In this document: piece by piece, positions 1-64,000 of the stretch | Layout of the letters: each line of letters opens with the position of its first letter | Numbering within the stretch: position 1 is the stretch's first letter | Assembly (NCBI GenBank): GCA_022835495.1 | Contig: BQOK01000001.1 | Span: 1,984,001 to 2,048,000 of the forward strand | Reading direction: 5' to 3' | Source of the DNA: Oscillospiraceae bacterium | GTDB taxonomy: Bacteria > Bacillota > Clostridia > Oscillospirales > Ruminococcaceae | DNA: 64,000 nucleotides | Program-made: the position numbers and the translations under genes | Notes under the pieces: generated by a model | Databases searched by the model: none | What the model saw: only the letters and a program-made list of their open reading frames with translations | Told to the model about the DNA's origin: nothing

Positions 1-2
1 GC

Positions 3-446
3 CGTGCGCGGGGGGTCATATTGCTCACAGACCCGGACGCCGCAGGCTTTCGCATCCGCAATTATGTGGCCAACCTGGTGGGGCAGGAACATGTGCGGCA
101 GGCCTATGTGCCCGCTGTGCCCGGCAAAGAGAGCCGCAAGGAACAGCCCGGCAGGGAAGGGCTGCTGGGCGTAGAGGGTCTGCCTGCCGCCACCCTGCGA
201 AAGGCTGTTCTGGACGCGGGCGCCGAGCCTGCCGCCCCGCGTGCAGGCCGGCCTATTACCTATGCCGATCTGTATGCATGGGGGCTCTCGGGCACGGCGG
301 GCAGCCAGCAGGCGCGCTTTGCCCTGCTGCGCAGGCTCGGCCTGCCGCCGCGGCTCTCAAAACGCGCTTTGTGCCAGGTGCTGAACAGCCTGCACACCTG
401 GGAAGAAATTGAAGAGCTGTGCAAAGGAGCGCCGGAAAAGCGATGA
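3..446 (+). CDS. rnmV: Ribonuclease M5, C-terminal part (5' end outside window)
   Basis: RNase M5 matures the 5' and 3' ends of 5S rRNA precursors in Firmicutes. The open frame runs in from the left edge, reading R-A-R-G-V-I-L-L-T-D-P-D-A-A-G. The L-T-D-P-D segment is the acidic DxD motif of the TOPRIM fold, and the following basic helix and C-terminal region fit the DUF4093-like tail of the family. Roughly the first 40 residues are missing, so the true start is not visible. The TTG at 21 is inside the TOPRIM domain and is not a start. The stop codon lies inside a strong terminator hairpin, so this is the last gene of its transcript. Confidence 0.85.
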   Translation, partial: RARGVILLTDPDAAGFRIRNYVANLVGQEHVRQAYVPAVPGKESRKEQPGREGLLGVEGLPAATLRKAVLDAGAEPAAPRAGRPITYADLYAWGLSGTAGSQQARFALLRRLGLPPRLSKRALCQVLNSLHTWEEIEELCKGAPEKR

Positions 447-475
447 TGCTTTTCCGGCGCTCCTTTGCCTGAAAA
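423..475 (+). terminator. Rho-independent terminator of rnmV
   Basis: A perfect 19-bp stem (423-441 with 448-466) closes a 6-base loop, gatgat, that contains the rnmV stop codon. The T-tract is weak (cctttgcct). The stem overlaps the last codons of rnmV. Confidence 0.75.
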
Positions 476-510
476 AACGCGGGAAGGGTTCCCGCCGGGC
501 AGCTCTGAGG

Positions 511-1077
511 TCAAACAGGAAACGACCTTAGCTTTTCATTCAGTTTGGCGTAAATATGTTCGCGAATCCAGGGCTCGCTGGAAGCCTGCACGGCGCCCTC
601 CGGGCTGAACCACCGCACGCCGCTGTTCTCATCCGGCTTTACAAAAAGCTCGTCCTTTTCATCCGCTTCCAAAAGATAGGTGAGGTTGAGGTGCAGGTGC
701 GAGGATACATAAGCGCCGCGCTTGATGTGCCCATCCACAGTCAAAACTTCCACGGAATAGATCTCAGGAGAGACCGGGCGCACATTTTTCAGCCCGCTCT
801 CCTCCGCCGCCTCCCGCAGGGCGACCTGCAAAAGATCCCGCTCCCCGTCGGCATGGCCGCCCAGCCAGGCCCAGGAGCGGTAGATGTTGTGGTACGCCAT
901 CAACACCTTTGTCCGGCCCGGGTTTACAATCCAGGCCGAGGCTGTCATGTGCGCCAGGCGGCTTTGGCGGGAAAAAAGGTCCTCCGGACCCCCGAAACAC
1001 CTCAGGATCAGGGCCTGATCCGCCTGTTCCTGTTCATTAAAGGGCCGGTAAAGCCTGAGCTGTTCTGCAAGATCCAT
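511..1077 (-). CDS. NUDIX hydrolase
   Basis: A predicted hydrolase of nucleoside diphosphates linked to another moiety; the substrate is unknown. The Nudix box spans residues 74-96 (GHADGE..., then R88-E89, E92-E93 and G95). The REUxEExGU core that binds the metal is intact, but the first glutamate of the classical GX5E part is shifted or replaced (GHADGER). Such GGHADG variants occur in a recognisable Nudix subgroup. The start is supported by GGGAGG six bases upstream of the ATG. It lies 49 bp downstream of the leftward pseudouridine synthase gene and is probably cotranscribed with it. Confidence 0.85.
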   Translation of the reverse strand: MDLAEQLRLYRPFNEQEQADQALILRCFGGPEDLFSRQSRLAHMTASAWIVNPGRTKVLMAYHNIYRSWAWLGGHADGERDLLQVALREAAEESGLKNVRPVSPEIYSVEVLTVDGHIKRGAYVSSHLHLNLTYLLEADEKDELFVKPDENSGVRWFSPEGAVQASSEPWIREHIYAKLNEKLRSFPV

Positions 1078-1126
1078 AAAAGCCTCCCGTGATGTTGGTG
1101 TGTGAAAGCCGCAGGAAAAGGATCCG

Positions 1127-2077
1127 CTATTTTAACTGGCCGTTCAATACCTGCTGGCAGTACCAGGGCTTTTCCAGCTGAAAGCACCGCCCGCTCACCC
1201 CTGCAAGCTCCGGCCCGGCAAGGGTGGGGAAGGTGAGCTTCCAGGCGCAGAGCGCCTGGTATTTGAACTTCAGCTCCCGGTTGGCCGGGTTGCTGCCGTA
1301 TTTCCCATCGCCCAGAATGGGGCAGCCGATGCTGGCCAAATGGGCGCGGATTTGGTGGGTGCGGCCTGTGACGAGCTCGACCCGCAAAAGGGCCAGCCTG
1401 CCGCTCACGGCCAGGGTGTCGTACCGGGTTTCGATTTGGCGCGCGGCAGGGCCCGGGCGGCTGGTGACGGTCACCTTGCCCTTGGCGGCATCCTTTACAA
1501 GGTACCCTCGCAGAGCAGCCTTGGCAGGCTGCGGGCGGCCGAAGGTGACGCACAGGTATTCCTTTTTCAGCTTTCGGTCCCGTATGAGGCCGGTGAGCAG
1601 GGCCTCGGCGGCCGGCGTTTTTGCCAGCACCACAAGCCCGCTGGTGCCGGTGTCCAGCCGGTGGCAGAGCGCAGGTGCAAAGCCCTGCCCGGGGCGATAT
1701 TCTCCGCGTTGGAAAAGGTAGAGCAGCACGCGGTTCAGCAGCGTATCGGCCTGTTCGCCGCTCACCGGCAGGCCGGCGGGTTTGTCGGCCAAAAGCAGGA
1801 ACGCGTCCTCATAAACTACCCTGGCCGGATATTTGAGCTGCAAAAAGGCCGGGCCGTCCGCCTGGGGGGATGCAGCAAGCTGATCGTCCGGCAGAAAAAG
1901 CCGGATCTCATCCCCGGCCTGCACCCGGGTGGAGAGCGGGAGCTTTTTGCCGTTGAGCTTGATCTTGTTTTCCCGCAGGGCCTTGTTCAGCCGCCCCAGG
2001 TTTAGGGCGGGGAACTGGCGCAGCAGATATTGATCCAGCCGCACAGGGGCCGGTGTGCTTACGAAAATCAGCTTCAT
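1127..2077 (-). CDS. RluA-family pseudouridine synthase
   Basis: Isomerises specific uridines of rRNA (or tRNA) to pseudouridine. An N-terminal S4-like RNA-binding region (about residues 13-60) precedes the RluA catalytic domain. The signature H139-R-L-D142-T-G-T-S-G contains the catalytic aspartate D142. The length of 316 residues is typical for RluD/RluC-like proteins of Firmicutes (YlyB type). Its ATG overlaps the stop of the upstream membrane-protein gene by 4 bp (ATGA), so the two are translationally coupled. Target position cannot be read from sequence, so no specific symbol is given. Confidence 0.92.
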   Translation of the reverse strand: MKLIFVSTPAPVRLDQYLLRQFPALNLGRLNKALRENKIKLNGKKLPLSTRVQAGDEIRLFLPDDQLAASPQADGPAFLQLKYPARVVYEDAFLLLADKPAGLPVSGEQADTLLNRVLLYLFQRGEYRPGQGFAPALCHRLDTGTSGLVVLAKTPAAEALLTGLIRDRKLKKEYLCVTFGRPQPAKAALRGYLVKDAAKGKVTVTSRPGPAARQIETRYDTLAVSGRLALLRVELVTGRTHQIRAHLASIGCPILGDGKYGSNPANRELKFKYQALCAWKLTFPTLAGPELAGVSGRCFQLEKPWYCQQVLNGQLK

Positions 2078-4125
2078 GAAACAGCCTCCAAACTTTTCCC
2101 GGCCAGGGCGCGCGCGTCCTGGGTATCCAGGGTCACCATCAGCCAGCCCTCGTCCGCGTCGCTCACGTTGAGGATGGGGTAATCTTCACCGCCCGCCCGC
2201 AGGGCTTTTGCGTCCGCCAGTTTGCGGCGCAGAAAGGGGGTGTCGTAAAAGAGAACCACCTTGTTTTCGTCCTCCTGGCGGCCAATGGCCTCCAGGTTCA
2301 GGCTCAGAACGCCCGCGGACCAGTGATCGTCGGAATAGTCGGCCAGGTGAAAGGGAAATGCCTCGCTGTAGGCTGTGGCAAGCGGACTGGAAAAGGAATC
2401 GCCCAGCCCCGGTGCGATCACGTATATGGCAGGGTGTGCGCCGCCGGCATCCCGGAAGGAGAGCAGCCCGCACCAGGCGCCCGCCTGGCGGGCAGCGTCG
2501 GCCAAAGCCAGAAAGGTTTCCTCGCGCTCGGTCACAAACAGGCAGCCGGCGGGCAGCTCGCCCCGCAGGATGGCGCTGCGGTACTTCTGCGCCGCGGCCG
2601 CGGCTGCGGCTTCGTCGTAGCGGGCGGCAAAAGAGGTGTCGGTACTGGTCATGCCGGCGTCTGCGGCATACAGAGCAAGGCGCAGGCCGGTCCGCTTCAA
2701 GGGGTCGAGAGCGATCAGGTGGGAATAACGCCCTGCCGCCGCTTCAAAAAAGCCGCTGGTCTCGCACAAAGCAGGGGTCGTGCCGGTCACCGTGTCGGCC
2801 ACGGCAGGTTCATATTGCCGCAGTGAAGCTGCTTTTGCCGCCAGCGCGGGGGAAAGGTCGAGCAGCTGCACCGCACACAAAACGGCCAGCGCCGCAGCGC
2901 TGAGATCGCGCCCCTTTACCGAACGAAACATGCGGGCAAGCCCCGCCACGCAGAACAGCGTGAGCAGATAGTACACCGGCCAAAACAGCCGCCCGCTGGA
3001 GCGGAAGGTGGTGGCAAGTTCTGTGACCAGTTGAGGCAGCGGCAGCCGCAGCAGCACCGCCCCGTTAGCGGTGATCACGTTGCTCACCGCAAAGCCGGTG
3101 AGGCACAGGCAGACCAGCAGCAGGCAAAAATGGCGCCTGCACCACAGGAGGGGATGGACTGTTTTGCGGCGGGCGAGGGCCCACAGCCCCACGCCGAGGC
3201 AGCCCAGCAGCACGCCGAGCCCCAGATAGTTAAAACCGTCGTAGTTGCCCAGGACCTGATTCTGCACCGGCAGCAGCAAGCTCCAGCGAAGGCCCAGGCT
3301 GGAAGGGTTCCACAGCGCGTTTAAATTCATGCAGAAATGCCCATAGCTGATGCCGCTGCCGCCCGAGCTGCTGCCGCCCTGGAACAGGCCGAACAGCCAG
3401 CCCACGGCCAGCGTGGCGGCCAGGTTAGCGGCCAGGTACAACAGGGGCTTTGCCGGGCGCCGGCTGTGCACCGCATGTTCCGCCAGCAGCGCAAAGGTGA
3501 GGGCGTAGGTCATGGGCACAAAATAAGGGTGCAGGGCAAAGGCAAGGCAGTTCAGGGCAAACAGGCCCTTGTAGGCAAAGCGGCTTTGCCTGCGGCCCAG
3601 CAGATAGTAGTACAGCGCGCCCAGAATCAAAAAGTGGGCCGCCAGCGAGGTGTGGCGGAACGCCCGCTCCAACAGGATGGGGCTCACCACAAACGGCACC
3701 GCCCCCAGCAGCGCGGGCAAGGTCCTGCGGGTAAAAAGCCCGGCAAGCAGCGCGCCGAACCCACCCTGAAGCATAAAACAGAGCAGCGTGTAAATGCCGA
3801 AATACTGAAAGGTGGAGGGCAAAAGCGGCGAGAGCAGCCGGAACAGCGCGGCAAACAGGGGGATCGAGTCGGTAAAAGCAACGCTCAGGCCCGCGGGCCA
3901 GTTGATGCGCTGGGTAAAACAGAGCGGCAGCCCCAGGGGCGACTGGCGGTAGAACAGCCACCCTGCGTAGTGCTGCTGGATATCCTGCTCCACGTAGCCG
4001 CCGCGCAGAAAAGCGTCGTTTGTGACGTTCAGGGGGCCAAAGCCGTACAGCAGCAGGAACACCGCGAGGCCCAGCAGCGCCCCCAGCAAAAACCGCGTTT
4101 GAGTTTCCCGTTTTGAATGTTCCAT
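2074..4125 (-). CDS. Large polytopic membrane protein, DUF6311-like
   Basis: A protein of about 683 residues. The N-terminal 430 residues hold roughly ten hydrophobic segments and the C-terminal 240 residues appear soluble and extracytoplasmic. The first loop carries charged residues (D-I-Q-Q-H-Y-A-G-W) and a N-W-P-A-G-L-S motif, as in DUF6311 proteins, which resemble GT-C glycosyltransferases. A role in cell-surface glycosylation is possible but is only inferred. I prefer the ATG at 4125, which has GGGG five bases upstream, over the in-frame ATG at 4137, which has no ribosome-binding site. It is coupled to the downstream pseudouridine synthase gene by a 4-bp overlap. Confidence 0.7.
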   Translation of the reverse strand: MEHSKRETQTRFLLGALLGLAVFLLLYGFGPLNVTNDAFLRGGYVEQDIQQHYAGWLFYRQSPLGLPLCFTQRINWPAGLSVAFTDSIPLFAALFRLLSPLLPSTFQYFGIYTLLCFMLQGGFGALLAGLFTRRTLPALLGAVPFVVSPILLERAFRHTSLAAHFLILGALYYYLLGRRQSRFAYKGLFALNCLAFALHPYFVPMTYALTFALLAEHAVHSRRPAKPLLYLAANLAATLAVGWLFGLFQGGSSSGGSGISYGHFCMNLNALWNPSSLGLRWSLLLPVQNQVLGNYDGFNYLGLGVLLGCLGVGLWALARRKTVHPLLWCRRHFCLLLVCLCLTGFAVSNVITANGAVLLRLPLPQLVTELATTFRSSGRLFWPVYYLLTLFCVAGLARMFRSVKGRDLSAAALAVLCAVQLLDLSPALAAKAASLRQYEPAVADTVTGTTPALCETSGFFEAAAGRYSHLIALDPLKRTGLRLALYAADAGMTSTDTSFAARYDEAAAAAAAQKYRSAILRGELPAGCLFVTEREETFLALADAARQAGAWCGLLSFRDAGGAHPAIYVIAPGLGDSFSSPLATAYSEAFPFHLADYSDDHWSAGVLSLNLEAIGRQEDENKVVLFYDTPFLRRKLADAKALRAGGEDYPILNVSDADEGWLMVTLDTQDARALAGKSLEAVS

Positions 4126-4222
4126 CCTGACCCCCATGGCAAAGGTTTGACTTTTTTGTTCTTATTATAAAGGATGCGCAGATAAAATACAATTTTGTTT
4201 GCGGCATACCGCCCGCCCGGCG

Positions 4223-4251
4223 TTGACATCGCGGGGCGGCTGTTGTATTAT
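4223..4251 (+). promoter_or_regulatory. Sigma-A promoter of tRNA-Leu
   Basis: A perfect -35 TTGACA (4223-4228), a 17-bp spacer and -10 TATTAT (4246-4251), ending 10 bp before the mature tRNA 5' end. Confidence 0.8.
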
Positions 4252-4261
4252 AATAAAGCTT

Positions 4262-4348
4262 GCCGCTATGGCGGAATTGGCAGACGCAAGGGACTTAAAA
4301 TCCCTCGGTGGCAACACTGTACCGGTTCGATCCCGGTTAGCGGCACCA
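4262..4348 (+). tRNA. tRNA-Leu (anticodon UAA)
   Basis: A complete cloverleaf with the long variable arm of a class II tRNA. The 7-bp acceptor stem pairs gccgcta (4262-4268) with tagcggc (4338-4344), followed by discriminator A4345 and an encoded CCA (4346-4348). The anticodon loop cttaaaa is closed by agggа/tccct pairing, with anticodon TAA at 4296-4298. The T-arm carries ggttcgatcc. It decodes UUA/UUG leucine codons. It has its own promoter and terminator. Confidence 0.97.
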
Positions 4349-4407
4349 TTGGCGCTTATAAAAACTCTCAGAGCAGGGGCTGCTCGCGGGGGTTTAGGTT
4401 AAGCGCA

Positions 4408-4458
4408 AAAGATAAAGAGCCATCCAAGAGTTTTTGCTCGGGATGGCTCTTTATCTTT
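4408..4458 (+). terminator. Long-stem terminator downstream of tRNA-Leu
   Basis: A perfect 18-bp stem pairs aaagataaagagccatcc (4408-4425) with its complement (4441-4458), closing a 15-base loop with an internal gag/ctc pairing. It is 60 bp beyond the tRNA and A/T-rich at its base, suggesting it can act on both strands. The first 60 bp after the tRNA would be 3' trailer. Confidence 0.65.
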
Positions 4459-4614
4459 ATAAATACAACCGGAGTGGGGAGCTTTTTCAGGCCCGGCGGC
4501 AGGGGATAAGTGATACTTTTGCGCCCTCGGATGGGCAAAATGCAGAACTTTCCGGTCGTTTTTCAGGGTTGTTTGAGGAAAACGCTTAAATTTGAACCAA
4601 CCATGAATTTGGTC
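4459..4614. other. Intergenic stretch with no recognisable feature
   Basis: I see no gene, repeat or conserved RNA motif between the tRNA terminator and the leader promoter that starts at 4615. Confidence 0.5.
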
Positions 4615-4643
4615 TTGCAACCCGGTGCGCGATTTGCTATGAT
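4615..4643 (+). promoter_or_regulatory. Sigma-A promoter of the uracil permease leader
   Basis: -35 TTGCAA (4615-4620), a 17-bp spacer, -10 TATGAT (4638-4643). The predicted start near 4650 gives a leader of about 215 nt before the permease ATG. Confidence 0.65.
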
Positions 4644-4673
4644 AGAAAAAATCGCGAAAGGGGGAAGCGCGCC

Positions 4674-4775
4674 ATGACCATGCAGCCCGAACGTTTTGAA
4701 CTGTTCATGCCGCTGGCGTTTCCCGCTGACCGTGTTTTTATTATTGATGTTTCCTTTCAGCATTGCCGTTTTTAA
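4674..4775 (+). CDS. 33-residue leader ORF ahead of uracil permease
   Basis: ATG at 4674 is preceded by AAAGGGGG at a 9-base distance and the frame runs 33 codons to TAA at 4773. The product begins M-T-M-Q-P-E-R-F and ends S-F-Q-H-C-R-F. It has no domain and no signal peptide. The last five codons form the left arm of an intrinsic terminator (4759-4772), and the preceding 30 bases (4731-4760) hold 17 T residues in an otherwise GC-rich genome. This arrangement suggests a leader peptide whose translation affects termination, rather than a protein with its own function. I do not recognise the peptide. Confidence 0.5.
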   Translation: MTMQPERFELFMPLAFPADRVFIIDVSFQHCRF

Positions 4776-4797
4776 AACGGCAATGCTTATTTTTTTG
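4759..4797 (+). terminator. Intrinsic terminator/attenuator upstream of uracil permease
   Basis: The stem agcattgccgtt (from 4759) pairs with aacggcaatgct (to 4787) and is followed by tatttttttg. It lies inside the leader between the promoter at 4615 and the permease at 4865, and its left arm is coding sequence of the 33-codon ORF. Read-through is needed to express the permease from that promoter. Confidence 0.75.
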
Positions 4798-4864
4798 TCT
4801 TCTTTATGGGCAGGCTTTGGCCGGCCGTTAAGATAGAGAGTGAAGTATGAGGAGGAATTTGTAA

Positions 4865-6181
4865 ATGAACGAGAACAAGCAAATCAATGAAGGCATTTAC
4901 GACGCCCGCCAGCTGGGCGTGCCCAAGATGCTGATTCTGGGCGTGCAGCACACCTTCGCCATGTTTGGCGCCACGGTGCTGGTGCCGCTGCTCACCGGCC
5001 TGAGCGTGTCCACCACGCTGCTGTGCGCGGGCCTGGGAACACTGCTGTTCCACCTGCTCACCAAAGGAAAGGTGCCCGCGTTCCTGGGGTCGTCGTTCGC
5101 GTTCCTGGGCGGCTTTGCCATCGTGGCGCCCATGGTCGACGGCAAGCCCAACCTGGAAATGCTGCCCTATGCCTGCGGCGGCGTGGTGTTTGCGGGCCTG
5201 GTGTACCTGCTTATGAGCGGGCTGATCAGCGTGTTCGGCGTGCGCAGGATCATGCGCTTCTTCCCGCCGGTGGTCACGGGGCCCATCATCATTGCCATCG
5301 GCCTGATCCTAGCGCCCAGCGCCATCAACAACTGCACCACCAACTGGCTGCTGGCCATTGTGGCGCTTGCCGTGGTGGTGGGGTGCAACATCTGGGGCAA
5401 GGGCATGATCAAGATTCTGCCCATCCTGCTAGGCGTACTGGTGTCCTACGCGGTGGCCCTGGTGACCGGTGCGGTGGACTTTACCGCCATCCGCGAGGCT
5501 GCCTGGCTAGGCGTTCCCGTGCACGGCTCCGCCCTGGCGAAATTTGATATTTCGGCCATTCTTACCATCATGCCCATCGCGCTGGCAACCATGATGGAGC
5601 ACATCGGCGACGTTGCGGCCATCAGCGCCACCACCGGCAAAAACTACATCCGCGACCCGGGCCTGAACCGCACCCTGCTGGGCGATGGCCTGGCCACCAC
5701 CATGGCCGGCTTTTTGGGCGGCCCTGCCAACACAACCTACGGCGAAAACACCGGCGTGCTGGCGCTCACCAAGATCTACGACCCCCGTGTGATGCGCATT
5801 GCCGCCTGCTTTGCGGTGGTGCTGAGCTTCAGCCCCAAATTTGAGGCGGTGGTGAACACGGTGCCCAGCGCGATCATCGGCGGCGTGTCGTTCATTTTGT
5901 ACGGCATGATCAGCGCCATCGGCGTGCGCAACGTGGTGGAAAACCAGGTGGACTTCACCCGCAGCCGCAACCTCATCATCGCGGCAGTCATTCTGGTGAG
6001 CGCCCTCGGCTTCAACAGCCTGGGCGGCCTGACCTTCGCCGTCGGCAGCGTTACCATCTCGCTGTCCGGCCTTGCCATTGCGGCCATCCTGGGCATTCTG
6101 CTGAACGCTGTTCTGCCCGGCAACGACTACGAGTTCGATAAGGTTGAGACCCCGGAGAACCCCCTGAACCTGCAGGTGTGA
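4865..6181 (+). CDS. uraA: Uracil/xanthine permease (NCS2 family)
   Basis: A proton-coupled nucleobase importer of the UraA/PyrP type, 438 residues with about 14 membrane segments. The first membrane helix carries the conserved Q-H pair (LGVQHTFAMFGATVLVPLLTG). F-L-G-S-S-F-A-F-L-G-G in TM3 matches the uracil branch. The NCS2 signature region around residues 240-310 (M-M-E-H-I-G-D, then G-G-P-A-N-T-T-Y-G-E-N) contains the substrate-binding glutamates. GAGGAGG 9 bases upstream fixes the ATG. Expression is probably set by the leader attenuator described above. It is followed directly by a terminator, so it is a single-gene unit. Confidence 0.93.
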   Translation: MNENKQINEGIYDARQLGVPKMLILGVQHTFAMFGATVLVPLLTGLSVSTTLLCAGLGTLLFHLLTKGKVPAFLGSSFAFLGGFAIVAPMVDGKPNLEMLPYACGGVVFAGLVYLLMSGLISVFGVRRIMRFFPPVVTGPIIIAIGLILAPSAINNCTTNWLLAIVALAVVVGCNIWGKGMIKILPILLGVLVSYAVALVTGAVDFTAIREAAWLGVPVHGSALAKFDISAILTIMPIALATMMEHIGDVAAISATTGKNYIRDPGLNRTLLGDGLATTMAGFLGGPANTTYGENTGVLALTKIYDPRVMRIAACFAVVLSFSPKFEAVVNTVPSAIIGGVSFILYGMISAIGVRNVVENQVDFTRSRNLIIAAVILVSALGFNSLGGLTFAVGSVTISLSGLAIAAILGILLNAVLPGNDYEFDKVETPENPLNLQV

Positions 6182-6213
6182 GCGGCAGGCCCGCCTGCGA
6201 TCTCCAAAACTTC

Positions 6214-6246
6214 CAGCTCCCCGCCCACGGGCGGGGGGCTGTTTTT
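6214..6246 (+). terminator. Terminator of uraA
   Basis: cagctccccgccc (6214-6226) pairs with gggcggggggctg (6229-6241, one wobble or bulge) and is followed by a short T run. Confidence 0.75.
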
Positions 6247-6301
6247 GCAAAAACAAAGGCCGAACGGGGCTTGCGGCGGGCCAAAACGGGCAACAAAAGG
6301 C

Positions 6302-6330
6302 TTGTTTTGGCCGTAGTTTTATACTATAAT
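6302..6330 (+). promoter_or_regulatory. Sigma-A promoter of the aminotransferase gene
   Basis: -35 TTGTTT (6302-6307), a 17-bp spacer, -10 TATAAT (6325-6330). The predicted 5' untranslated region is about 115 nt. I could not assign a riboswitch in it. Confidence 0.65.
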
Positions 6331-6449
6331 ACTTTAGTACGCTTGAAAGCTTGCCTTTTTGACAAGGGAAGGTCAATTCCGCCATTTGGGTGGGGGCAAA
6401 CTTCTTTTGCGGCGCATAGAGTGGGAAAAATAAGAAAAGGGGAAAGTGT

Positions 6450-7733
6450 GTGATGAAAGACTATCTTTCAATGGATGAGGCCGAACTGCGCGCCGAACTG
6501 GAAGCGGTGCGCGGGCAGTATCAGGGCTTTTGCGGCATGGATCTGCGGCTGGATATGTCCCGCGGCAAGCCCTGCCCCGAGCAACTGGACCTCTCGCAGG
6601 AGATGCTTCGCATGGTGGACAACTACACCGGCGAGGACGGCACCGACGCCCGCAACTACGGTCTGCTTGCCGGCATGCCGGAGGCGCGGCGCTTTTTTGC
6701 CGACCTGCTGCGCCTTGACGACCCGGAAGAGGTGATCGTGTGCGGGAACTCTTCGCTGGCGATGATGTATTATCTGATCGATCTGGGCTGGCGCGCGGGC
6801 TTTGTGGACAGTGTGCGCCCCTGGCGCTTTTGCAACAACATTAAATTCCTTTGCCCGGTACCCGGCTACGACCGGCACTTTTTGGTGACCGAGTATTTTG
6901 GCTTTCAGCTTGTTCCGGTGCCCATGCTGCCCACAGGCCCGGACATGGACCTTGTGGAACAGCTGGTGAAAAACGACGAGACGGTGAAGGGCATGTGGTG
7001 CGTGCCTGTTTACTCCAACCCGGATGGCTACACCTACAGCGACGATACGGTAAAGCGCCTTGCGGCCATGCAGACCGCCGCGCCGGACTTCAAGATCATT
7101 TGGGACGACGCTTACTGCGTGCACCATTTGACCGACGAGCCCTGCGAAACCCTGCAGGTGCTGGAGGAGTGCAAAAAGGCAGGCAACCCGGAGCGCGCGC
7201 TGCTGTTCTGCTCCACCAGCAAGATTACCTACCCCGGGGCGGGCGTGGCGGCGCTGGGGGCAAGCCGGCGCAACATCCAGCATATCCTGGCCAACATGAC
7301 CCCCATGATCATCAGCTACGACAAGATGAACCAACTGCGCCACGTGCAGTTTTTGAAGGACCGCAAGGGCGTGCTGGACCATATGAAAAAGCACAAGGCG
7401 ATCCTTGCGCCCAAGTTTGATCTGGTGAAGGATTCGTTTGCCCGGCAGCTTGCGCCCTATGGCCGCATTGCCCGCTGGACCGACCCCAAAGGCGGCTACT
7501 TTATCAGCCTTTACCTGATGGACGGCTGTGCAAAGCGCACCGTGCAGCTGTGCAAGGAGGCGGGCGTTGTGCTGACCGGGGCCGGGGCTTCGTACCCCTA
7601 CGGCCTCGACCCGCAGGATCACCACCTGCGGATCGCGCCCACCTACCCGAGCCTGGCCGAGCTGGATACGGCCTGCAAGCTGCTGTGCGTGTGCGTGCGC
7701 ATGGCCACCCTGGAAACGCTTTTACAGGCATGA
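6450..7733 (+). CDS. PLP-dependent aminotransferase, fold type I (MocR-like aspartate aminotransferase group)
   Basis: Transfers amino groups between amino acids and 2-oxo acids. It matches the Aminotran_MocR type, annotated as putative aspartate aminotransferase. Visible PLP-site elements are Y188-S-N-P191, W218-D-D220-A-Y222 and the Schiff-base lysine K258 in C-S-T-S-K-I-T-Y-P-G-A-G. The arginine region near R380 would bind the carboxylate. Length is 427 residues. GTG at 6450 or ATG at 6453 can start; AAGGGG at about 6437-6442 suits either. The substrate is not proven by sequence. It is monocistronic or loosely linked to secD 89 bp downstream. Confidence 0.88.
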   Translation: MMKDYLSMDEAELRAELEAVRGQYQGFCGMDLRLDMSRGKPCPEQLDLSQEMLRMVDNYTGEDGTDARNYGLLAGMPEARRFFADLLRLDDPEEVIVCGNSSLAMMYYLIDLGWRAGFVDSVRPWRFCNNIKFLCPVPGYDRHFLVTEYFGFQLVPVPMLPTGPDMDLVEQLVKNDETVKGMWCVPVYSNPDGYTYSDDTVKRLAAMQTAAPDFKIIWDDAYCVHHLTDEPCETLQVLEECKKAGNPERALLFCSTSKITYPGAGVAALGASRRNIQHILANMTPMIISYDKMNQLRHVQFLKDRKGVLDHMKKHKAILAPKFDLVKDSFARQLAPYGRIARWTDPKGGYFISLYLMDGCAKRTVQLCKEAGVVLTGAGASYPYGLDPQDHHLRIAPTYPSLAELDTACKLLCVCVRMATLETLLQA

Positions 7734-7822
7734 CTCCCTGCGGGGAAACGGCTGTAAAAATATAAACACCCCTGTTTTTGCCCCCGGCTGGGGCGGGAAG
7801 AGGGGAAAGTCTGGAGGTTCTT

Positions 7823-9211
7823 ATGAAGAAGAAAGGCAAGCCCTGGCATCTCTTCGTATTGGCCCTGCTGATCTTTGCATTCGCTTATACGGCGTTTTTC
7901 GGCATCAGCAGCCAGTACGGAGATATCACCCATACTTATGTCAAGGGCGCAAAAGACATCCGCTTCGGCATCGATATCCGGGGCGGCGTGGATGTGACGT
8001 TCATGCCGACCGACGGGTTTGACGCCACCGACGAGCAGATGGCCGCCGCCGAGACGGTGATCCAGCAGCGGCTGGTGAACCTGAACATCACCGACAGCGA
8101 AGTGTATGTGGACTACAACAAGGACCGCATCATCGTTCGCTTCCCCTGGAAGGAAGGCGAGAGCGACTTCAACCCCGAGGCCGCCATCCAGGAGATCGGC
8201 ACCACCGCGCACCTGACCTTCCGCAAGGGCAGCTCCATCGACGGCGAGCTGATCCTGGAAGGCAAGGACGTGGAGAAAGCGACCCCCGCTTACGGCCCCA
8301 CAAAAGAGGGAGGCCAGAGCGAATACTACCTTTCTTTGGAATTCAAGGGCAGCGGCAGGCAGGCCTTTGCCGACGCCACCACCGAGCTGGCCGCCAGTAA
8401 GGGGTACATCAGCATCTGGATGGACGAGCAAAACGTGAGCACCGCCAGTGTGAACACCGCCATCACCGATGGCAAGGCCATCATCAGCGGCAACTTCACG
8501 CAGGAGAGCGTCATCACCATGGCAAACCAGATCAACTCCGGCGCGCTGCCCTTTGCGCTTTCGGCCGAGAGCTACAGCACCATCAGCCCGAGCCTGGGCA
8601 GCCGCAGCCTGGAGGCCATGGTCATTGCCGGCGTGATCGCTTATCTGCTGATCCTCGTGTTCATGACCGCGCTTTACCGCCTGCCCGGCTTGATCGCCTC
8701 CATTGCGCTGCTGGGCCAGACCGCCGCTACCCTGGCGTTTGTGTCGGGCTATCTGTCCATCTTCAACAGCTTCACCCTCACGCTGCCGGGCATCGCGGGA
8801 ATTATTTTGGCCATCGGCATGGGTGTGGACGCCAACGTGATCACGGCGGAGCGCATCCGCGAGGAGCTGGCCTCCGGCAAAACGCTGGACGGCGCGCTGA
8901 ACTCCGGCTTTGCCCGCGGCCTTGCCCCCATCATTGACGGCAATGTGACCATTGTGATCGTGGCGTGTGTTCTGATGGGCGCGTTCGGCCCCACGGATGG
9001 TTTCTTTGCAAAGCTGTTCACCCCCATCTTCTTTGCATTCGGGCCTTCTACCGCGGGCACCATCTACTCCTTCGGCTACACCCTGCTGGTGGGCGTGCTG
9101 CTGAACTTCGTGTTCGGCGTGTGCTGCACCCGCATTATGCTGCGCGGCGCCTCCCGCATCAAGGGCCTGCGCAAACTCTGGCTGTACGGAGGTGTTCGCA
9201 ATGACGGCTAA
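7823..9211 (+). CDS. secD: Protein translocase subunit SecD
   Basis: Part of the SecDF complex, which uses the proton gradient to help pull proteins through SecYEG. Of 462 residues, an N-terminal membrane helix (about 9-27) is followed by F-G-I-D-I-R-G-G-V-D, the conserved first periplasmic segment. The large extracytoplasmic P1 domain comes next, then five membrane helices with the G-I-I-L-A-I-G-M-G-V-D-A-N-V motif that holds the proton-relay aspartate. ATG at 7823 has GGAGG 7 bases upstream. An in-frame upstream extension to 7778 lacks one and is not supported. It overlaps the secF reading frame region by 11 bp. Confidence 0.95.
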   Translation: MKKKGKPWHLFVLALLIFAFAYTAFFGISSQYGDITHTYVKGAKDIRFGIDIRGGVDVTFMPTDGFDATDEQMAAAETVIQQRLVNLNITDSEVYVDYNKDRIIVRFPWKEGESDFNPEAAIQEIGTTAHLTFRKGSSIDGELILEGKDVEKATPAYGPTKEGGQSEYYLSLEFKGSGRQAFADATTELAASKGYISIWMDEQNVSTASVNTAITDGKAIISGNFTQESVITMANQINSGALPFALSAESYSTISPSLGSRSLEAMVIAGVIAYLLILVFMTALYRLPGLIASIALLGQTAATLAFVSGYLSIFNSFTLTLPGIAGIILAIGMGVDANVITAERIREELASGKTLDGALNSGFARGLAPIIDGNVTIVIVACVLMGAFGPTDGFFAKLFTPIFFAFGPSTAGTIYSFGYTLLVGVLLNFVFGVCCTRIMLRGASRIKGLRKLWLYGGVRNDG

Positions 9212-10154
9212 GTATAACTTTATGAAGCACCGCAAATTGTTCTTTGCCATCTCCCTTGTGCTGATCGCATTTATTCTCGGCTTTGCCGTGTTCTTCGGCG
9301 TGCCCATGGACATTCAGTTCAAGGGCGGCGCCATGGTGGTGCTGGGCTACGAGGGCGAACCGGATATGAAGGATGTGCAGAGCATCATTTCCGGCGTGTT
9401 CGGCAGCGGCCTGACCTTTCAGGAGGGCAGCGACATCGCCACCGGCGACGCCACCCTCACTGTGAGCTTGCCGGGCGCGGAAACCGTGACGGCGGAGCAG
9501 CTGGAAAAGGCGCTTGTATCGGTGCAGAGCAGCTACCCCGACAACCACTTCGAGCAGCTTTCCATGAGCAACGTGAACCCCACCATCGGTCACGAGTTCT
9601 TTCAAAAAAGCTGGGTGGCCGTGGCGGCGGCCTGCATTCTGATCCTGGTTTACATCGCCATCCGTTTCCGCAAGATCGGCGGCATGCCCGCCGGTATCAT
9701 GGCGATCATTGCCTTGATCAACGACCTGACGGTGGTGTTTGGCGTGTTTGTGGTGCTGCAGATCCCCCTGAGCGGGAACTTCATCGCCGCCATGCTCACC
9801 ATTCTGGGCTACTCCATCAACGACACGGTGGTCATGTACGACCGCATCCGCGAGAACGAGGGCCTGTACGGCAAAAAGCTCGGCTTTGAGAGCCTGGTGA
9901 ACGCCAGCATCAACCAGAGCCTGCGCCGCTCGGTGAACACCACCTTGACCACCTGCATGGCGCTGCTCACCGTCTGCGTGGTGTCGGTCCTGTTTGGGCT
10001 GGACAGCATCTTTACCTTCGCGCTGCCCCTGATGATCGGCATGATCTCGGGGCTGTATACCTCGCTGTTCATCACCACCTCGCTGTGGGTCACCTGGGAG
10101 AATTTTCGGGTAAAGCACGGCATTGGCAAGAAGAAGGGCAAGGCATCCAAATAA
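9201..10154 (+). CDS. secF: Protein translocase subunit SecF
   Basis: Partner of SecD, 317 residues. One N-terminal membrane helix is followed by the F-K-G-G-A motif, a short extracytoplasmic domain and five membrane helices. The [17 protein letters not shown] signature is diagnostic for SecF. The ATG at 9201 has GGAGG at 9188-9192 and starts inside the secD 3' end, an 11-bp overlap that implies translational coupling. A strong terminator follows. In many Clostridia secDF sits with yajC and tgt; here those are 50 kb away. Confidence 0.95.
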
Positions 10155-10162
10155 CTGAAACG

Positions 10163-10204
10163 GCGCGCCGGGAAAGAATCTCTCCCGGCGCGCTGCTTGT
10201 TTTT
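10163..10204 (+). terminator. Terminator of secDF
   Basis: gcgcgccggga (10163-10173) pairs exactly with tcccggcgcgc (10183-10193), then tgcttgttttt. Confidence 0.85.
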
Positions 10205-10238
10205 GCAGACAAAAAGAAACAGGAAAAGGGCAAAAATC

Positions 10239-10267
10239 TAGGCAACCGGCCCAAAATGTGGTATACT
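10239..10267 (+). promoter_or_regulatory. Probable promoter of nrdR
   Basis: -10 TATACT (10262-10267) with a weak -35, TAGGCA (10239-10244), at 17 bp. Confidence 0.45.
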
Positions 10268-10297
10268 GATCCTAACAAAACCCAAGGAGGAACGGTT

Positions 10298-10771
10298 ATG
10301 AAATGCCCTTACTGCGGTGAACTGGAATCAAAAGTGATCGACTCCCGCCCCACGGAGGACGGTGAAAAAATCCGCCGCCGGCGCGAGTGCCTCGGCTGTT
10401 CCAAGCGGTTCACCACCTACGAGATCGTGGAAACGGTTCCGCTGATGGTCATCAAAAAAGACCGCTCCCGCCAGGCGTTCGACCGGCAGAAGCTGCTGGG
10501 GGGAATGCTGCGCGCCTGTGAAAAGCGCCCGGTGAGCTATCAGATGCTGGAAACCGCCGTGGACAACATTGAGCAGACCCTTTTGAACAGCTATGAGCGC
10601 GAGGTAACCTCGATCCACATTGGGGAGCTGGCTATGGCCGAGCTGAAAAAGATCGACGAGGTGGCCTATGTGCGCTTTGCCTCGGTCTATCGCCAGTTCG
10701 GCGACCTGAACACCTTTATGGACGAGCTGAAAGACATGCTGAGCAGCCGCTCACAGCATGCTGAAAAATAA
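10298..10771 (+). CDS. nrdR: Transcriptional repressor NrdR
   Basis: Represses ribonucleotide reductase genes when dATP is abundant. Of 157 residues, the N-terminal zinc ribbon has C3-P-Y-C6 and C31-L-G-C34. The ATP-cone domain (about 49-139) senses ATP/dATP. Arginine-rich residues 26-29 contact DNA at NrdR boxes. AAGGAGG 7 bases before ATG 10298 decides the start; a longer open frame upstream has no ribosome site. It converges with, and overlaps by 21 bp, the leftward DUF4363 gene. Confidence 0.95.
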
Positions 10772-11119
10772 GTGGTCCATCATTTTGATCTGTGCCTTGG
10801 CTTTGCCGATCTCGCTTCGCAGATCCTGCAGGTTTTCTTCGGCGGCATAGGCTGAAAGGCCGCCCAGGCAAACTGCGGTGCTGCCCAGATAATCCCGTTT
10901 GATGAACAGGGCCATAAAGTGTTCCCGGCTTTTGTAATATTGGTTCAGCCGGCCGATCGTTTTTTGTGCGCCCGCAAAATCCCCCTCGCTGGCCTGCCAC
11001 TCAAGCTGGCTTAGCGTTTCCAGCATGGTGATGTTCGTGTCGTGCACCAGCCAGCTGCTGGCCAGAATGACCAGCGCAAGAAAAAGCAGGATCCACACCG
11101 CCGCATATACTCGCTTCAT
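10751..11119 (-). CDS. DUF4363-type small membrane-anchored protein
   Basis: 122 residues. One N-terminal hydrophobic helix (about 5-24) precedes a soluble helical domain outside the membrane. The pattern of a short anchor, W-x-x-x-x-x-G-D-F and a long amphipathic tail fits DUF4363, which is usually encoded beside a DUF421 (YetF-like) protein in spore formers, as here. Function is unknown. It lies 37 bp after the DUF421 gene in the same direction, so they form an operon. Its 3' end overlaps nrdR tail to tail. Confidence 0.7.
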
Positions 11120-11156
11120 TGTATCTGTACTGCCCCTTCCAGAGAGCCGCTGAAAT

Positions 11157-11834
11157 TCAGCGGCTCTCTTTTTTTGTAAGGCTGAAATGTTCGGTATCGT
11201 CGCCCAAAAGCAAAAGCACCTGTTTTAGGGTGCAGTCGTTTTGTGCCAGAGCCCGTTCCAGCCAGGGCTTATCCTTTCCGCACCAGAACAGGTTTTCCGG
11301 CAGCAGCTTTCCGTCGATCACAAAGGGAACCAGCGGCTTTTTTGCGGGGGGCGAGGGCAGCTTTAAGTCCTGCCGGGTCACGCTTTCCAGGGCGCCGCGC
11401 TTGCAGACAGTCAGGCTGCCGTTGGTTTCGATCAGGGCATAGCTCACTTCGCTGGGGTCAAAAATGTCCTTGCCGCGCAGCGACTCCATCAGATCGCTCA
11501 TGCTGAACCGCAGCTCCCGCAGGGTATTCTGGTCGATCACGCCGTCCCGGATCACGGCCACCGGGGTGCCGGATACCAGCTCCGAGGCTTTGGGGCTTGT
11601 AAAGCACAGGGCCGAGAGCAGCAGTTCAAGCGCCACAATCAGGAACACCGGCGCAAGGCTTGCGGCCAGGGGGATCTCGGGCGATTCAATGGAGATGGAA
11701 GCGAGATTGGAGATGAGGATGGTGGAAACAAGCTCCGAGGGCTGCAGTTCCCCCAGCTGCCGTTTGCCCATAAGCCGCATGGCACAAATGATGAGAAGAT
11801 AGATGATCAGGGTGCGCAGCATAAGCACCAGCAT
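11157..11834 (-). CDS. DUF421 (YetF/YrbG-like) membrane protein
   Basis: About 225 residues. Three N-terminal membrane helices (up to residue 85) contain R-L-M-G-K-R-Q-L-G-E-L-Q-P-S-E-L, the DUF421 signature. A soluble cytoplasmic domain with the paired beta-strand region follows (V-A-V-I-R-D-G-V-I and a later V-I-D-G-K-L repeat). YetF-type proteins are linked to the spore membrane in some Bacilli. ATG at 11834 with GGAAGG 8 bases upstream is preferred to TTG at 11840. It is divergent from the gerA operon across about 75 bp. Confidence 0.85.
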   Translation of the reverse strand: MLVLMLRTLIIYLLIICAMRLMGKRQLGELQPSELVSTILISNLASISIESPEIPLAASLAPVFLIVALELLLSALCFTSPKASELVSGTPVAVIRDGVIDQNTLRELRFSMSDLMESLRGKDIFDPSEVSYALIETNGSLTVCKRGALESVTRQDLKLPSPPAKKPLVPFVIDGKLLPENLFWCGKDKPWLERALAQNDCTLKQVLLLLGDDTEHFSLTKKESR

Positions 11835-11912
11835 AAACAACGCCTTCCTTTCGGACGGATGGTTTTGCAGGGCGGCAGGCGGGCCATACTAAAAGGCGAG
11901 GTGAAATGTGAT

Positions 11913-13394
11913 ATGCAAACCAAACGCCCATTGAGCCCGGACCTGCGGGCCAACATCACCCGGCTGAAACAAATGTTTGGCAGCTCGACCGATCTCTATA
12001 CAAAACCGGTGCGGGTACTGGGGGTGGATTGCTGCCTGTGCATGTTCGAGGGTCTGTCGACCCTGGAACGGCTGTGGGTGGTGATGCTGGCAATGCTGAC
12101 CGAGAGCAATTACCGCCCCAAAAGCGGGGACGACCTGTTTCAGTATATTCAGCACAAAACCGACCTACCCCTGGAAAACACCCCGGTGGAAGATTTTGAC
12201 GCCCTGCGGGTGCAGCTCACGGCAGGCACCACGGTAATACTGATCGACGGGTGCTGTAAAGCCGCTGTGCTTTCCACCCAGAACATGCAGTTCCGTTCAG
12301 TGCAGGAGCCTTCAGGCGAGGGAAACATCCGTGGTTCCAGGGAGGGCTTTACGGATCTTTTGCGGATCAACCTGAGCCTGGTGCGGCGGCTGGTGCGCAC
12401 CACCGACCTGACCGTGCAGATTCTCACGGCGGGCGAGCGCACCAAGACGGAAGTGGCGATGCTGTACGACCGCACCCTGGCAAAACCTGAGTTTGTGGCC
12501 GCGGTAAAAAAGCAGCTGGAAAAGGTCAGGATCCCGGTCCTGTTCGACACCGGGTATCTTGCGCCCTTTCTGCAGCGGGGGAGCTTCAGCTTTTTTCAGG
12601 AAGTGGGGTATACCGAGCGGCCGGTCACAGCCTGCGCCAAGATCTGCGAGGGAAAGATCGTGGTTCTGGTGAACGGCAGCCCGTTTGCCATGGTGCTGCC
12701 CTATTTCTTCAATGAAAATTTTCAAAGCCTGGACGACTATGCCACCAAGGCCTATTTTGCCAGCTTTGTGCGGGTGCTCAAATACGGGGCGTTTTTTATG
12801 GCCGTGATGCTGCCGGGGCTGTTTGTTTCGATCGCAGAGTACACGCCCGAGCTGTTTCCGCCGCAGCTGCTTTACAAGGTGGCGGCGGCGGAGACCGCCA
12901 CCCCGCTGCCGCTGTTTTTGGAAATGGTGTTTGTGATCGTGCTGCTTGAGATCATACGCGAGGCGGGCCTGCGGCTACCCAAGCCCATTGGGCATTCGGT
13001 GAGCCTGGTCGCCGCGCTGATCGTGGGCGACGCAGCCACCAAGGCCGGCATTTTGAGCACGCCGGTGCTGATCGTGGCGGCCCTGACCACCATTTCCATG
13101 TTTGTGATCCCCTCGCTGTACGAGCCGGCCACGGTGCTGCGCATTCTGTTTGTGCTGGCCGGCGGCCTGTTTGGCCCCTTTGGAATTTTGACCCTGACCT
13201 TTTTAATGGTGCTCAGTATTTGTGGAATGAACAGCTTTGGCCTGCCCTACACGGCGCCGATCGTGCCGTTCGGCAAGGGGGCGCTGCGGGACGGGATCCT
13301 GCGCTTCCCATGGCAGAAGCTGGCCCAAAAACCCTTTAACGTAAACGATCTGCCGGGCGGTGAGGAAAAATATGAACCAGAGCGAACGGATTGA
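11913..13394 (+). CDS. gerAA: GerA-type spore germination receptor subunit A
   Basis: Subunit A of a germinant receptor in the inner spore membrane. About 290 residues form an N-terminal soluble domain with two sub-domains, starting with a tandem-helix region. A membrane domain (about 290-470) follows with the conserved P-x-L-Y-x-x and K-P-I-G-H-S-V-S-L-V-A-A-L-I-V-G-D-A-A motifs of GerAA/SpoVAF. ATG at 11913 follows GAGGTGA. The first of three genes gerAA-AB-AC with overlapping ends. A CATACTA box at 11885 resembles a forespore sigma-G -10 element. The germinant cannot be inferred. Confidence 0.93.
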   Translation: MQTKRPLSPDLRANITRLKQMFGSSTDLYTKPVRVLGVDCCLCMFEGLSTLERLWVVMLAMLTESNYRPKSGDDLFQYIQHKTDLPLENTPVEDFDALRVQLTAGTTVILIDGCCKAAVLSTQNMQFRSVQEPSGEGNIRGSREGFTDLLRINLSLVRRLVRTTDLTVQILTAGERTKTEVAMLYDRTLAKPEFVAAVKKQLEKVRIPVLFDTGYLAPFLQRGSFSFFQEVGYTERPVTACAKICEGKIVVLVNGSPFAMVLPYFFNENFQSLDDYATKAYFASFVRVLKYGAFFMAVMLPGLFVSIAEYTPELFPPQLLYKVAAAETATPLPLFLEMVFVIVLLEIIREAGLRLPKPIGHSVSLVAALIVGDAATKAGILSTPVLIVAALTTISMFVIPSLYEPATVLRILFVLAGGLFGPFGILTLTFLMVLSICGMNSFGLPYTAPIVPFGKGALRDGILRFPWQKLAQKPFNVNDLPGGEEKYEPERTD

Positions 13395-14373
13395 ACAAAA
13401 ACAACTGCAGGGGCTTGTGTTTGCTGCTTTTTTGACCGACAGCTTTATTCAGCCCTTTGGGCAGCGAAACAGCGTGCTGCCGGCCCGCATGGCAATTTTG
13501 AGCAGCGGGCTGCAGCTGGCCGTGCTGGCGCTGCTTTTGTGGTTTTATACCCGGTCGGCCGCAAAGCGGGCGCCGGGGCGGGCCGCATCGGTGGTGCTCT
13601 GCGGCGCGCTGGCTGTTTCCATTGCGCTGGAAATGATCCAGGGCGAGCGGTTTTACAGCTATGTGATGGATCAGCAGCTGCCGGTGGCGCTGTTTCTGGC
13701 GCTGGTTTTTGTGGCTGCCTGGTACGGCGCATATTCCGGGCTCGGTGCCTTGGGGCGCACGGCGCGGGTGATCCTGGCCCTCACGGCGATGTCGGTGGCG
13801 CTGCTGATCGCCTCGGTGGCGCCGCAGCTGCGTTTTTCGCACCTGCAGACCCCCCTGACCGGGCTGCCGGAGCTTGCCCGGGCGGCGGCAGCGCAGTTTT
13901 ATCTGCCGCCCGAGCTGCTGCTCCTGCCGCTGCTGGCTGACCGCAAGGCCTGTGCAAAGGGAAGCGGCAGGGTGGTCGGCGCGCTTTTTGCGGTCAACTG
14001 CCTGCTGGCTGTGCTGGGCGAGCTGACACTGGGGGCGGCCTACACCCAGCAGACCCAGCCTGTGTTTACGATCGCGCGGCTGGGGGGGCTTTCGGTCTTT
14101 CGCCGCATGGACGCTTTGCATGTGGGGGTGTGGCTGCTGCTGTTTTTGATCAAGATATCGCTGTATTTCGCCGGATTTATCCGGCTGTGGACCCGCAGCT
14201 TTTCGCCTAAAAACGAACACATGCCCTTTTGGGCCGCCCTGGCGCTGGTAGTGGGGGTGTTCCTGGCGGCCTGGAACAGAAACGAAACCTGGGCCTTCTT
14301 GGGGCAGCAGGGGCTGCTGGCGCTGGGTGTGCTGCTGATCTTTGCAACGGGAAGGGAGCGAAAAAAAAGGTGA
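13372..14373 (+). CDS. gerAB: GerA-type spore germination receptor subunit B
   Basis: The germinant receptor permease-like subunit of the APC superfamily, 333 residues with about ten hydrophobic segments. GerAB proteins bind the small-molecule germinant. The start (ATG 13372, preceded by TGAGGA) overlaps the gerAA 3' end by 23 bp. The divergence from model GerAB is considerable; assignment rests on topology, on the short polar N-terminus followed by Q-L-Q-G-L-V-F-A-A-F, and on its position between subunits A and C. Confidence 0.85.
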   Translation: MNQSERIEQKQLQGLVFAAFLTDSFIQPFGQRNSVLPARMAILSSGLQLAVLALLLWFYTRSAAKRAPGRAASVVLCGALAVSIALEMIQGERFYSYVMDQQLPVALFLALVFVAAWYGAYSGLGALGRTARVILALTAMSVALLIASVAPQLRFSHLQTPLTGLPELARAAAAQFYLPPELLLLPLLADRKACAKGSGRVVGALFAVNCLLAVLGELTLGAAYTQQTQPVFTIARLGGLSVFRRMDALHVGVWLLLFLIKISLYFAGFIRLWTRSFSPKNEHMPFWAALALVVGVFLAAWNRNETWAFLGQQGLLALGVLLIFATGRERKKR

Positions 14374-15401
14374 AAATGCGAGCTGTGATTCTGCTTTTTC
14401 TGGCTGCGGTGTGCTTTACCGGGTGTTCGCGCAGCGGCATCGGCGACAAGGTGATTGTGAAAGCGATTTATCTGGAATACAGCGGGGAATATACCGCCAC
14501 CCTGCTGGCTCTGCGCTCCGCCCCCAGCGCCGACACGGGGGAGGTCACGGAACAGGCCTCGTACCTTTCAGGGCAGGGAGCTACGCTGGGGCAGGCTCTG
14601 GCGGCGGCGGAAGAAAAAGAGAATCGGCAGGTCTTTTACGGCCAGAACGAGCTTTTGCTGCTGGGGCCGGAGCTGTGCAGGGCGGGCGCGTTTGAAGCCT
14701 GCCGCTACCTTGCCAAAGAGACCAGCGGCCGGCCGAACATGGCGGTGTATGGTGTGGACCTGGCGCCGCAGGAGTTTTTGGAATTGGACCAAAAGGGCAA
14801 GGATGCGCTGGAAAGCATCAATCAGCTGGAGAAAAAGGGCTATTATAAAACCTACCTTTACGAATTTGGCGCGGGGGACGGGCAGGGCGTATTGCCCGGG
14901 ATACGCCTGGCCGGGGCAAAAGCCGAGCCGCTGGGCGCTGCGGTGTATTCCGGCGGAGAACCGGCGCTGGTCTTGAAGGGCAGCGATCTGGAGCTGGCTG
15001 CGCTGCTGAGCGGCCAACAGCGCGAGCTAGAAATGGAGCTGGAGCTGGAAGGGCAGGCCGTGCGCTTTCAGGTGCGCTCGCCCCGCCTTTTTTACGAGAG
15101 CGCTGGCCGGGGGGAAGGGCTTCAAATGACCCTGCATATGACCGGGCATATCCAGAAAATCGTTACCCCCCAGGGGGCGGCCGCTCCGGGACCCGACCGG
15201 GAACTGGAACAAACCATCAACGCCGCCCTGGCCCAGCGCCTGCTGGGCATCATAGAATCGACCTACGGCCAGGGAAACGATGTGTTCCGCCTGGCGAGCT
15301 GGCTGTATAACCAGGACGAAGCAGCCTGCCGCACCCAGCAGGCCGCCGGCACCCTGTGGCAGGGGAAGGTGCGGCCCGAGTGCCGGCTGCATCTGGTATA
15401 A
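14370..15401 (+). CDS. gerAC: GerA-type spore germination receptor lipoprotein subunit C
   Basis: 343 residues. A signal peptide with lipobox (A-V-C-F-T-G-C) places the lipid-modified cysteine at residue 19, so the mature protein is anchored to the outer face of the inner spore membrane. The body has the three-domain GerAC layout with late basic strands. The start is GTG at 14370, overlapping the gerAB stop (GTGA). The ATG at 14376 is the alternative. It completes the operon and is followed by a terminator. Confidence 0.9.
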   Translation: MKMRAVILLFLAAVCFTGCSRSGIGDKVIVKAIYLEYSGEYTATLLALRSAPSADTGEVTEQASYLSGQGATLGQALAAAEEKENRQVFYGQNELLLLGPELCRAGAFEACRYLAKETSGRPNMAVYGVDLAPQEFLELDQKGKDALESINQLEKKGYYKTYLYEFGAGDGQGVLPGIRLAGAKAEPLGAAVYSGGEPALVLKGSDLELAALLSGQQRELEMELELEGQAVRFQVRSPRLFYESAGRGEGLQMTLHMTGHIQKIVTPQGAAAPGPDRELEQTINAALAQRLLGIIESTYGQGNDVFRLASWLYNQDEAACRTQQAAGTLWQGKVRPECRLHLV

Positions 15402-15472
15402 AACGCCCGGCCCGCCCGCTGGCGGCAGGGGCGCGTTCTGCCGCTGGATCTCTGTGGAACCTTTTCCGGAAC

Positions 15473-15506
15473 GCCGCCGCAAAAATTTGCCGGCGGCTCT
15501 TTTTTG
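15473..15506 (+). terminator. Terminator of the gerA operon
   Basis: gccgccgcaaa and tttgccggcggc pair with a one-base bulge, followed by tctttttt. Confidence 0.7.
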
Positions 15507-15527
15507 TATATTTTGGTCCAAATAAAA

Positions 15528-15556
15528 TTGATATCTTCTGCCGCTTATTATATAAT
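15528..15556 (+). promoter_or_regulatory. Sigma-A promoter of hprK
   Basis: -35 TTGATA (15528-15533), a 17-bp spacer, -10 TATAAT (15551-15556); a near-consensus promoter for the hprK to dnaE cluster. Confidence 0.8.
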
Positions 15557-15594
15557 AAACTTAATTGTGGACCGAAAAAAGAAAGGGTGTTTGT

Positions 15595-16527
15595 ATGCCA
15601 GCATTTTCTGTGCCTTTGAGCAAGCTTGCGTCCATGCTGAATCTGGAAACCATCTATGCGCCCCGGGAGTTGACCGAGATCCCCATTTACACGGCAGACG
15701 TGAACCGCCCCGGGATTATGCTGGCGGGCTACTACCAGTACTTTGACCCAAGCCGCATTCAGATCTGCGGCATGGTGGAGATTTCTTATTTGCAGGAGCT
15801 GCCCGAGCAGACCCGCCGGGCGCATCTGGAAAAGCTGTTTTCCCTGAAGCCGCCCGCGGTGCTGATCACGCGCAATCTGGGGGCGATGCCGGAGATCATG
15901 GAGTATGCGGCCCAGTACGAGGTGCCCGTTTTGGGCTCGGCGGAGAGCACATCCACCCTGATGAGCGCGCTGATCAATATTCTGAATGTGGAGCTGGCGC
16001 CCCGCGTGACCCGCCACGGCGTATTCATCGAGGTTTACGGCGAGGGCATCCTGATGCTGGGCGACAGCGGCGTGGGCAAAAGTGAAACGGCGGTGGAGCT
16101 GGTGAAGCGCGGCCATCGCCTGGTAGCCGACGACGCGGTGGAGCTGCGGCGCACTTCCAGCCGCACCATTGTGGGCACAGCCCCCGAGAACATCCGCCAT
16201 TTCATCGAGCTGCGGGGCATCGGCATTGTAAACGTGGCCCGGATCTACGGCATCGGCGCTGTAAAGGTGAGCGAAAAGGTGGATCTGGTGGTGGAGCTGG
16301 AACCCTGGGACAAAAGCAAAAACTACAGCCGCACCGGCCTGGAGAGCGATACCTACGATATTTTGGGGGTTTCGATCCCCAGCACGGTGATTCCGGTGAT
16401 GCCCGGCCGGAACCTGGCGGTCATTATTGAAACCGCCGCCATTAACAACCGCCAAAAAAAGATGGGTTACAATGCGGCCAAGGAACTTTTGGCGCGTCTT
16501 GGGCTGGAAGACGACACAGGAATGTAA
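15595..16527 (+). CDS. hprK: HPr kinase/phosphorylase
   Basis: Phosphorylates and dephosphorylates HPr on serine 46, setting carbon catabolite control through CcpA and phosphotransferase uptake. Of 310 residues, the N-terminal domain (1-130) is followed by a catalytic domain with Walker A G156-D-S-G-V-G-K162-S. The HPrK signature is seen at E-L-R-G-I-G-I-V-N-V, with the D-L-V-V-E-L-E motif after it. ATG 15595 has GAAAGGG upstream. It heads a cluster with a glucokinase and, later, phosphofructokinase, consistent with glycolytic control. Confidence 0.96.
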   Translation: MPAFSVPLSKLASMLNLETIYAPRELTEIPIYTADVNRPGIMLAGYYQYFDPSRIQICGMVEISYLQELPEQTRRAHLEKLFSLKPPAVLITRNLGAMPEIMEYAAQYEVPVLGSAESTSTLMSALINILNVELAPRVTRHGVFIEVYGEGILMLGDSGVGKSETAVELVKRGHRLVADDAVELRRTSSRTIVGTAPENIRHFIELRGIGIVNVARIYGIGAVKVSEKVDLVVELEPWDKSKNYSRTGLESDTYDILGVSIPSTVIPVMPGRNLAVIIETAAINNRQKKMGYNAAKELLARLGLEDDTGM

Positions 16528-16548
16528 CCGTAAGGAGCGCAATATACT

Positions 16549-17298
16549 TTGTACGAGATCATTGCAGATCTGCACACCCACACGCTGGTTTCGAACCATG
16601 CGTTTAATACCATTACCGAGATGGCGGCCAAGGCAAAGGCCATGGGTTACAGGGCGATCGCTGTGACCGATCACGGCTGCGCCATGCCGGACTCGCCCCA
16701 CCGCTGGTATTTTTACAATCTGCGGCGCCTGCCGGACGTGCTGGAAGGGATCCCGGTGCTGAAGGGAATCGAGGCAAACGTGCTGGACCTTGCCGGCGGG
16801 CTGGACCTTGAGCAGGAAAAGCTGGCCGGGCTGGATTGGGTCATCGCCTCGATCCATGGGGACTGCCTGCCGGGCAGCCTCACCGAGGACGAGGCCACCG
16901 GCCTGTGGCTGAAAATTGCGGAAAACCCTGCGGTGGATATGATCGGTCATTCCGAGCAGATGCAGCACCGGTATGATTACGACGCGGTGACCCGCGCCTT
17001 TGCCAAGAGAAACAAGGTAGTGGAGCTGAACGGAAATTCTGCCGTGGTGCGCCCGGGCGGAAGCGGCAACATGCGGCAGCTGGCCCTTGCCTGCAAGAAA
17101 AACGGCTGCCGCATCGCCCTGAATACCGACGCGCACTCCATTTACCATTTGGAGGCAGGGGTAGCCCCTTTGCAGAATTTGCTGCGCGAGATCCATTTCC
17201 CTGAAGAGCTGGTTATAAACACCAGCGGGGAGCGCCTGCGCGAGGAATTAAAACGGCACGGCAAAAAAGTCGTGGAGCGAATCGGAGGATTGTTATGA
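16549..17298 (+). CDS. PHP-domain phosphatase (YcdX-like)
   Basis: A predicted metal-dependent phosphoesterase of 249 residues. The PHP metal ligands are visible: D-L-H-T-H-T near the start, V-T-D-H-G-C-A, G-I-E-A-N-V, S-I-H-G-D, G-H-S-E and N-T-D-A-H-S near the end. These match the trinuclear zinc site of the YcdX subfamily. The start is TTG at 16549, preceded by AAGGAG at about 11 bases. Its stop overlaps the next gene (ATGA). The natural substrate is unknown. Confidence 0.88.
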   Translation: MYEIIADLHTHTLVSNHAFNTITEMAAKAKAMGYRAIAVTDHGCAMPDSPHRWYFYNLRRLPDVLEGIPVLKGIEANVLDLAGGLDLEQEKLAGLDWVIASIHGDCLPGSLTEDEATGLWLKIAENPAVDMIGHSEQMQHRYDYDAVTRAFAKRNKVVELNGNSAVVRPGGSGNMRQLALACKKNGCRIALNTDAHSIYHLEAGVAPLQNLLREIHFPEELVINTSGERLREELKRHGKKVVERIGGLL

Positions 17299-18257
17299 AA
17301 AAGTATACCATTGGCGTTGACTTGGGCGGCACCACAATCACCGCCGGCATTGTGGATGAAAATTGCCGGGTGGTGCGCAAGTGCACCTGTGATACCGAAC
17401 TGCCGCAGCCGGAAACGGTCGTGGAAGAAAAAATTGCCGGCCTGTGCCGCAGGGTGCTGCAGGAAAACGACATGACGCTGGACGACATCCGCTGGGTGGG
17501 CATCGGCACGCCCGGCAGTGTGGACAGCAAGCACGGCGTGGTGGACTTCAATGCGAACTTTGGCTATTTTGACTGGGAATTGCGCGCGCACATGGAGCAG
17601 CTTCTTGGCTGTGAGGTCCACATTGAAAACGACGCCAACGCGGCGGCCTATGGAGAATACATAGCGGGCGGCGCGCAGGGCGCCAAGTATGCGGTGGTCA
17701 TCACGCTGGGCACGGGCATTGGCGGCGGCATTATCATTGACGGCAAGATTTTTTCCGGCTATAACTATGCGGCGGCCGAGCTGGGGCACATGGTCATTCA
17801 AAAGGATGGCCGCCCCTGCATGTGCGGGCGCAACGGCTGCTGGGAAAAATACGCCTCGGCCCGCGCGCTCACCGAGGACACCAAAGCCGCCCTGCTGTCG
17901 CACCCCAAAAACATGATGTGGCAGCTCGTGGGGGGCAATATCAACAAGGTAAATGCCAAGACCGCGTTCGACGGTATGCGCGCCGGCGACCAACTGGCGA
18001 AAATGCTCATCGATAAGTATGTGGAGTATGTTGCCTGCGGCCTGACCAACGTGATCAATATTTTCCAGCCGGACATCGTGTGCATCGGCGGGGGCGTTTC
18101 TCACGAGGGTGAAACGCTGCTGGCGCCGGTGCGCAAGCTGGTGGACTGGGAGGAATACGCGCGGGACGGCAAGCGGCGGGTGACCATCAAATGCGCCGAG
18201 CTGTTCAACGACGCCGGGGTGGTCGGCGCGGCGTGGCTGGGCAACCAGGCGCAGTAA
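17295..18257 (+). CDS. glcK: ROK-family glucokinase
   Basis: Phosphorylates glucose to glucose 6-phosphate. The ATP site G-V-D-L-G-G-T-T lies at residues 7-14. The catalytic region E-N-D-A-N-A-A-A (111-118) and E162-L-G-H165 precede the ROK zinc motif C175-M-C177-G-R-N-G-C182-W-E. The length of 320 residues fits GlcK of Firmicutes. Its ATG overlaps the upstream PHP gene by 4 bp. Its position between hprK and pfkA supports glucose as the substrate, although other hexoses cannot be excluded. Confidence 0.92.
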   Translation: MKKYTIGVDLGGTTITAGIVDENCRVVRKCTCDTELPQPETVVEEKIAGLCRRVLQENDMTLDDIRWVGIGTPGSVDSKHGVVDFNANFGYFDWELRAHMEQLLGCEVHIENDANAAAYGEYIAGGAQGAKYAVVITLGTGIGGGIIIDGKIFSGYNYAAAELGHMVIQKDGRPCMCGRNGCWEKYASARALTEDTKAALLSHPKNMMWQLVGGNINKVNAKTAFDGMRAGDQLAKMLIDKYVEYVACGLTNVINIFQPDIVCIGGGVSHEGETLLAPVRKLVDWEEYARDGKRRVTIKCAELFNDAGVVGAAWLGNQAQ

Positions 18258-18300
18258 AACCGCCCGCTGGCCGGGCGTAAAAGTTTTGAGGGGGCTTTTT

Positions 18301-19206
18301 GTGGAGTGTTTTGAGGCGATGCAGCAGGAATTTAAAAATGCAGGGATTCCATTTTTCTGCGGCGAACCGCTGGCGCGCCATACCAGCTTTCGGATCGGCG
18401 GCCCTGCGGCGCTGTTCTGCACCCCCCGCAGCACCGGAGAATTGGTGCGCGCGGTCGGGCTGTGCCGCCGGCACGCCGCGCGATATTACCTTTTGGGGCG
18501 CGGCTCCAACCTGCTCTTCCGCGACGAGGGGTTTGACGGGGTCGTGATTTCCACCTGTGAAATGCGGGAGGAGATCGTTGTAAAGCAAAATTGCATTACA
18601 GCAAGCTCCGGGGTTTCCCTGAACCGGATCTGCCGCGCGGCGGCGGAGCATTCGCTTACAGGGCTGGAGTTTGCGTATGGAATTCCGGGCAGCCTCGGGG
18701 GCGCGGTGTATATGAACGCGGGCGCTTACGGGGGCGAGATGAGCGGCGTTCTGCACACCGTTACTTTTTTGGACGGCGAGGGCCGGATCCTCACCAAGCC
18801 TGCCGGGCAGCTGGAGCTGGGGTACCGCGCCAGCCTGTTCAGCCGCACCGGGTGGTGTGTGCTGAAAGCGGAGCTGTGCCTAGAGCCCGGCGAGAGGGAA
18901 ACCATCAACGCCAAGATGGAGCAGCTTCTGAACCGGCGCAGGGAAAAGCAGCCGCTTGAATATCCCAGCGCCGGCAGCACCTTCAAGCGCCCGGAAGGAG
19001 CGTTTGCCGGCGCGCTGATTGAGCAGAGCGGGCTGCGGGGCGCGCAGATGGGCGGCGCGGCGGTGAGCGAAAAGCACTGCGGCTTTATTGTGAATCTGGG
19101 GGGAGCCACCTGCGCCGACGTTCTGGCCCTGGCCGAGCGGGTGCAGCAGGTGGTGAAAGAGCGCACCGGCTATATGCTGGAAAAAGAGATCCGCGTGGTG
19201 GAGTAA
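18301..19206 (+). CDS. murB: UDP-N-acetylenolpyruvoylglucosamine reductase
   Basis: Reduces UDP-GlcNAc-enolpyruvate to UDP-MurNAc with FAD and NADPH, the second committed step of peptidoglycan synthesis. FAD-binding elements are S-F-R-I-G-G-P-A, L-G-R-G-S-N-L-L and G-I-P-G-S-L-G-G-A-V-Y-M-N-A-G-A-Y-G-G-E. The catalytic serine lies in Y-P-S-A-G-S-T-F-K-R-P. Of 301 residues. GTG at 18301 has GAGGGGG at a good distance; the earlier in-frame TTG at 18286 does not. Confidence 0.95.
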   Translation: MECFEAMQQEFKNAGIPFFCGEPLARHTSFRIGGPAALFCTPRSTGELVRAVGLCRRHAARYYLLGRGSNLLFRDEGFDGVVISTCEMREEIVVKQNCITASSGVSLNRICRAAAEHSLTGLEFAYGIPGSLGGAVYMNAGAYGGEMSGVLHTVTFLDGEGRILTKPAGQLELGYRASLFSRTGWCVLKAELCLEPGERETINAKMEQLLNRRREKQPLEYPSAGSTFKRPEGAFAGALIEQSGLRGAQMGGAAVSEKHCGFIVNLGGATCADVLALAERVQQVVKERTGYMLEKEIRVVE

Positions 19207-19252
19207 AATAACAAGGAAGCAAAGCGGCGGTATCGAGGGGAGAAACAGGGGA

Positions 19253-20116
19253 ATGAAATTGTTGGTGGTGACCGGCCTTTCAGGGGCCGGCAAATCGCTG
19301 GCCGTGAATGCGCTGGAAGACATTGGCTATTTTTGTATTGACAACATCCCGGCCGGCCTGCTGCCGCGCATCCTGGATTTTGCGCAGCAGGGCGAGAATA
19401 TGCTGGAAAAGGTCGCGGTTGTGCTGGACGTGCGCGGCTGCCGCAGCCCGGTGGACATCACCGCGGCGCTGGACAGCATGGACAAAAGCAAGATAACCTA
19501 CCAGATCCTGTTTCTCGATTCCGCCGATGAGGTTTTGGAGCGGCGCTATAAAGAAACCCGGCGCATGCACCCTCTCAGCAGCTACGAGGGGCTGTCCACC
19601 AGCGAGGCGATCGGGCGCGAGCGGGCGCTGCTGCGCCCGCTGTACGAAAAGGCCGATTATGTGGTGGATACCTCGCTGCTTTCCACCGCGCAGAACAAAG
19701 AGCGCATTTGCAGCCTTTTTTTGCAGTCGCATCAGCAGCCGATGGTGCTTACCCTTATGTCGTTCGGGTTTAAGTACGGCCTGCCCAAGGAGGCGGATAT
19801 TGTGCTGGACGTGCGCTGCCTGCCCAATCCTTTTTATGTGCCGGAATTAAAAGCCAAGACCGGAATGGACCCAGAGGTGGCCGAATATGTGATGCAGTTT
19901 CCACAGGCAAGGGAGCTGCTGCGCCACATTGAGGCGCTGCTGGATTTTTCGCTGCCGCTCTATGTCAAAGAGGGCAAAAGCCAGCTTACCGTTGCGGTGG
20001 GGTGTACCGGCGGCAAGCACCGGTCCATCACCTTCGTGCGGCTTTTGGCGGAACACTGCCGGACCTTGGGGTACGCCCCGGGGGTGCAGCACCGGGATGC
20101 AGGGCGCGTTTCTTAA
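19253..20116 (+). CDS. rapZ: RapZ/YvcJ nucleotide-binding protein
   Basis: A P-loop ATP/GTPase of the RapZ family (YvcJ in Bacillus). 287 residues. Walker A is G8-L-S-G-A-G-K-S15, with I-D-N-I-P-A-G-L-L after it. The C-terminal domain holds G-C-T-G-G-K-H-R-S and ends H-R-D-A. In Gram-negatives RapZ controls GlmS through small RNAs; in Firmicutes the target is less clear (competence and UDP-GlcNAc sensing have been proposed). The rapZ-whiA pairing with murB upstream is typical. Confidence 0.95.
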   Translation: MKLLVVTGLSGAGKSLAVNALEDIGYFCIDNIPAGLLPRILDFAQQGENMLEKVAVVLDVRGCRSPVDITAALDSMDKSKITYQILFLDSADEVLERRYKETRRMHPLSSYEGLSTSEAIGRERALLRPLYEKADYVVDTSLLSTAQNKERICSLFLQSHQQPMVLTLMSFGFKYGLPKEADIVLDVRCLPNPFYVPELKAKTGMDPEVAEYVMQFPQARELLRHIEALLDFSLPLYVKEGKSQLTVAVGCTGGKHRSITFVRLLAEHCRTLGYAPGVQHRDAGRVS

Positions 20117-20143
20117 AAACGACGGGGAAAGGGGCTGGCGGCT

Positions 20144-21061
20144 TTGAGCTTTGCTCAGGATGTAAAAAATGAGATCGTGCAAAAAAAGCTTGCCCGGCCT
20201 TGCTGTGTCAGCGCCGCCTGTTACGGCGTCGCCTGCTTCGGCCGCTATTTTGATGAGCGCGGCGTGGTGCTGCACACCGAACTGCTGGCGGTGGCGCAGC
20301 ACGCCAAGCGCCTGTTCGGGATGTGCGGCATCCGGGGCGAGATCCTGACAAAAGAGCGCCCCAGCGGCGCGGTGCACGAGTTCAAGATCGCCCACCCGCA
20401 GGAGGTGGCCAAGCTGACGGCCCTGTTCGGCTGCCCAAAAGGGCAGGTGAGCCTTCGGGTGGATCCCGCGCTTCTGGCCTGCAGCCAATGTGTGAACGCA
20501 TTTGTGGCCTCGGCGTTTTTGTGCTGCGGCACCATGACCGACCCCAGCAAGGAGTATAACCTGGAGTTTCTGTGCGCCCGCCATAACCTTGCCAAGGACC
20601 TGGAGGCCATTCTGGCCGAACATGAATTCCGCCCGCACCGCACGCTGCGCAAGGGGCTGAACGTGGTGTATGTAAAGGCCAGCGAACAGCTGGAGGATCT
20701 GCTTACCTTTATGGGCGCGGGGAACGCAGCCATGCAGATCATGGACCACAAGCTGTATAAGGAACTGCGCAACAAGACCAACCGCCTTACCAACTGCGAA
20801 ACCGCAAATATGGACAAGGTGGTCACTGCAAACGTGCAGGTAAGCCGCGCCATTGACTTTTTAAAGGAAAGCGGGGCATACGAGGCCTTGCCCCAGTCGC
20901 TGCAGCAGGCTGCGGAGCTGAGGCTTGCATGGCCCGAGCTCTCGCTGGCACAGCTGGCCGAAAAAAGCCCGGAGCCCATCAGCAAATCCGGGCTTTCACA
21001 CCGCCTGAAAAAGCTTGAGCAGATCGCAGAGAGCATGAAACAAAGGAGATCCAATGGCTGA
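20144..21061 (+). CDS. whiA: WhiA-family DNA-binding protein
   Basis: 305 residues. N-terminal LAGLIDADG-type homing-endonuclease-like domains lacking the catalytic residues are followed by a helix-turn-helix (about 220-300, with L-A-E-K-S-P-E-P-I-S-K-S-G-L-S-H-R-L-K-K-L). In Actinobacteria WhiA is a sporulation regulator. In Bacillus it influences cell division and chromosome segregation. TTG at 20144 follows GGGGAAAGGGG. Its last 8 bp overlap dnaE. Confidence 0.94.
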   Translation: MSFAQDVKNEIVQKKLARPCCVSAACYGVACFGRYFDERGVVLHTELLAVAQHAKRLFGMCGIRGEILTKERPSGAVHEFKIAHPQEVAKLTALFGCPKGQVSLRVDPALLACSQCVNAFVASAFLCCGTMTDPSKEYNLEFLCARHNLAKDLEAILAEHEFRPHRTLRKGLNVVYVKASEQLEDLLTFMGAGNAAMQIMDHKLYKELRNKTNRLTNCETANMDKVVTANVQVSRAIDFLKESGAYEALPQSLQQAAELRLAWPELSLAQLAEKSPEPISKSGLSHRLKKLEQIAESMKQRRSNG

Positions 21062-24000
21062 AAAGCAAAAAAACTTTACACACCTTCATGTCCATACCGA
21101 ATACAGCCTGCTGGACGGCGCCTGCCGGATCGATAAAATTTTCGACCGGGTGAAGGAGCTGGGGCAGACCTCCATTGCCATTACCGATCATGGCGCAATG
21201 TATGGCTGTGTGGATTTTTACAAGGCAGCCAAAAAGGCAGGCATTAAGCCGATCATCGGCTGCGAGGTTTATGTGGCTACCCGCTCCCGGTTCGATAAGG
21301 TGAACCGGATCGACGGCTCGCACCATCTGGTGCTGCTGTGCAAGAATGAGACCGGCTACAAAAACCTGATCAAGCTGGTGTCCGCGGGCTTCATCGAGGG
21401 TTTTTATTCCAAGCCCCGGGTTGATAAAGAGATGTTGGAACAGCACCACGAGGGTTTGGTGTGTCTTTCGGCGTGCCTTGCGGGCGAGATCCCCCAGGCC
21501 CTCTTGGCGGGCGACTACGAAAAAGCGAAAAGCGCGGCCCTTTATTATAACGATCTGTTTGGGCAGGGCAATTACTACATTGAGATACAGGATCACGGCC
21601 TGGAGGAGCAGCAGCAGGTGCTGCCGCTTTTGATCCGCCTTGCAAGGGAAACGGGCATCCCCCTGGTCGCAACCAACGACGCCCATTATCTGCGCCGGGA
21701 AGACAGCAAAATGCAGAGCATCCTGATCTGCATCCAGACCGGCAAAACGGTAAACGATTCGGACAAGCTGGAGTTTGAGACCGACGAATTTTACCTCAAA
21801 AGTACCGAGGAAATGTACGACCTGTTCGCCATCGCCCCCGACGCCTGCGAGAACACCTGCAGGATCGCCGAGATGTGCAGCTTCGATTTTGAGTTCGGCG
21901 TGACCAAGCTGCCTTATTTTGAGGCCCCTGACGGCATGGAGAACCAGGCCTACTTTGAAAAGCTGTGCTACGAGGGCCTGGAACGCCGCTACGGCGGCCA
22001 GGCAACCGACGAGATGCGCCGGCGGTTGGAATACGAGATCGACGTGATCAAGCGCATGGGGTACACCAACTATTACCTCATCGTGTATGATTTTATCAAT
22101 TACGCCAAAAACCAGGGCATCCCTGTGGGCCCCGGGCGCGGCAGCGGCGCGGGCAGCATCGCTGCCTACTGTGTGGGCATCACCAACATCGACCCCATCC
22201 GCTATAACCTGCTGTTCGAGCGTTTTTTAAACCCTGAACGGGTCAGCATGCCGGATTTCGACGTGGATTTTTGCTACGAGCGCCGGCAGGAAGTGATCGA
22301 TTATGTGAACCGCAAATACGGTGCGGATCATGTGGCACAGATCATCACCTTCGGGACCATGGCGGCCCGGGCCGCCATTCGGGATGTGGGCCGTGTGATG
22401 GACCTGCCTTACGCCCAGGTGGATGCGGTGGCAAAGCTTGTGCCCATGGAACTGAAAATGACCCTGCACCGGGCGCTGGAGGTTTCGGCGGAGCTGAAAG
22501 CCCGCTACGAGGCGGACGGCCAGGTGCGGGAGCTCATTGATACAGCCATTAAAATTGAGGGCATGCCCCGCCACGCTTCCACCCACGCGGCGGGGGTGGT
22601 GATCACCCGCGAGGCCGCCAACGAATATGTGCCCCTGGCCTCGAACGACGGAGTGCCGGTAACCCAGTTCACCATGACCACCATTGAAGAACTGGGCCTT
22701 TTAAAAATGGATTTTTTGGGCCTGCGGACCCTCACGGTCATCAAGGACGCCGAGGATATGATCCGCCGCCGGGAGCCGGACTTTTTGATGGACGCCATCT
22801 CGTACGACGACAAGGCTACTTACGAGATGCTGGGTCAAAGCGAAACCGAGGGCGTGTTCCAGCTTGAAAGCACGGGCATGAAGCAGGTGCTTTTGGGGCT
22901 GCACCCGCAGAACCTGGAGGATATCATTGCGCTGATCAGCCTGTACCGCCCCGGCCCGATGGACTCGATCCCCGCTTATCTGCGCAACCGGCACGAGCCG
23001 GATAAAGTGCGGTATAAAACGCCCCAACTCGCGCATATTCTGGACGTGACCAACGGCTGTATCGTTTACCAGGAACAGGTCATGCAGATCTGCCGGGAGC
23101 TGGCGGGCTTCTCGCTGGGGCAGGCCGATTTGGTGCGCCGCGCCATGAGCAAAAAAAAGCACGACGTAATGGAAAAGGAGCGCCAGCATTTTGTGACCGG
23201 CTGTGCGGAAAACGGCATTTCGGCGCAGGTGGCAAACGAGATCTTCGACGATATGAGCAGCTTTGCCTCGTACGCTTTCAACAAGTCCCACGCGGCCTGC
23301 TATGCTTATGTTGCCTACCAGACGGCCTACCTGAAATGCCACTACCCCAGCGAGTTTATGGCCGCCCTGCTCACCAGTGTGCTGGACAACACCGACAAGG
23401 TCATTGAGTACAGCGGCGAGTGCCAAAGGCTGGGGCTGCAGCTCTTGCCCCCCAGCATCAACATCAGCGCCGGCGGCTTTACTGTGGACGGCAAGAACAT
23501 CCGCTTTGGCCTGAACGCGGTAAAAAATGTGGGCCGCAACCTGATCGCGGCGGTGGTGCGCGAGCGGAGCGAAAAGCCCTACCGCTCCTTGTACGATTTC
23601 TGCAAGCGCATGCACGGCACCGAGCTGAACCGCCGGGCGGTGGAGAGCCTGATCAAATGCGGCGCCTTCGACGAAACGGGCGCCACGCGGCGCGCTTTGC
23701 TGCAAAGCGTGGAGGGCGTGCTCAAAAGCGTGGAAACCGACAGCCGCAAAAACCTGGAAGGCCAGCTGGATCTGTTCAGCCAGGCCGGCGGGGAAGAGGA
23801 GATGGACGATTATCACATCCCGGCCCTGCCTGAATTTGAACTGGGCGAGCTGCTTCAGCTGGAAAAAGAGGTGAGCGGCCTTTACCTTTCGGGCCACCCG
23901 CTGGACGCTTACCGCGAGCGCATAAAAACCATCGGCGGCTGCCGCCTGGCAGACCTCTCGGGCGAGGACGCCAAGCTTTACGACGGCAAAACTGTGAACG

Positions 24001-24506
24001 TGGTCTGCGCCATTATCAAAACAAAGTTCATGACCACCCGCTCCAACACCATGATGGCGTTTACCAACGTGGAGGATCTGAGCGGCACCATGGAGATTTT
24101 GATTTTCCCCAAGGTTTTGGCGGGCTGCCGCGACGCCCTGCGCGACAACGCCGTTGTGGTGGTCACGGGGCGCGTGTCCGTGAAAGAAGAGGAAAACGCA
24201 AAGCTGGTGGCCGAGGAGATCGTTCCCATTGAAGAATACGATCCGGGCCGCCGCCCCGGCGAGGCGCCGCGCCGCACCGCAGGCAAAAAAGGCCTGTATT
24301 TGAAGCTGCCCAGCCGCCATTGCCCGGAGTTCGGCAAGGTGGAAAATCTGCTCACCATCTTTGAGGGCGGCATGCCGGTATATATGTACTTTGAGGATCA
24401 AAAACAGCTCACCCAGGCGCCCCGGAATCTCTGGACGCTGGACAACGAGCTGCTGTACAGCGAGCTGCGCCGTATCCTGGGAGAAAAAGCGGTGGCCACC
24501 AAATAG
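21054..24506 (+). CDS. dnaE: DNA polymerase III subunit alpha
   Basis: A replicative C-family polymerase of 1150 residues. The PHP domain comes first (H-L-H-V-H-T-E-Y-S-L-L-D-G-A, residues 9-22, then I-T-D-H-G). The catalytic core holds G-P-G-R-G-S-G-A-G-S near 358 and P-D-F-D-V-D-F near 400, which contains two catalytic aspartates. Helix-hairpin-helix and OB-fold regions follow (OB about 970-1060). It lacks the DnaQ-like exonuclease insertion of PolC, so it is DnaE rather than PolC. ATG at 21054 is preceded by AAAGGAG inside whiA. Confidence 0.97.
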   Translation: MAEKQKNFTHLHVHTEYSLLDGACRIDKIFDRVKELGQTSIAITDHGAMYGCVDFYKAAKKAGIKPIIGCEVYVATRSRFDKVNRIDGSHHLVLLCKNETGYKNLIKLVSAGFIEGFYSKPRVDKEMLEQHHEGLVCLSACLAGEIPQALLAGDYEKAKSAALYYNDLFGQGNYYIEIQDHGLEEQQQVLPLLIRLARETGIPLVATNDAHYLRREDSKMQSILICIQTGKTVNDSDKLEFETDEFYLKSTEEMYDLFAIAPDACENTCRIAEMCSFDFEFGVTKLPYFEAPDGMENQAYFEKLCYEGLERRYGGQATDEMRRRLEYEIDVIKRMGYTNYYLIVYDFINYAKNQGIPVGPGRGSGAGSIAAYCVGITNIDPIRYNLLFERFLNPERVSMPDFDVDFCYERRQEVIDYVNRKYGADHVAQIITFGTMAARAAIRDVGRVMDLPYAQVDAVAKLVPMELKMTLHRALEVSAELKARYEADGQVRELIDTAIKIEGMPRHASTHAAGVVITREAANEYVPLASNDGVPVTQFTMTTIEELGLLKMDFLGLRTLTVIKDAEDMIRRREPDFLMDAISYDDKATYEMLGQSETEGVFQLESTGMKQVLLGLHPQNLEDIIALISLYRPGPMDSIPAYLRNRHEPDKVRYKTPQLAHILDVTNGCIVYQEQVMQICRELAGFSLGQADLVRRAMSKKKHDVMEKERQHFVTGCAENGISAQVANEIFDDMSSFASYAFNKSHAACYAYVAYQTAYLKCHYPSEFMAALLTSVLDNTDKVIEYSGECQRLGLQLLPPSINISAGGFTVDGKNIRFGLNAVKNVGRNLIAAVVRERSEKPYRSLYDFCKRMHGTELNRRAVESLIKCGAFDETGATRRALLQSVEGVLKSVETDSRKNLEGQLDLFSQAGGEEEMDDYHIPALPEFELGELLQLEKEVSGLYLSGHPLDAYRERIKTIGGCRLADLSGEDAKLYDGKTVNVVCAIIKTKFMTTRSNTMMAFTNVEDLSGTMEILIFPKVLAGCRDALRDNAVVVVTGRVSVKEEENAKLVAEEIVPIEEYDPGRRPGEAPRRTAGKKGLYLKLPSRHCPEFGKVENLLTIFEGGMPVYMYFEDQKQLTQAPRNLWTLDNELLYSELRRILGEKAVATK

Positions 24507-24548
24507 CTGAAAGGGCAAATTTTGTGGCAGGTTTCATAAAAGATTTTT

Positions 24549-24577
24549 TTGCATTTTTGTTGCTTCAATGCTATAAT
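24549..24577 (+). promoter_or_regulatory. Sigma-A promoter of pfkA
   Basis: -35 TTGCAT (24549-24554), 17 bp, -10 TATAAT (24572-24577), 42 bp before the pfkA start. Confidence 0.75.
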
Positions 24578-24618
24578 GTGCACTAGAGAGAGGATTCCTA
24601 CCGAGGGAGGGGCTTACA

Positions 24619-25593
24619 ATGTCTACCAGGATCAAAACCATCGGCGTTCTCACCAGCGGCGGCGACGCCCCGGGCATGAATGCCGCGGTGCGCGCAGTGG
24701 TCCGCACCGCGCTGAGCCGCGGCATGCGTGTGATGGGCATCGAGCGCGGGTACAACGGCCTGCTGAGCGGCGAAGTGTACGAGATGAACCTTCGCAGTGT
24801 TTCCGAGATCATCCACCGCGGCGGCACCGTGCTGTATACAGCCCGCTGTTTGGAGTTCAAGACCCTGGAGGGTCAGCAGAAGGCGGCCGATCAATGCCGC
24901 GAAATGGGCATCGACGCGCTGGTGGTCATCGGCGGCGACGGTTCCTTCCGCGGTGCAAAGGATCTTGCCAAACTGGGGGTACCCTGCATCGGCATCCCCG
25001 GCACGATCGACAACGACATTGCCTGCAGCGAGTATACCATTGGTTACGATACCGCCATGAACACCGCGGTGGAGATGGTGGATAAGCTGCGTGATACCAC
25101 CCAAAGCCACGACCGCTGCAGCGTGGTGGAGGTAATGGGGCGCAACGCCGGCTACATTGCCCTGAATGTGGGCATCGCCACCGGCGCGCTGGCTATTTTG
25201 ATCCCCGAGCGCCCCTACGATCTGGAGCGCGATATTATGGAGCGGATGGCGTTTACCCAGAAGACCGGTAAAAAGCATTTTATCGTGATCGTGGCCGAGG
25301 GCGTGGGGCATGCGCAGGAGCTTGCGAACGAGATCCAGTCCCGCACGGGCATTGATTCCCGCGCCACGGTGCTTGGGCATGTGCAGCGCGGCGGGTCGCC
25401 CACCCTGCGGGACCGTGTTACCGCCTCCACCATGGGGTTCCATGCCATTGATCTGCTGGAAAAGGGCATCGTAAACCGTGTGGTGGCTGTTTCGGCCGAT
25501 AAGATTGTGGATTACGACATCAACGTGGCACTCTCGATGCACAAGACCATCGACACCATGCTGCTGGACGTGGCCAACACCATTTCTATTTAA
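24619..25593 (+). CDS. pfkA: ATP-dependent 6-phosphofructokinase
   Basis: Converts fructose 6-phosphate to fructose 1,6-bisphosphate, the committed step of glycolysis. Of 324 residues. G-G-D-A-P-G-M-N-A binds ATP at the N-terminus, G-G-D-G-S lies near 103-107, and the catalytic P-G-T-I-D-N-D-I near 126-133. M-G-R-N-A-G and G-H-V-Q-R-G-G-S-P bind sugar phosphate. The glycine in G-G-D-G-S marks an ATP rather than pyrophosphate enzyme. It has its own promoter and terminator. Confidence 0.97.
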   Translation: MSTRIKTIGVLTSGGDAPGMNAAVRAVVRTALSRGMRVMGIERGYNGLLSGEVYEMNLRSVSEIIHRGGTVLYTARCLEFKTLEGQQKAADQCREMGIDALVVIGGDGSFRGAKDLAKLGVPCIGIPGTIDNDIACSEYTIGYDTAMNTAVEMVDKLRDTTQSHDRCSVVEVMGRNAGYIALNVGIATGALAILIPERPYDLERDIMERMAFTQKTGKKHFIVIVAEGVGHAQELANEIQSRTGIDSRATVLGHVQRGGSPTLRDRVTASTMGFHAIDLLEKGIVNRVVAVSADKIVDYDINVALSMHKTIDTMLLDVANTISI

Positions 25594-25607
25594 AATCTGC
25601 ATTTTTT

Positions 25608-25640
25608 GCCGGGCTTTCCTGTGTGGAGAGCCCGGCTTTT
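25608..25640 (+). terminator. Terminator of pfkA
   Basis: gccgggct (25608-25615) pairs with agcccggc (25629-25636), followed by tttttgcgtttt. Confidence 0.85.
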
Positions 25641-25719
25641 TGCGTTTTCCCTCACGTTTCGCCCTTTGGCCGAATATAGTAGAGCGTAGGATAAAACGTG
25701 CAGAAGGGAAGAAAACGCC

Positions 25720-26391
25720 ATGCAAAAAAGGGTAAAACGGCCGCCCCGGCAAAAAATGCGGGCCCGGCACAAGTTCTTGCTGGCGGTCCTTTTTTTGCTG
25801 GCGCTGCTGGCGTTCTCGCTGGTGTCGCTGGAGCAAAAGGTGCGGCCGGTGGCACTGACCATCGCCCAGTACGAGTGCCGGGACCTGTGCATCCACACCA
25901 TGCAGAACGCCGTGAACAAGACCATCGACGAGCGGCCGGAGCTGTATAAAGAGCTGTACGACATCCAGCGGGACGGGGCGGGCCAGATCGTGAGCGTGGC
26001 CTGCGATACCCTGCGGCTCAACCAATTGCAGAACGACCTGGAAGAAACCCTGAGCAAGTCTTTGGATTCGCTGGGGCGGGCAAAGCTTGCCGTGCCCCTG
26101 GGCACCCTGACCGGCGTGCAGGCGCTGGCGGGCCTGGGGCCGGAGCTCACGGTGCGGGCGGTCCCGCTTTCAAATGTGGAAAGCAACGTGGTGAGCCGCT
26201 TTTCCAGCGCCGGTGTAAACCAGACGAAACTGGAAGTAAATGTGACCTTTACGGTGGAATTATGCGCGATGCTGGCGGGGGCGCAGGCCGAGACCACCGT
26301 GACCAGCGAGGTGTGTGTGGCGCAGATGCTCATTGTGGGGCAGGTGCCGGAATTTTATGCGCAGGGTGGAGATTTGGCGGGCAAAATGTGA
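25720..26391 (+). CDS. yunB: Sporulation protein YunB
   Basis: 223 residues. A basic N-terminus (1-17) is followed by one membrane helix (about 18-38) and an extracytoplasmic domain. The segment A-Q-Y-E-C-R-D-L-C-I-H-T-M-Q-N-A-V and the late E-V-N-V-T-F-T-V-E pattern match YunB. In Bacillus subtilis yunB is a mother-cell (sigma-E) gene required for efficient sporulation. Its exact role is not known. AGGGAAG precedes the ATG. I did not find a convincing sigma-E promoter by eye. Confidence 0.85.
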   Translation: MQKRVKRPPRQKMRARHKFLLAVLFLLALLAFSLVSLEQKVRPVALTIAQYECRDLCIHTMQNAVNKTIDERPELYKELYDIQRDGAGQIVSVACDTLRLNQLQNDLEETLSKSLDSLGRAKLAVPLGTLTGVQALAGLGPELTVRAVPLSNVESNVVSRFSSAGVNQTKLEVNVTFTVELCAMLAGAQAETTVTSEVCVAQMLIVGQVPEFYAQGGDLAGKM

Positions 26392-28431
<2,040 letters not shown>

Positions 28432-28492
28432 AATACGGCCCGGATTTGAGCGGTCCTGAACAGCCCCAGTAAAAACGGACAATAGACAAACG

Positions 28493-28530
28493 GCCCCCTG
28501 ATGTAGGAAAATAAGACTACATGAGGGGGC
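28493..28530 (+). promoter_or_regulatory. Hairpin over the transposase ribosome-binding site
   Basis: gccccctgatgtag (28493-28506) pairs with ctacatgagggggc (28517-28530) with a single mismatch, closing a 10-base loop. The right arm contains agggggc, the ribosome-binding site of orfA (ATG 28537). A transcript entering from outside would fold and hide it. Similar shielding is known in other IS elements such as IS10 and IS200. Confidence 0.6.
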
Positions 28531-28536
28531 AATTTT

Positions 28537-28848
28537 ATGAAAAAACGGAAGTACACAAAAGTGGAAACAATGGAAGCGGAAATTATGGAGATGCGGGGGG
28601 CGGGAAAGACACGGCGCGAGATAGGCGAGCGGTTAGGGTTAACACTCAAACAGGTTGAAACATGGATTACACGGTATAACCGAAAACAGGCAAAGCTGGC
28701 GGCGGGAATCATACCTCGTCCTAAGGGAAGGCCGAGGAGTGATGCCACACCAAGAAATGTGGAGGCAGAGCAGGCCTACGAGATCAACCGTCTGCGGATG
28801 GAAAACAAGCTACTGCGGGATTTTCTGCAATTGACAGGGAGGAAGTGA
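28537..28848 (+). CDS. IS3-family transposase OrfA (helix-turn-helix protein)
   Basis: 103 residues. The helix-turn-helix (about 15-50, with T-R-R-E-I-G-E-R-L-G-L-T-L-K-Q-V-E-T-W-I-T-R-Y) binds the element ends. A C-terminal leucine-rich helix (E-I-N-R-L-R-M-E-N-K-L-L-R-D-F-L) is the usual dimerisation zipper before the OrfA/OrfB junction. GTGA at 28845-28848 joins the OrfA stop and the OrfB start, and OrfB is in the -1 frame. Confidence 0.9.
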   Translation: MKKRKYTKVETMEAEIMEMRGAGKTRREIGERLGLTLKQVETWITRYNRKQAKLAAGIIPRPKGRPRSDATPRNVEAEQAYEINRLRMENKLLRDFLQLTGRK

Positions 28849-29696
28849 GAGTAAGGGTAAAGTATCATATAATTTATCGCCACAGAAAGGAATATCCAGT
28901 ATTCGTTATGTGTCAGTTCTTTTCTGTGTCCAGAAGTGGCTATTACGATTTTGTTCATCGTCTTGACAGCACAGAAAAGGATGCTGAGCTTGCCGAGATG
29001 ATCGCCAAGCAGCGTGAGCAATGTTTCCGAACCTATGGCTATCGCAGGATGTGGTTATGGCTGGAAAGGCAAAACATTCATCGTAATCCCAAGACAGTCT
29101 TGAGAATCATGAAGAAGTATGATCTGCTGTCTGAAATTCGCCGGCGCAGAAAGTGGGTTCAGATGGGCCAGCAGGTTCACAAATATGAAAATCTGCTCAA
29201 TCGGGAGTTTCGCGCAGAACATCCCAAGCAGAAATGGGTGACGGATATCTCTTATATTTTTACAAAACAAGGGGTGCTCTATCTGTCTATGATCCGCGAT
29301 CTCTATGACAACAGTATTGTGGCATACAAGACTGGCACCCAGCAGACGGTAAACCTTGTCTTAGATACAATTCACCTTGCTATGAAGCGAAAAAGAGCCG
29401 CTGCAGAGTTACAGCTCCACAGCGACCAGGGATTTCAGTACACCTCGCAAGCATACTTCAACCTGACTCAAGAATACGGCATAACGCCCTCTATGTCAAG
29501 GCGTGGAAACTGCTACGACAATGCTATGGCGGAGAACTTCTTTTCTATCCTCAAGGTGGAGTGTATCTACCGCTATAAACCAAATACATTCGCCGAAGCC
29601 AATGATATGATTGATCGTTTTATCTATTTCTACAATCACGAGCGCATCCAGACAAAGACCGGAGAGGCGCCGCTTGCGCGCCGCCTCTCCTCTTAA
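28845..29696 (+). CDS. IS3-family transposase OrfB (DDE integrase)
   Basis: 283 residues. An N-terminal HTH_21 region (R-T-Y-G-Y-R-R-M-W) is followed by the integrase core. The acidic triad is seen as D in W-V-T-D-I-S, D in H-S-D-Q-G and E in M-A-E-N-F-F, with exactly 35 residues between the second D and E. All catalytic residues are present, so the enzyme should be active. It starts at GTG 28845, overlapping the orfA stop. I see no obvious A-rich slippery heptamer, so translational coupling may replace frameshifting. Confidence 0.92.
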   Translation: MRVRVKYHIIYRHRKEYPVFVMCQFFSVSRSGYYDFVHRLDSTEKDAELAEMIAKQREQCFRTYGYRRMWLWLERQNIHRNPKTVLRIMKKYDLLSEIRRRRKWVQMGQQVHKYENLLNREFRAEHPKQKWVTDISYIFTKQGVLYLSMIRDLYDNSIVAYKTGTQQTVNLVLDTIHLAMKRKRAAAELQLHSDQGFQYTSQAYFNLTQEYGITPSMSRRGNCYDNAMAENFFSILKVECIYRYKPNTFAEANDMIDRFIYFYNHERIQTKTGEAPLARRLSS

Positions 29697-29761
29697 AATT
29701 TCGTTTTCCTACTTAGGGCCCCGCTTTTTTGTGCTGTCTGCATAATCTGGGGCTGTTCAGT

Positions 29762-29790
29762 CCTTCCTTTTGGGGAGGGCCGTTTTTTTG
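29762..29790 (+). terminator. Possible weak terminator before spoIIIAA
   Basis: ccttcc (29762-29767) pairs with ggggagg (29773-29778, one wobble), followed after ggccg by a run of seven T. It could end transcripts leaving the IS. Confidence 0.4.
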
Positions 29791-29844
29791 TTCTAGGGCG
29801 CCCCGGGCGGACATATCTTTTAAAACAAAGGATGGTGAAAGGAA

Positions 29845-30744
29845 ATGGACGAGTATTACAGTGCGATCCAGCGCCTGCCTGTTTTTCTTCGGCCTGCGCT
29901 TGCGGAAGTGCCGCCCCCGCTCGCCTGTACCGTGCAGGAAGTGCGGCTTCGCAGCGGGCGGCCGGTCACCCTTTCCACCGCATCCGGGCCTGTGCCGGTC
30001 CCCCTGCCGGCAGGGGCGGGGCAGCAGGCTGTGCTGACCCACCCACAGCTGCAGGAATGCTTCTTTTCCCTGTGCGATCATTCGGTACACAGCTACGAAC
30101 AGCAGATCGCCCAGGGCTTTTTTACCCTGCCGGGGGGGCATCGGGTGGGGGTGGCCGGGGTGCTGCACCTGGAAAAGGGCGAACTGAAAGGGTTCAGGAC
30201 CATCACCTCGCTCAATCTGCGCGTTGCGCGCTCGGTGCTGCCGGCGCTGCCGGAAGAGCTGCGCAGGCACCTGGCCGGGCCGTTTCGGGGGCTGGTTCTG
30301 GTGGGGCCGCCCTCCAGCGGAAAAACGACCCTGCTGCGCTCGGTGTCGGCCCTGCTGAGCCGCCAGGGCAAAAAGACCACGGTGGTGGACGAGCGCATGG
30401 AGATCTGGCCCTGCGGCGCATTTGGTTTTGCAGGGCAGGTGCCGCTTCATGTGGATGTGCTCAGCGGCTGCCCCAAGTGCGAGGGGATTGTTTCGGCGCT
30501 TCGCAGCCTGGGGCCGCAGGTGATCCTGTGCGATGAGCTGGGCGACGGCGCCGAGCTGGCCGCGGTGACCCAGGGGGCAAAGGGCGGCGTGAGCTTTGTT
30601 TGCACTGTGCATGGCAGTAGCCTGGCTGCGCCGGAAGAGCGGTTTGGCTGCACCCGCGCCCTGCTTGCGCAAAACTTTTCCTGCGTGGCGCTGCTGGCGG
30701 GGGCCCAGGCGCCGGGCACGGTGCGGGAGGTGTGCTGGCTGTGA
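29845..30744 (+). CDS. spoIIIAA: Stage III sporulation protein AA (engulfment ATPase)
   Basis: The ATPase of the SpoIIIA-SpoIIQ channel that links mother cell and forespore. 299 residues of the secretion-ATPase type. Walker A is G-P-P-S-S-G-K-T-T near residue 154, Walker B is V-I-L-C-D-E-L-G near 230. The N-terminal domain has E-V-R-L-R-S-G-R-P. ATG 29845 follows GAAAGG. It starts an eight-gene operon with tight overlaps. The IS3 element ends only about 125 bp upstream, which could have altered the mother-cell promoter. Confidence 0.95.
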   Translation: MDEYYSAIQRLPVFLRPALAEVPPPLACTVQEVRLRSGRPVTLSTASGPVPVPLPAGAGQQAVLTHPQLQECFFSLCDHSVHSYEQQIAQGFFTLPGGHRVGVAGVLHLEKGELKGFRTITSLNLRVARSVLPALPEELRRHLAGPFRGLVLVGPPSSGKTTLLRSVSALLSRQGKKTTVVDERMEIWPCGAFGFAGQVPLHVDVLSGCPKCEGIVSALRSLGPQVILCDELGDGAELAAVTQGAKGGVSFVCTVHGSSLAAPEERFGCTRALLAQNFSCVALLAGAQAPGTVREVCWL

Positions 30745-31211
30745 TCCTGCTCAAATTTTTAGGTGCGGCGCTGGTGGTGCTGGCAGGCGCTGCCGCCGGC
30801 TGGCAAAAAGCGGCGCGGGCACGCAGGCGCGCAGAAGCGCTGCGCCAGCTGGAACAGCTGCTGGCCCGCGTTCAGGGCGAGATCTGCTACCGCGCCACCC
30901 CGCTGGGGGATCTGCTGGAACAGCTGAAAGTGGAACAGGCGTTCCCGCTGCTGGAACTGGGGCGCTGCACTTCGCTGCGCCGGCTGGAATTGCCCGCCGC
31001 GCTGACTTTGGCAGAACGGCAGGCCTTGCAGGGCTTTTTTGATGCCCTGGGCCAGGCCACGGGGGAGGAAAGCGCACGGCAGGGGGCTTATTATCAAAAA
31101 CGGTGCGCTGAGCTTTTGGAAGAGGCGCAGCGGCAAGCCCATACGGCGGAAGAGCTTTACACCAAACTGGGTCTGTGCGCGGGTGCGCTGCTGGCGCTTT
31201 TGCTGCTTTGA
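30741..31211 (+). CDS. spoIIIAB: Stage III sporulation protein AB
   Basis: 156 residues with hydrophobic helices at both ends (about 3-20 and the last 15) and a basic/helical middle, the GspF-like half-domain typical of SpoIIIAB. E-I-C-Y-R-A-T-P-L-G-D-L-L is its conserved motif. GTG at 30741 overlaps the spoIIIAA stop (GTGA) and has GGGAGGTG 9 bases upstream; the in-frame GTG at 30732 is too close to that site. Confidence 0.92.
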   Translation: MILLKFLGAALVVLAGAAAGWQKAARARRRAEALRQLEQLLARVQGEICYRATPLGDLLEQLKVEQAFPLLELGRCTSLRRLELPAALTLAERQALQGFFDALGQATGEESARQGAYYQKRCAELLEEAQRQAHTAEELYTKLGLCAGALLALLLL

Positions 31212-31239
31212 ACATAAGCGCAGGAAGGGGAAATTACCT

Positions 31240-31434
31240 ATGGATATCGATCTGGTATTCAAGATTGCCGCCATTGGTATCATTGTGGCGGTTTTGAATC
31301 AGCTGCTCATCCGCTCCGGGCGGGAGGACCAAGCCATGATGACCACCCTGGCGGGGCTGATCGTTGTGCTGTCGATGCTGGTGCGGCAGATCAGCGATCT
31401 GTTTGTCAGCATCAAAGCGCTGTTCAATCTGTGA
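31240..31434 (+). CDS. spoIIIAC: Stage III sporulation protein AC
   Basis: 64 residues with two membrane helices (about 5-25 and 36-58). The pattern F-K-I-A-A-I-G-I-I-V-A-V-L-N-Q and the central G-R-E-D-Q are conserved in SpoIIIAC. AGGAAGGGG 9 bases upstream fixes the ATG. It lies 28 bp after spoIIIAB and 6 bp before spoIIIAD. Confidence 0.95.
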   Translation: MDIDLVFKIAAIGIIVAVLNQLLIRSGREDQAMMTTLAGLIVVLSMLVRQISDLFVSIKALFNL

Positions 31435-31440
31435 CCGGCG

Positions 31441-31821
31441 ATGGAGATGTTCCGAATCGCGGCGTTTGTAATGGTGGCGGTCATCCTGACCGCCCTGCTG
31501 CGCCAGTATCTGCCCGCTTATGCGGTGATGTGCCTGACCGCCTGCTCGGTGTGCCTGCTGGCCTATCTTTTGGGCCTTGCGCAGCCGGTGCTGGAATGGA
31601 TGGATACCCTTTCGGGCTACCTGGATCAGGCAAGTTTTGTCTGTGTGCTGAAAGCTGCGGGCATTGCGCTGGTGGCGCAGAACATGCAGGAGGTGTGCAA
31701 GGACGCGGGAATGAGCGCCCTTGCGGGAAAAGTGGAACTGGCGGGGCGCTGCCTCATCCTGGTATGCGCGCTTCCGCTGTTCGAAAAGATTATGGGGGCG
31801 CTGATCCCGTTTTTACAATGA
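31441..31821 (+). CDS. spoIIIAD: Stage III sporulation protein AD
   Basis: 126 residues with three or four membrane helices. Related to SpoIIIAC in its N-terminal half, as known for the family. Conserved Q-Y-L-P-A-Y and C-K-D-A-G-M-S-A-L-A-G-K-V-E-L-A-G-R. No clear ribosome site precedes the ATG 6 bp after spoIIIAC, so it probably depends on coupled translation. Its stop overlaps spoIIIAE (ATGA). Confidence 0.94.
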   Translation: MEMFRIAAFVMVAVILTALLRQYLPAYAVMCLTACSVCLLAYLLGLAQPVLEWMDTLSGYLDQASFVCVLKAAGIALVAQNMQEVCKDAGMSALAGKVELAGRCLILVCALPLFEKIMGALIPFLQ

Positions 31822-32867
31822 AAAAATTATTTTGCTGCCTGGCCCTTCTGGTGCTTTTGCCGCTTTGCGCGCACGCGCAGGAGCTGCCGCAGGACGTGGA
31901 ACATTTTTTGGACGAGCCCGGCGTGAGCGCCGAAGAATTCCGTCAATTTTCGCTGGGGGACCTGGTGAAAAGCGCGCTGGCCGCCTTGAAAGAGCAGGCG
32001 GAACAGCCCGTGCGCCTGCTGGTGCAGGTGCTTGGGGCCGCTTTGCTGGGAGCCGTTGCCCTGGCGCTGGCCCCGCAGAAAGAGTGGCAGCAGCCGCTGG
32101 AGAGCATTTGCGTGCTGGGGATGTTTGCGTTCAGCCTTCAGCCCGCGCTGGGGCTTGTAAAAACCGTGAGCGACTGCGTGGTGCAGTGGCAGACGTATCT
32201 TGTAAGCTTTGTGCCCGTGTTCTCGGGCGTGCTGGTGAGCTGCGGCCAGCCGGGGCAGGCCGCGATCTACAGCGGGATGTTCCTGACCATGGCCGCCTTT
32301 GCCGCACAGCTCATCACCACCGCGGCGCTGCCGGTGCTGCAGGTGTATCTGGCGCTGAACACTGCCGCCGGCCTGTGCAGCGTGGGCGGCCTTTCGGATG
32401 GCTGCTCCCTGATGGCAAAAGCGGTCAAATGGCTGCTGGGGCTGATTTCGATCCTGTTCAGCGCGGTGCTGGGGCTGCAAAGCGCGCTGGCGCAGGGAAC
32501 CGACAGCCTTGCCATGAAGACCGGCCAGTTTTTGGTGAGCAGCAGCATTCCCATTGTGGGAAGCGTGGCTTCGGACGCCATGAGCAGCGTGCTGAGCGGC
32601 CTCAAGGTGCTCAAGGGTTCGCTGGGGTTTGCCGCCATTGCGGTGCTGACCGTGAGCTTTTTGCCCATTCTTTTGCAGAGCGTGGGCTATTACATCGCCT
32701 ATTATCTGGGCGGAGCGGCGGCCAAGGCGTTTGGCCTTTCCCGGGCCGGCAGTGTGCTGGAAGGGATGGGGCAGGCCGTGGGGATCTGCATCTCGTTCCT
32801 GGTGTTCTTTTTTATGCTGGTGGTCATTGCCACCGCGCTTATGATCCTTGCAGGGGGTGGGGGCTGA
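31818..32867 (+). CDS. spoIIIAE: Stage III sporulation protein AE
   Basis: A polytopic protein of 349 residues. A cleavable signal peptide ending A-H-A precedes an extracytoplasmic segment and about eight membrane helices. Conserved blocks include Y-L-V-S-F-V-P-V-F-S-G-V-L and A-S-D-A-M-S-S-V-L-S-G-L-K-V-L-K. It forms the polytopic membrane component of the channel. ATG 31818 overlaps the spoIIIAD stop; the frame is open further upstream but that is antisense of coding logic. Confidence 0.94.
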   Translation: MKKLFCCLALLVLLPLCAHAQELPQDVEHFLDEPGVSAEEFRQFSLGDLVKSALAALKEQAEQPVRLLVQVLGAALLGAVALALAPQKEWQQPLESICVLGMFAFSLQPALGLVKTVSDCVVQWQTYLVSFVPVFSGVLVSCGQPGQAAIYSGMFLTMAAFAAQLITTAALPVLQVYLALNTAAGLCSVGGLSDGCSLMAKAVKWLLGLISILFSAVLGLQSALAQGTDSLAMKTGQFLVSSSIPIVGSVASDAMSSVLSGLKVLKGSLGFAAIAVLTVSFLPILLQSVGYYIAYYLGGAAAKAFGLSRAGSVLEGMGQAVGICISFLVFFFMLVVIATALMILAGGGG

Positions 32868-33295
32868 TGCGGCACTGGGCGCTTACAATCTGTGTTGCAT
32901 GTATCCTGGTGGGGGCGCTGGAACTGCTTTTGCCCCGCCAGGAAAGTTTTAAAAGCATAAAAACCGTACTGGCGCTGTATATTTTATTATCGGTGCTCAG
33001 CCCGGTAAAGCAGGTGGACTGGTCCGGCCTGGCCGGCGCGGCCGGGACCGCGGCTGCACAACCGGCGGATTATTCCGCCTATGTGGACGGCTACGCACGA
33101 TCGGAATTGGAAGCCCAGCTGCGCCAAAGCCTGGCAGGGGCGGGAATCGAGGGTGATGTGCAGGTCCGCCGGCAGGAAAACGGGATTTCCGTGACCGTGC
33201 AGGCCGACCAGCCGGACGAAGCCTGCCGGATCGTGCAAAATGCGCTGGGCACGGCCGAGAATGTGAGCGTTAGGGCAGAGGAAAAACAACAATGA
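32867..33295 (+). CDS. spoIIIAF: Stage III sporulation protein AF
   Basis: 142 residues. Two N-terminal membrane helices (about 5-22 and 32-48) precede a ring-building-motif domain outside the membrane. L-L-L-P and Y-I-L-L-S-V-L-S-P-V are typical. ATG at 32867 overlaps the spoIIIAE stop by one base (TGATG) and has AGGGGGTGGGGG upstream. Its stop overlaps spoIIIAG (ATGA). Confidence 0.9.
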   Translation: MRHWALTICVACILVGALELLLPRQESFKSIKTVLALYILLSVLSPVKQVDWSGLAGAAGTAAAQPADYSAYVDGYARSELEAQLRQSLAGAGIEGDVQVRRQENGISVTVQADQPDEACRIVQNALGTAENVSVRAEEKQQ

Positions 33296-33825
33296 AAACG
33301 GAATTTTTTCAAAAGCTGCTGCCAAAGGGGAAAAAGCTGAATATGGGGAGCCTTTTGTTTTTTGGGGGTATCCTGGGGCTGTTCCTGCTGCTTGCAGGCA
33401 GCTTTACGCCCACAAAGCAAAAGCAGGGCGAACAGCAGGCCGCGCCCCTGGTGCACACGGCCGCCCAGGCAAGCGAGGAATATGCCCGTACCCTGGAAGA
33501 AAAGCTCACCCAGGTGGTGGGAAGCATCCAGGGCGCAGGGGAGGTTCGGGTGGCCGTTACGCTGGAAGCCAGCGCAGAACGGGTGTACGCGCTGGATGAA
33601 AAAAAGGAAGGCGAGAGCGGCAGCCGGGAGGTGGAACACATTCTCATGGATACGGAGGGTGGGCAAGATGCATTGGTGGAAATGACCTGGGAACCGGTGA
33701 TCCGCGGCATCGCCGTGGTGTGCCAGGGAGCGGACGACATTACGGTGAACGCTCAGATCACCGAGGCGGTCTCGGTGCTGACAGGGGTGTCCACCAATCG
33801 GATCAGCATTGCAAAAATGAGCTAG
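33292..33825 (+). CDS. spoIIIAG: Stage III sporulation protein AG
   Basis: 177 residues, single-pass (helix about 20-38), with an extracytoplasmic ring-building domain that forms the large SpoIIIAG ring. G-A-G-E-V-R-V-A-V-T-L-E and P-V-I-R-G-I-A-V-V-C-Q-G-A are the conserved strands. A short low-complexity linker follows the anchor. It lies in the intermembrane space between mother cell and forespore. Confidence 0.93.
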   Translation: MKTEFFQKLLPKGKKLNMGSLLFFGGILGLFLLLAGSFTPTKQKQGEQQAAPLVHTAAQASEEYARTLEEKLTQVVGSIQGAGEVRVAVTLEASAERVYALDEKKEGESGSREVEHILMDTEGGQDALVEMTWEPVIRGIAVVCQGADDITVNAQITEAVSVLTGVSTNRISIAKMS

Positions 33826-33838
33826 TGGAGGTAGCACG

Positions 33839-34429
33839 ATGAGAAACAGCAAAGTGAACCAGAAAATGACCCTGCTCACCCTTGTGGTGGCGCTGGGGGT
33901 GGCGGTGTACCTGAATTGGGAATACGCCAAGAGCACCGACCTTGCCCTGGAGGCCACCCAGGCAAACGCCCCGGCCGCCACCGGTGTGGTGACCGACGCC
34001 CTGGCCGTGAACGGCGAGGTGGGGGATAAAAACTACGGCGAGGCACAGCTGGTGAGCGTTGGGGAGTCCACCGGTGATAAGTTTTTCGAGCAGGCGCGCC
34101 TGTCCCGCACCAAAACGCGGGACGAAGCGCTGGATAAGCTGCAAAAAAGCCTGAAAAACGCAAAGCTCAGCGACGAGGAAAAAGCCGAACTCACCGCAAA
34201 GCTCACCGCAACCATCGACAGCATTACCGCTGAAAGCGATATTGAGAACCTGATCAAGGCAAAAGGCTTTGTGGACTGCGTGGCCTTTATCGACAGCGAT
34301 AAGGTAAACATCACCGTTATGACCACAAACGACGGCCTGACAAAAGAAGAGGTGGCGCAGATCCGGGACATTGTGCTGAGTAAATGCAAGGTAAGCGCGC
34401 AGAATATTACCGTAGTCGAGGTAAAATAA
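33839..34429 (+). CDS. spoIIIAH: Stage III sporulation protein AH
   Basis: 196 residues. A basic N-terminus and one membrane helix (about 10-26) are followed by a linker and a YscJ/FliF-like domain (about 75-196) that interlocks with SpoIIQ across the intermembrane space. D-S-D-K-V-N-I-T-V near 160 is the conserved strand pair. GGAGG 9 bases upstream of ATG. Final gene of the operon; no classical terminator follows, but an A/T-rich palindrome does. Confidence 0.93.
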   Translation: MRNSKVNQKMTLLTLVVALGVAVYLNWEYAKSTDLALEATQANAPAATGVVTDALAVNGEVGDKNYGEAQLVSVGESTGDKFFEQARLSRTKTRDEALDKLQKSLKNAKLSDEEKAELTAKLTATIDSITAESDIENLIKAKGFVDCVAFIDSDKVNITVMTTNDGLTKEEVAQIRDIVLSKCKVSAQNITVVEVK

Positions 34430-34432
34430 CAG

Positions 34433-34461
34433 TTGTAGATTCACCGCAAAGATGGTATAAT
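34433..34461 (+). promoter_or_regulatory. Predicted promoter within the post-spoIIIAH palindrome
   Basis: -35 TTGTAG (34433-34438), 17 bp, -10 TATAAT (34456-34461). The -10 lies in the left arm of a perfect 14-bp hairpin. It may drive the Asp23-nusB cluster vegetatively, independent of the sporulation operon. Confidence 0.55.
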
Positions 34462-34580
34462 AACCGCAAGGCGGTTATTATACCGGCTTATCTTAAGGCA
34501 TCCGCCTCGCCGCTGCGCGGCAACCGGCGGAATTGCCAATTATACCATTCACGTTTCGCGTTCATGGTATAATAACCGCA
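34452..34580. repeat. Palindromic repeat region between spoIIIAH and the Asp23 gene
   Basis: atggtataataaccgca occurs twice as a 17-bp direct repeat (34452-34468 and 34564-34580). The first copy is the left arm of a perfect 14-bp stem with a 3-base loop (34454-34467 with 34471-34484). The second can pair with ttataccat at 34540-34548. Between them lies a GC-rich hairpin around gccgctgcgcggc. No T-tract follows. It could be a small mobile repeat (REP/MITE-like), or an operator region. Confidence 0.6.
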
Positions 34581-34683
34581 TAATGATTTATGCTGGGCGA
34601 AAACGGCTTTGCCGCCCGGGCGGAGGGGATGCCCCGGCCCGGGCGGCGATCATGTGAAAATTCTGCCTTTGGGAGGGCCGGGT

Positions 34684-35043
34684 ATGGACGTTACAAATTC
34701 AGCTGTGGTGAACGGCAGCCTGCAAATTTCCACCGAGGTGATCGCCAAGATCGCCAGGCTTGCCGCCATGGAGATCGACGGGGTAAAAGAGGTGTGCACC
34801 ACCTCCGGGATGAAAAGCATCCTGGGCCGCCCCAAAAATGTTGCGGTGGACCTTCTGGACGATGTGGCCGAGATCACCCTGCACCTGGTGGTATACTACG
34901 GCGCCAAGATCCCGCCCGTCTGCGAAAAGGTCCAGGAAAATGTAAAGGCGGCCGTTCAGAACATGACCCAGATCACCGTTTCCCGGGTGAATGTGGTGGT
35001 CGTTGGCGTTCAGGTAAAAGCCGAGCCGGCCGAAATGGAATAA
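34684..35043 (+). CDS. Asp23/Gls24 family protein (YqhY-like)
   Basis: 119 residues. The Asp23 fold is marked by I-S-T-E-V-I-A-K-I-A-R-L-A-A-M-E-I-D-G-V and by L-H-L-V-V-Y-Y-G-A-K-I-P. The related YqhY of Bacillus lies in the same place (before nusB) and influences acetyl-CoA carboxylase activity; transfer of that role is only inferred. GGGAGG precedes ATG 34684. An in-frame GTG at 34654 is a weaker start. Confidence 0.9.
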   Translation: MDVTNSAVVNGSLQISTEVIAKIARLAAMEIDGVKEVCTTSGMKSILGRPKNVAVDLLDDVAEITLHLVVYYGAKIPPVCEKVQENVKAAVQNMTQITVSRVNVVVVGVQVKAEPAEME

Positions 35044-35099
35044 AACGATGCGCCCTCCCGCTTTTGCAGGGGGGCCATTGGCTGTTGAGAGGAAGTTTT

Positions 35100-35540
35100 A
35101 TGGAAAAGTTATCCCGCCGCACCGCCCGCGAAAATGCATTTTTGGCCGCCTTCGCCGCCACCTTTGACGACGCGCTGCCCGAGGATGTGATCGAGCTGCT
35201 GGGCGAACAGGGCGAATATCCGGTCGACGGGTTCGGCCGGGCGCTGATTCTGGGGTATTACGACCACAGCGCCGAGATCGACGCACTCATCCGCGACCAT
35301 TTGAAGGGCTGGACCCTCGAACGAATTCCCCGTGTGAGCCTGGCCGTGCTGCGCCTTGCCCTGAGTGAGATCCTTTATGGGGAAGAAAAGCTGCCCGGCG
35401 TTGCCATCAACGAGGCGGTGGAGCTGACCAAAAAATACGGCGGCGAGGGCGACCACCAGTTTGTAAACGGCCTTTTGGGCAGCGTGGTGCGCGAGTTGGG
35501 GCTGCCTGCCGAGCCTGAGGCCCCTGCCGGTGGGGAGTGA
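35100..35540 (+). CDS. nusB: Transcription antitermination factor NusB
   Basis: Binds boxA RNA with NusE (S10) to prevent premature termination of rRNA transcripts. 146 residues, all-helical, with R-R-T-A-R-E-N-A-F-L at the N-terminus and P-G-V-A-I-N-E-A-V-E-L-T-K-K-Y-G ... F-V-N-G-L-L-G in the C-terminal half, the hallmarks of the family. GAGGAAG upstream of ATG 35100. Position after an Asp23 gene and before xseA is the standard Firmicutes order. Confidence 0.95.
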   Translation: MEKLSRRTARENAFLAAFAATFDDALPEDVIELLGEQGEYPVDGFGRALILGYYDHSAEIDALIRDHLKGWTLERIPRVSLAVLRLALSEILYGEEKLPGVAINEAVELTKKYGGEGDHQFVNGLLGSVVRELGLPAEPEAPAGGE

Positions 35541-35546
35541 GCCGCC

Positions 35547-36479
35547 ATGCTCACGTTGGGAATCGATACCAGTAATTATGCAACCTCTTTGGCGGTGTAC
35601 GACAGCGTTGCCAGAGAGGTTGTTTGCGATAAAAAGCGCTTTCTGCCCGTAAAAGAGGGGCAGCTGGGCCTGCGCCAGAGCGACGCGCTGTTCCACCACA
35701 CCGCGGCCCTGCCGGGCTTGCTCTGCGAGCTCGCGGGGGAGGCCGATCTTACCAGGGTGGAAGCCGTGGGCGTTTCGGCCCGGCCGCGCCCGGTGGAGGG
35801 CTCCTATATGCCATGCTTCCTGGCCGGCGTATCCGCCGCCCGGGCTTTTTGTGTTTGCCGGGGGCTGCCGCTGGTGGAAACCACCCATCAACAGGGCCAT
35901 GTTGCCGCCGCTTTATACGCGGCAGGGGACGAAAGCCTGTTTGAGCGCGAGGCGCTGGTGTTCCATGTGTCGGGGGGAACCACCGATCTGCTGCTGTGCA
36001 GCGGGCCCGGCAGCATCCGGTGCATCGGTACCAGCAGCGATCTGTATGCCGGCCAGGCCGTGGACCGGATCGGGGTAAAACTGGGCCTTGCGTTCCCCGC
36101 CGGGGCCGGGGTGAGCGAGCTGGCCGCCCGGTGCGGCGAGCCGGTAATGCCCAAAGTGAGCGTGCGAGGCACCCAATGCAGCCTTTCAGGGCTGGAAAAC
36201 CAGTGCAGCCGCCTGCTGGCAGAGGGGAAAAGCCCGGAGTATGTTTGTAAATACTGCCTTTGCTGTGTGGCCGAAACCGCGTTGCACATGGTGAAAGCGG
36301 CGCTGGAACAGCGCCCCGGCCTGCCCGTGGTCTTTGCGGGCGGGGTAATGAGCAGCGGCGTTATTCGGCAGTATGTGCAGGCGCGGCTGCCGGGCGCCTG
36401 CTTTGTGCCCGGGCGCTTTTCCAGCGACAATGCGATCGGCGCCGCCATTTTGGCTGCAAGGGAGGTGCCCCATGGCTGA
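35547..36479 (+). CDS. Kae1/TsaD-like paralog (peptidase M22 superfamily)
   Basis: 310 residues of the ASKHA fold. It starts L-G-I-D-T-S-N-Y-A-T-S like Kae1/TsaD and keeps the metal-binding H-x-x-x-H as H-Q-Q-G-H near residue 114. V-S-G-G-T-T-D-L-L-L is the phosphate-2 loop. It is shorter and divergent compared with true TsaD (about 340), which should be encoded elsewhere. A distinct clostridial paralog at the nusB-xseA junction is known to annotation pipelines but I know of no function. It overlaps xseA by 8 bp. Confidence 0.8.
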   Translation: MLTLGIDTSNYATSLAVYDSVAREVVCDKKRFLPVKEGQLGLRQSDALFHHTAALPGLLCELAGEADLTRVEAVGVSARPRPVEGSYMPCFLAGVSAARAFCVCRGLPLVETTHQQGHVAAALYAAGDESLFEREALVFHVSGGTTDLLLCSGPGSIRCIGTSSDLYAGQAVDRIGVKLGLAFPAGAGVSELAARCGEPVMPKVSVRGTQCSLSGLENQCSRLLAEGKSPEYVCKYCLCCVAETALHMVKAALEQRPGLPVVFAGGVMSSGVIRQYVQARLPGACFVPGRFSSDNAIGAAILAAREVPHG

Positions 36480-37707
36480 CGTGATCACAATCACAGCGCT
36501 GAACCGATATGTAAAAAGCCTTTTGGACAGCGACCAGGTGCTGGGGGGGATTGCCCTGCGGGGCGAGGTGGCCAATTTTGTGCACCACTACAAGAGCGGC
36601 CACTATTATTTCACCCTGCGGGACGAGCGCGCCAGCGTGAAAGCGGTCATGTTCCGGCAGGACGCACAGCGGCTGGCTTTTACCCCCCAGGATGGGATGC
36701 GGGTTATCGTGCGGTGCCGCGTGAGCCTGTACGAGGCCACCGGCTCGTTCCAGGTCTATGTGAGCGACCTTTTTCCGGACGGGGTGGGCGCCGCCCAGCT
36801 GGCTTTTGAACAACTCAGGGCGCGGCTTGAGGCCGAGGGGCTGTTCCGCCCCGAGCACAAGCGCCCCATCCCCGCGCGCCCGGGCTGCATCGGGGTGGTA
36901 ACAAGCGCCACCGGGGCCGCTTTGCAGGACATCCGCAATGTGCTCAGCCGCCGCTGGCCGCTGGCAAAGCTGCTTTTGGCGCCGGTAAACGTGCAGGGGG
37001 AGCTGGCCGCGCCCGAGATCAGCCGCGCGATTGCGGCGCTGGACGGCAGCGGCCGCGCCGATGTGATCATTGTGGCTAGGGGCGGCGGCTCCCGGGAGGA
37101 CCTGTGGGTATTCAACGATGAGCGCATTGCCCGGGCGGCCTACGCCTGTAAAACGCCGCTGATCAGCGCGGTGGGGCACGAGATCGACTTTTCCATTTTG
37201 GATTTTGTGGCCGATCTGCGGGCGCCCACCCCCAGCGCGGCTGCCGAGCTGGCCACCCCCGACCGGGAGGCCGAGCTGCAAAAAATATGCAGTCTCTTTG
37301 CGAATATTCATGAAAATATGCAGACAAGGCTCGATTTGTGCTATAATAAATTCAATACGCTTTGCGCGCGCCAGGCCTCGATCGGCCCGGCCGGGATCTG
37401 CGGGCCGCGCCAACACCGGCTGGAAGCGCTGGCAGCGGCCGCCCGCAAAAGCGGCCGGTCGGTGCTGGCGGCAAAAAGCGCCCGGGTGGAGCGCGGGGCG
37501 GCGCTGGCTCATTCCTTAAGCCCTTACGCTGTTTTGGGCCGGGGATATGCGCTCCTGCAGGATGAAACGGGCCGCTGCCTGCCTGTTGCCCGGCTGGAGC
37601 CGGGGCAGCAGATCCTGCTGCTGGGCAGCGGCGCACGGGCTGCCTGCCGGGTGGAGCGCGTAGAGCACAGGGAGGGACAAAAAGATGAAAAAGCCGAAAA
37701 GCTTTGA
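36472..37707 (+). CDS. xseA: Exodeoxyribonuclease VII large subunit
   Basis: The catalytic subunit of exonuclease VII, which degrades single-stranded DNA in repair. 411 residues. An N-terminal OB fold (to about 100) has G-E-V-A-N-F and S-G-H-Y-Y-F-T-L. The catalytic domain carries R-G-G-G-S-R-E-D-L-W-V-F-N and G-H-E-I-D-F-S-I-L-D-F-V-A-D-L-R-A-P-T-P-S-A-A-A-E. A long coiled coil follows, then L-G-R-G-Y-A-L. ATG 36472 has GGAGGTG upstream. Confidence 0.96.
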   Translation: MADVITITALNRYVKSLLDSDQVLGGIALRGEVANFVHHYKSGHYYFTLRDERASVKAVMFRQDAQRLAFTPQDGMRVIVRCRVSLYEATGSFQVYVSDLFPDGVGAAQLAFEQLRARLEAEGLFRPEHKRPIPARPGCIGVVTSATGAALQDIRNVLSRRWPLAKLLLAPVNVQGELAAPEISRAIAALDGSGRADVIIVARGGGSREDLWVFNDERIARAAYACKTPLISAVGHEIDFSILDFVADLRAPTPSAAAELATPDREAELQKICSLFANIHENMQTRLDLCYNKFNTLCARQASIGPAGICGPRQHRLEALAAAARKSGRSVLAAKSARVERGAALAHSLSPYAVLGRGYALLQDETGRCLPVARLEPGQQILLLGSGARAACRVERVEHREGQKDEKAEKL

Positions 37708-37906
37708 AGAGGGCATGGCCCGGCTGGAAGAACTGCTGGACACCCTTTCCAGCCCGGACACCCCGCTGGAGGAAGCGATTAAACTGTACAGCGAAACGGC
37801 CGGCCTGGTGGAATGGTGCAACGCGGCGCTGAAAAACGCTTCGCTTGAGATGGAGGAGATCGACGCCCGGCTTGCCGGGCTTGCAGCGCCGGAGGCAGGG
37901 GAATGA
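37685..37906 (+). CDS. xseB: Exodeoxyribonuclease VII small subunit
   Basis: 73 residues, two helices forming a coiled coil that binds the XseA stalk. F-E-E-G-M-A-R-L-E-E-L-L-D-T-L-S and L-E-E-A-I-K-L-Y are family hallmarks. It starts inside xseA (23-bp overlap) with GGGAGGG upstream and its end overlaps ispA. Confidence 0.95.
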   Translation: MKKPKSFEEGMARLEELLDTLSSPDTPLEEAIKLYSETAGLVEWCNAALKNASLEMEEIDARLAGLAAPEAGE

Positions 37907-38784
37907 ACTACGATCAGAAATACAGCGCATACCTGGAAAAGATCGAACAGGCGCTGGGCGAGTGCTGTGCCGAGCTGCTGCCCGAAACCTCGCGCGTGTG
38001 CCAGGCGGCCCGTTACAGCCTGCTGGCGGGCGGCAAGCGGGTGCGGGCGATCCTGACCCTCGCTGCCTGCGAACTGCTGGGCGGCAACGAGGCGGCGGCG
38101 CTGCGCTTTGCCTGCGCGGTGGAAATGCTGCACTGCTATTCCCTGATCCACGACGACCTGCCCTGTATGGACAACGACGATATGCGCCGCGGCAAGCCCT
38201 CCTGCCACAAGGCGTTCGGCGAGGCCACCGCGCTGCTGGCGGGCGACGCCCTGCTCACCGAGGCGTTCGAGGCCATTGCCGGCGCGCCCGCCTGCGCTGA
38301 AACCAAAGCGCGCGCCGCCCTGGCGCTCGCGGCAGGGGCCGGCAGCAAGGGCATGGTGTGGGGGCAGGAGCTGGACCTGCGCTGCGAGGGGCAGCCTGTC
38401 AACGAGGAAACGCTGCGCCTGATCCATGCAAACAAAACAGGCGCGCTGATCAATGCGGCAGTGCAGCTTGGGGCTGCCGCCGCGCTGGCCGGTGAACCGG
38501 ATTGCGCGGCCCTGCGCGCCTATGCGCTGGATCTGGGGCTGGTGTTCCAGATTGTGGACGACGTGCTGGACGTGACCTCCACCAGCGAAGAGCTGGGCAA
38601 GCCTGCTGGCAGCGACGCCAGCAACGAAAAAACCACCTTTGCCACCCTGTATGGAAGCGAAGGCGCGCGGGAACTGGCCCGCAGCATCAATGAAAACGCC
38701 TGCTCGGCCCTGCGCGCCGGCTATGGCGAAAAAGCGGACTTTTTGGTACAGCTTGCCCAGACCCTGCTGTGCCGCCGCAGCTGA
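37903..38784 (+). CDS. ispA: Farnesyl/geranyl diphosphate synthase
   Basis: Condenses isopentenyl diphosphate with allylic diphosphates to supply C15 for undecaprenyl phosphate and other isoprenoids. 293 residues. G-G-K-R-V-R near 44, the first aspartate-rich motif D-D-L-P-C-M-D near 84, and the second, D-D-V-L-D near 219, bind magnesium-diphosphate. It sits with dxs, the first gene of the MEP pathway, in one operon. The chain length is inferred from the family. Confidence 0.94.
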   Translation: MNYDQKYSAYLEKIEQALGECCAELLPETSRVCQAARYSLLAGGKRVRAILTLAACELLGGNEAAALRFACAVEMLHCYSLIHDDLPCMDNDDMRRGKPSCHKAFGEATALLAGDALLTEAFEAIAGAPACAETKARAALALAAGAGSKGMVWGQELDLRCEGQPVNEETLRLIHANKTGALINAAVQLGAAAALAGEPDCAALRAYALDLGLVFQIVDDVLDVTSTSEELGKPAGSDASNEKTTFATLYGSEGARELARSINENACSALRAGYGEKADFLVQLAQTLLCRRS

Positions 38785-38811
38785 CCGATACCAAAGAGGA
38801 GGAAATGCGCC

Positions 38812-39279
38812 TTGGAATGGCTCAAAGAACTTTACAGCTGGAACTACCTGCTCTCCGTGTCGCTCACCGGCTGGCTTCTCGCACAGATCTTAAAAACCAT
38901 CATCAACTTTTTTCTGATCGGTCATTTTGACCTGGAGCGCATGTGGGGCTCCGGCGGTATGCCCAGCTCCCATTCGGCCACCGTCTGCGCGCTGGTGATT
39001 GCGGCCGGGCGCACGGCGGGCACCCATTCTGCCACCTTTGCTCTGGCGTTTGTGCTGGCCATCATCGTGATGTACGACGCCATGGGCGTGCGGCGTGAAA
39101 CCGGGGAACAGGCGAAGATATTGAATCGCATGCTGACCGACTGGATGGAGGCGGAAGCCGAGCGGACCCCCATCCTTGCGGACAAAAAGCTCAAAGAAAT
39201 GGTGGGTCACACACCGTTTGAGGTTCTGGGCGGCGCCATTGTGGGCATCGCGGTGGGCTTTTTGATCCCCATATTCTGA
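38812..39279 (+). CDS. Divergent PAP2 family membrane protein (YuiD-like, DUF212)
   Basis: 155 residues with three or four membrane helices. G-G-M-P-S-S-H-S-A-T and V-M-Y-D-A-M-G-V-R-R-E-T-G are the signature motifs. The S-S-H-S block resembles the PAP2 phosphatase active site, so action on a lipid phosphate such as undecaprenyl pyrophosphate is plausible beside ispA and dxs, but not shown. TTG at 38812 has AGAGGAGG 9 bases upstream; the ATG at 38805 is out of frame. Confidence 0.88.
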   Translation: MEWLKELYSWNYLLSVSLTGWLLAQILKTIINFFLIGHFDLERMWGSGGMPSSHSATVCALVIAAGRTAGTHSATFALAFVLAIIVMYDAMGVRRETGEQAKILNRMLTDWMEAEAERTPILADKKLKEMVGHTPFEVLGGAIVGIAVGFLIPIF

Positions 39280-39296
39280 AAAGAAGGTTATTCGCT

Positions 39297-41159
39297 ATGG
39301 CATATCCGCTTTTGGAGCAGATCGGCAGCGCACAGGATCTGAAGCGCCTGGAAACGGCGCAGCTGGAACCTTTGTGCGCCGAGCTGCGGGAATTTTTGAT
39401 CGAGAGCGTGTCCAAAACAGGGGGGCATCTCTCCTCGAATCTGGGCACGATCGAACTGACCGTGGCTCTGCACCGGGCGTTCACCACCCCGCAGGACAAG
39501 CTGGTGTTCGATGTGGGGCACCAGTGCTATACCCATAAAATCCTGACCGGCCGCCGGGCCGGCTTTGACCGCCTGCGCATGCTGGGCGGGCTTTCGGGCT
39601 TTCCATGCCCCGCGGAAAGCGAGCATGACGCATTTGTGGCCGGCCATGGCAACACGGCCATTTCGGTGGCAATTGGTATGGCCCGGGCAAAAAAGTTGAA
39701 AAACGAGCCGGGAAAGGTGATCGCGCTGGTGGGCGACGGGGCTTTTACGGGCGGCATGGTGTACGAGGGGATGAACAACATCGATACCCTCAATAACCTC
39801 ATCGTGATCCTGAACGACAACAAAATGTCCATCTCAAAAAATGTGGGCTCGCTGGCACGGTATCTGACCCAGCTGCGCACAAAACCCGAGTATTCCCGGG
39901 CCAAAGCCGGGCTTGAAACCGTGCTGGCGGCGATTCCGCTGCTGGGAACGCCCTTTGTAAAGCTGCTTCAAAGCGGCAAGGCATTGCTGCGGCGGGGGAT
40001 CTATCACTCCACCATGTTTGAGGAAATGGGCTTTCAGTACCTTGGCCCGGTGGATGGCCATGATGTGCTGCGCCTGACCGAAATGTTTACCAACCTGCGG
40101 GACCAGTACGCGCCGGTTTTTGTGCACGCGGTAACTGTAAAGGGAAAAGGCTTTAAACCCGCCGAGGAAAATCCCGGTGAGTTCCACGGGGTGTCCTCGT
40201 TTGATCCCAGCCACCTCACCGATCCGGACGTGGCGCCGGACGCCAGCTTCTCGACCCATTTTGGCAACGAACTGGTGGAGCTGGCCAAAGAGAATAAGGA
40301 ATTGTGCGCCATCACCGCCGCCATGAAGTACGGCACCGGCCTGCAATTTTTCTATCGCCGGTTTCCCGAGCGCTTTTTCGATGTGGGCATGGCGGAGCAG
40401 CATGCGGTCACGTTTGCCGCCGGGCTTGCAAGCCAGGGGCTGCTGCCGGTGGTGAGCATCTATTCCACCTTCCTGCAGCGCGCCTATGACCAGATCATCC
40501 ACGACGTAAAGCTGATGAACCTGAACCTGCTGTTCGCGGTGGACCGCGCCGGGCTGGTACCGGGCGACGGCGAAACCCACCAGGGGGTTTACGATCCCGC
40601 GTTTTTCAGCCAGATCGGCCTGCCGGTCTGGTCGCCCTGCAACTATGCCGAGCTCTCTTACTGGCTGCGGATGCTGGTGGAGCGGGGCGGCGGGCCGCGG
40701 GCCCTTCGCTACCCCCGCGGCGCCGAAGCGCCCAGCCTTGCCGCGCTGGGATGCACCGGCAAGCCCTTTGACGTGTATTCCGCCGGCAAAGCGGACCTGG
40801 CCCTGGTGAGCTACGGCGCGCTGACCGAAGAAGTGCTGGCCGCTGCCGATCTTTTGCGGGCGGGGGGCCGCGGGGTGGACGTGTACAAGCTGGTGCAGAT
40901 TTTCCCCCTGCCGGACGAGCTGCCCGCCGCGCTGGCCGGTTATAATACCGTGGCCTTTGCCGAGGAATGTGTGGCCGTGGGGGGCATTGGCGAACACCTG
41001 CGCACTGCGCTGGCCGGCTGCGGCTGGGCCGGGAACTACGTTCACAAGGCCATCCGGCGGGACCAAAAGCTTTTGCATGCCACGGTTCCGGAAATGCGGC
41101 AGGCCCTTGGGCTGGACCGGGATGCCCTTGCGGCGGCAGTGGAGGGGAAGAACGCTTGA
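39297..41159 (+). CDS. dxs: 1-deoxy-D-xylulose-5-phosphate synthase
   Basis: The first enzyme of the MEP isoprenoid pathway; a thiamine diphosphate enzyme joining pyruvate and glyceraldehyde 3-phosphate. 620 residues. S-S-N-L-G-T-I-E-L and F-D-V-G-H-Q-C-Y lie at the N-terminus. The cofactor motif V-G-D-G-A-F-T-G-G ... N-N-I-D-T-L-N-N precedes the catalytic glutamate in M-A-E-Q-H-A-V-T near 370. The transketolase C-domain completes it. Its stop overlaps the tlyA start (TTGA). Confidence 0.96.
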   Translation: MAYPLLEQIGSAQDLKRLETAQLEPLCAELREFLIESVSKTGGHLSSNLGTIELTVALHRAFTTPQDKLVFDVGHQCYTHKILTGRRAGFDRLRMLGGLSGFPCPAESEHDAFVAGHGNTAISVAIGMARAKKLKNEPGKVIALVGDGAFTGGMVYEGMNNIDTLNNLIVILNDNKMSISKNVGSLARYLTQLRTKPEYSRAKAGLETVLAAIPLLGTPFVKLLQSGKALLRRGIYHSTMFEEMGFQYLGPVDGHDVLRLTEMFTNLRDQYAPVFVHAVTVKGKGFKPAEENPGEFHGVSSFDPSHLTDPDVAPDASFSTHFGNELVELAKENKELCAITAAMKYGTGLQFFYRRFPERFFDVGMAEQHAVTFAAGLASQGLLPVVSIYSTFLQRAYDQIIHDVKLMNLNLLFAVDRAGLVPGDGETHQGVYDPAFFSQIGLPVWSPCNYAELSYWLRMLVERGGGPRALRYPRGAEAPSLAALGCTGKPFDVYSAGKADLALVSYGALTEEVLAAADLLRAGGRGVDVYKLVQIFPLPDELPAALAGYNTVAFAEECVAVGGIGEHLRTALAGCGWAGNYVHKAIRRDQKLLHATVPEMRQALGLDRDALAAAVEGKNA

Positions 41160-41959
41160 AGATACGTTTGGATCAATATTTATGCCAGAATGGCATGGTA
41201 CAGAGCCGTGAGCGGGCCAAGGCCCTGATCATGAGCGGCATTGTGTTTGTAAACGAACAAAAGGCCGATAAGGCGGGCGATATGATCGACCCGGGCGCCC
41301 GGGTCGAGATCCGCGGGCACGACATCGGCTATGTGAGCCGGGGCGGCCTGAAGCTGGAAAAGGCCATGCAGGCGTTCCCGCTCACGCCGGGCGGCAAGGT
41401 GTGCATGGACATCGGCGCCTCCACCGGCGGTTTTACCGACTGCATGCTGCAAAACGGCGCGGTAAAGGTGTATGCGGTGGACGTGGGGTATGGCCAACTC
41501 GCCTGGAAACTGCGCACCGATGAGCGGGTGGTGAACATGGAGCGCACGAACATCCGCCATGTCACGTCGGACATGCTGGCCGAGCCGGTCGAATTTTTCA
41601 GCGTGGATGTGTCATTCATTTCCCTCAAGCATATTTTCCCGGTGGCCGGGGCGGTGTGTGCGCCCGGAGCCGCGGGCGTATGCCTGGTGAAACCGCAGTT
41701 CGAGGCGGGCCGCGAAAAGGTGGGCAAAAAGGGCGTGGTGCGCGAGGCCGGCACCCACAAAGAGGTGCTTCTGGCCGCCGCGGGGTACGCGGTGCAGAAC
41801 GGCTTCTCGGTGTGCGGGCTGGACTATTCGCCCATCAAAGGGCCGGAAGGGAACATTGAGTTTTTGATGTTTGTGCGCAAAAGCGACCCGCCGGCCCCTC
41901 TGCCCGAAGCCGAGGCGGAGCGGGTGGTTCAGGCGGCGCACAGTGCTCTGGACGCCTGA
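41156..41959 (+). CDS. tlyA: TlyA-family rRNA 2'-O-methyltransferase
   Basis: Methylates ribose of 16S/23S rRNA in known homologs. 267 residues. An N-terminal S4 domain (1-65, R-L-D-Q-Y-L ... S-R-E-R-A-K-A-L-I-M-S-G) joins an FtsJ-type fold with the SAM motif D-I-G-A-S-T-G-G-F-T. F-S-V-D-V-S-F-I-S-L and K-P-Q-F-E follow. TTG 41156 overlaps the dxs stop and GGAGGGG lies about 9 bases upstream; a longer frame within dxs is not supported. Confidence 0.93.
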   Translation: MKIRLDQYLCQNGMVQSRERAKALIMSGIVFVNEQKADKAGDMIDPGARVEIRGHDIGYVSRGGLKLEKAMQAFPLTPGGKVCMDIGASTGGFTDCMLQNGAVKVYAVDVGYGQLAWKLRTDERVVNMERTNIRHVTSDMLAEPVEFFSVDVSFISLKHIFPVAGAVCAPGAAGVCLVKPQFEAGREKVGKKGVVREAGTHKEVLLAAAGYAVQNGFSVCGLDYSPIKGPEGNIEFLMFVRKSDPPAPLPEAEAERVVQAAHSALDA

Positions 41960-41998
41960 GCCAAAAGAGCAGCGATCAGGAAAGGGGGCCCGCGGGCA

Positions 41999-42847
41999 GT
42001 GACGGTCTATCTTGTGCACAATCCTTCAAAACCAGAGGCCACCGGGCTTTGTGTTCAAGCGGCCGGGATCCTGGCCGCCGCAGGGGCACAGGTCCTGCTG
42101 CCCCCGGAGCTGGAACCCCAGTGCCCGCTTCCGGGCGCGCGCTTTTTGCCCCAGCCGCAGGCATTGGAGCTTGCCGGGGCGCTGGTTACAGTGGGGGGCG
42201 ACGGCACCATCCTGCACGCGGCCAAAGCCTGCTTTGCGCTGGAGCGGCCCCTGCTTGGCATCAACCTGGGCCGCACCGGCTTTTTGGCCACTTGTGAGGT
42301 GGATGAGATGCAGGAGAAGCTCACCCTGTTGGCGCAGGGCAAATTCGGGCTGGATCCGCGCGCCCTTTTAAAGGCCACGGTGGCAGGCGACGAGGCGCAT
42401 CCGCAGACCGCTTTGAACGATGTGGTGATTTACAAGGGCCGGCAGGTACAGACCATTGATTTTGATATTTTTTGCGACGACATCCTGGTCAACCATGTGC
42501 GCAGCGACGGGGTGATTGTGGCTACCCCCACAGGGTCCACAGCCTACTCGCTCTCCGCCGGCGGGCCTATTCTGGACGCTCACGTGCGGGGCATCGTGGT
42601 CACGCCCATCTGCGCCCACAGCCTGCACAGCCCCTCGATCGTGTTTGCGGCGGACCGGCGCATCACCATTCGGGTGGATTCGGCCGCCCGGGATCACGCG
42701 CTGCTCAGCAGCGACGGCGAACAGGAGCGGGCGCTGCAGCAGGGCGGCGCAGTGCAGGTGGAGCTGCTGGACAGATGTGTAAAGCTTATAACCTTTAACC
42801 CTGCCGATCAATTTGACGCGATCGACAAAAAGCTGCGCGGGAGGTAA
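41999..42847 (+). CDS. nadK: NAD kinase
   Basis: Phosphorylates NAD to NADP. 282 residues. V-G-G-D-G-T-I-L-H carries the catalytic aspartate; L-G-I-N-L-G-R-T-G-F-L, A-L-N-D-V-V-I and T-P-T-G-S-T-A-Y-S-L-S-A-G-G-P-I are the other family blocks. GTG at 41999 has AAAGGGGG upstream. It lies in the classical tlyA-nadK-argR-recN order. Confidence 0.95.
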   Translation: MTVYLVHNPSKPEATGLCVQAAGILAAAGAQVLLPPELEPQCPLPGARFLPQPQALELAGALVTVGGDGTILHAAKACFALERPLLGINLGRTGFLATCEVDEMQEKLTLLAQGKFGLDPRALLKATVAGDEAHPQTALNDVVIYKGRQVQTIDFDIFCDDILVNHVRSDGVIVATPTGSTAYSLSAGGPILDAHVRGIVVTPICAHSLHSPSIVFAADRRITIRVDSAARDHALLSSDGEQERALQQGGAVQVELLDRCVKLITFNPADQFDAIDKKLRGR

Positions 42848-42853
42848 TTTGGT

Positions 42854-43321
42854 TTGAAAAACGAACGCCATGCCAAAATATTAGAGCTGATCGAGCAATA
42901 CGCCATCGACCGGCAGGAGGATCTGCTGGAGCATCTGAACCAGGCCGGCTTTAAGGTGACCCAGGCCACGGTGTCCCGGGATATCCGGCAGCTTCACCTG
43001 GTCAAAGCAGCCGCGGGCGGCGGCAAATACCGCTATGTGCCCGCCATGGCCGCGGGCGGGCAGGCGATGCACTCCCAAAGCCGGTTTGAAACGATCTTCC
43101 GGGAGTCGGTGCTGAAGGTGGATTATGCCGGCCACATGGTGGTGGTCAAGTGCTTTTCCGGCATGGCGAACGCCGCGTGCGAGCTGTTTGACTCCATGCA
43201 ATGGGAATACGAGGTGGTGGGCACCCTTTCGGGCGACGATACCTTTTTGATCCTGATGCGCACCGAGGGGCAGGCGGCGGCCATTTGCGGGGCGCTGGGC
43301 CGCTATGTGGCAAACGGGTAA
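42854..43321 (+). CDS. argR: Arginine repressor ArgR/AhrC
   Basis: Represses arginine biosynthesis and activates catabolism when bound to arginine. 155 residues. The winged helix (1-70) has the recognition helix V-T-Q-A-T-V-S-R-D-I-R-Q-L-H-L-V-K. The C-terminal domain contains G-T-L-S-G-D-D-T, the arginine-binding hexamer interface. TTG 42854 follows GGAGG by 9 bases. ArgR-recN pairing is conserved in Firmicutes. Confidence 0.95.
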   Translation: MKNERHAKILELIEQYAIDRQEDLLEHLNQAGFKVTQATVSRDIRQLHLVKAAAGGGKYRYVPAMAAGGQAMHSQSRFETIFRESVLKVDYAGHMVVVKCFSGMANAACELFDSMQWEYEVVGTLSGDDTFLILMRTEGQAAAICGALGRYVANG

Positions 43322-43383
43322 ACGCGGCGGCGCAAACGGTTTGAACCCGCAAAAAACTTTTTAACAAAGGGGGCCTTTGGAAC

Positions 43384-45045
43384 TTGCTCAAGGACTTAAA
43401 AATCGAAAACGTAGCGGTCATTGAAAAGGCCCAGGCTCAGTTTACGGCAGGGCTGAACGTTCTCACGGGCGAAACCGGCGCGGGCAAAAGCATCCTGATC
43501 GACTCGATCAATGCGATTCTGGGCAATCGCGCCAGCCGCGACCTGGTGCGCACAGGCGCGGTGAAAGCCTGCATCTGGGCCACCTTTACCGGCCTGCCGA
43601 GGGCGGTAAAGCGCCAGCTGGAAGAAGCGGGCTATGAGGCGGGGGATGAGCTTTTGCTCTACCGGGAGATCGGCGCCGAGGGCAAAAGCAATTGCCGGGT
43701 GAACGGCATGCCCGCCACCGCGGCGATGCTGCGCGAAGTTTCGGGCGGGCTGATCAACATCCACGGCCAGCACGACAGCCAAAGCCTTACAAACCCCGCA
43801 AAGCACCTGGCCCTGCTGGATACCTATGCCCAGAACCAGGCCGAATACACCGCTTATCGGCAGGCGTACAAGCAGCTTATCGCGGTCAAGCGCCAGGCAG
43901 ACGCGCTTTCCATGGACGAGGCGGAAAAGCAAAGGCGCACCGAACTCCTGCGCTTTCAGCTGGATGAGATCGACACGGCCGCCCTGCAGCCGGGCGAGGA
44001 GGAGCAGCTGGCCGCCCGCAGGCAGGTGGTGAGCCACGCGCAGACCATTTTGGAACAGGTAAACGCCGCCCACGGCGCCCTTGCCGGCGGCGACGAATTT
44101 GGCGGGGCCGCTGATCTTTTGGGGGCCGCCAGCGGTTCGCTGGAAAGCGCCGCGGCGCTGGACGAAAGTCTGAAAGAGAGCAGCGAACGCCTGAGCGAGC
44201 TGTATTATACAGCCCGCGAGCTGGCCACGGATCTTGCGGACCGGCTGGAAACCTATGGGTTTGACCCGGCTGAGCTGGACCGGCTGGAAGAGCGGCTGGA
44301 TGCGATCTACCGCCTGAAGCAGAAATACGGCGGCTCGGTGGAGGAGGTGCTTGCCTATGCCGAAAAAGCGCGGGCAGAACTGGAGGGCATCGAGCGTGCG
44401 GACGAAACCCTTGCCGCGCTGAGTGAGCAAAAGCGCCTGCTTTACGGCCAGGCCCGCAATGCGGCCGAAGCCCTTACCGGCACCCGGCTGGCGGCGTTCG
44501 AGGCCATGGAAAAACAACTGGTGGAGGCCTGTACCTTCCTGAATATGCCGGGGGTGCGCTTTACGCTGCAGCACAGCCGCGGCCCGCTGGCGGGCACCGG
44601 CCAGGATACGGTGGAGTTTTACATCTCGGCCAACCCCGGCGAAGCGCCAAAGCCCTTGGCCAAAATCGCCTCCGGGGGCGAATTGTCGCGCATCATGCTG
44701 GCCCTCAAAAGCGCCCTGGCGGAAAAAGACGACATCCCCACCATTATTTACGACGAGATCGACACCGGCGTTTCGGGCCTGGCGGCGGGGCGGATCGGGC
44801 AAAAGCTCAGGCAGACCGCGCGGGGGCGGCAGGTCATCTGTATCACGCATACCGCGCAGATCGCCGCGCAGGCCGACAGCCAGCTTTTGATCCAAAAAAA
44901 TGTGCAGGCCGAGCGCACCTACACCGAGATCTTCCCCTTGGATGAGGAAGGCCGCGTGCGCGAGGTCGCCCGGATCATCTCGGGCGACCAGATCACCGAA
45001 TTGAGCCTGGCCAACGCCCGGGAGATGTTGGGCTGCAGGGCTTGA
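43384..45045 (+). CDS. recN: DNA repair protein RecN
   Basis: An SMC-like ATPase that acts early at double-strand breaks. 553 residues. Walker A G-E-T-G-A-G-K-S at 28-35, a long central coiled coil (about 160-370), the signature S-G-G-E-L-S-R-I-M-L-A and Walker B I-I-Y-D-E-I-D-T-G-V-S-G. TTG at 43384 is the probable start. The -35 box of the tyrS promoter overlaps its stop codon. In Bacillus, spoIVB and spo0A follow recN; here tyrS does. Confidence 0.95.
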   Translation: MLKDLKIENVAVIEKAQAQFTAGLNVLTGETGAGKSILIDSINAILGNRASRDLVRTGAVKACIWATFTGLPRAVKRQLEEAGYEAGDELLLYREIGAEGKSNCRVNGMPATAAMLREVSGGLINIHGQHDSQSLTNPAKHLALLDTYAQNQAEYTAYRQAYKQLIAVKRQADALSMDEAEKQRRTELLRFQLDEIDTAALQPGEEEQLAARRQVVSHAQTILEQVNAAHGALAGGDEFGGAADLLGAASGSLESAAALDESLKESSERLSELYYTARELATDLADRLETYGFDPAELDRLEERLDAIYRLKQKYGGSVEEVLAYAEKARAELEGIERADETLAALSEQKRLLYGQARNAAEALTGTRLAAFEAMEKQLVEACTFLNMPGVRFTLQHSRGPLAGTGQDTVEFYISANPGEAPKPLAKIASGGELSRIMLALKSALAEKDDIPTIIYDEIDTGVSGLAAGRIGQKLRQTARGRQVICITHTAQIAAQADSQLLIQKNVQAERTYTEIFPLDEEGRVREVARIISGDQITELSLANAREMLGCRA

Positions 45046-45070
45046 CAAACCCCGCAGCGGAAGCTATACT
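45042..45070 (+). promoter_or_regulatory. Sigma-A promoter of the tyrS T-box leader
   Basis: Perfect -35 TTGACA (45042-45047, overlapping the recN stop), 17 bp, -10 TATACT (45065-45070). Confidence 0.85.
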
Positions 45071-45077
45071 CTAAACT

Positions 45078-45353
45078 ATAAATGCGGCGACGGGAACCAA
45101 GTACCCCACGCTTTCGCGGTGCAGAGAGGCCCTGGCTGGTGAAAAGGGCGGCGCGGGCGGCGGGCGAATACATCCCCGAGCAGCGGGTTGAAGGAAGCGG
45201 CAGCGCTTCTGTGTAGGCCCTGCCGTGCGCGCACGTTACAGCGCAGGGGTGTGAAGCACCCCGCAAGGCCGCGCTCCGCGAGGGGCCGGCGAACAGAGGT
45301 GGTACCGCGAACTTTCGCCCTCTGCCAATTTAAAGTTGGCAGGGGGCTTTTTT
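45078..45353 (+). ncRNA. T-box riboswitch (tyrosine) controlling tyrS
   Basis: A leader that senses uncharged tRNA-Tyr. Stem I carries the AGTA motif (near 45100) and C-T-G-G-T-G-A-A-A (about 45133-45144). The specifier loop reads cgaaTACatcc with the tyrosine codon TAC at 45169-45171. The T-box AGAGGTGGTACCGCG spans 45295-45309. The terminator gccctctgccaa/ttggcagggggc plus tttttt occupies 45317-45353 and competes with the antiterminator that binds the tRNA acceptor end. Confidence 0.95.
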
Positions 45354-45396
45354 ATGTCCTTTGCCGAAGATCACAACAAGGAGGAAGAAAACCCAA

Positions 45397-46617
45397 ATGA
45401 CCATTTACGACGAGCTGGCGGCCCGGGGCCTGATTGCCCAGGTGACCGACGAGGAAGAGATCAAGGAGCTGGTGAACGCCGGCAAGGCAACCTTTTACAT
45501 CGGGTTTGACCCCACGGCCGATTCCCTGCACGTGGGGCACTTTATGGCCCTGATGCTGATGCGCAGGCTGCAGAAAGCCGGCAACCGGCCCATCGCCCTG
45601 ATCGGCGGCGGCACCGGCATGGTGGGCGACCCCAGCGGCCGCACGGATATGCGCAGCATGATGACCCCCGAAACCATCGCCCACAACTGCGAGTGCTTTA
45701 AAAAGCAGATGAGCAAGTTCATTGATTTTTCCGAGGGCAAGGCCCTGATGGTGAACAATGCCGACTGGCTGATGAACCTGAATTACATCGAGCTTCTGCG
45801 CGAGGTGGGCAGCTGCTTTTCGGTAAACAACATGCTGCGGGCCGAGTGTTATAAGCAGCGCATGGAAAAAGGCCTCTCGTTTTTGGAATTCAACTACATG
45901 ATCATGCAGTCCTACGATTTTTACCACATGTTTCAGACCCTGGGCTGCAACATGCAGTGCGGTGGCGACGACCAGTGGTCCAATATGCTGGGCGGCACCG
46001 AACTGATCCGCCGCAAGCTGGGCAAGGACGCCTATGCCATGACCATCACCCTGCTGCTCACCAGCGAGGGCAAAAAGATGGGCAAGACCCAAAAGGGCGC
46101 GGTGTGGCTGGACCCGGAAAAAACCAGCCCGTACGAGTTCTACCAGTACTGGCGCAATGTGGACGATGCGGACGTGCTCAAGTGCCTGCGCATGCTCACC
46201 GACCTGCCGCTGGAGCAGATCGACGCCATGGACCAGTGGCAGGGCAGCCAGCTGAACCGGGCCAAAGAGGTGCTGGCATTTGAGCTGACCAAGCTCGTGC
46301 ACAGCGAGGCGGAGGCCGAAAAGGCGCAGCAGACCGCCCGCGGGCTGTTCAGCGGCGCGGGGGATACCGTGAATATGCCCTGCACCACGCTGACCCCCGG
46401 GCAGCTCACCGGCGGCAGCATCGGCATTTTGGATCTGCTGCTGGCGGCAGGCCTTGTGCCCAGCAAGCGGGAGGCGCGCCAGCTGATCCAGCAGGGCGGC
46501 ATTTTGCTGGACGGTGAAAAGGTGAGCGATGCCACGCTGGCAGTGCCGGCCGAGGCTCTGCAGCAGGGCGTGGTAGTGAAAAAGGGCAAAAAGACCTATC
46601 ACAAGGTACAGCTTTGA
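45397..46617 (+). CDS. tyrS: Tyrosyl-tRNA synthetase
   Basis: Charges tRNA-Tyr. 406 residues, class Ic. The HIGH-like motif is H45-V-G-H48 and the KMSKS-like motif K-M-G-K-T lies near 226-230. Y-I-G-F-D-P-T and G-G-D-D-Q-W-S-N bind substrate. A C-terminal S4 domain (about 340-406) binds the tRNA. ATG 45397 has AAGGAGGAAG upstream. Control is by the preceding T-box. Confidence 0.97.
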
Positions 46618-46716
46618 CCAACAGCCACCAAACTGTTGCCCGGCCGCGCGGCCTGGTTGCGTCGGTGGTGGCCGGGGCCTTTGGGAAAAACACAGGACAA
46701 CAGATCAATAGAAGCG

Positions 46717-46750
46717 AACAAAAGGCCGGGAATACCCGGCCTTTTGTTGT
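46717..46750 (+). terminator. Terminator of tyrS
   Basis: aacaaaaggccggg (46717-46730) pairs perfectly with cccggccttttgtt (46735-46748) around an aata loop; U-rich right arm. Confidence 0.85.
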
Positions 46751-46773
46751 AACGGAATGCTTTTTAACGCGTA
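46748..46773 (+). promoter_or_regulatory. Candidate ECF (SigW-like) autoregulatory promoter
   Basis: TGTAAC (46748-46753), exactly 16 bp, CGTA (46770-46773), close to the TGAAAC-N16-CGTA consensus of SigW-type ECF factors. It lies about 50 bp before the ECF sigma gene. Confidence 0.5.
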
Positions 46774-46821
46774 TTATAAGCGAATCCGGCAGAGATCAAA
46801 CAGAAAGGCGGCAGGCAAAGC

Positions 46822-47316
46822 GTGGAATCTATGGAAACGATCTATGCACAGTACTGGCCGCTGGTGTATCGCTTTTTGCTGGGCCTTTGCCGCAGCGAGC
46901 ACCTGGCGGAGGAGCTTTGTCAGGAAACTTTTTTCAAGGCGATGAAGCACGCCGGAAGCTTTGACGAATCCCGCAAGCTCACCACCTGGCTGTGCCAGAT
47001 CGCAAAGAATACCTATTACGACCATTGCCGCAAACAGGCCAGGCGGCAGCGGATCAGCGGGCAGGAGTTTAGGGAGGAACCGGTGCAGCCCGGGCCGGAA
47101 CAAAGCCTGGAAACAGAAGAACAGCAGCTAAAGCTGCTGAAAAAGATCCATGCCCTGCCGGAAACAGCCCGGGAAGTGGTGTATTTGCGGGTGTTCGGCG
47201 GCCTGGGCTTTGCCCAGATCGCGCGGGTGACCGGCCGCACGGAAAACTGGACACGGGTCACTTTTTACAGGGCAAAGCAAAAATTGCAAAACGATAAGGA
47301 GAAGATGCAGGAATGA
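46822..47316 (+). CDS. ECF-type RNA polymerase sigma factor
   Basis: 164 residues. Region 2 (about 10-75) has the C-Q-E-T-F-F-K-A core-binding motif and W-L-C-Q-I-A-K-N. Region 4 (about 110-160) has L-P-E-T-A-R-E-V-V-Y-L-R and a helix-turn-helix. The start is GTG 46822 or ATG 46831. It overlaps the anti-sigma gene by 4 bp (ATGA). The regulon is unknown; the SigW-like box upstream suggests self-activation. Confidence 0.92.
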   Translation: MESMETIYAQYWPLVYRFLLGLCRSEHLAEELCQETFFKAMKHAGSFDESRKLTTWLCQIAKNTYYDHCRKQARRQRISGQEFREEPVQPGPEQSLETEEQQLKLLKKIHALPETAREVVYLRVFGGLGFAQIARVTGRTENWTRVTFYRAKQKLQNDKEKMQE

Positions 47317-48074
47317 ATCTGGAGTGTTGCGTGGTTCGGGATCTTTTGCCCAGCTACGCAGAAGGGCTGTGCAGCCCACAGACCACTGCGCTTATGAAAA
47401 CTCATCTGGCGGGCTGCGAAGAATGCAAGGCCGCGTTGCGCGCCATGACGAGCGAGGCGCCTGCGGAGCAGGCGTCTATAATCTCTGCGCGGCAGGCCAA
47501 TGCCGGGTTAAAAGCGGCTGCCCGGAGATTCAAATTGGGCGTGATCGCAAAAACCTGCGCGTTTGTTTTCCTGGGTGTCATTATGGTCGTGTGCGCCGCG
47601 CTCGGGGCAAACCAGCTGCGGGGCGAAGGGGTGGGCTTTACCACGATCTGCAGCTGCCTGAAAAGCAGGCAGATCGGCGAGGCGCTGTACAACGGCGATC
47701 CCGGCAGGGCCGCCGGGCTTTTGGCGGCCGGCGGCACAAAAAGCCGGCAGGAGATCGAAACGGCCCTTACGGTGCTCCTGGAGCAGGGGGTCACCGTGAC
47801 CGGATATCGTTTGTTCGGCTTTGGGCTGGAAGACGGGCTGGAACAGGGAAAGGTGATGCTTTCGCTTGCGGATGCGGGGCGGACCACGCCCTACAGCCTG
47901 GAAAGCGTTCAGCTGACCTGTTATTTCCAGGGGGGCAGGGTCTACTGGACACAGCCGCAGGAATACTATTGGAGCGTGCCTGACCCAGCAGACGCAAAAA
48001 ATGCAAAGGATATGGTGCGGCCCGCGTGGATCCCAACTTTGGAGCAGGCGCTTTCCACCTGGGACCCCGGCTGA
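47313..48074 (+). CDS. Anti-sigma factor with zinc-finger domain
   Basis: 253 residues. The N-terminal zf-HC2-type region has C-V-V-R-D-L-L-P-S-Y-A-E-G-L ... H-L-A-G-C-E-E-C, giving the H-x3-C-x2-C zinc motif that binds the sigma factor. One membrane helix (about 78-98) leads to an extracytoplasmic domain of about 150 residues with no recognised family. Overlap with the sigma gene indicates coupled synthesis. It is a likely envelope-stress sensor. Confidence 0.87.
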   Translation: MNLECCVVRDLLPSYAEGLCSPQTTALMKTHLAGCEECKAALRAMTSEAPAEQASIISARQANAGLKAAARRFKLGVIAKTCAFVFLGVIMVVCAALGANQLRGEGVGFTTICSCLKSRQIGEALYNGDPGRAAGLLAAGGTKSRQEIETALTVLLEQGVTVTGYRLFGFGLEDGLEQGKVMLSLADAGRTTPYSLESVQLTCYFQGGRVYWTQPQEYYWSVPDPADAKNAKDMVRPAWIPTLEQALSTWDPG

Positions 48075-48103
48075 AGCCGGGGGACTTCAACTGAAGCTTT
48101 TTT
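48065..48103 (+). terminator. Terminator of the sigma/anti-sigma operon
   Basis: Hairpin ccccggc/gccgggg (48065-48082) spans the stop codon, followed by a small cttc/gaag hairpin and ctttttt. Confidence 0.65.
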
Positions 48104-48185
48104 ACAGACAAAAATATAACCGCCCTCTGTGAACAAAACGAACGAAAAATCACACGAACAGCGTAAATTGTGAGGAAAGCGACAA

Positions 48186-48214
48186 AAAAGCCGGGCGCAA
48201 AGCGCCCGGCTTTT
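48186..48214. terminator. Bidirectional terminator
   Basis: aaaagccgggcgc (48186-48198) and gcgcccggctttt (48202-48214) form a perfect 13-bp stem with A and T flanks. It can end both the rightward anti-sigma transcript and the leftward lysine operon. Confidence 0.85.
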
Positions 48215-48257
48215 GGCCTTCAAAACCCGTTAAAGCAACGCAGTCTTCAAAAAAACT

Positions 48258-48722
48258 TCAGAGAGAAAATGCTTCTTTCAAGGCGGAAAGCGCAGTATCT
48301 TCATCCTCGGCAGCCACCAAAAGGCTGATGTCCACCGAACTGGTGGTAATCAGCTCCACACCGACCTTTGCCCCGGCCAGTACCGCCAGGACCCTGGCCG
48401 CAACGCCGCACATGCCTTCCATCTCCTGGCCAAACAGGTTCAGCTTGCTGTAGCCGCCGCCAATGAGGGGGGCCGGGCCGCTTTTACCCGCCGTCAAACG
48501 GGGCAGGGTCTGCATCACCAGGGCCCAATTTTCGTAACTTGTGGTAAAGCTCAGATCCGCCTTGGCGCCTTTCGGGATGCTTTGGCTGATCATATCCATA
48601 TTCACGCCTGCGTCTGAAAAGGCGGTGAGGAAAGCGGCCATGCTGCCCGCGCCCTGGTCCGCTTCGGGGAAGGTGACCAGCATTACATCCTGCTGGCAGG
48701 AGATCCGGGAAATACCGTACAT
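48258..48722 (-). CDS. Stand-alone aspartokinase-type ACT-domain protein
   Basis: 154 residues made of two ACT repeats and nothing else. The second (about 85-154) reads S-K-L-N-L-F-G-Q-E-M ... G-V-A-A-R-V-L ... G-V-E-L-I-T-T-S-S-V-D-I-S-L-L-V ... A-L-S-A-L-K-E-A-F, closely following the C-terminal regulatory half of aspartokinase. No kinase domain is present. It lies 13 bp after the CapA pseudogene in the leftward asd-dapA-dapB direction, so it may be a lysine-sensing subunit for an aspartokinase encoded elsewhere (inference). Confidence 0.8.
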   Translation of the reverse strand: MYGISRISCQQDVMLVTFPEADQGAGSMAAFLTAFSDAGVNMDMISQSIPKGAKADLSFTTSYENWALVMQTLPRLTAGKSGPAPLIGGGYSKLNLFGQEMEGMCGVAARVLAVLAGAKVGVELITTSSVDISLLVAAEDEDTALSALKEAFSL

Positions 48723-48735
48723 TGGTTACAACTCC

Positions 48736-49959
48736 TTATTCTTTTAAAAACGCGTTGTCGATGCTGCTTTTCAGCACCGATTCGATATACGCCCTGCTGA
48801 AATTGGGGAAGTTCTGCCGCACCCCGTGGCTTTGGGCCAGTTCGTCGGTGTAGTCCTCCAGCCAGTAGACCCGTATCTGGGAATAGTTGCTGCCGTAATG
48901 GTTCACAGTGGGGCGAAAATAAGGGTCCAGAACCTCGGTTTTGCTGCTTCCATCCGGCTGGGTCGTTTTTTGGATCTCAAAGCACAGAACCGCGCCGATC
49001 ATGGTGTCGGCCGTGGACTGGGCGTTTAAAAAATTGCCCAGGGAATAGGCCACAAAGGCCGGGCGGCCATCCGCCGTGGTGAGCCACTGGGCGTCCTGCA
49101 CCACATGGGGGTGGGTGCCGATGATCACATCTGCGCCCCAGTCGGCAATTTTTTGGGCGAGCTCCCGCTGGGCCTGGGTTACCGTGTGGCTGCCCTCCAC
49201 GCCCCAGTGGACCCCTGCAATCACCAGGTCGGCCTGCTGGCGTGCCAGCTCGAGCTGGCGCTGCATCACCTCAAGTTCGCTGGTGTAGATTACGTTGGCC
49301 TCGGCGCCCTGCGGGGTTCGGATTCCGTTGGTGTGCTCAGTGTACGAGAGATACGCAATGCGCACCCCGTCCTTTTCCTGGATGGGGATCGTTTCGTAAT
49401 CTGCCTCGCCCGCATATAGCCCGCAGGTGAGGGCATCCTGCGGCATGGAGGCCCAAAAGCGCCGGGTGGCCGCAATGCCCTCCGCGCCTTTGTCATACGT
49501 ATGATTGTTAGAAAGGCTGAACACGCGGAAGCCCGCGTCATAGGCTGCCCGGCCCAGGTCGCCAGGGGTGGAAAAGCAGGGATAGGTGCTGGGTTCCAGC
49601 TCGTCGTTCACCAGGGTTTCCTGGTTGAGCCAGTTGACGTCGCACCCGGCATAAAAATCGCGCACCTGATCGTAACAGAACGAAAAATCATAGCCGTCTT
49701 TTCCCGCGTTCTGGGCGCGGCGCAGCGCTTAGTTATAGATCCCATTGTGGATCAGGTTGTCGCCCGTGGCCGAAAAACGCAGCACGGTCACGGCAGGCGT
49801 GGGCTGCGGGGTGGGGGTGGGGGTGGGGGACTGCACAGGTGCGGCGCTGGCGGGGGGCGTGCTTTCTTCCGGCGTGGTTTGGTAAAAACCGACCGCCACA
49901 ACCAGCAAGGCCAAAAGCACCGCCGCCGAAACCAGCAGCGCTGTCAATCGCTTTTTCAT
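48736..49959 (-). pseudogene. CapA-family metallophosphatase, interrupted by an in-frame TAA
   Basis: The two halves (49729-49959 and 48736-49728) are in the same frame, separated by one TAA at 49729-49731. The first encodes a signal anchor, a Thr-Pro linker (T-P-T-P-T-P) and F-S-A-T-G-D-N-L-I-H-N-G-I-Y-N. The second continues A-L-R-R-A-Q-N-A-G-K-D-G-Y-D-F-S-F and holds the remaining metal motifs (L-S-N-N-H-T-Y-D, G-V-H-W-G, G-T-H-P-H). Family members carry Gln or Lys at the stop, so CAA to TAA is the simplest cause. An internal GTG at 49665 could only make a fragment lacking the D-N motif. Confidence 0.85.
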
Positions 49960-50000
49960 GTTTTTCGTTCCTTATTTTCCGGTTAATGCCGCCACAAGGG

Positions 50001-50759
50001 TCACAGCAGCTCGTTCATCAGGTCTTTCATGGTGTAAAGCCCTGGCGCTTTACCAGCCAAAAGGACCGCTGCGTTTACCGCTCCGTTGGCAAATACCGTG
50101 CGGGAGCCGGCACTGTGGCTTAACGTGATGACCTCGTCCGGGCCGCAGAACAGGATCTCGTGATCCCCCACAATGCTGCCGCCCCGCACCGAGTGGAGCC
50201 CCAGCTCACGCTTGCCCCGCGGCTGCCTTACCGTGTGCCGGTCGTATACGTATTCATAAGGTTCCGCCGCCACGCGGTTGATCTCATCGGCCAAAAGCAG
50301 GGCGGTGCCGCTGGGCGCGTCCACCTTGTTGTGGTGGTGCTTTTCAATGATCTCAATATCATAGCCGGGGCCAAGGGCGGCGGCCGCCTTTTGCGCAAGC
50401 TGGGCCAGCAGGTTGATGCCCAGCGACATATTGGCGCTTTTGAATACCGCCACGCTGCGGCTCACCGTACGGATAAGGTCGATGGTTTCCTGATCCAGCC
50501 CCGTGGTGCACACCACGCTGGGCAGCCCATTTTTTTCGCACCAGCGCAGCGCGTTCTGCGTGGCAGCCGGGCTGGAAAAATCGATCAGCACATCAGCGTG
50601 GATGGCAAGCTCTTCCAAACTGGCAGCCACAGGCACCGCGCCGCTTTGGGGGGTGATATCCACGCCGCCCACCACACGGCAATCCCGGCGCTGGCCGATC
50701 AGTTCGCATAAAGTGCGGCCCATGCGGCCGTTGATCCCCTGAATAATGATATCGGTCAT
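50001..50759 (-). CDS. dapB: 4-hydroxy-tetrahydrodipicolinate reductase
   Basis: Second diaminopimelate/lysine branch enzyme, NAD(P)H-dependent. 252 residues. G-I-N-G-R-M-G-R binds the nucleotide. I-E-K-H-H-H-N-K-V-D-A-P-S-G-T-A contains the catalytic His and Lys, and V-R-G-G-S-I-V-G-D-H-E is conserved. It follows dapA after a 76-bp gap that holds a strong hairpin, so its level may be lower than that of asd and dapA. Confidence 0.96.
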   Translation of the reverse strand: MTDIIIQGINGRMGRTLCELIGQRRDCRVVGGVDITPQSGAVPVAASLEELAIHADVLIDFSSPAATQNALRWCEKNGLPSVVCTTGLDQETIDLIRTVSRSVAVFKSANMSLGINLLAQLAQKAAAALGPGYDIEIIEKHHHNKVDAPSGTALLLADEINRVAAEPYEYVYDRHTVRQPRGKRELGLHSVRGGSIVGDHEILFCGPDEVITLSHSAGSRTVFANGAVNAAVLLAGKAPGLYTMKDLMNELL

Positions 50760-50796
50760 AAAGTGTTCCTCACTTTTTATACGTCATAGAAAAATC

Positions 50797-50828
50797 CGGC
50801 CCGGCACACAAGGTGTTGTGCCGGGCCG
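50797..50828 (-). terminator. Hairpin/attenuator between dapA and dapB
   Basis: A perfect 12-bp stem (50797-50808 with 50817-50828) followed on the minus strand by gatttttc. It looks like a partial terminator inside the operon. Confidence 0.55.
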
Positions 50829-50835
50829 CGCGCAC

Positions 50836-51723
50836 TTAAAGCAAGCCCGCGCTGTGCAGCTGGGCCGTTACAAATGCCTCGTGCTCCTGGCTCAAGGGGG
50901 CCAGCGGCAACCGGCAGGGCCCGGCGTTCCAGCCCATCATGTTCATGGCCGCTTTTACCGGGATGGGGTTCACATCGCAGAACATGGCCTTGCACAGCCC
51001 CATACTCTCGAGCTGCAGGCGCGCGCTCTCGGCGGTTTTCCCCTCAAACCAGAGCTGGCACATGCGGTGCATCCGGGCGGGGTCAATGTTGGCGACCACC
51101 GAGATCACGCCCTTGCCGCCCAGCGAGAGCAGGGGAACCACCTGGTCGTCGTTGCCGGAATAAAGCGGCAGCTCATCCCCGCAAAGCGCCGCCATCTGGG
51201 CGATCTGGCTGATGTTGCCGCTGGCCTCTTTAATACCGCAGATCAGCGGGTTTTTGGAAAGCTCCAGCGCGGTTTCCGGCTGAATATTGATCCCGGTGCG
51301 GGAGGGCACGTTATACAGGATCGCGGGCAGGCCCGCGGCGTCCACAATGGTGTTAAAGTGCTTTACCAAACCGGCCTGGCTGGTTTTGTTATAGTACGGG
51401 GTCACCAACAGAACTGCGTCTGCGCCCAGGGCGGCCGCTTCCCTGGACATTTCCACCGCATGGGCGGTATCGTTGGAACCGGTGCCCGCGATCACCGGCA
51501 CCCGGCCCGCCGTGGTTTCCACGGCACAGCGGATGGATTCCAGGTGTTCGCCGTCCTTTAAGGTGGCCGATTCGCCTGTGGTGCCGCAGATTACGATAGA
51601 ATCGGTACCGTTTTCAATCTGGAATTCAATCACGCGGCCCAACTCTTCAAAATCCACCTGACCGTCCGGCTTCATGGGTGTCACGATGGCCACGCCGGAA
51701 CCGGTAAAAATCACCTTTTTCAT
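50836..51723 (-). CDS. dapA: 4-hydroxy-tetrahydrodipicolinate synthase
   Basis: Condenses pyruvate with aspartate semialdehyde; first enzyme of the lysine branch. 295 residues, TIM barrel. G-T-T-G-E (47-51), Y137 and the Schiff-base lysine K165 in C-G-I-K-E-A-S-G are present. The ATG at 51723 has GGGAG at 9 bases; two in-frame TTG codons just upstream are less likely. 31 bp after asd. Confidence 0.96.
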   Translation of the reverse strand: MKKVIFTGSGVAIVTPMKPDGQVDFEELGRVIEFQIENGTDSIVICGTTGESATLKDGEHLESIRCAVETTAGRVPVIAGTGSNDTAHAVEMSREAAALGADAVLLVTPYYNKTSQAGLVKHFNTIVDAAGLPAILYNVPSRTGINIQPETALELSKNPLICGIKEASGNISQIAQMAALCGDELPLYSGNDDQVVPLLSLGGKGVISVVANIDPARMHRMCQLWFEGKTAESARLQLESMGLCKAMFCDVNPIPVKAAMNMMGWNAGPCRLPLAPLSQEHEAFVTAQLHSAGLL

Positions 51724-51754
51724 GTGCAACAACTCCCTCTATGAATTAAATGCG

Positions 51755-52834
51755 TCAGTCAAAATAGCCGTTTGCGGCAAGCAATTCCGCCAGCAGCACC
51801 CCACCGCCCGCGGCGCCCCGCAGGGTATTGTGCGACAGGCAGACAAACTTGTAATCGTACTGGGTGTCCTCCCGCAGGCGGCCGATGGAAACCGCCATGC
51901 CGTTTTCCAGATTGCGGTCCAGCTTTGTCTGCGGGCGGTCGCTCTCTTCAAAATAGTGCAAAAACTGTTTGGGCGCGCTGGGCAGGGCCAGGCGCTGGGC
52001 TTCGCCCTCAAAAGAGGCCCAGCGGGCCAGGATCTCTTCTTTTGTGGGCTTTTTTTCAAAGCTCATAAACACGGCGGCCATGTGGCCGTCCGATACAGGG
52101 ATGCGCAGGCACTGGGCGGTGATGGCGGGGGAGGCCGCGGGCACAATGGCTCCTCCCTCGATGCTGCCCCACAGCTTCAGCGGTTCCTGTTCGCTTTTTT
52201 CCTCTTCGCCGCCGATGTAAGGGATGCAGTTGTCGACCATGTCCGGCCAGGTGTCAAAGGTCTTGCCGGCACCGGAGATGGCCTGATAGGTACAGACCAG
52301 GGCTTTCGTGAGCCCGAATTCTTCCTTTAAGGGGTGCAGTGCAGGCACATAGCTTTGAAGCGAGCAATTGGATTTTACCGCAATGAAGCCGCGTTTTGTG
52401 CCAAGGCGCCGGCGCTGGGCCTCGATGATGCGGATATGCCCGGCGTTAATTTCGGGTACCACCATGGGAACGTCCGGGGTGAAGCGGTGAGCGCTGTTGT
52501 TGGAAATAACCGGGCATTCGGCCTGGGCGTAGGCCTCTTCCAGCGCTTTGATCTCATCCTTTTTCATATTTACCGCACAGAATACAAAATCCACCTGGCG
52601 GGCGATCTCCTCCACATGGGCTGCATCCAGCACCACCATGTGTTTTGCCGCCTCGGGCATGGGGGAGGGCATGGCCCAGCGCCCACCCACGGCCTCTTCA
52701 TACGTTTTGCCGGCGGACCTTGCCGACGCCGCTACAACAGCCAGGTGAAACCAGGGATGATGTTCCAGCAGGGAGATAAAGCGCTGGCCCACCATACCGG
52801 TGGCGCCGATCACGCCCACGCGAAAATCCTTCAT
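51755..52834 (-). CDS. asd: Aspartate-semialdehyde dehydrogenase
   Basis: Reduces aspartyl phosphate to the semialdehyde, the branch point for lysine, diaminopimelate, threonine and methionine. 359 residues. G-A-T-G-M-V-G-Q-R at 10-18 binds NADPH. The catalytic cysteine is C157 in K-S-N-C-S-L-Q. The length and G-Q-R-F motif fit the archaeal/fungal-type Asd branch seen in many Clostridia. AAAGGAG precedes ATG 52834. First gene of the lysine-riboswitch operon. Confidence 0.95.
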   Translation of the reverse strand: MKDFRVGVIGATGMVGQRFISLLEHHPWFHLAVVAASARSAGKTYEEAVGGRWAMPSPMPEAAKHMVVLDAAHVEEIARQVDFVFCAVNMKKDEIKALEEAYAQAECPVISNNSAHRFTPDVPMVVPEINAGHIRIIEAQRRRLGTKRGFIAVKSNCSLQSYVPALHPLKEEFGLTKALVCTYQAISGAGKTFDTWPDMVDNCIPYIGGEEEKSEQEPLKLWGSIEGGAIVPAASPAITAQCLRIPVSDGHMAAVFMSFEKKPTKEEILARWASFEGEAQRLALPSAPKQFLHYFEESDRPQTKLDRNLENGMAVSIGRLREDTQYDYKFVCLSHNTLRGAAGGGVLLAELLAANGYFD

Positions 52835-52897
52835 TTCAGTTTACTCCTTTCGTTCCCACAAAAGCACCCTTTATTTTTTGTTTTTGAACGCCGGATA

Positions 52898-53124
52898 CAA
52901 AAAAAACCGGCTTGAAAACCGGCAACGTATGCAATATAATAAATTAGATTGCATAACACATGCACAGCGCACCATGCCCTGTGGGGCATGACAGCTTCAG
53001 GCCTTTCGGCGTTGAAGCCAGGCACGTGGTTGCCGAACACGTCCTTCGGCGGTTGCCCCTTTCACCCCCAGCATATGGCTTGGCAGCCAGCCGGACGCTA
53101 CTCATGAAAACCGCGCCTCTGTAC
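52898..53124 (-). ncRNA. Lysine riboswitch (L box) with terminator
   Basis: On the minus strand the leader has A-G-A-G-G-C-G-C (53120-53113), a G-A-G-T-A element (around 53102-53099), G-G-G-T-G-A-A-A-G-G-G-G and C-G-C-C-G-A-A-G (about 53070-53043), the conserved core of lysine riboswitches. A terminator follows (ccggtt/aagccgg plus eight T, 52925-52898), then asd. Lysine binding should favour termination. Confidence 0.92.
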
Positions 53125-53132
53125 ATGTTCTT

Positions 53133-53161
53133 ACTATAGCATTGCGCTTTTGCAATGTCAA
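53133..53161 (-). promoter_or_regulatory. Sigma-A promoter of the asd-dap operon
   Basis: Minus strand: perfect -35 TTGACA (53161-53156), 17 bp, -10 TATAGT (53138-53133). Divergent from queA, whose ATG is only 21 bp away. Confidence 0.85.
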
Positions 53162-53181
53162 TTAAGAGAGGCAAATTATCC

Positions 53182-54210
53182 ATGCTGAAAAAAGATTTTT
53201 GGTTCGATCTTCCCCAGGAGCTCATTGCACAGCAGCCGGCCGACCCCCGCGATTCCGCCCGGCTGCTCTGTCTTGACCGCGCCACGGGCGAAATGCAGCA
53301 CCGCGTGTTCCGCGACCTGGTTGACCTATTAAATGCCGGTGATTTGCTGGTTGTGAACAATTCCAAGGTTTTGCCCGCCCGTTTGATCGGCACAAAACCC
53401 GAAACCGGCGGCATTTGTGAACTTTTGCTGCTGCGCCAGGTGAAGGGCGATGTGTGGGAGTGCCTGGCAAAGCCGGGCAAGCGCCTGCGCCCCGGCCAGC
53501 GGGTAACGTTTGGCGACGGTACCCTGACCGCCGCCGTTTTGGAAACAGCCGAGGACGGCAACAAGCTGGTGGAATTCACTTACGACACCCAGACCCTGTA
53601 TGAAAAGCTGGATGCGTTCGGAAAAATGCCCCTGCCGCCCTATATCACCGAGCAGCTTGAAGACCAAAGCCAGTATCAAACCGTGTACGCCAAGGAGCTG
53701 GGCAGCGCGGCGGCTCCCACGGCCGGCCTCCATTTTACCCCTGAACTGATGGACAGGCTGCGGCAAAAGGGAATCGGCATCGCCGAGGTAACGCTGCATG
53801 TGGGGCTGGGGACCTTCCGCCCGGTAAAGGAGGCCGACATCGCCGACCACCAGATGCACTCGGAATGGTACAGCGTGAGCGCCGAGACGGCCCGGCGCAT
53901 CAACGAAACAAAGGCGGCGGGGGGCCGCGTGATCTGCGTGGGGACCACCAGCTGCCGCACCTTGGAATCCGTGGCGGCAAAGTACGGCGAGATCCGCCCC
54001 TGCAGCGGAGATACCGATATTTTTTTGTACCCCGGGTGCCAGTTCCGCTGCATGGACGGCCTGATCACCAATTTCCACCTGCCGGAAAGCACGCTGATCA
54101 TGCTGGTGAGTGCCTTTTATGGGTACGAGCGCACCATGGCCGCCTACAAGGAGGCGGTGGCCCGCCGCTACCGCTTTTTCAGTTTCGGGGATGCAATGCT
54201 CGTGATGTGA
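53182..54210 (+). CDS. queA: tRNA preQ1(34) S-adenosylmethionine ribosyltransferase-isomerase
   Basis: Adds the cyclopentene-diol precursor to preQ1 in tRNA during queuosine synthesis. 342 residues. F-D-L-P-Q-E-L-I-A-Q-Q-P, V-V-N-N-S-K-V-L-P-A-R-L and A-A-P-T-A-G-L-H-F-T are hallmarks. ATG 53182 has AGAGAGG upstream. The last 15 bases before its final three codons (54187-54201) occur again just upstream of tgt, 6.3 kb away. queA and tgt are normally adjacent. Confidence 0.96.
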   Translation: MLKKDFWFDLPQELIAQQPADPRDSARLLCLDRATGEMQHRVFRDLVDLLNAGDLLVVNNSKVLPARLIGTKPETGGICELLLLRQVKGDVWECLAKPGKRLRPGQRVTFGDGTLTAAVLETAEDGNKLVEFTYDTQTLYEKLDAFGKMPLPPYITEQLEDQSQYQTVYAKELGSAAAPTAGLHFTPELMDRLRQKGIGIAEVTLHVGLGTFRPVKEADIADHQMHSEWYSVSAETARRINETKAAGGRVICVGTTSCRTLESVAAKYGEIRPCSGDTDIFLYPGCQFRCMDGLITNFHLPESTLIMLVSAFYGYERTMAAYKEAVARRYRFFSFGDAMLVM

Positions 54211-54267
54211 GTAAAATTTTTGAGCAGAAAGGAACCCGCAAAAGCCCGGTACTTATTCCAAAAAGTT

Positions 54268-54304
54268 GCGGCGTCTGCTGTTTGCTAAGCAGGCGCCGCT
54301 TTTA
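54268..54304. terminator. Convergent terminator between queA and the histidine kinase
   Basis: gcggcgtctgct (54268-54279) pairs with agcaggcgccgc (54288-54299, one wobble). A run of A on the left and T on the right suit both directions. Confidence 0.75.
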
Positions 54305-54305
54305 A

Positions 54306-55916
54306 TTATTGCTGCTTTGCAGGCACTGTGGGCAGCAGCAGTTCAAATTCTGTGCTGTAGCCGGCGTCAGGCGGTATGACCAGCCGGATCGTACCGCCGT
54401 GCGCCTCCACAATGTGCCGGCTAACAGCCAGGCCCAGTCCAGACCCCTGGCGCGAGCTGCGGGACTCATCCCCCACCACAAAGGGCTCAAAGATGTTTTG
54501 TGCCAGTTTGGGTGGAATGCCCACTCCATCGTCGGCCACCAGGATGCACGCTTTTTGACCCCAAAGAGAAGCGCGGAAGAACATGGTCGTGCCGCTGGGG
54601 TTATGCCGCAGCGCGTTGGCTGTCAGATTTTCCAGTACACGCGTGAACACCGGGGTGTCGATCATGCACAACAGTGGCGTTTCCGGAATATCCACCTCCA
54701 GGCAAAAGCCCGAGAGCTCCAGTTCGCTGTATCTTGCCGCAAGATATTCCCGCATGAATTCGCAGAGGTCTGTCTGCACCGGGCACAGCGAAAAATCCGG
54801 GTGCTCCAGCTTGCTGTATTCATAAAAAGTGTTGATCAGAGCAGTCAGTCCATTGGATTTTTGATAGATCGTTTGAAGGTATTTGGGAAGCTTTTCTTCC
54901 GGGATCAGTCCGTCACAGACCGCTTTGGAATATCCCTGGATGACCGTGATGGGCGTTTTTAAATCGTGAGAAATGTCCGCCAGCATTTTCTGACGGTCCT
55001 CCTCCAGCTGCCTGCGCCGTTCCTCGCTTTGTGCCAGGCGCAAAGCCAGTTGGTTGAAGCTGGTGCAGATCTGTTCAAACTCCTGTGGGCCGCGATAGTC
55101 GATGGGCTGGCTGCGCCGGCCGTCTGCGAGGGTCATCAATCCGCTGTTGAGTACTTCCAGCGGCCGGTTGATTTTTCGGTTCAGCCAGAAGGTCAGCACC
55201 AGCATGATTCCTGCATAAAGCACAAAAAACACTACGATCAATTCGAGCCGCATCTGGTTCAGGCGAAGATATTCCGCATCTCCCGGTATTTGTTCGTATA
55301 AAATGAGCATGCGTGCCTGGCCGTCCTGCGCAGCGAAAGGCAGGCGCCAGATCAGGTATCCCTCCGGCAGCGTTTGGGTCATATAGCCGTATGATTCCTC
55401 GTCCAGCGTGGTGACATTCCTGGGCAGGCCGGAGTAGATGACGTTGTGTTTTTCGTCCAGCAAGGCAATCTCCTGCAGATCATCGTCCTTTTCTCCGGAT
55501 GTACTGCCCTGTGCCACCAGCGTGTATGGCTTTCCATCTTTGTCTTGCTGCTGCGTCACCGCAACATAGGCGTTTTTCTGGTACAAAGGGATGCACATCA
55601 GGGCTGTGGCACTGTATTTTTGTTTATCTGCCGCGCCGCTGGTGTACAGCACGTTTCCTTCGGTGTCCGTTATATCGATGTAACCTGTGCGGCCCAACAG
55701 CTTCCTGGCGGGGAACCGGCGGTATTCCCCAGAGGCGAGCTGCGGCACATAATGCAGAAGGTCCTTGCCGGGAAGGCCGTTCATCAGCGTTTCCACCGCG
55801 CGGCTGTACATGGCGTACAGCGCCGTTGCCGTCAGCGCGATGGTCAGAGTGAATACCATGAGGCCGCGCAGCAGCGCAAATGCCAGCCGCCCATTCCATT
55901 TATTGTGTATTTTCAA
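54306..55916 (-). CDS. Sensor histidine kinase (HAMP)
   Basis: 536 residues. Membrane helices at about 12-36 and 226-246 flank an extracytoplasmic sensor domain of about 190 residues with no recognised family. HAMP (about 247-300) leads to the dimerisation helix with phospho-acceptor H317 in D-I-S-H-D-L-K-T-P. The ATP domain has N-A-L-R-H-N, D-D-G-V-G-I-P and G-S-G-L-G-L-A-V. Its start overlaps the response regulator by 17 bp. Base composition is less GC-rich than the flanks. Confidence 0.94.
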   Translation of the reverse strand: MKIHNKWNGRLAFALLRGLMVFTLTIALTATALYAMYSRAVETLMNGLPGKDLLHYVPQLASGEYRRFPARKLLGRTGYIDITDTEGNVLYTSGAADKQKYSATALMCIPLYQKNAYVAVTQQQDKDGKPYTLVAQGSTSGEKDDDLQEIALLDEKHNVIYSGLPRNVTTLDEESYGYMTQTLPEGYLIWRLPFAAQDGQARMLILYEQIPGDAEYLRLNQMRLELIVVFFVLYAGIMLVLTFWLNRKINRPLEVLNSGLMTLADGRRSQPIDYRGPQEFEQICTSFNQLALRLAQSEERRRQLEEDRQKMLADISHDLKTPITVIQGYSKAVCDGLIPEEKLPKYLQTIYQKSNGLTALINTFYEYSKLEHPDFSLCPVQTDLCEFMREYLAARYSELELSGFCLEVDIPETPLLCMIDTPVFTRVLENLTANALRHNPSGTTMFFRASLWGQKACILVADDGVGIPPKLAQNIFEPFVVGDESRSSRQGSGLGLAVSRHIVEAHGGTIRLVIPPDAGYSTEFELLLPTVPAKQQ

Positions 55917-56607
55917 TTTTGTACCCCAATCCCCGGACGGTTTTGATATAGCGCGGGTTTTTGGGGTCGTTTTCCACCTTATCCCGCAGCTTGGAGATAT
56001 GCACCATCATGGTGTTTTCATCACTCTCGAAATATGCGCCGTTAGCGGCTTCGTACAACTGCACCTTGGTGAAAATGCGCCCCGGCGCTTTCATTAAGCA
56101 GGCCATGATTTTGTATTCCATCGGCGTTAAGGTCACCGGTACGCCGTCCTTGGTCAGGGAAAAAGAGGCCGGGTCCAGCTCCAGCCCGCCCACGGACAGC
56201 CGCGTACCGGAGCCAGGTGCGGTGGTACCCGCGGGGTTCAGCTCATAAAAACGCCGCAGGTTGGATTTTACCCGTGCAATGATCTCCAGTGGATTGAACG
56301 GCTTTGTCAGGTAATCGTCCGCCCCCAGGTTAAGGCCCAGGATCTTGTCGCTGTCGGCGTTTTTGGCGGACAAGATGATAATGGGAAAGTTGCTTTGGGC
56401 GCGGATGGCCTTGGTGAGCTCATAGCCGTTCATGCGCGGCATCATGATGTCCAGCACGGCCAGATCAATCTGCTCACGGCGCACCAGCTCCAGCGCCGAT
56501 ACTCCGTCTGCGGCGGTCAACACCCGGTATCCATCGTTTTCCAGATACAGCTCTATCAGTTCCACAATGTCGCTGTCGTCTTCCGCAACAAGGATGGTAT
56601 ATCCCAT
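55900..56607 (-). CDS. OmpR/PhoB-family response regulator
   Basis: 235 residues. Receiver domain with acidic pair E-D-D at 9-11, phospho-acceptor D53 in L-D-I-M-M-P and the conserved lysine near 102 (T-K-P-F). A winged-helix DNA-binding domain occupies about 135-235, with R-D-K-V ... T-V-R-G-L-G-Y-K. ATG 56607 has GGAGGTGA upstream. It is paired with the kinase and probably controls the ABC genes upstream. Confidence 0.95.
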   Translation of the reverse strand: MGYTILVAEDDSDIVELIELYLENDGYRVLTAADGVSALELVRREQIDLAVLDIMMPRMNGYELTKAIRAQSNFPIIILSAKNADSDKILGLNLGADDYLTKPFNPLEIIARVKSNLRRFYELNPAGTTAPGSGTRLSVGGLELDPASFSLTKDGVPVTLTPMEYKIMACLMKAPGRIFTKVQLYEAANGAYFESDENTMMVHISKLRDKVENDPKNPRYIKTVRGLGYKIENTQ

Positions 56608-56682
56608 ATCCGTCACCTCCGGTTTCCATTGTACACCAACATGGCCCAGTCCGCAAAGCCTGCCGTGCCTACATATGTGCTG

Positions 56683-57993
56683 TTATTCATAACGCAGCGC
56701 TTCGATCGGGTCCAACTGGGCTGCTTTTTTGGCGGGATAATATCCAAAAAATACACCGATGGACATGGAGAACACCACCGCCCCCAATGCAGCCCACAGA
56801 GAAGGCCGGGCAGGATAGCCCATTATAGACGCTCCCGCACTGCCCAGTGCAATGCCAGCCAGCACACCGATCATACCACCGATCAGGCAGACGATGATCG
56901 CCTCCACAATAAATTGAAACAGAATGGTGCGGGCTTTCGCACCAAGCGCCATGCGCACCCCGATCTCCCGTGTTCGCTCTGTTACGGATACCATCATAAT
57001 GTTCATCACTCCGATGCCGCCCACCAGAAGCGAAATAGCCGCGATGGCGCTGATGCCCAGCTTAATGTTCTCGGTCATCTTGTTTACGGATTTCATCATT
57101 TCCGCCATGCTGCTGGCAGAAGCGGTAAAGTAAGGATTCCGTGCATAAAAACTGTTGAAAAAGGCGTTGGTGCGTTTTAAAAACAGCGCGGTGTCGGTTT
57201 CTTTTCCGATCTGCAGCGTTGCGGATGCATATCCACCGGGCTTTTGCAGCAGCTTTTGGCCGGTAGCCAAGGGAAGATACAGGTTCGTTTCCACACCTTT
57301 TCCAGTGGAGCGCATTCCATCCGGCGGTTGATATTTGTAAACGCCCACAATGTAAAGGTGAAGCAACCTGCCCTCGACTTCCAGTTTGAAGCTCTGGCCC
57401 AGCGCCTCTCCCGGTGTTTTTCTTCCGCCGTAATATTGCTGCACGAACACATCGCTCACCGTGGCCACCGCACGCAGCTGCCCGCCGTCCTTTTCGGTAA
57501 GAAAGCGGCCCGACAGCAGCTTCAGCTGGTCGATCTTCATCTGGTCGGCGGTAGCGCCCACCAGGGAAGCCAGGGCTTTGAAGCGCCCGTTCGTTACCGC
57601 AACGCTGCCGAATTTCTCGTTAACCGCAAAGGCCTCTAATTGGCCGGAAAATTTTTCGCGGTATTCGTTCAGCATGCCTTCTGTGAGCATATCGGCTGCG
57701 CCGGGACTGCGGTATTCAAAGGAGTCGATTATTTCCCCCTCCATGGCAATGCCGCCGCCTTCTCCTGCTTGTTCATAAAAAGGATCTCCTTTCTGGCGAA
57801 CCTCCAGCGTGATGTTGCGCGCGCCGAATTTGGACATTTCATCGTTGAAGGCGCCTGTAAGGGAATCGCCGATTGTGATAATGGTGATAACCGCACCGAT
57901 TCCGATGATAATGCCCAGCATTGTAAGCAGCGCACGCAGTTTGTTGGCCCGCAGGCTCGTCAGCGCAAGGCGGACATTTTCAAGCACCGGCAT
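56683..57993 (-). CDS. ABC transporter permease (MacB/FtsX type)
   Basis: 436 residues. Membrane helix near 20-42, a large extracytoplasmic MacB-PCD domain (about 50-300), then three C-terminal helices with the G-G-I-G-V-M-N-I-M-M-V-S-V-T-E-R-T-R-E-I-G mechanotransmission signature. It lacks its own ATPase domain and works with the preceding gene product. It overlaps the ATPase gene by 14 bp. Confidence 0.94.
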   Translation of the reverse strand: MPVLENVRLALTSLRANKLRALLTMLGIIIGIGAVITIITIGDSLTGAFNDEMSKFGARNITLEVRQKGDPFYEQAGEGGGIAMEGEIIDSFEYRSPGAADMLTEGMLNEYREKFSGQLEAFAVNEKFGSVAVTNGRFKALASLVGATADQMKIDQLKLLSGRFLTEKDGGQLRAVATVSDVFVQQYYGGRKTPGEALGQSFKLEVEGRLLHLYIVGVYKYQPPDGMRSTGKGVETNLYLPLATGQKLLQKPGGYASATLQIGKETDTALFLKRTNAFFNSFYARNPYFTASASSMAEMMKSVNKMTENIKLGISAIAAISLLVGGIGVMNIMMVSVTERTREIGVRMALGAKARTILFQFIVEAIIVCLIGGMIGVLAGIALGSAGASIMGYPARPSLWAALGAVVFSMSIGVFFGYYPAKKAAQLDPIEALRYE

Positions 57994-58708
57994 GGAATGA
58001 CTCCTTTCTTTGGTCGGCAGCGACCCTGCCGTCTTTCAGTTTGACGATACGCGGACATTCGGCGGCCAGATCTTGGCTGTGGGTGATAAGCACAATGGTT
58101 TTTCCCTGGTCGCGGTGCAGGCGGTGAAAAATGTCCATCACGGTACGGCTGGTTTCAGAATCCAACGCGCCTGTGGGTTCATCGGCCAGCAGGATGGCCG
58201 GATCGTTGACCAGACTCCGCGCAATGGCGACACGCTGCTTCTGCCCGCCAGAAAGCTCGTTGGGCTGGTGCAGGCGGCGCGTTTCCATTCCCACCAGGTC
58301 CAGCAGTTCCCGCGCCCGCTGTTCCCGGCGGCGGCTCCCGGCGCCCGCGTACAGCATAGGCAGCTCCACATTTTTCTGTGCCGTAGTCCGGCCGATCAGG
58401 TTGAAATTCTGGAACACGAAACCGATTTTACGGTTTCGCACCTCGCTCATTTCATCCCGCCCGGCTCTGCGTACATCGATGCCGTCCAGCAGATAACAGC
58501 CCTGTGTGGGTTTATCCAGCGCGCCGATGATGTTCATGAGTGTGGATTTGCCTGATCCGGATTCACCAACGATGGCCACAAATTCCCCGGCGTGTACCGT
58601 GAGATCAATGCCGTGCAGGATCTCCAGCTCGTTTTCTTTGCCGATGTTATAGGTCTTTACAATGCCGCGCATCTCAATGAGCGGCGCTGACCTTGCTTCA
58701 TAGCTCAT
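57980..58708 (-). CDS. ABC transporter ATP-binding protein (MacB/LolD type)
   Basis: 242 residues. Walker A G-E-S-G-S-G-K-S-T, Q-loop, signature L-S-G-G-Q-K-Q-R-V-A-I-A-R, Walker B I-L-L-A-D-E-P-T-G-A-L-D and the H-loop T-H-S. The family drives export or mechanotransmission rather than import. Its start overlaps the membrane fusion gene by 4 bp. Confidence 0.95.
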   Translation of the reverse strand: MSYEARSAPLIEMRGIVKTYNIGKENELEILHGIDLTVHAGEFVAIVGESGSGKSTLMNIIGALDKPTQGCYLLDGIDVRRAGRDEMSEVRNRKIGFVFQNFNLIGRTTAQKNVELPMLYAGAGSRRREQRARELLDLVGMETRRLHQPNELSGGQKQRVAIARSLVNDPAILLADEPTGALDSETSRTVMDIFHRLHRDQGKTIVLITHSQDLAAECPRIVKLKDGRVAADQRKESFHAGA

Positions 58709-60297
58709 ATGTTGTTCTCCGTTTCCGCATTCTCTGTTTCCGCAGCCGGGGGCTCCGCATCCGGGTCCATGCCGTCCTGGGCTGCATCCGCCAGCACCTC
58801 GGCGCCAGCCGCGATCCTGCTGCTGGATACCTCTACAAAATAATCATTCCTGGCTCCGGTGGTCACGGGGGTTTCCGCAAAGGTCCCATCGGCCTGTTTT
58901 ACCAGAATAACATCCTGACCTGCACTGTTTTGGCGCACCGCATCCAGCGGCACGGTAAAAACGTTTGTTTTGGAAGAAATGATGATCTCGGCTTTTGCCT
59001 TGCTTCCTATAAAAAGGCTTTCCGGCTTGTTCACGGCCACATCCGCCGGAAAACCGCCGCTTTCACCCTCTGAAGCGGTGGGGGAGATGCGGGCCAGCGT
59101 ACCAGGGATCGTTCCTGCCACCGCGTCGCTTGTTAAATTCACCGCCATGCCAACTGTCACTTTTCCGATGGCATATTCCGGGATCTTCACCGAAACAATC
59201 AGCTTTTCGGTGGACTGAATGGTGGCCACGTCTCCTTTGCAAAGGCTGCCCACATTGACCTTCAACTCTGTGATCTTACCGCTGGTTTCAGCGCGCAGCA
59301 CCGTGTCCTCCAGCTTTTTCTCCAGTTCCTCGATCTCCTTGGCAGAAACGCCTTGGTCCATCTGCTTTTTTGCGTCCAGCGCTGCCGCGACCGCCTGGTT
59401 TATTGTTGCGTCAATCGAATCCAGCGTCTGATGACGCGCTGCGGTGGCCTGTTCGAAAGCCGCCTGCGCGGCCTGCACGGCTGCAGCGGCGGGGTCGTAT
59501 GCTTGCTGGGCCGTTTCCAGCGCGGCAGAATACGCATCGGCGTTGTATAACTTCCGCGCTTCATCCAAAGCGGCCTGTTTCTCGGTAAGGTCTGCCTGCG
59601 CCGCCTGGTAGGCTTCGTATTCCATTCCGGTGGAAGTGCCTCCCGCGGCGATCCAGGTATTGTAGGCTGCTTGGCTGGCTGCTGCTGCAGCGTCGGCGGC
59701 ATTCTGCCAGGGAGAAACCGCAGTCATCATGGTGCTGTAATTTGATTTGGCGGCGTTGTAAGCCGGCGTAACCGCATCCAGCGCGGCTTTTGCGCTGTTC
59801 AGTGTGCGCTGGGCCTCGCTTACCCGCAGGTCCTGAACACTTTGTTCCGCCTTTTTAGAGTCTTTGGCAGTCTGCACTTGTGCCAGAGTGCGTTCGTAGG
59901 CTTCCTTCAGCTTTTGCTGCTCCTGGGTCAGGCTTTGCTTTTTGTCTGCCAGCTCCTTGCGAAGGTCGGTGTCGTCCAATGTGCAGATAATATCGCCCTT
60001 GTTCACCTGATCGCCTATTTTTACAGAAACGGTTTTCACCTTGGCGGTCAAAAGGGTGGTAACAGAGGAAAGCTCAGCGCTTTCCACGGTGCCGGACACA
60101 TTCACCGATTCATTCAACTCTCCTTTTTCCAGAGTGACTGTACGCGCATACTCCAAAGCGCCGCCCTCGCCCGAAACGGGCGCCCCGGCCCGCAGACGCA
60201 GCATCCCAATGCCTGCCCCGGCGGCCAGCACTACAACAAGGCTCAGTACCGCCATTTTCCGGTGGCGTCTTATAAAGTGTTTGAACTGAATTTTCAT
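58705..60297 (-). CDS. Membrane fusion/periplasmic adaptor protein (MacA/HlyD type)
   Basis: 530 residues. One N-terminal helix (about 15-32), a beta-barrel/lipoyl half (V-K-I-G-D-Q-V-N-K-G-D-I-I-C), an unusually long Ala-rich coiled coil (about 105-335), the returning lipoyl half (V-N-V-G-S-L-C-K-G-D) and barrel domains. The C-terminus is acidic. First gene of the five-gene leftward module. GTAAAGGAG precedes the ATG. The transported substrate is unknown; antimicrobial peptide resistance is one family role. Confidence 0.9.
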   Translation of the reverse strand: MKIQFKHFIRRHRKMAVLSLVVVLAAGAGIGMLRLRAGAPVSGEGGALEYARTVTLEKGELNESVNVSGTVESAELSSVTTLLTAKVKTVSVKIGDQVNKGDIICTLDDTDLRKELADKKQSLTQEQQKLKEAYERTLAQVQTAKDSKKAEQSVQDLRVSEAQRTLNSAKAALDAVTPAYNAAKSNYSTMMTAVSPWQNAADAAAAASQAAYNTWIAAGGTSTGMEYEAYQAAQADLTEKQAALDEARKLYNADAYSAALETAQQAYDPAAAAVQAAQAAFEQATAARHQTLDSIDATINQAVAAALDAKKQMDQGVSAKEIEELEKKLEDTVLRAETSGKITELKVNVGSLCKGDVATIQSTEKLIVSVKIPEYAIGKVTVGMAVNLTSDAVAGTIPGTLARISPTASEGESGGFPADVAVNKPESLFIGSKAKAEIIISSKTNVFTVPLDAVRQNSAGQDVILVKQADGTFAETPVTTGARNDYFVEVSSSRIAAGAEVLADAAQDGMDPDAEPPAAETENAETENNI

Positions 60298-60359
60298 AAC
60301 TTGACTCCTTTACACAGCATTTCGCACCGTGATTCGGCGCATTCTGCGTTCTGCATATC

Positions 60360-60403
60360 AGAATAACCGCCGAACCTTTATCCTGCCTTTACTTCCGCCT
60401 TAA
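60360..60403 (-). promoter_or_regulatory. Candidate response-regulator site and promoter of the ABC/two-component operon
   Basis: Plus-strand hexamers CCTTTA (60375-60380), CCTTTA (60386-60391) and CCTTAA (60398-60403) are spaced 11 and 12 bp, the typical OmpR-family direct-repeat spacing. On the minus strand they lie just upstream of a -10-like TATTCT (60365-60360) with no recognisable -35, as expected for an activated promoter. Confidence 0.45.
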
Positions 60404-60442
60404 GATTTATAAAGGTTTCGTTTTTTGCCGCCGTTTGAGATG

Positions 60443-60471
60443 TTGACTTTCCGGAACATGCCTGTTATAAT
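60443..60471 (+). promoter_or_regulatory. Sigma-A promoter upstream of tgt
   Basis: -35 TTGACT (60443-60448), 17 bp, -10 TATAAT (60466-60471). A terminator begins only about 8 bases after the predicted start. Confidence 0.75.
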
Positions 60472-60485
60472 AAAATATAGAAAAA

Positions 60486-60522
60486 GCGGTGTAGGGAAGT
60501 GTCCCTGCACCGCTCGTTTTTT
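60486..60522 (+). terminator. Terminator between the tgt promoter and tgt
   Basis: gcggtgtaggga (60486-60497) pairs with tccctgcaccgc (60502-60513, one G-T pair), followed by tcgtttttt. Confidence 0.75.
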
Positions 60523-60546
60523 GGGGATGCAATGCTCATTTTGTAA
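60517..60546 (+). repeat. Duplicate of the queA 3' end upstream of tgt
   Basis: ggggatgcaatgctc (60523-60537) is identical to queA 54187-54201. In the queA frame the segment reads F-F-G-D-A-M-L-I-L-stop, against F-S-F-G-D-A-M-L-V-M-stop in queA. Confidence 0.75.
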
Positions 60547-60589
60547 TGAGCCCGCCTGCCCCCATAGGAAAGAAAGGATATCGTTTCAC

Positions 60590-61723
60590 ATGGCTTACCG
60601 TTTGCTCAAAACTGAACACACGGCGCGCCGGGGCGAGTTTTGTACCGTGCACGGCACCGTGCAGACCCCGGCGTTCATGAACGTGGCCACCGCCGCCGCC
60701 ATCAAGGGCGGCCTGTCGGCGTTCGATCTGAAAGAGATCCGCTGCCAGGTGATGCTGTGCAACACCTATCATCTGCACCTGCGCCCGGGCGACGGCCTGG
60801 TTGCCGAACTGGGTGGGCTGCACCGCTTTACCCGGTGGGACGGCCCCATTCTTACCGACAGCGGCGGCTTTCAGGTCTTCAGCCTGGCAAAGCTGCGTCA
60901 CATCACCGAGGAGGGGGTGACCTTTCACTCCCACCTGGACGGCCACAAAATCTTTATGGGGCCCGAGGAGAGCATGCGCATTCAGGCGAACCTCGGCTCC
61001 ACCATCGCCATGGCCTTTGACGAGTGTGTGGAGAACCCGGCGCAGCACGATTACTCCAAAGCCAGCTGCGAGCGCACCACCCGCTGGCTGGCCCGCTGCA
61101 AGGCGGAGCTGGCCCGCCTGAAAGCCGAGGGGCGGGCGGTCAACCCGCAGCAGCTTTTGTTCGGCATCAACCAGGGCTGCACCTTTGAGGACCTGCGGGT
61201 GGAGCACATGAAGCGCATTGCGGAGATGGAGCTGGACGGGTATGCCATTGGCGGGCTGGCGGTGGGCGAGCCCGCCGAGGAGATGTACCGCATCATCAGC
61301 GCGGTGGAGCCCTTTATGCCCAAAGACAGGATCCGTTATCTGATGGGGGTCGGCACGCCGGGCAATATCCTGGAGGGCGTGCGGCGCGGCGTGGACCTGT
61401 TCGACTGCGTGATGCCCAGCCGCAATGCGCGCCATGGCCATTTGAACACCTGGAGCGGTGTGATCAATATCAAAAACCTGAAGTATGAACGGGACGAAAA
61501 CCCCATCGACCCCCTGTGCGACTGCCCGGTATGCCGCAATTTCAGCCGCGCCTACCTGCGCCATCTGTTCAAGGCGGACGAGATGCTGGGCATGCGCCTT
61601 GCCGTGATGCATAACCTCTATTTTTATAACCGCCTGATGGAGCGCATCCGCGCCGCGCTGGACGAGGGGACCTTTGAAGCTTTCCACCGCCAATATGTGA
61701 CCCTGCTGGATACACGCATCTAA
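60590..61723 (+). CDS. tgt: tRNA-guanine transglycosylase
   Basis: Swaps guanine 34 for preQ1 in GUN tRNAs, the step before QueA. 377 residues. Catalytic aspartates lie in T-D-S-G-G-F-Q-V-F-S and in D-L-F-D-C-V-M-P-S-R. The zinc site is C-D-C-P-V-C with a later H. ATG 60590 follows AAAGAAAGGA; longer in-frame extensions run through the terminator and are not supported. yajC follows, as in most bacteria. Confidence 0.96.
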   Translation: MAYRLLKTEHTARRGEFCTVHGTVQTPAFMNVATAAAIKGGLSAFDLKEIRCQVMLCNTYHLHLRPGDGLVAELGGLHRFTRWDGPILTDSGGFQVFSLAKLRHITEEGVTFHSHLDGHKIFMGPEESMRIQANLGSTIAMAFDECVENPAQHDYSKASCERTTRWLARCKAELARLKAEGRAVNPQQLLFGINQGCTFEDLRVEHMKRIAEMELDGYAIGGLAVGEPAEEMYRIISAVEPFMPKDRIRYLMGVGTPGNILEGVRRGVDLFDCVMPSRNARHGHLNTWSGVINIKNLKYERDENPIDPLCDCPVCRNFSRAYLRHLFKADEMLGMRLAVMHNLYFYNRLMERIRAALDEGTFEAFHRQYVTLLDTRI

Positions 61724-61738
61724 AATGCCCGTTTTCTC

Positions 61739-61767
61739 TTGCATAAAGCCGGTTAATAGGCTATAAT
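61739..61767 (+). promoter_or_regulatory. Sigma-A promoter of yajC
   Basis: -35 TTGCAT (61739-61744), 17 bp, -10 TATAAT (61762-61767). Confidence 0.7.
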
Positions 61768-61808
61768 GATAACATTCGAACCCATTTCGAGAGGAGTTTT
61801 AAAAAGCT

Positions 61809-62144
61809 ATGAATTTTGCGTTTTTAACAGCTGGTGCGGAAGGCACTGCCGGTATGGCCAGCATGTTCATCATGCTGGGCGTGATGGTTGTGGTGATGTA
61901 CCTGTTCCTGTATCGCCCCCAGAAAAAGCAGCAGAAAAAAGAAGCCGAGATGCGCAATTCTCTGGAGATCGGCGATGAGGTTACCACCATCGGCGGCATT
62001 ATCGGCCGCGTGATCGCCATCAAAGAAGACACCTTCGTGATGGAAACCGGCAGCGACCGCACCAAGATCCGTTTCCGCCGCGCAGCCATTCAGGCCGTGG
62101 AGAAGCTGAACCTGGATCCCGCCGCCACCCCCGAAAAGAAATAA
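61809..62144 (+). CDS. yajC: Preprotein translocase accessory protein YajC
   Basis: 111 residues. One membrane helix (about 15-36) ending in Y-R-P-Q-K-K-Q-Q-K-K, then I-G-D-E-V-T-T-I-G-G-I-I-G-R-V, the YajC signature. Works with SecDF, encoded here at 7.8-10.2 kb. GAGGAG lies upstream of the ATG. Confidence 0.95.
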   Translation: MNFAFLTAGAEGTAGMASMFIMLGVMVVVMYLFLYRPQKKQQKKEAEMRNSLEIGDEVTTIGGIIGRVIAIKEDTFVMETGSDRTKIRFRRAAIQAVEKLNLDPAATPEKK

Positions 62145-62157
62145 ATGTTTTAAAAGA

Positions 62158-62201
62158 ACACCTTCCTGCATACGATGTGGTGTGCATGGAGGTGTTTTTT
62201 T
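62158..62201 (+). terminator. Terminator of yajC that overlaps the next ribosome-binding site
   Basis: A 15-bp stem (62158-62172 with 62181-62195, one mismatch, two wobbles) is followed by seven T. The right arm contains GGAGG (62188-62192), the ribosome site of the next gene. Confidence 0.65.
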
Positions 62202-62642
62202 ATGCCAAAGAACAATCGGCCCGGCCCCCGGCCGGCACAATCCGCCCAAGCCGCAAAACAGTTTGCACCGGTGGCGGCAGCCCTGGTGTGCGGCCTTGCC
62301 GCAACCTTTATACTGCTGCTTATTTTCAGTTGGCTGTTCACAAAGACCCAGATCCCGGCCTGGTGGGCCGTGCCCCTCGCAACCGCGGCCGTGTGCGTGG
62401 GGTGTTTTGTGAGCGCCCATGTGCTGGCCAAAAAGATCAAAAAGAACGGTCTGTTCTGCGGCCTTTGCGCCGGCGCGTTTTTCTTTGTGATCTACCTGGC
62501 GGCAGCGCTTTTAAACGGCCAGTTCGAATTTACCACGCTGGCCTCCATCAAGCTGGTGTGCTATCTGCTGGCAGGCTGCTTTGGCGGTTATCTTGGCATT
62601 TTGGCCGCAGAAAAGCAGCTGCGCACGCACCACGCAAAATGA
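62202..62642 (+). CDS. TIGR04086-type four-helix membrane protein
   Basis: 146 residues. A basic Pro-rich N-terminus (1-20) precedes four membrane helices with Gly-rich packing (F-V-I-Y-L-A-A-A-L, C-F-G-G-Y-L-G-I-L). TIGR04086 proteins are commonly found next to yajC in Clostridia. Function unknown. ATG 62202 uses GGAGG that is held in the yajC terminator hairpin. Confidence 0.75.
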   Translation: MPKNNRPGPRPAQSAQAAKQFAPVAAALVCGLAATFILLLIFSWLFTKTQIPAWWAVPLATAAVCVGCFVSAHVLAKKIKKNGLFCGLCAGAFFFVIYLAAALLNGQFEFTTLASIKLVCYLLAGCFGGYLGILAAEKQLRTHHAK

Positions 62643-62724
62643 AAACACCCCGGCGCAAGGAAAGGCTGTTTTTGGGGCTATGCGGCCCCGCTGCCTTTAA
62701 GCGGGAAGCCTAAAAAGCAATAAA

Positions 62725-62769
62725 AAGCGGCAGGGAACAGGGCTTTTTGCCCGTTGATCCCTGCCGCTT
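62725..62769 (-). terminator. Leftward terminator
   Basis: A perfect 12-bp stem (62725-62736 with 62758-62769) with T-rich minus-strand sequence after it (tttttattgctttttagg). It would stop leftward transcripts that pass antisense through the SpoIIM-like gene. Confidence 0.55.
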
Positions 62770-62829
62770 GTCATACCCGGAGCATCGCGCGCATAAATTG
62801 TTACCAAAAAACAAAAGAGGTACAAGCTT

Positions 62830-63570
62830 ATGTGGACGTATCACAGCCCGGCACTGGAATCGGCAGCTCCTGCACCGCGGCCGGCGCCGCCCCAAAGGCC
62901 GCAGCCCCCCGCACCCCCGCCGCGGCCGCCCAAACCAAAGCCTGCGCCGGCGCCCCTGCCTTCCCATGCGGTAAAAGCGGGCGCTGCGCACCGCAGGCGG
63001 GCCAACCGGCTCGCCTGCGGCATGGGCGCGCTGTACCTGGCGGGCCTTGCCGCGGGAGCGGTATGTGTGAGCTTTTTGAGCGAAAAATTGCTGGCCTATG
63101 CAGCGTATTTTACTCAGTTTAACTTAAATCTGCACAAAACAGGCAACCAGCCCCTTATTTTCAGCACAAGCTTTTTATCGCTGTTCGTGCAGCTCACCCT
63201 CGTGCTTATGCTGGGCTTTTGTGTGCTCGGCTGCGGCCTTATCCCCCTGTTTTTAGTGGTCAAGGGCGCGGGAACCGGTTGTTTTTTCGCCCTGCTCTAC
63301 ACCCAGGTGGGCACTGTAAAAGGCCTGTTTTTGCAGGCACTGGTATTTTGGCTGCCCGAGGTGTTGGGCAGCCTTATTGTAATACTGTTAAGCGCATTTG
63401 CTTTACGCGTGTCGCTCGGCCTGGCCCAGGGCTGTACCGGGCAGTTCCCCCCGGCGCTGCGCCAAAGCTCCAAGTGCCTGGTGCACCGCTACCTGGCGCT
63501 GTGTTTTGCAGCCATGGTCCCGTGCGCCTGCTCTGTGGCGCTTTCACTCTGGTTCGCCGGCATCTTTTGA
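62830..63570 (+). CDS. spoIIM: SpoIIM-like membrane protein with Pro-rich N-terminus
   Basis: 246 residues. The first 50 are Pro/Ala/Lys-rich low complexity, unusual for SpoIIM. Five membrane helices follow (about 64-82, 110-150, 155-175, 180-205, 220-243). G-L-I-P-L-F-L-V-V-K-G-A-G-T-G and V-K-G-L-F-L-Q-A-L-V-F-W-L-P-E resemble SpoIIM, a subunit of the DMP peptidoglycan-degrading engulfment complex. spoIIM lies next to a Xer recombinase gene in Bacillus too. AGAGG precedes the ATG. Confidence 0.65.
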   Translation: MWTYHSPALESAAPAPRPAPPQRPQPPAPPPRPPKPKPAPAPLPSHAVKAGAAHRRRANRLACGMGALYLAGLAAGAVCVSFLSEKLLAYAAYFTQFNLNLHKTGNQPLIFSTSFLSLFVQLTLVLMLGFCVLGCGLIPLFLVVKGAGTGCFFALLYTQVGTVKGLFLQALVFWLPEVLGSLIVILLSAFALRVSLGLAQGCTGQFPPALRQSSKCLVHRYLALCFAAMVPCACSVALSLWFAGIF

Positions 63571-64000
63571 ATCGGGAGGCTGGCCGGCCTTCGGTTCGGC
63601 GGGCAGGTCGCTCTGGGGCTGAAACTTCATGCGGGAAAGGGGAGTGGAGCTGGCCGCCTGACGCAGCTTTTCCGTGTTGATGTGAGTATAAATCTCGGTG
63701 GTGGACACATGTTCGTGCCCCAGGATCTCTTTTAATTCCAGCATATCCACGTTGCCGTGGCGGTACATCAGGGTGGCGGCGGTGTGCCGCAGCTTGTGGG
63801 GCGAATAACCCTTTCCGGAAAGCCCGGCAGCCTGCAGGCAGCGCTCGATGATCTGCTCCACGCGCCGCGTGCCCAGCCGTTTGCCGGTGCGCTTTGAGAC
63901 GAACAGGGCTTGTTTGTCCTGTAAATTGGGCAGGGCGGCCCGGGCGGCGCAGTAATGGTGCAATGCGTCGATGCAGGCGCCGTTCAGGTAAACAAGGCGC
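63544..64000 (-). CDS. Tyrosine recombinase (XerC/XerD type), C-terminal part, cut by window edge
   Basis: The open frame enters from the right edge (R-L-V-Y-L-N-G-A-C-I-D-A-L). The catalytic domain shows H-K-L-R, L-G-H-E-H and the nucleophile in T-E-I-Y-T-H-I. The helix before, G-T-R-R-V-E-Q-I-I, matches XerC/D. A tail of about 30 residues rich in P, E and K follows the tyrosine helix. The N-terminus and first catalytic Arg are outside the window. The 3' end overlaps the SpoIIM-like gene by 27 bp tail to tail. Confidence 0.9.
   Translation of the reverse strand, partial: RLVYLNGACIDALHHYCAARAALPNLQDKQALFVSKRTGKRLGTRRVEQIIERCLQAAGLSGKGYSPHKLRHTAATLMYRHGNVDMLELKEILGHEHVSTTEIYTHINTEKLRQAASSTPLSRMKFQPQSDLPAEPKAGQPPDSKDAGEPE

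Follow-up and report, generated by a model that had tools for sequence, protein, structure and literature searches.

The uracil permease gene uraA described here is probably controlled by a transcription attenuator of the pyrBI type, which is coupled to translation and would open at low UTP. The gene lies in a 64,000-nucleotide stretch of DNA from an Oscillospiraceae bacterium, the whole of which is called the window below; the uraA region is read on its forward (+) strand. In the mechanism we favor, transcription would start just 3' of position 4643, and a ribosome would load on a short leader ORF as the polymerase enters a U-rich tract 10-40 nt before an intrinsic terminator. When UTP is scarce, the polymerase would slow down in this tract and the ribosome would close up onto the left arm of the terminator hairpin; with a ribosome on this arm the terminator could not form, and uraA would be transcribed. 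When UTP is plentiful, the polymerase would have cleared the hairpin by the time the ribosome came up, and transcription would stop. The leader peptide itself would be irrelevant. Judging from the sequences, an open frame up to the hairpin, a well-placed U-rich tract and an indifference to the peptide are what is needed by a sensor that reads the speed of the polymerase on U through the position of the ribosome.

The pyrBI leader of E. coli works by such UTP-sensitive pausing. Like that leader, which encodes PyrL, the uraA leader has an ORF with a strong ribosome site, a U-rich tract just before the terminator and a pyrimidine gene 3' of it, and the distances from the ATG to the hairpin are alike (88 nt in pyrBI and 85 nt here). 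The T fraction of the pyrBI leader is 0.70 at 21-30 nt before the hairpin, and the same script that classified the uraA leaders below places it, as a positive control, in the same class. The likeness has its limits, however. The controlled gene here is a uracil permease (and pyrB at 4 of 30 loci), the host belongs to the Firmicutes and not to the enterics, and no similarity between the leader sequences is apparent by eye. The stop codon here is at the terminator loop, whereas PyrL reads through the hairpin, as do the leader ORFs of eight relatives by script (in one of them, L057, on a wrong hairpin). In the rph-pyrE attenuator of E. coli, translation ending near the terminator also couples read-through to UTP, but the part of the coupled ORF is played there by an entire gene, rph, and not by an ORF of 33 codons. 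The PyrR-dependent attenuators of pyr and uracil permease genes in Firmicutes resemble the present leader in having a terminator before pyrimidine genes and the same physiological role; they differ in depending on PyrR, for which the present genome has no match over the family cut-off and the present leader no motif, leaders of the PyrR type being found in more distant relatives (L080, L081 and L088).

Anatomy of the leader and identity of its host

The uraA gene (4865-6181, 438 aa) was identified by a profile search as an NCS2-family uracil permease. The protein passes the NCS2 superfamily model (331 bits against a cut-off of 291.8), and its best equivalog is "uracil permease", at a score under that model's own cut-off (338 vs 477 bits). 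It is the sole match in its own genome at E <= 0.001; this genome (G000) has 3.76 Mb, and its GC content is 59% in the 464 kb that were read. The host had been called a Clostridium in an earlier note on this DNA. Among the matches listed, the closest named UraA relatives come from Candidatus Fournierella (87%), then from Gemmiger and Faecalibacterium, among others, and the host is thus of the Ruminococcaceae type: it is not a Clostridium in the strict sense. Its family is that of Gemmiger, as two contigs of this family have uraA upstream regions identical to those of named Gemmiger contigs.

The putative promoter upstream (4615-4643) was recognized by its match to the consensus only, with a -35 element TTGCAA (4615-4620), a 17-nt spacer and an extended -10 element TATGAT (4638-4643) preceded by TG. 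It agrees with the consensus at 9 of 12 positions, and three such sites occur in the 2.3 kb scanned where 0.9 are expected, so that the promoter match taken alone is weak evidence. A ribosome-binding site AAGGGGGAA (4658-4666), with a predicted duplex of -10.7 kcal/mol with the anti-SD sequence, precedes a leader ORF of 33 codons (4674-4775), which could be read directly and belongs to a class that recurs in relatives; it starts with ATG at 4674, has the translation MTMQPERFELFMPLAFPADRVFIIDVSFQHCRF and ends with TAA at the terminator loop. It runs through the proposed UTP-sensitive pause region (4719-4758), in which 21 of 40 bases are T. On recomputation, exactly 17 of the 30 bases in 4731-4760 are T, and about 0.1% of the stretches of this size in the window, on either strand, are equally T-rich. 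The terminator hairpin that would serve as the attenuator follows at 4759-4787, with a perfect 13-bp stem, a 3-nt loop and an energy of -18.4 kcal/mol. Its left arm falls inside the final five codons of the leader ORF, with the TAA in and beside the loop, and the terminator U-tract TATTTTTTT (4788-4796) comes directly after it. The strong ribosome-binding site of uraA, GAGGAGGAA, could be read directly at 4849-4857. In all these elements, from the promoter and the good ribosome site to the T count, the overlap of ORF and hairpin and the permease gene downstream, the earlier description of the leader was accurate. Other RNA features of the window are a tRNA gene at 4262-4345 (+), a few hundred bases 5' of the leader, and a lysine riboswitch at 52957-53129 (-) with a score of 86.7 bits.

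Recurrence of the leader ORF among uraA loci

The leader was compared across 155 uraA loci taken from three sources: 30 loci from a first set, in which 33 of 120 genomes matched and three matches were left out; the best 80 of 587 UraA matches; and 45 loci from searches of Faecalibacterium and Gemmiger-type genera. Six loci without a usable upstream region and 16 duplicates were dropped, leaving 133 distinct leaders. One script classified all of them; its hairpin caller took the place of earlier ones that were not strict enough or chose the wrong hairpin. A leader was assigned to the ORF class if an ORF of 12-60 codons, preceded by a ribosome site, reached to within 15 nt of the terminator, into it or through it.

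By this definition there are 46 leaders in the ORF class, 36 with a terminator only and 51 without a terminator within 160 nt. The 46 of 82 terminator-bearing leaders compare with 4.5 +/- 2.0 in dinucleotide shuffles of the 115 nt before the hairpin, although the 46 include two leaders that look spurious (L210 and L104) and one with a wrong hairpin (L057, in which a later hairpin has the stop codon in its loop by eye); these three are outside the enrichment and structure analyses, which used 43 leaders. Among other terminators in the same loci, 16 of 657 meet the ORF criterion, under a slightly stricter hairpin threshold (-10 kcal/mol for these controls and -8 kcal/mol for the leaders). It is worth pointing out that many of the leaders come from close relatives, so that the counts are not independent and are inflated by kinship. 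When UraA proteins of at least 350 aa were clustered at 85% identity, the ORF class was found in 18 of 74 clusters, and throughout the cluster in 15. Of 31 Faecalibacterium genomes, 19 have a uraA match at E <= 1e-100; when duplicates are traced to the leaders they copy, every one of these 19 loci falls in the ORF class.

Of the 46 leader ORFs, 22 have their stop codon inside the hairpin and 16 have it no more than 15 nt ahead of the hairpin; in four the stop codon comes past the hairpin, and in another four it overlaps the start of uraA. In these last four (L041, L190, L200 and L207) the ORF passes through the terminator and ends overlapping the uraA start codon, which suggests translational coupling to uraA as well. 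The leaders of the ORF class are also rich in U: the 40 nt before the hairpin contain 15.9 T on average, against 9.4 in the controls and 10.6 in terminator-only leaders. Across the 43 leaders the T density peaks 11-40 nt before the hairpin, with values of 0.46-0.48 at 11-30 nt and 0.39 at 31-40 nt; farther 5' it is 0.12-0.24 at 61-100 nt and 0.33 at 101-110 nt.

The peptide, by contrast, is not what is conserved. Substitutions between related leaders fall at the three codon positions in the numbers 81, 86 and 94 (20 of 21 related pairs; the pairs overlap and are not independent) and, in a gap-free subset of six differing pairs that also overlap, 26, 19 and 18. Several related pairs have indels of 1-2 nt inside the leader ORF, so that what is preserved is a frame open as far as the hairpin and not a peptide. 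With no constraint on the peptide, codon use gives no sign of translation either, and it is from the ribosome site and the open frame that we infer translation of the ORF. An alignment in related genomes had been proposed as a check, and its outcome is the expected one: an ORF ending at the terminator, the U-richness and the spacing recur, and the peptide sequence does not. With the recurrence of the leaders and the position of E. coli pyrBI in the same class, the comparison speaks for the reading as a pyrBI-like attenuator.

Even close relatives do not all have the leader ORF. A search of Gemmiger-type genera gave 26 loci (one of which ends before the leader), of which seven are convincing members of the ORF class and the others fall outside it. 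In much of the Gemmiger group a promoter is followed by a close hairpin with no ORF. There is no terminator at six loci (L202-L204, L206, L220 and L005), and at L008 and L059 the only one lies 140 nt upstream. Homologous uraA genes lacking the ORF had been named beforehand as a finding that would speak against the attenuator. This is partly the case: many Gemmiger loci and a few others have a terminator but no ORF, or no terminator nearby, while all 19 Faecalibacterium loci keep the ORF. Because of this constancy, and because the ORF recurs on separate branches, we read the ORF-less leaders as probable cases of loss or replacement, though they are still a real exception. In part of Gemmiger, at 12 loci (L046, L062, L208, L209, L211-L215, L217, L218 and L221) the uraA promoter is followed by an ORF-less terminator hairpin, which begins about 13-21 nt past the -10 box where this was counted and often reads GGGAAGCGG...CTTCC, followed by a T-run; at L208, L214, L217 and L221 the 5' arm of the hairpin holds a GGAGG that resembles a ribosome site.

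The signal and the rival explanations

An arrangement of terminator and ORF could arise by chance, if a constitutive terminator upstream of uraA happened to carry an accidental ORF, and the 16 control terminators with such an ORF illustrate that this happens. The excess of 46 leaders over the 4.5 expected and the 19 of 19 loci in Faecalibacterium contradict this explanation statistically, and we give it almost no credence. Attenuation of the trp or phe type is no more credible. Here stalling at Phe codons would favor an antiterminator, and the leader peptides do look rich in Phe. However, the frequency of Phe in frames 0, +1 and +2 of the 43 leaders is.127,.124 and.145 (with T-runs in the three phases numbering 41, 51 and 50), and this equality indicates that it is nucleotides, namely U, that are enriched and not Phe codons. 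The pairing of the 5' arm of the hairpin with upstream sequence does not differ from shuffles (mean z 0.04; 2 of 43 below -2), so neither a competing antiterminator nor an enrichment of codons for a regulatory amino acid was found in the 43 leaders when 5'-arm pairing and Phe codons were considered. The 22 ORFs of 46 that end inside the hairpin likewise speak against it. The equal Phe in three frames, the missing antiterminator and the lack of constraint by codon position led us to reject a phenylalanine attenuator. Somewhat less improbable, though still quite improbable, is a leader RNA that binds a protein or a metabolite (a PyrR-like element or a riboswitch of a new type) and works the terminator, with the ORF being incidental. 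In its favor, pairing of the ribosome site with the pyrimidine tract in a long stem is predicted for 43 of 44 leaders, but 35.4 of 44 are expected from composition, and alignment does not back the upstream stem as one conserved structure. Against this rival are also the reach of the ORF, about tenfold above the shuffle expectation, and the results of the searches for known elements: the leader matches no Rfam family at gathering thresholds, and the genome has no PyrR over the cut-off. An antiterminator or a riboswitch was rejected on the 5'-arm pairing, which is not above shuffles, and on the same Rfam search.

The rival that deserves the most attention is a general sensor of ribosome position, in which the signal would be the rate of translation, a stress or an inhibitor instead of UTP, and the U-rich tract would only tune pausing. 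Ribosome-mediated attenuators of other kinds are described in Firmicutes in reports on BmrC/BmrD (PMC4191407), VmlR (PMC9226507) and mef/mel (PMC4335068). Nevertheless, the layout stands at a uracil permease and at some pyrB genes and was unseen at upp and carA loci; the U-rich sequence clusters at the very place where a UTP-sensitive pause would have to occur; and in the 464 kb read from the host's own genome, among 323 called genes, the filter combined with at least 14 T in 40 was passed only by uraA and one weak candidate of 14 codons. We therefore regard a general sensor as unlikely, and a UTP signal remains the probable one.

The distribution of PyrR is in line with an attenuator of the pyrBI type, with one exception. 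A search with a single model (NF003549) in 39 genomes, which are related and in some cases incomplete, found PyrR over the cut-off in seven: 1 of 26 genomes with the ORF class and 6 of 13 others (Fisher p 0.003, the genomes being related). The leader of one of the six others (G056) is unclassified, and the lone positive genome with the ORF class (G065) counts against the attenuator. In the host's own genome the best match to this model reaches 32.2 bits against a cut-off of 138. A short regular expression for the PyrR-type motif found none in the uraA leader, in agreement with the earlier impression that no PyrR-binding element is present and that control would proceed without PyrR. The same expression matched four terminator-only leaders (L080, L081, L088 and L108), three of which (L080, L081 and L088) carry CAGAGAGACCGG by eye and come from genomes in which PyrR is present.

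The predicted stem mentioned above allows an extension of the attenuator model, which we offer tentatively and consider possible but doubtful. In the uraA leader it would span 4653-4734, with the ribosome site of the leader ORF on one side and the beginning of the U/C-rich tract on the other (by prediction only). Minimum-energy folds show this kind of pairing in 43 of the 44 leaders, E. coli pyrBI included, and it is largely expected from composition as judged by block shuffles; the fold energies have a mean z of -1.4 to -1.6 against block shuffles, which keep the local composition, and of -1.81 against dinucleotide shuffles. The U/C-rich tract may then have a double role, as a UTP-dependent pause and as the strand that pairs with the ribosome site, and the switch may be a race that is decided by which comes first, the loading of a ribosome or the closing of the site. 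At low UTP, behind a slow polymerase, the site would stay open until one ribosome had loaded and set off after the polymerase; behind a fast polymerase, the site would be closed. If true, this race would be convergent in enterics and Ruminococcaceae and would imply a close coupling of transcription and translation in a branch of the Firmicutes. A single conserved upstream structure was also considered and rejected, as alignments gave neither convincing support nor proof by covariation.

Transcription-translation coupling and other pyrimidine genes

The attenuator can work only if the ribosome catches the polymerase, and it therefore bears on the question of coupling. In B. subtilis and many low-GC Gram-positives the polymerase is reported to outrun the ribosomes (PMC13323073). 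This finding is a point against the attenuator, though it may not apply to the present GC-rich lineage. Median distances from stop codon to terminator of 17.5-32 do not separate E. coli, the PyrR genomes and this lineage (the comparison with E. coli only gives p 0.07). The purine fraction of coding sequences is 0.50 in the host's own genome, 0.51 in relatives, 0.52 in E. coli and 0.52-0.54 in other Clostridia (0.54 in Emergencia), values that are confounded by GC and come from crudely called genes (longest ORFs of at least 150 codons); for B. subtilis, 54% is given in the same report (PMC13323073). The purine fraction suggests that this lineage may be unlike B. subtilis. The layout stands at uraA in many species and at 4 of 30 pyrB loci, which would mean that transcription and translation are more tightly linked in this lineage or else that low UTP is enough to restore the link.

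Control of a terminator by a ribosome that stands on a leader ORF is itself familiar in Firmicutes. In the his leader of bacilli (PMC2965389) and the leader of branched-chain amino acid genes in S. aureus (PMC5794164), an amino acid is described as being sensed through codons, whereas the uraA leaders have no codon enrichment. Naville and Gautheret (2010; PMC2965389), who reported the his leader in bacilli, stated that apart from ermC they knew of no leader-peptide system demonstrated beyond Proteobacteria and Actinobacteria; further cases in Firmicutes have been reported since then. Among the papers listed in a search of the open-access literature, none deals, by its title or the start of its abstract, with this uraA leader or with a UTP-coupled leader in Firmicutes, which lends weak support to its novelty. 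If our reading is true, the principle of pyrBI is at work at a different gene and with a different stop-codon geometry, and pyrimidine supply is sensed without the usual control protein, PyrR. It would also provide a testable pyrimidine switch for the gut lineage around Faecalibacterium, Fournierella and Gemmiger, where a PyrR match was the exception (one of the 26 ORF-class genomes).

The search of other pyrimidine genes found the same layout at the four pyrB loci (L149, L150, L155 and L174), the last of which has the stop codon in the hairpin loop, and at none of 20 upp and 19 carA loci. The misses mean little, because pyrB or carA is often not the first gene after the promoter. The pyrB gene of the host's own genome has no terminator leader, which is a point against the attenuator. 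It lies at about 194711-195604 of contig G000:C1 (L167), divergent from an agmatine deiminase gene, and the genome has no CarA match and only weak ATP-grasp matches to CarB (the best at 37 bits). This bacterium may obtain carbamoyl phosphate from agmatine, or it may depend on imported uracil. Candidatus Fournierella pullicola (G120) likewise has pyrB and no CarA match.

Two further observations were made at pyrB. In a Faecalibacterium locus a gene for a GntR-UTRA regulator (L153:2424-3218) is directly 5' of pyrB, and similar sequence is seen by eye at other pyrB loci; its product is a candidate DNA-binding regulator of pyrimidine genes in a setting without a PyrR match. Upstream of pyrB in L157 and in the host's own genome (L167), a putative -10 element TAGAAT is followed by an A-run and TTTG. 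This resembles the start AATTTG of E. coli pyrBI, the site of UTP-dependent slippage.
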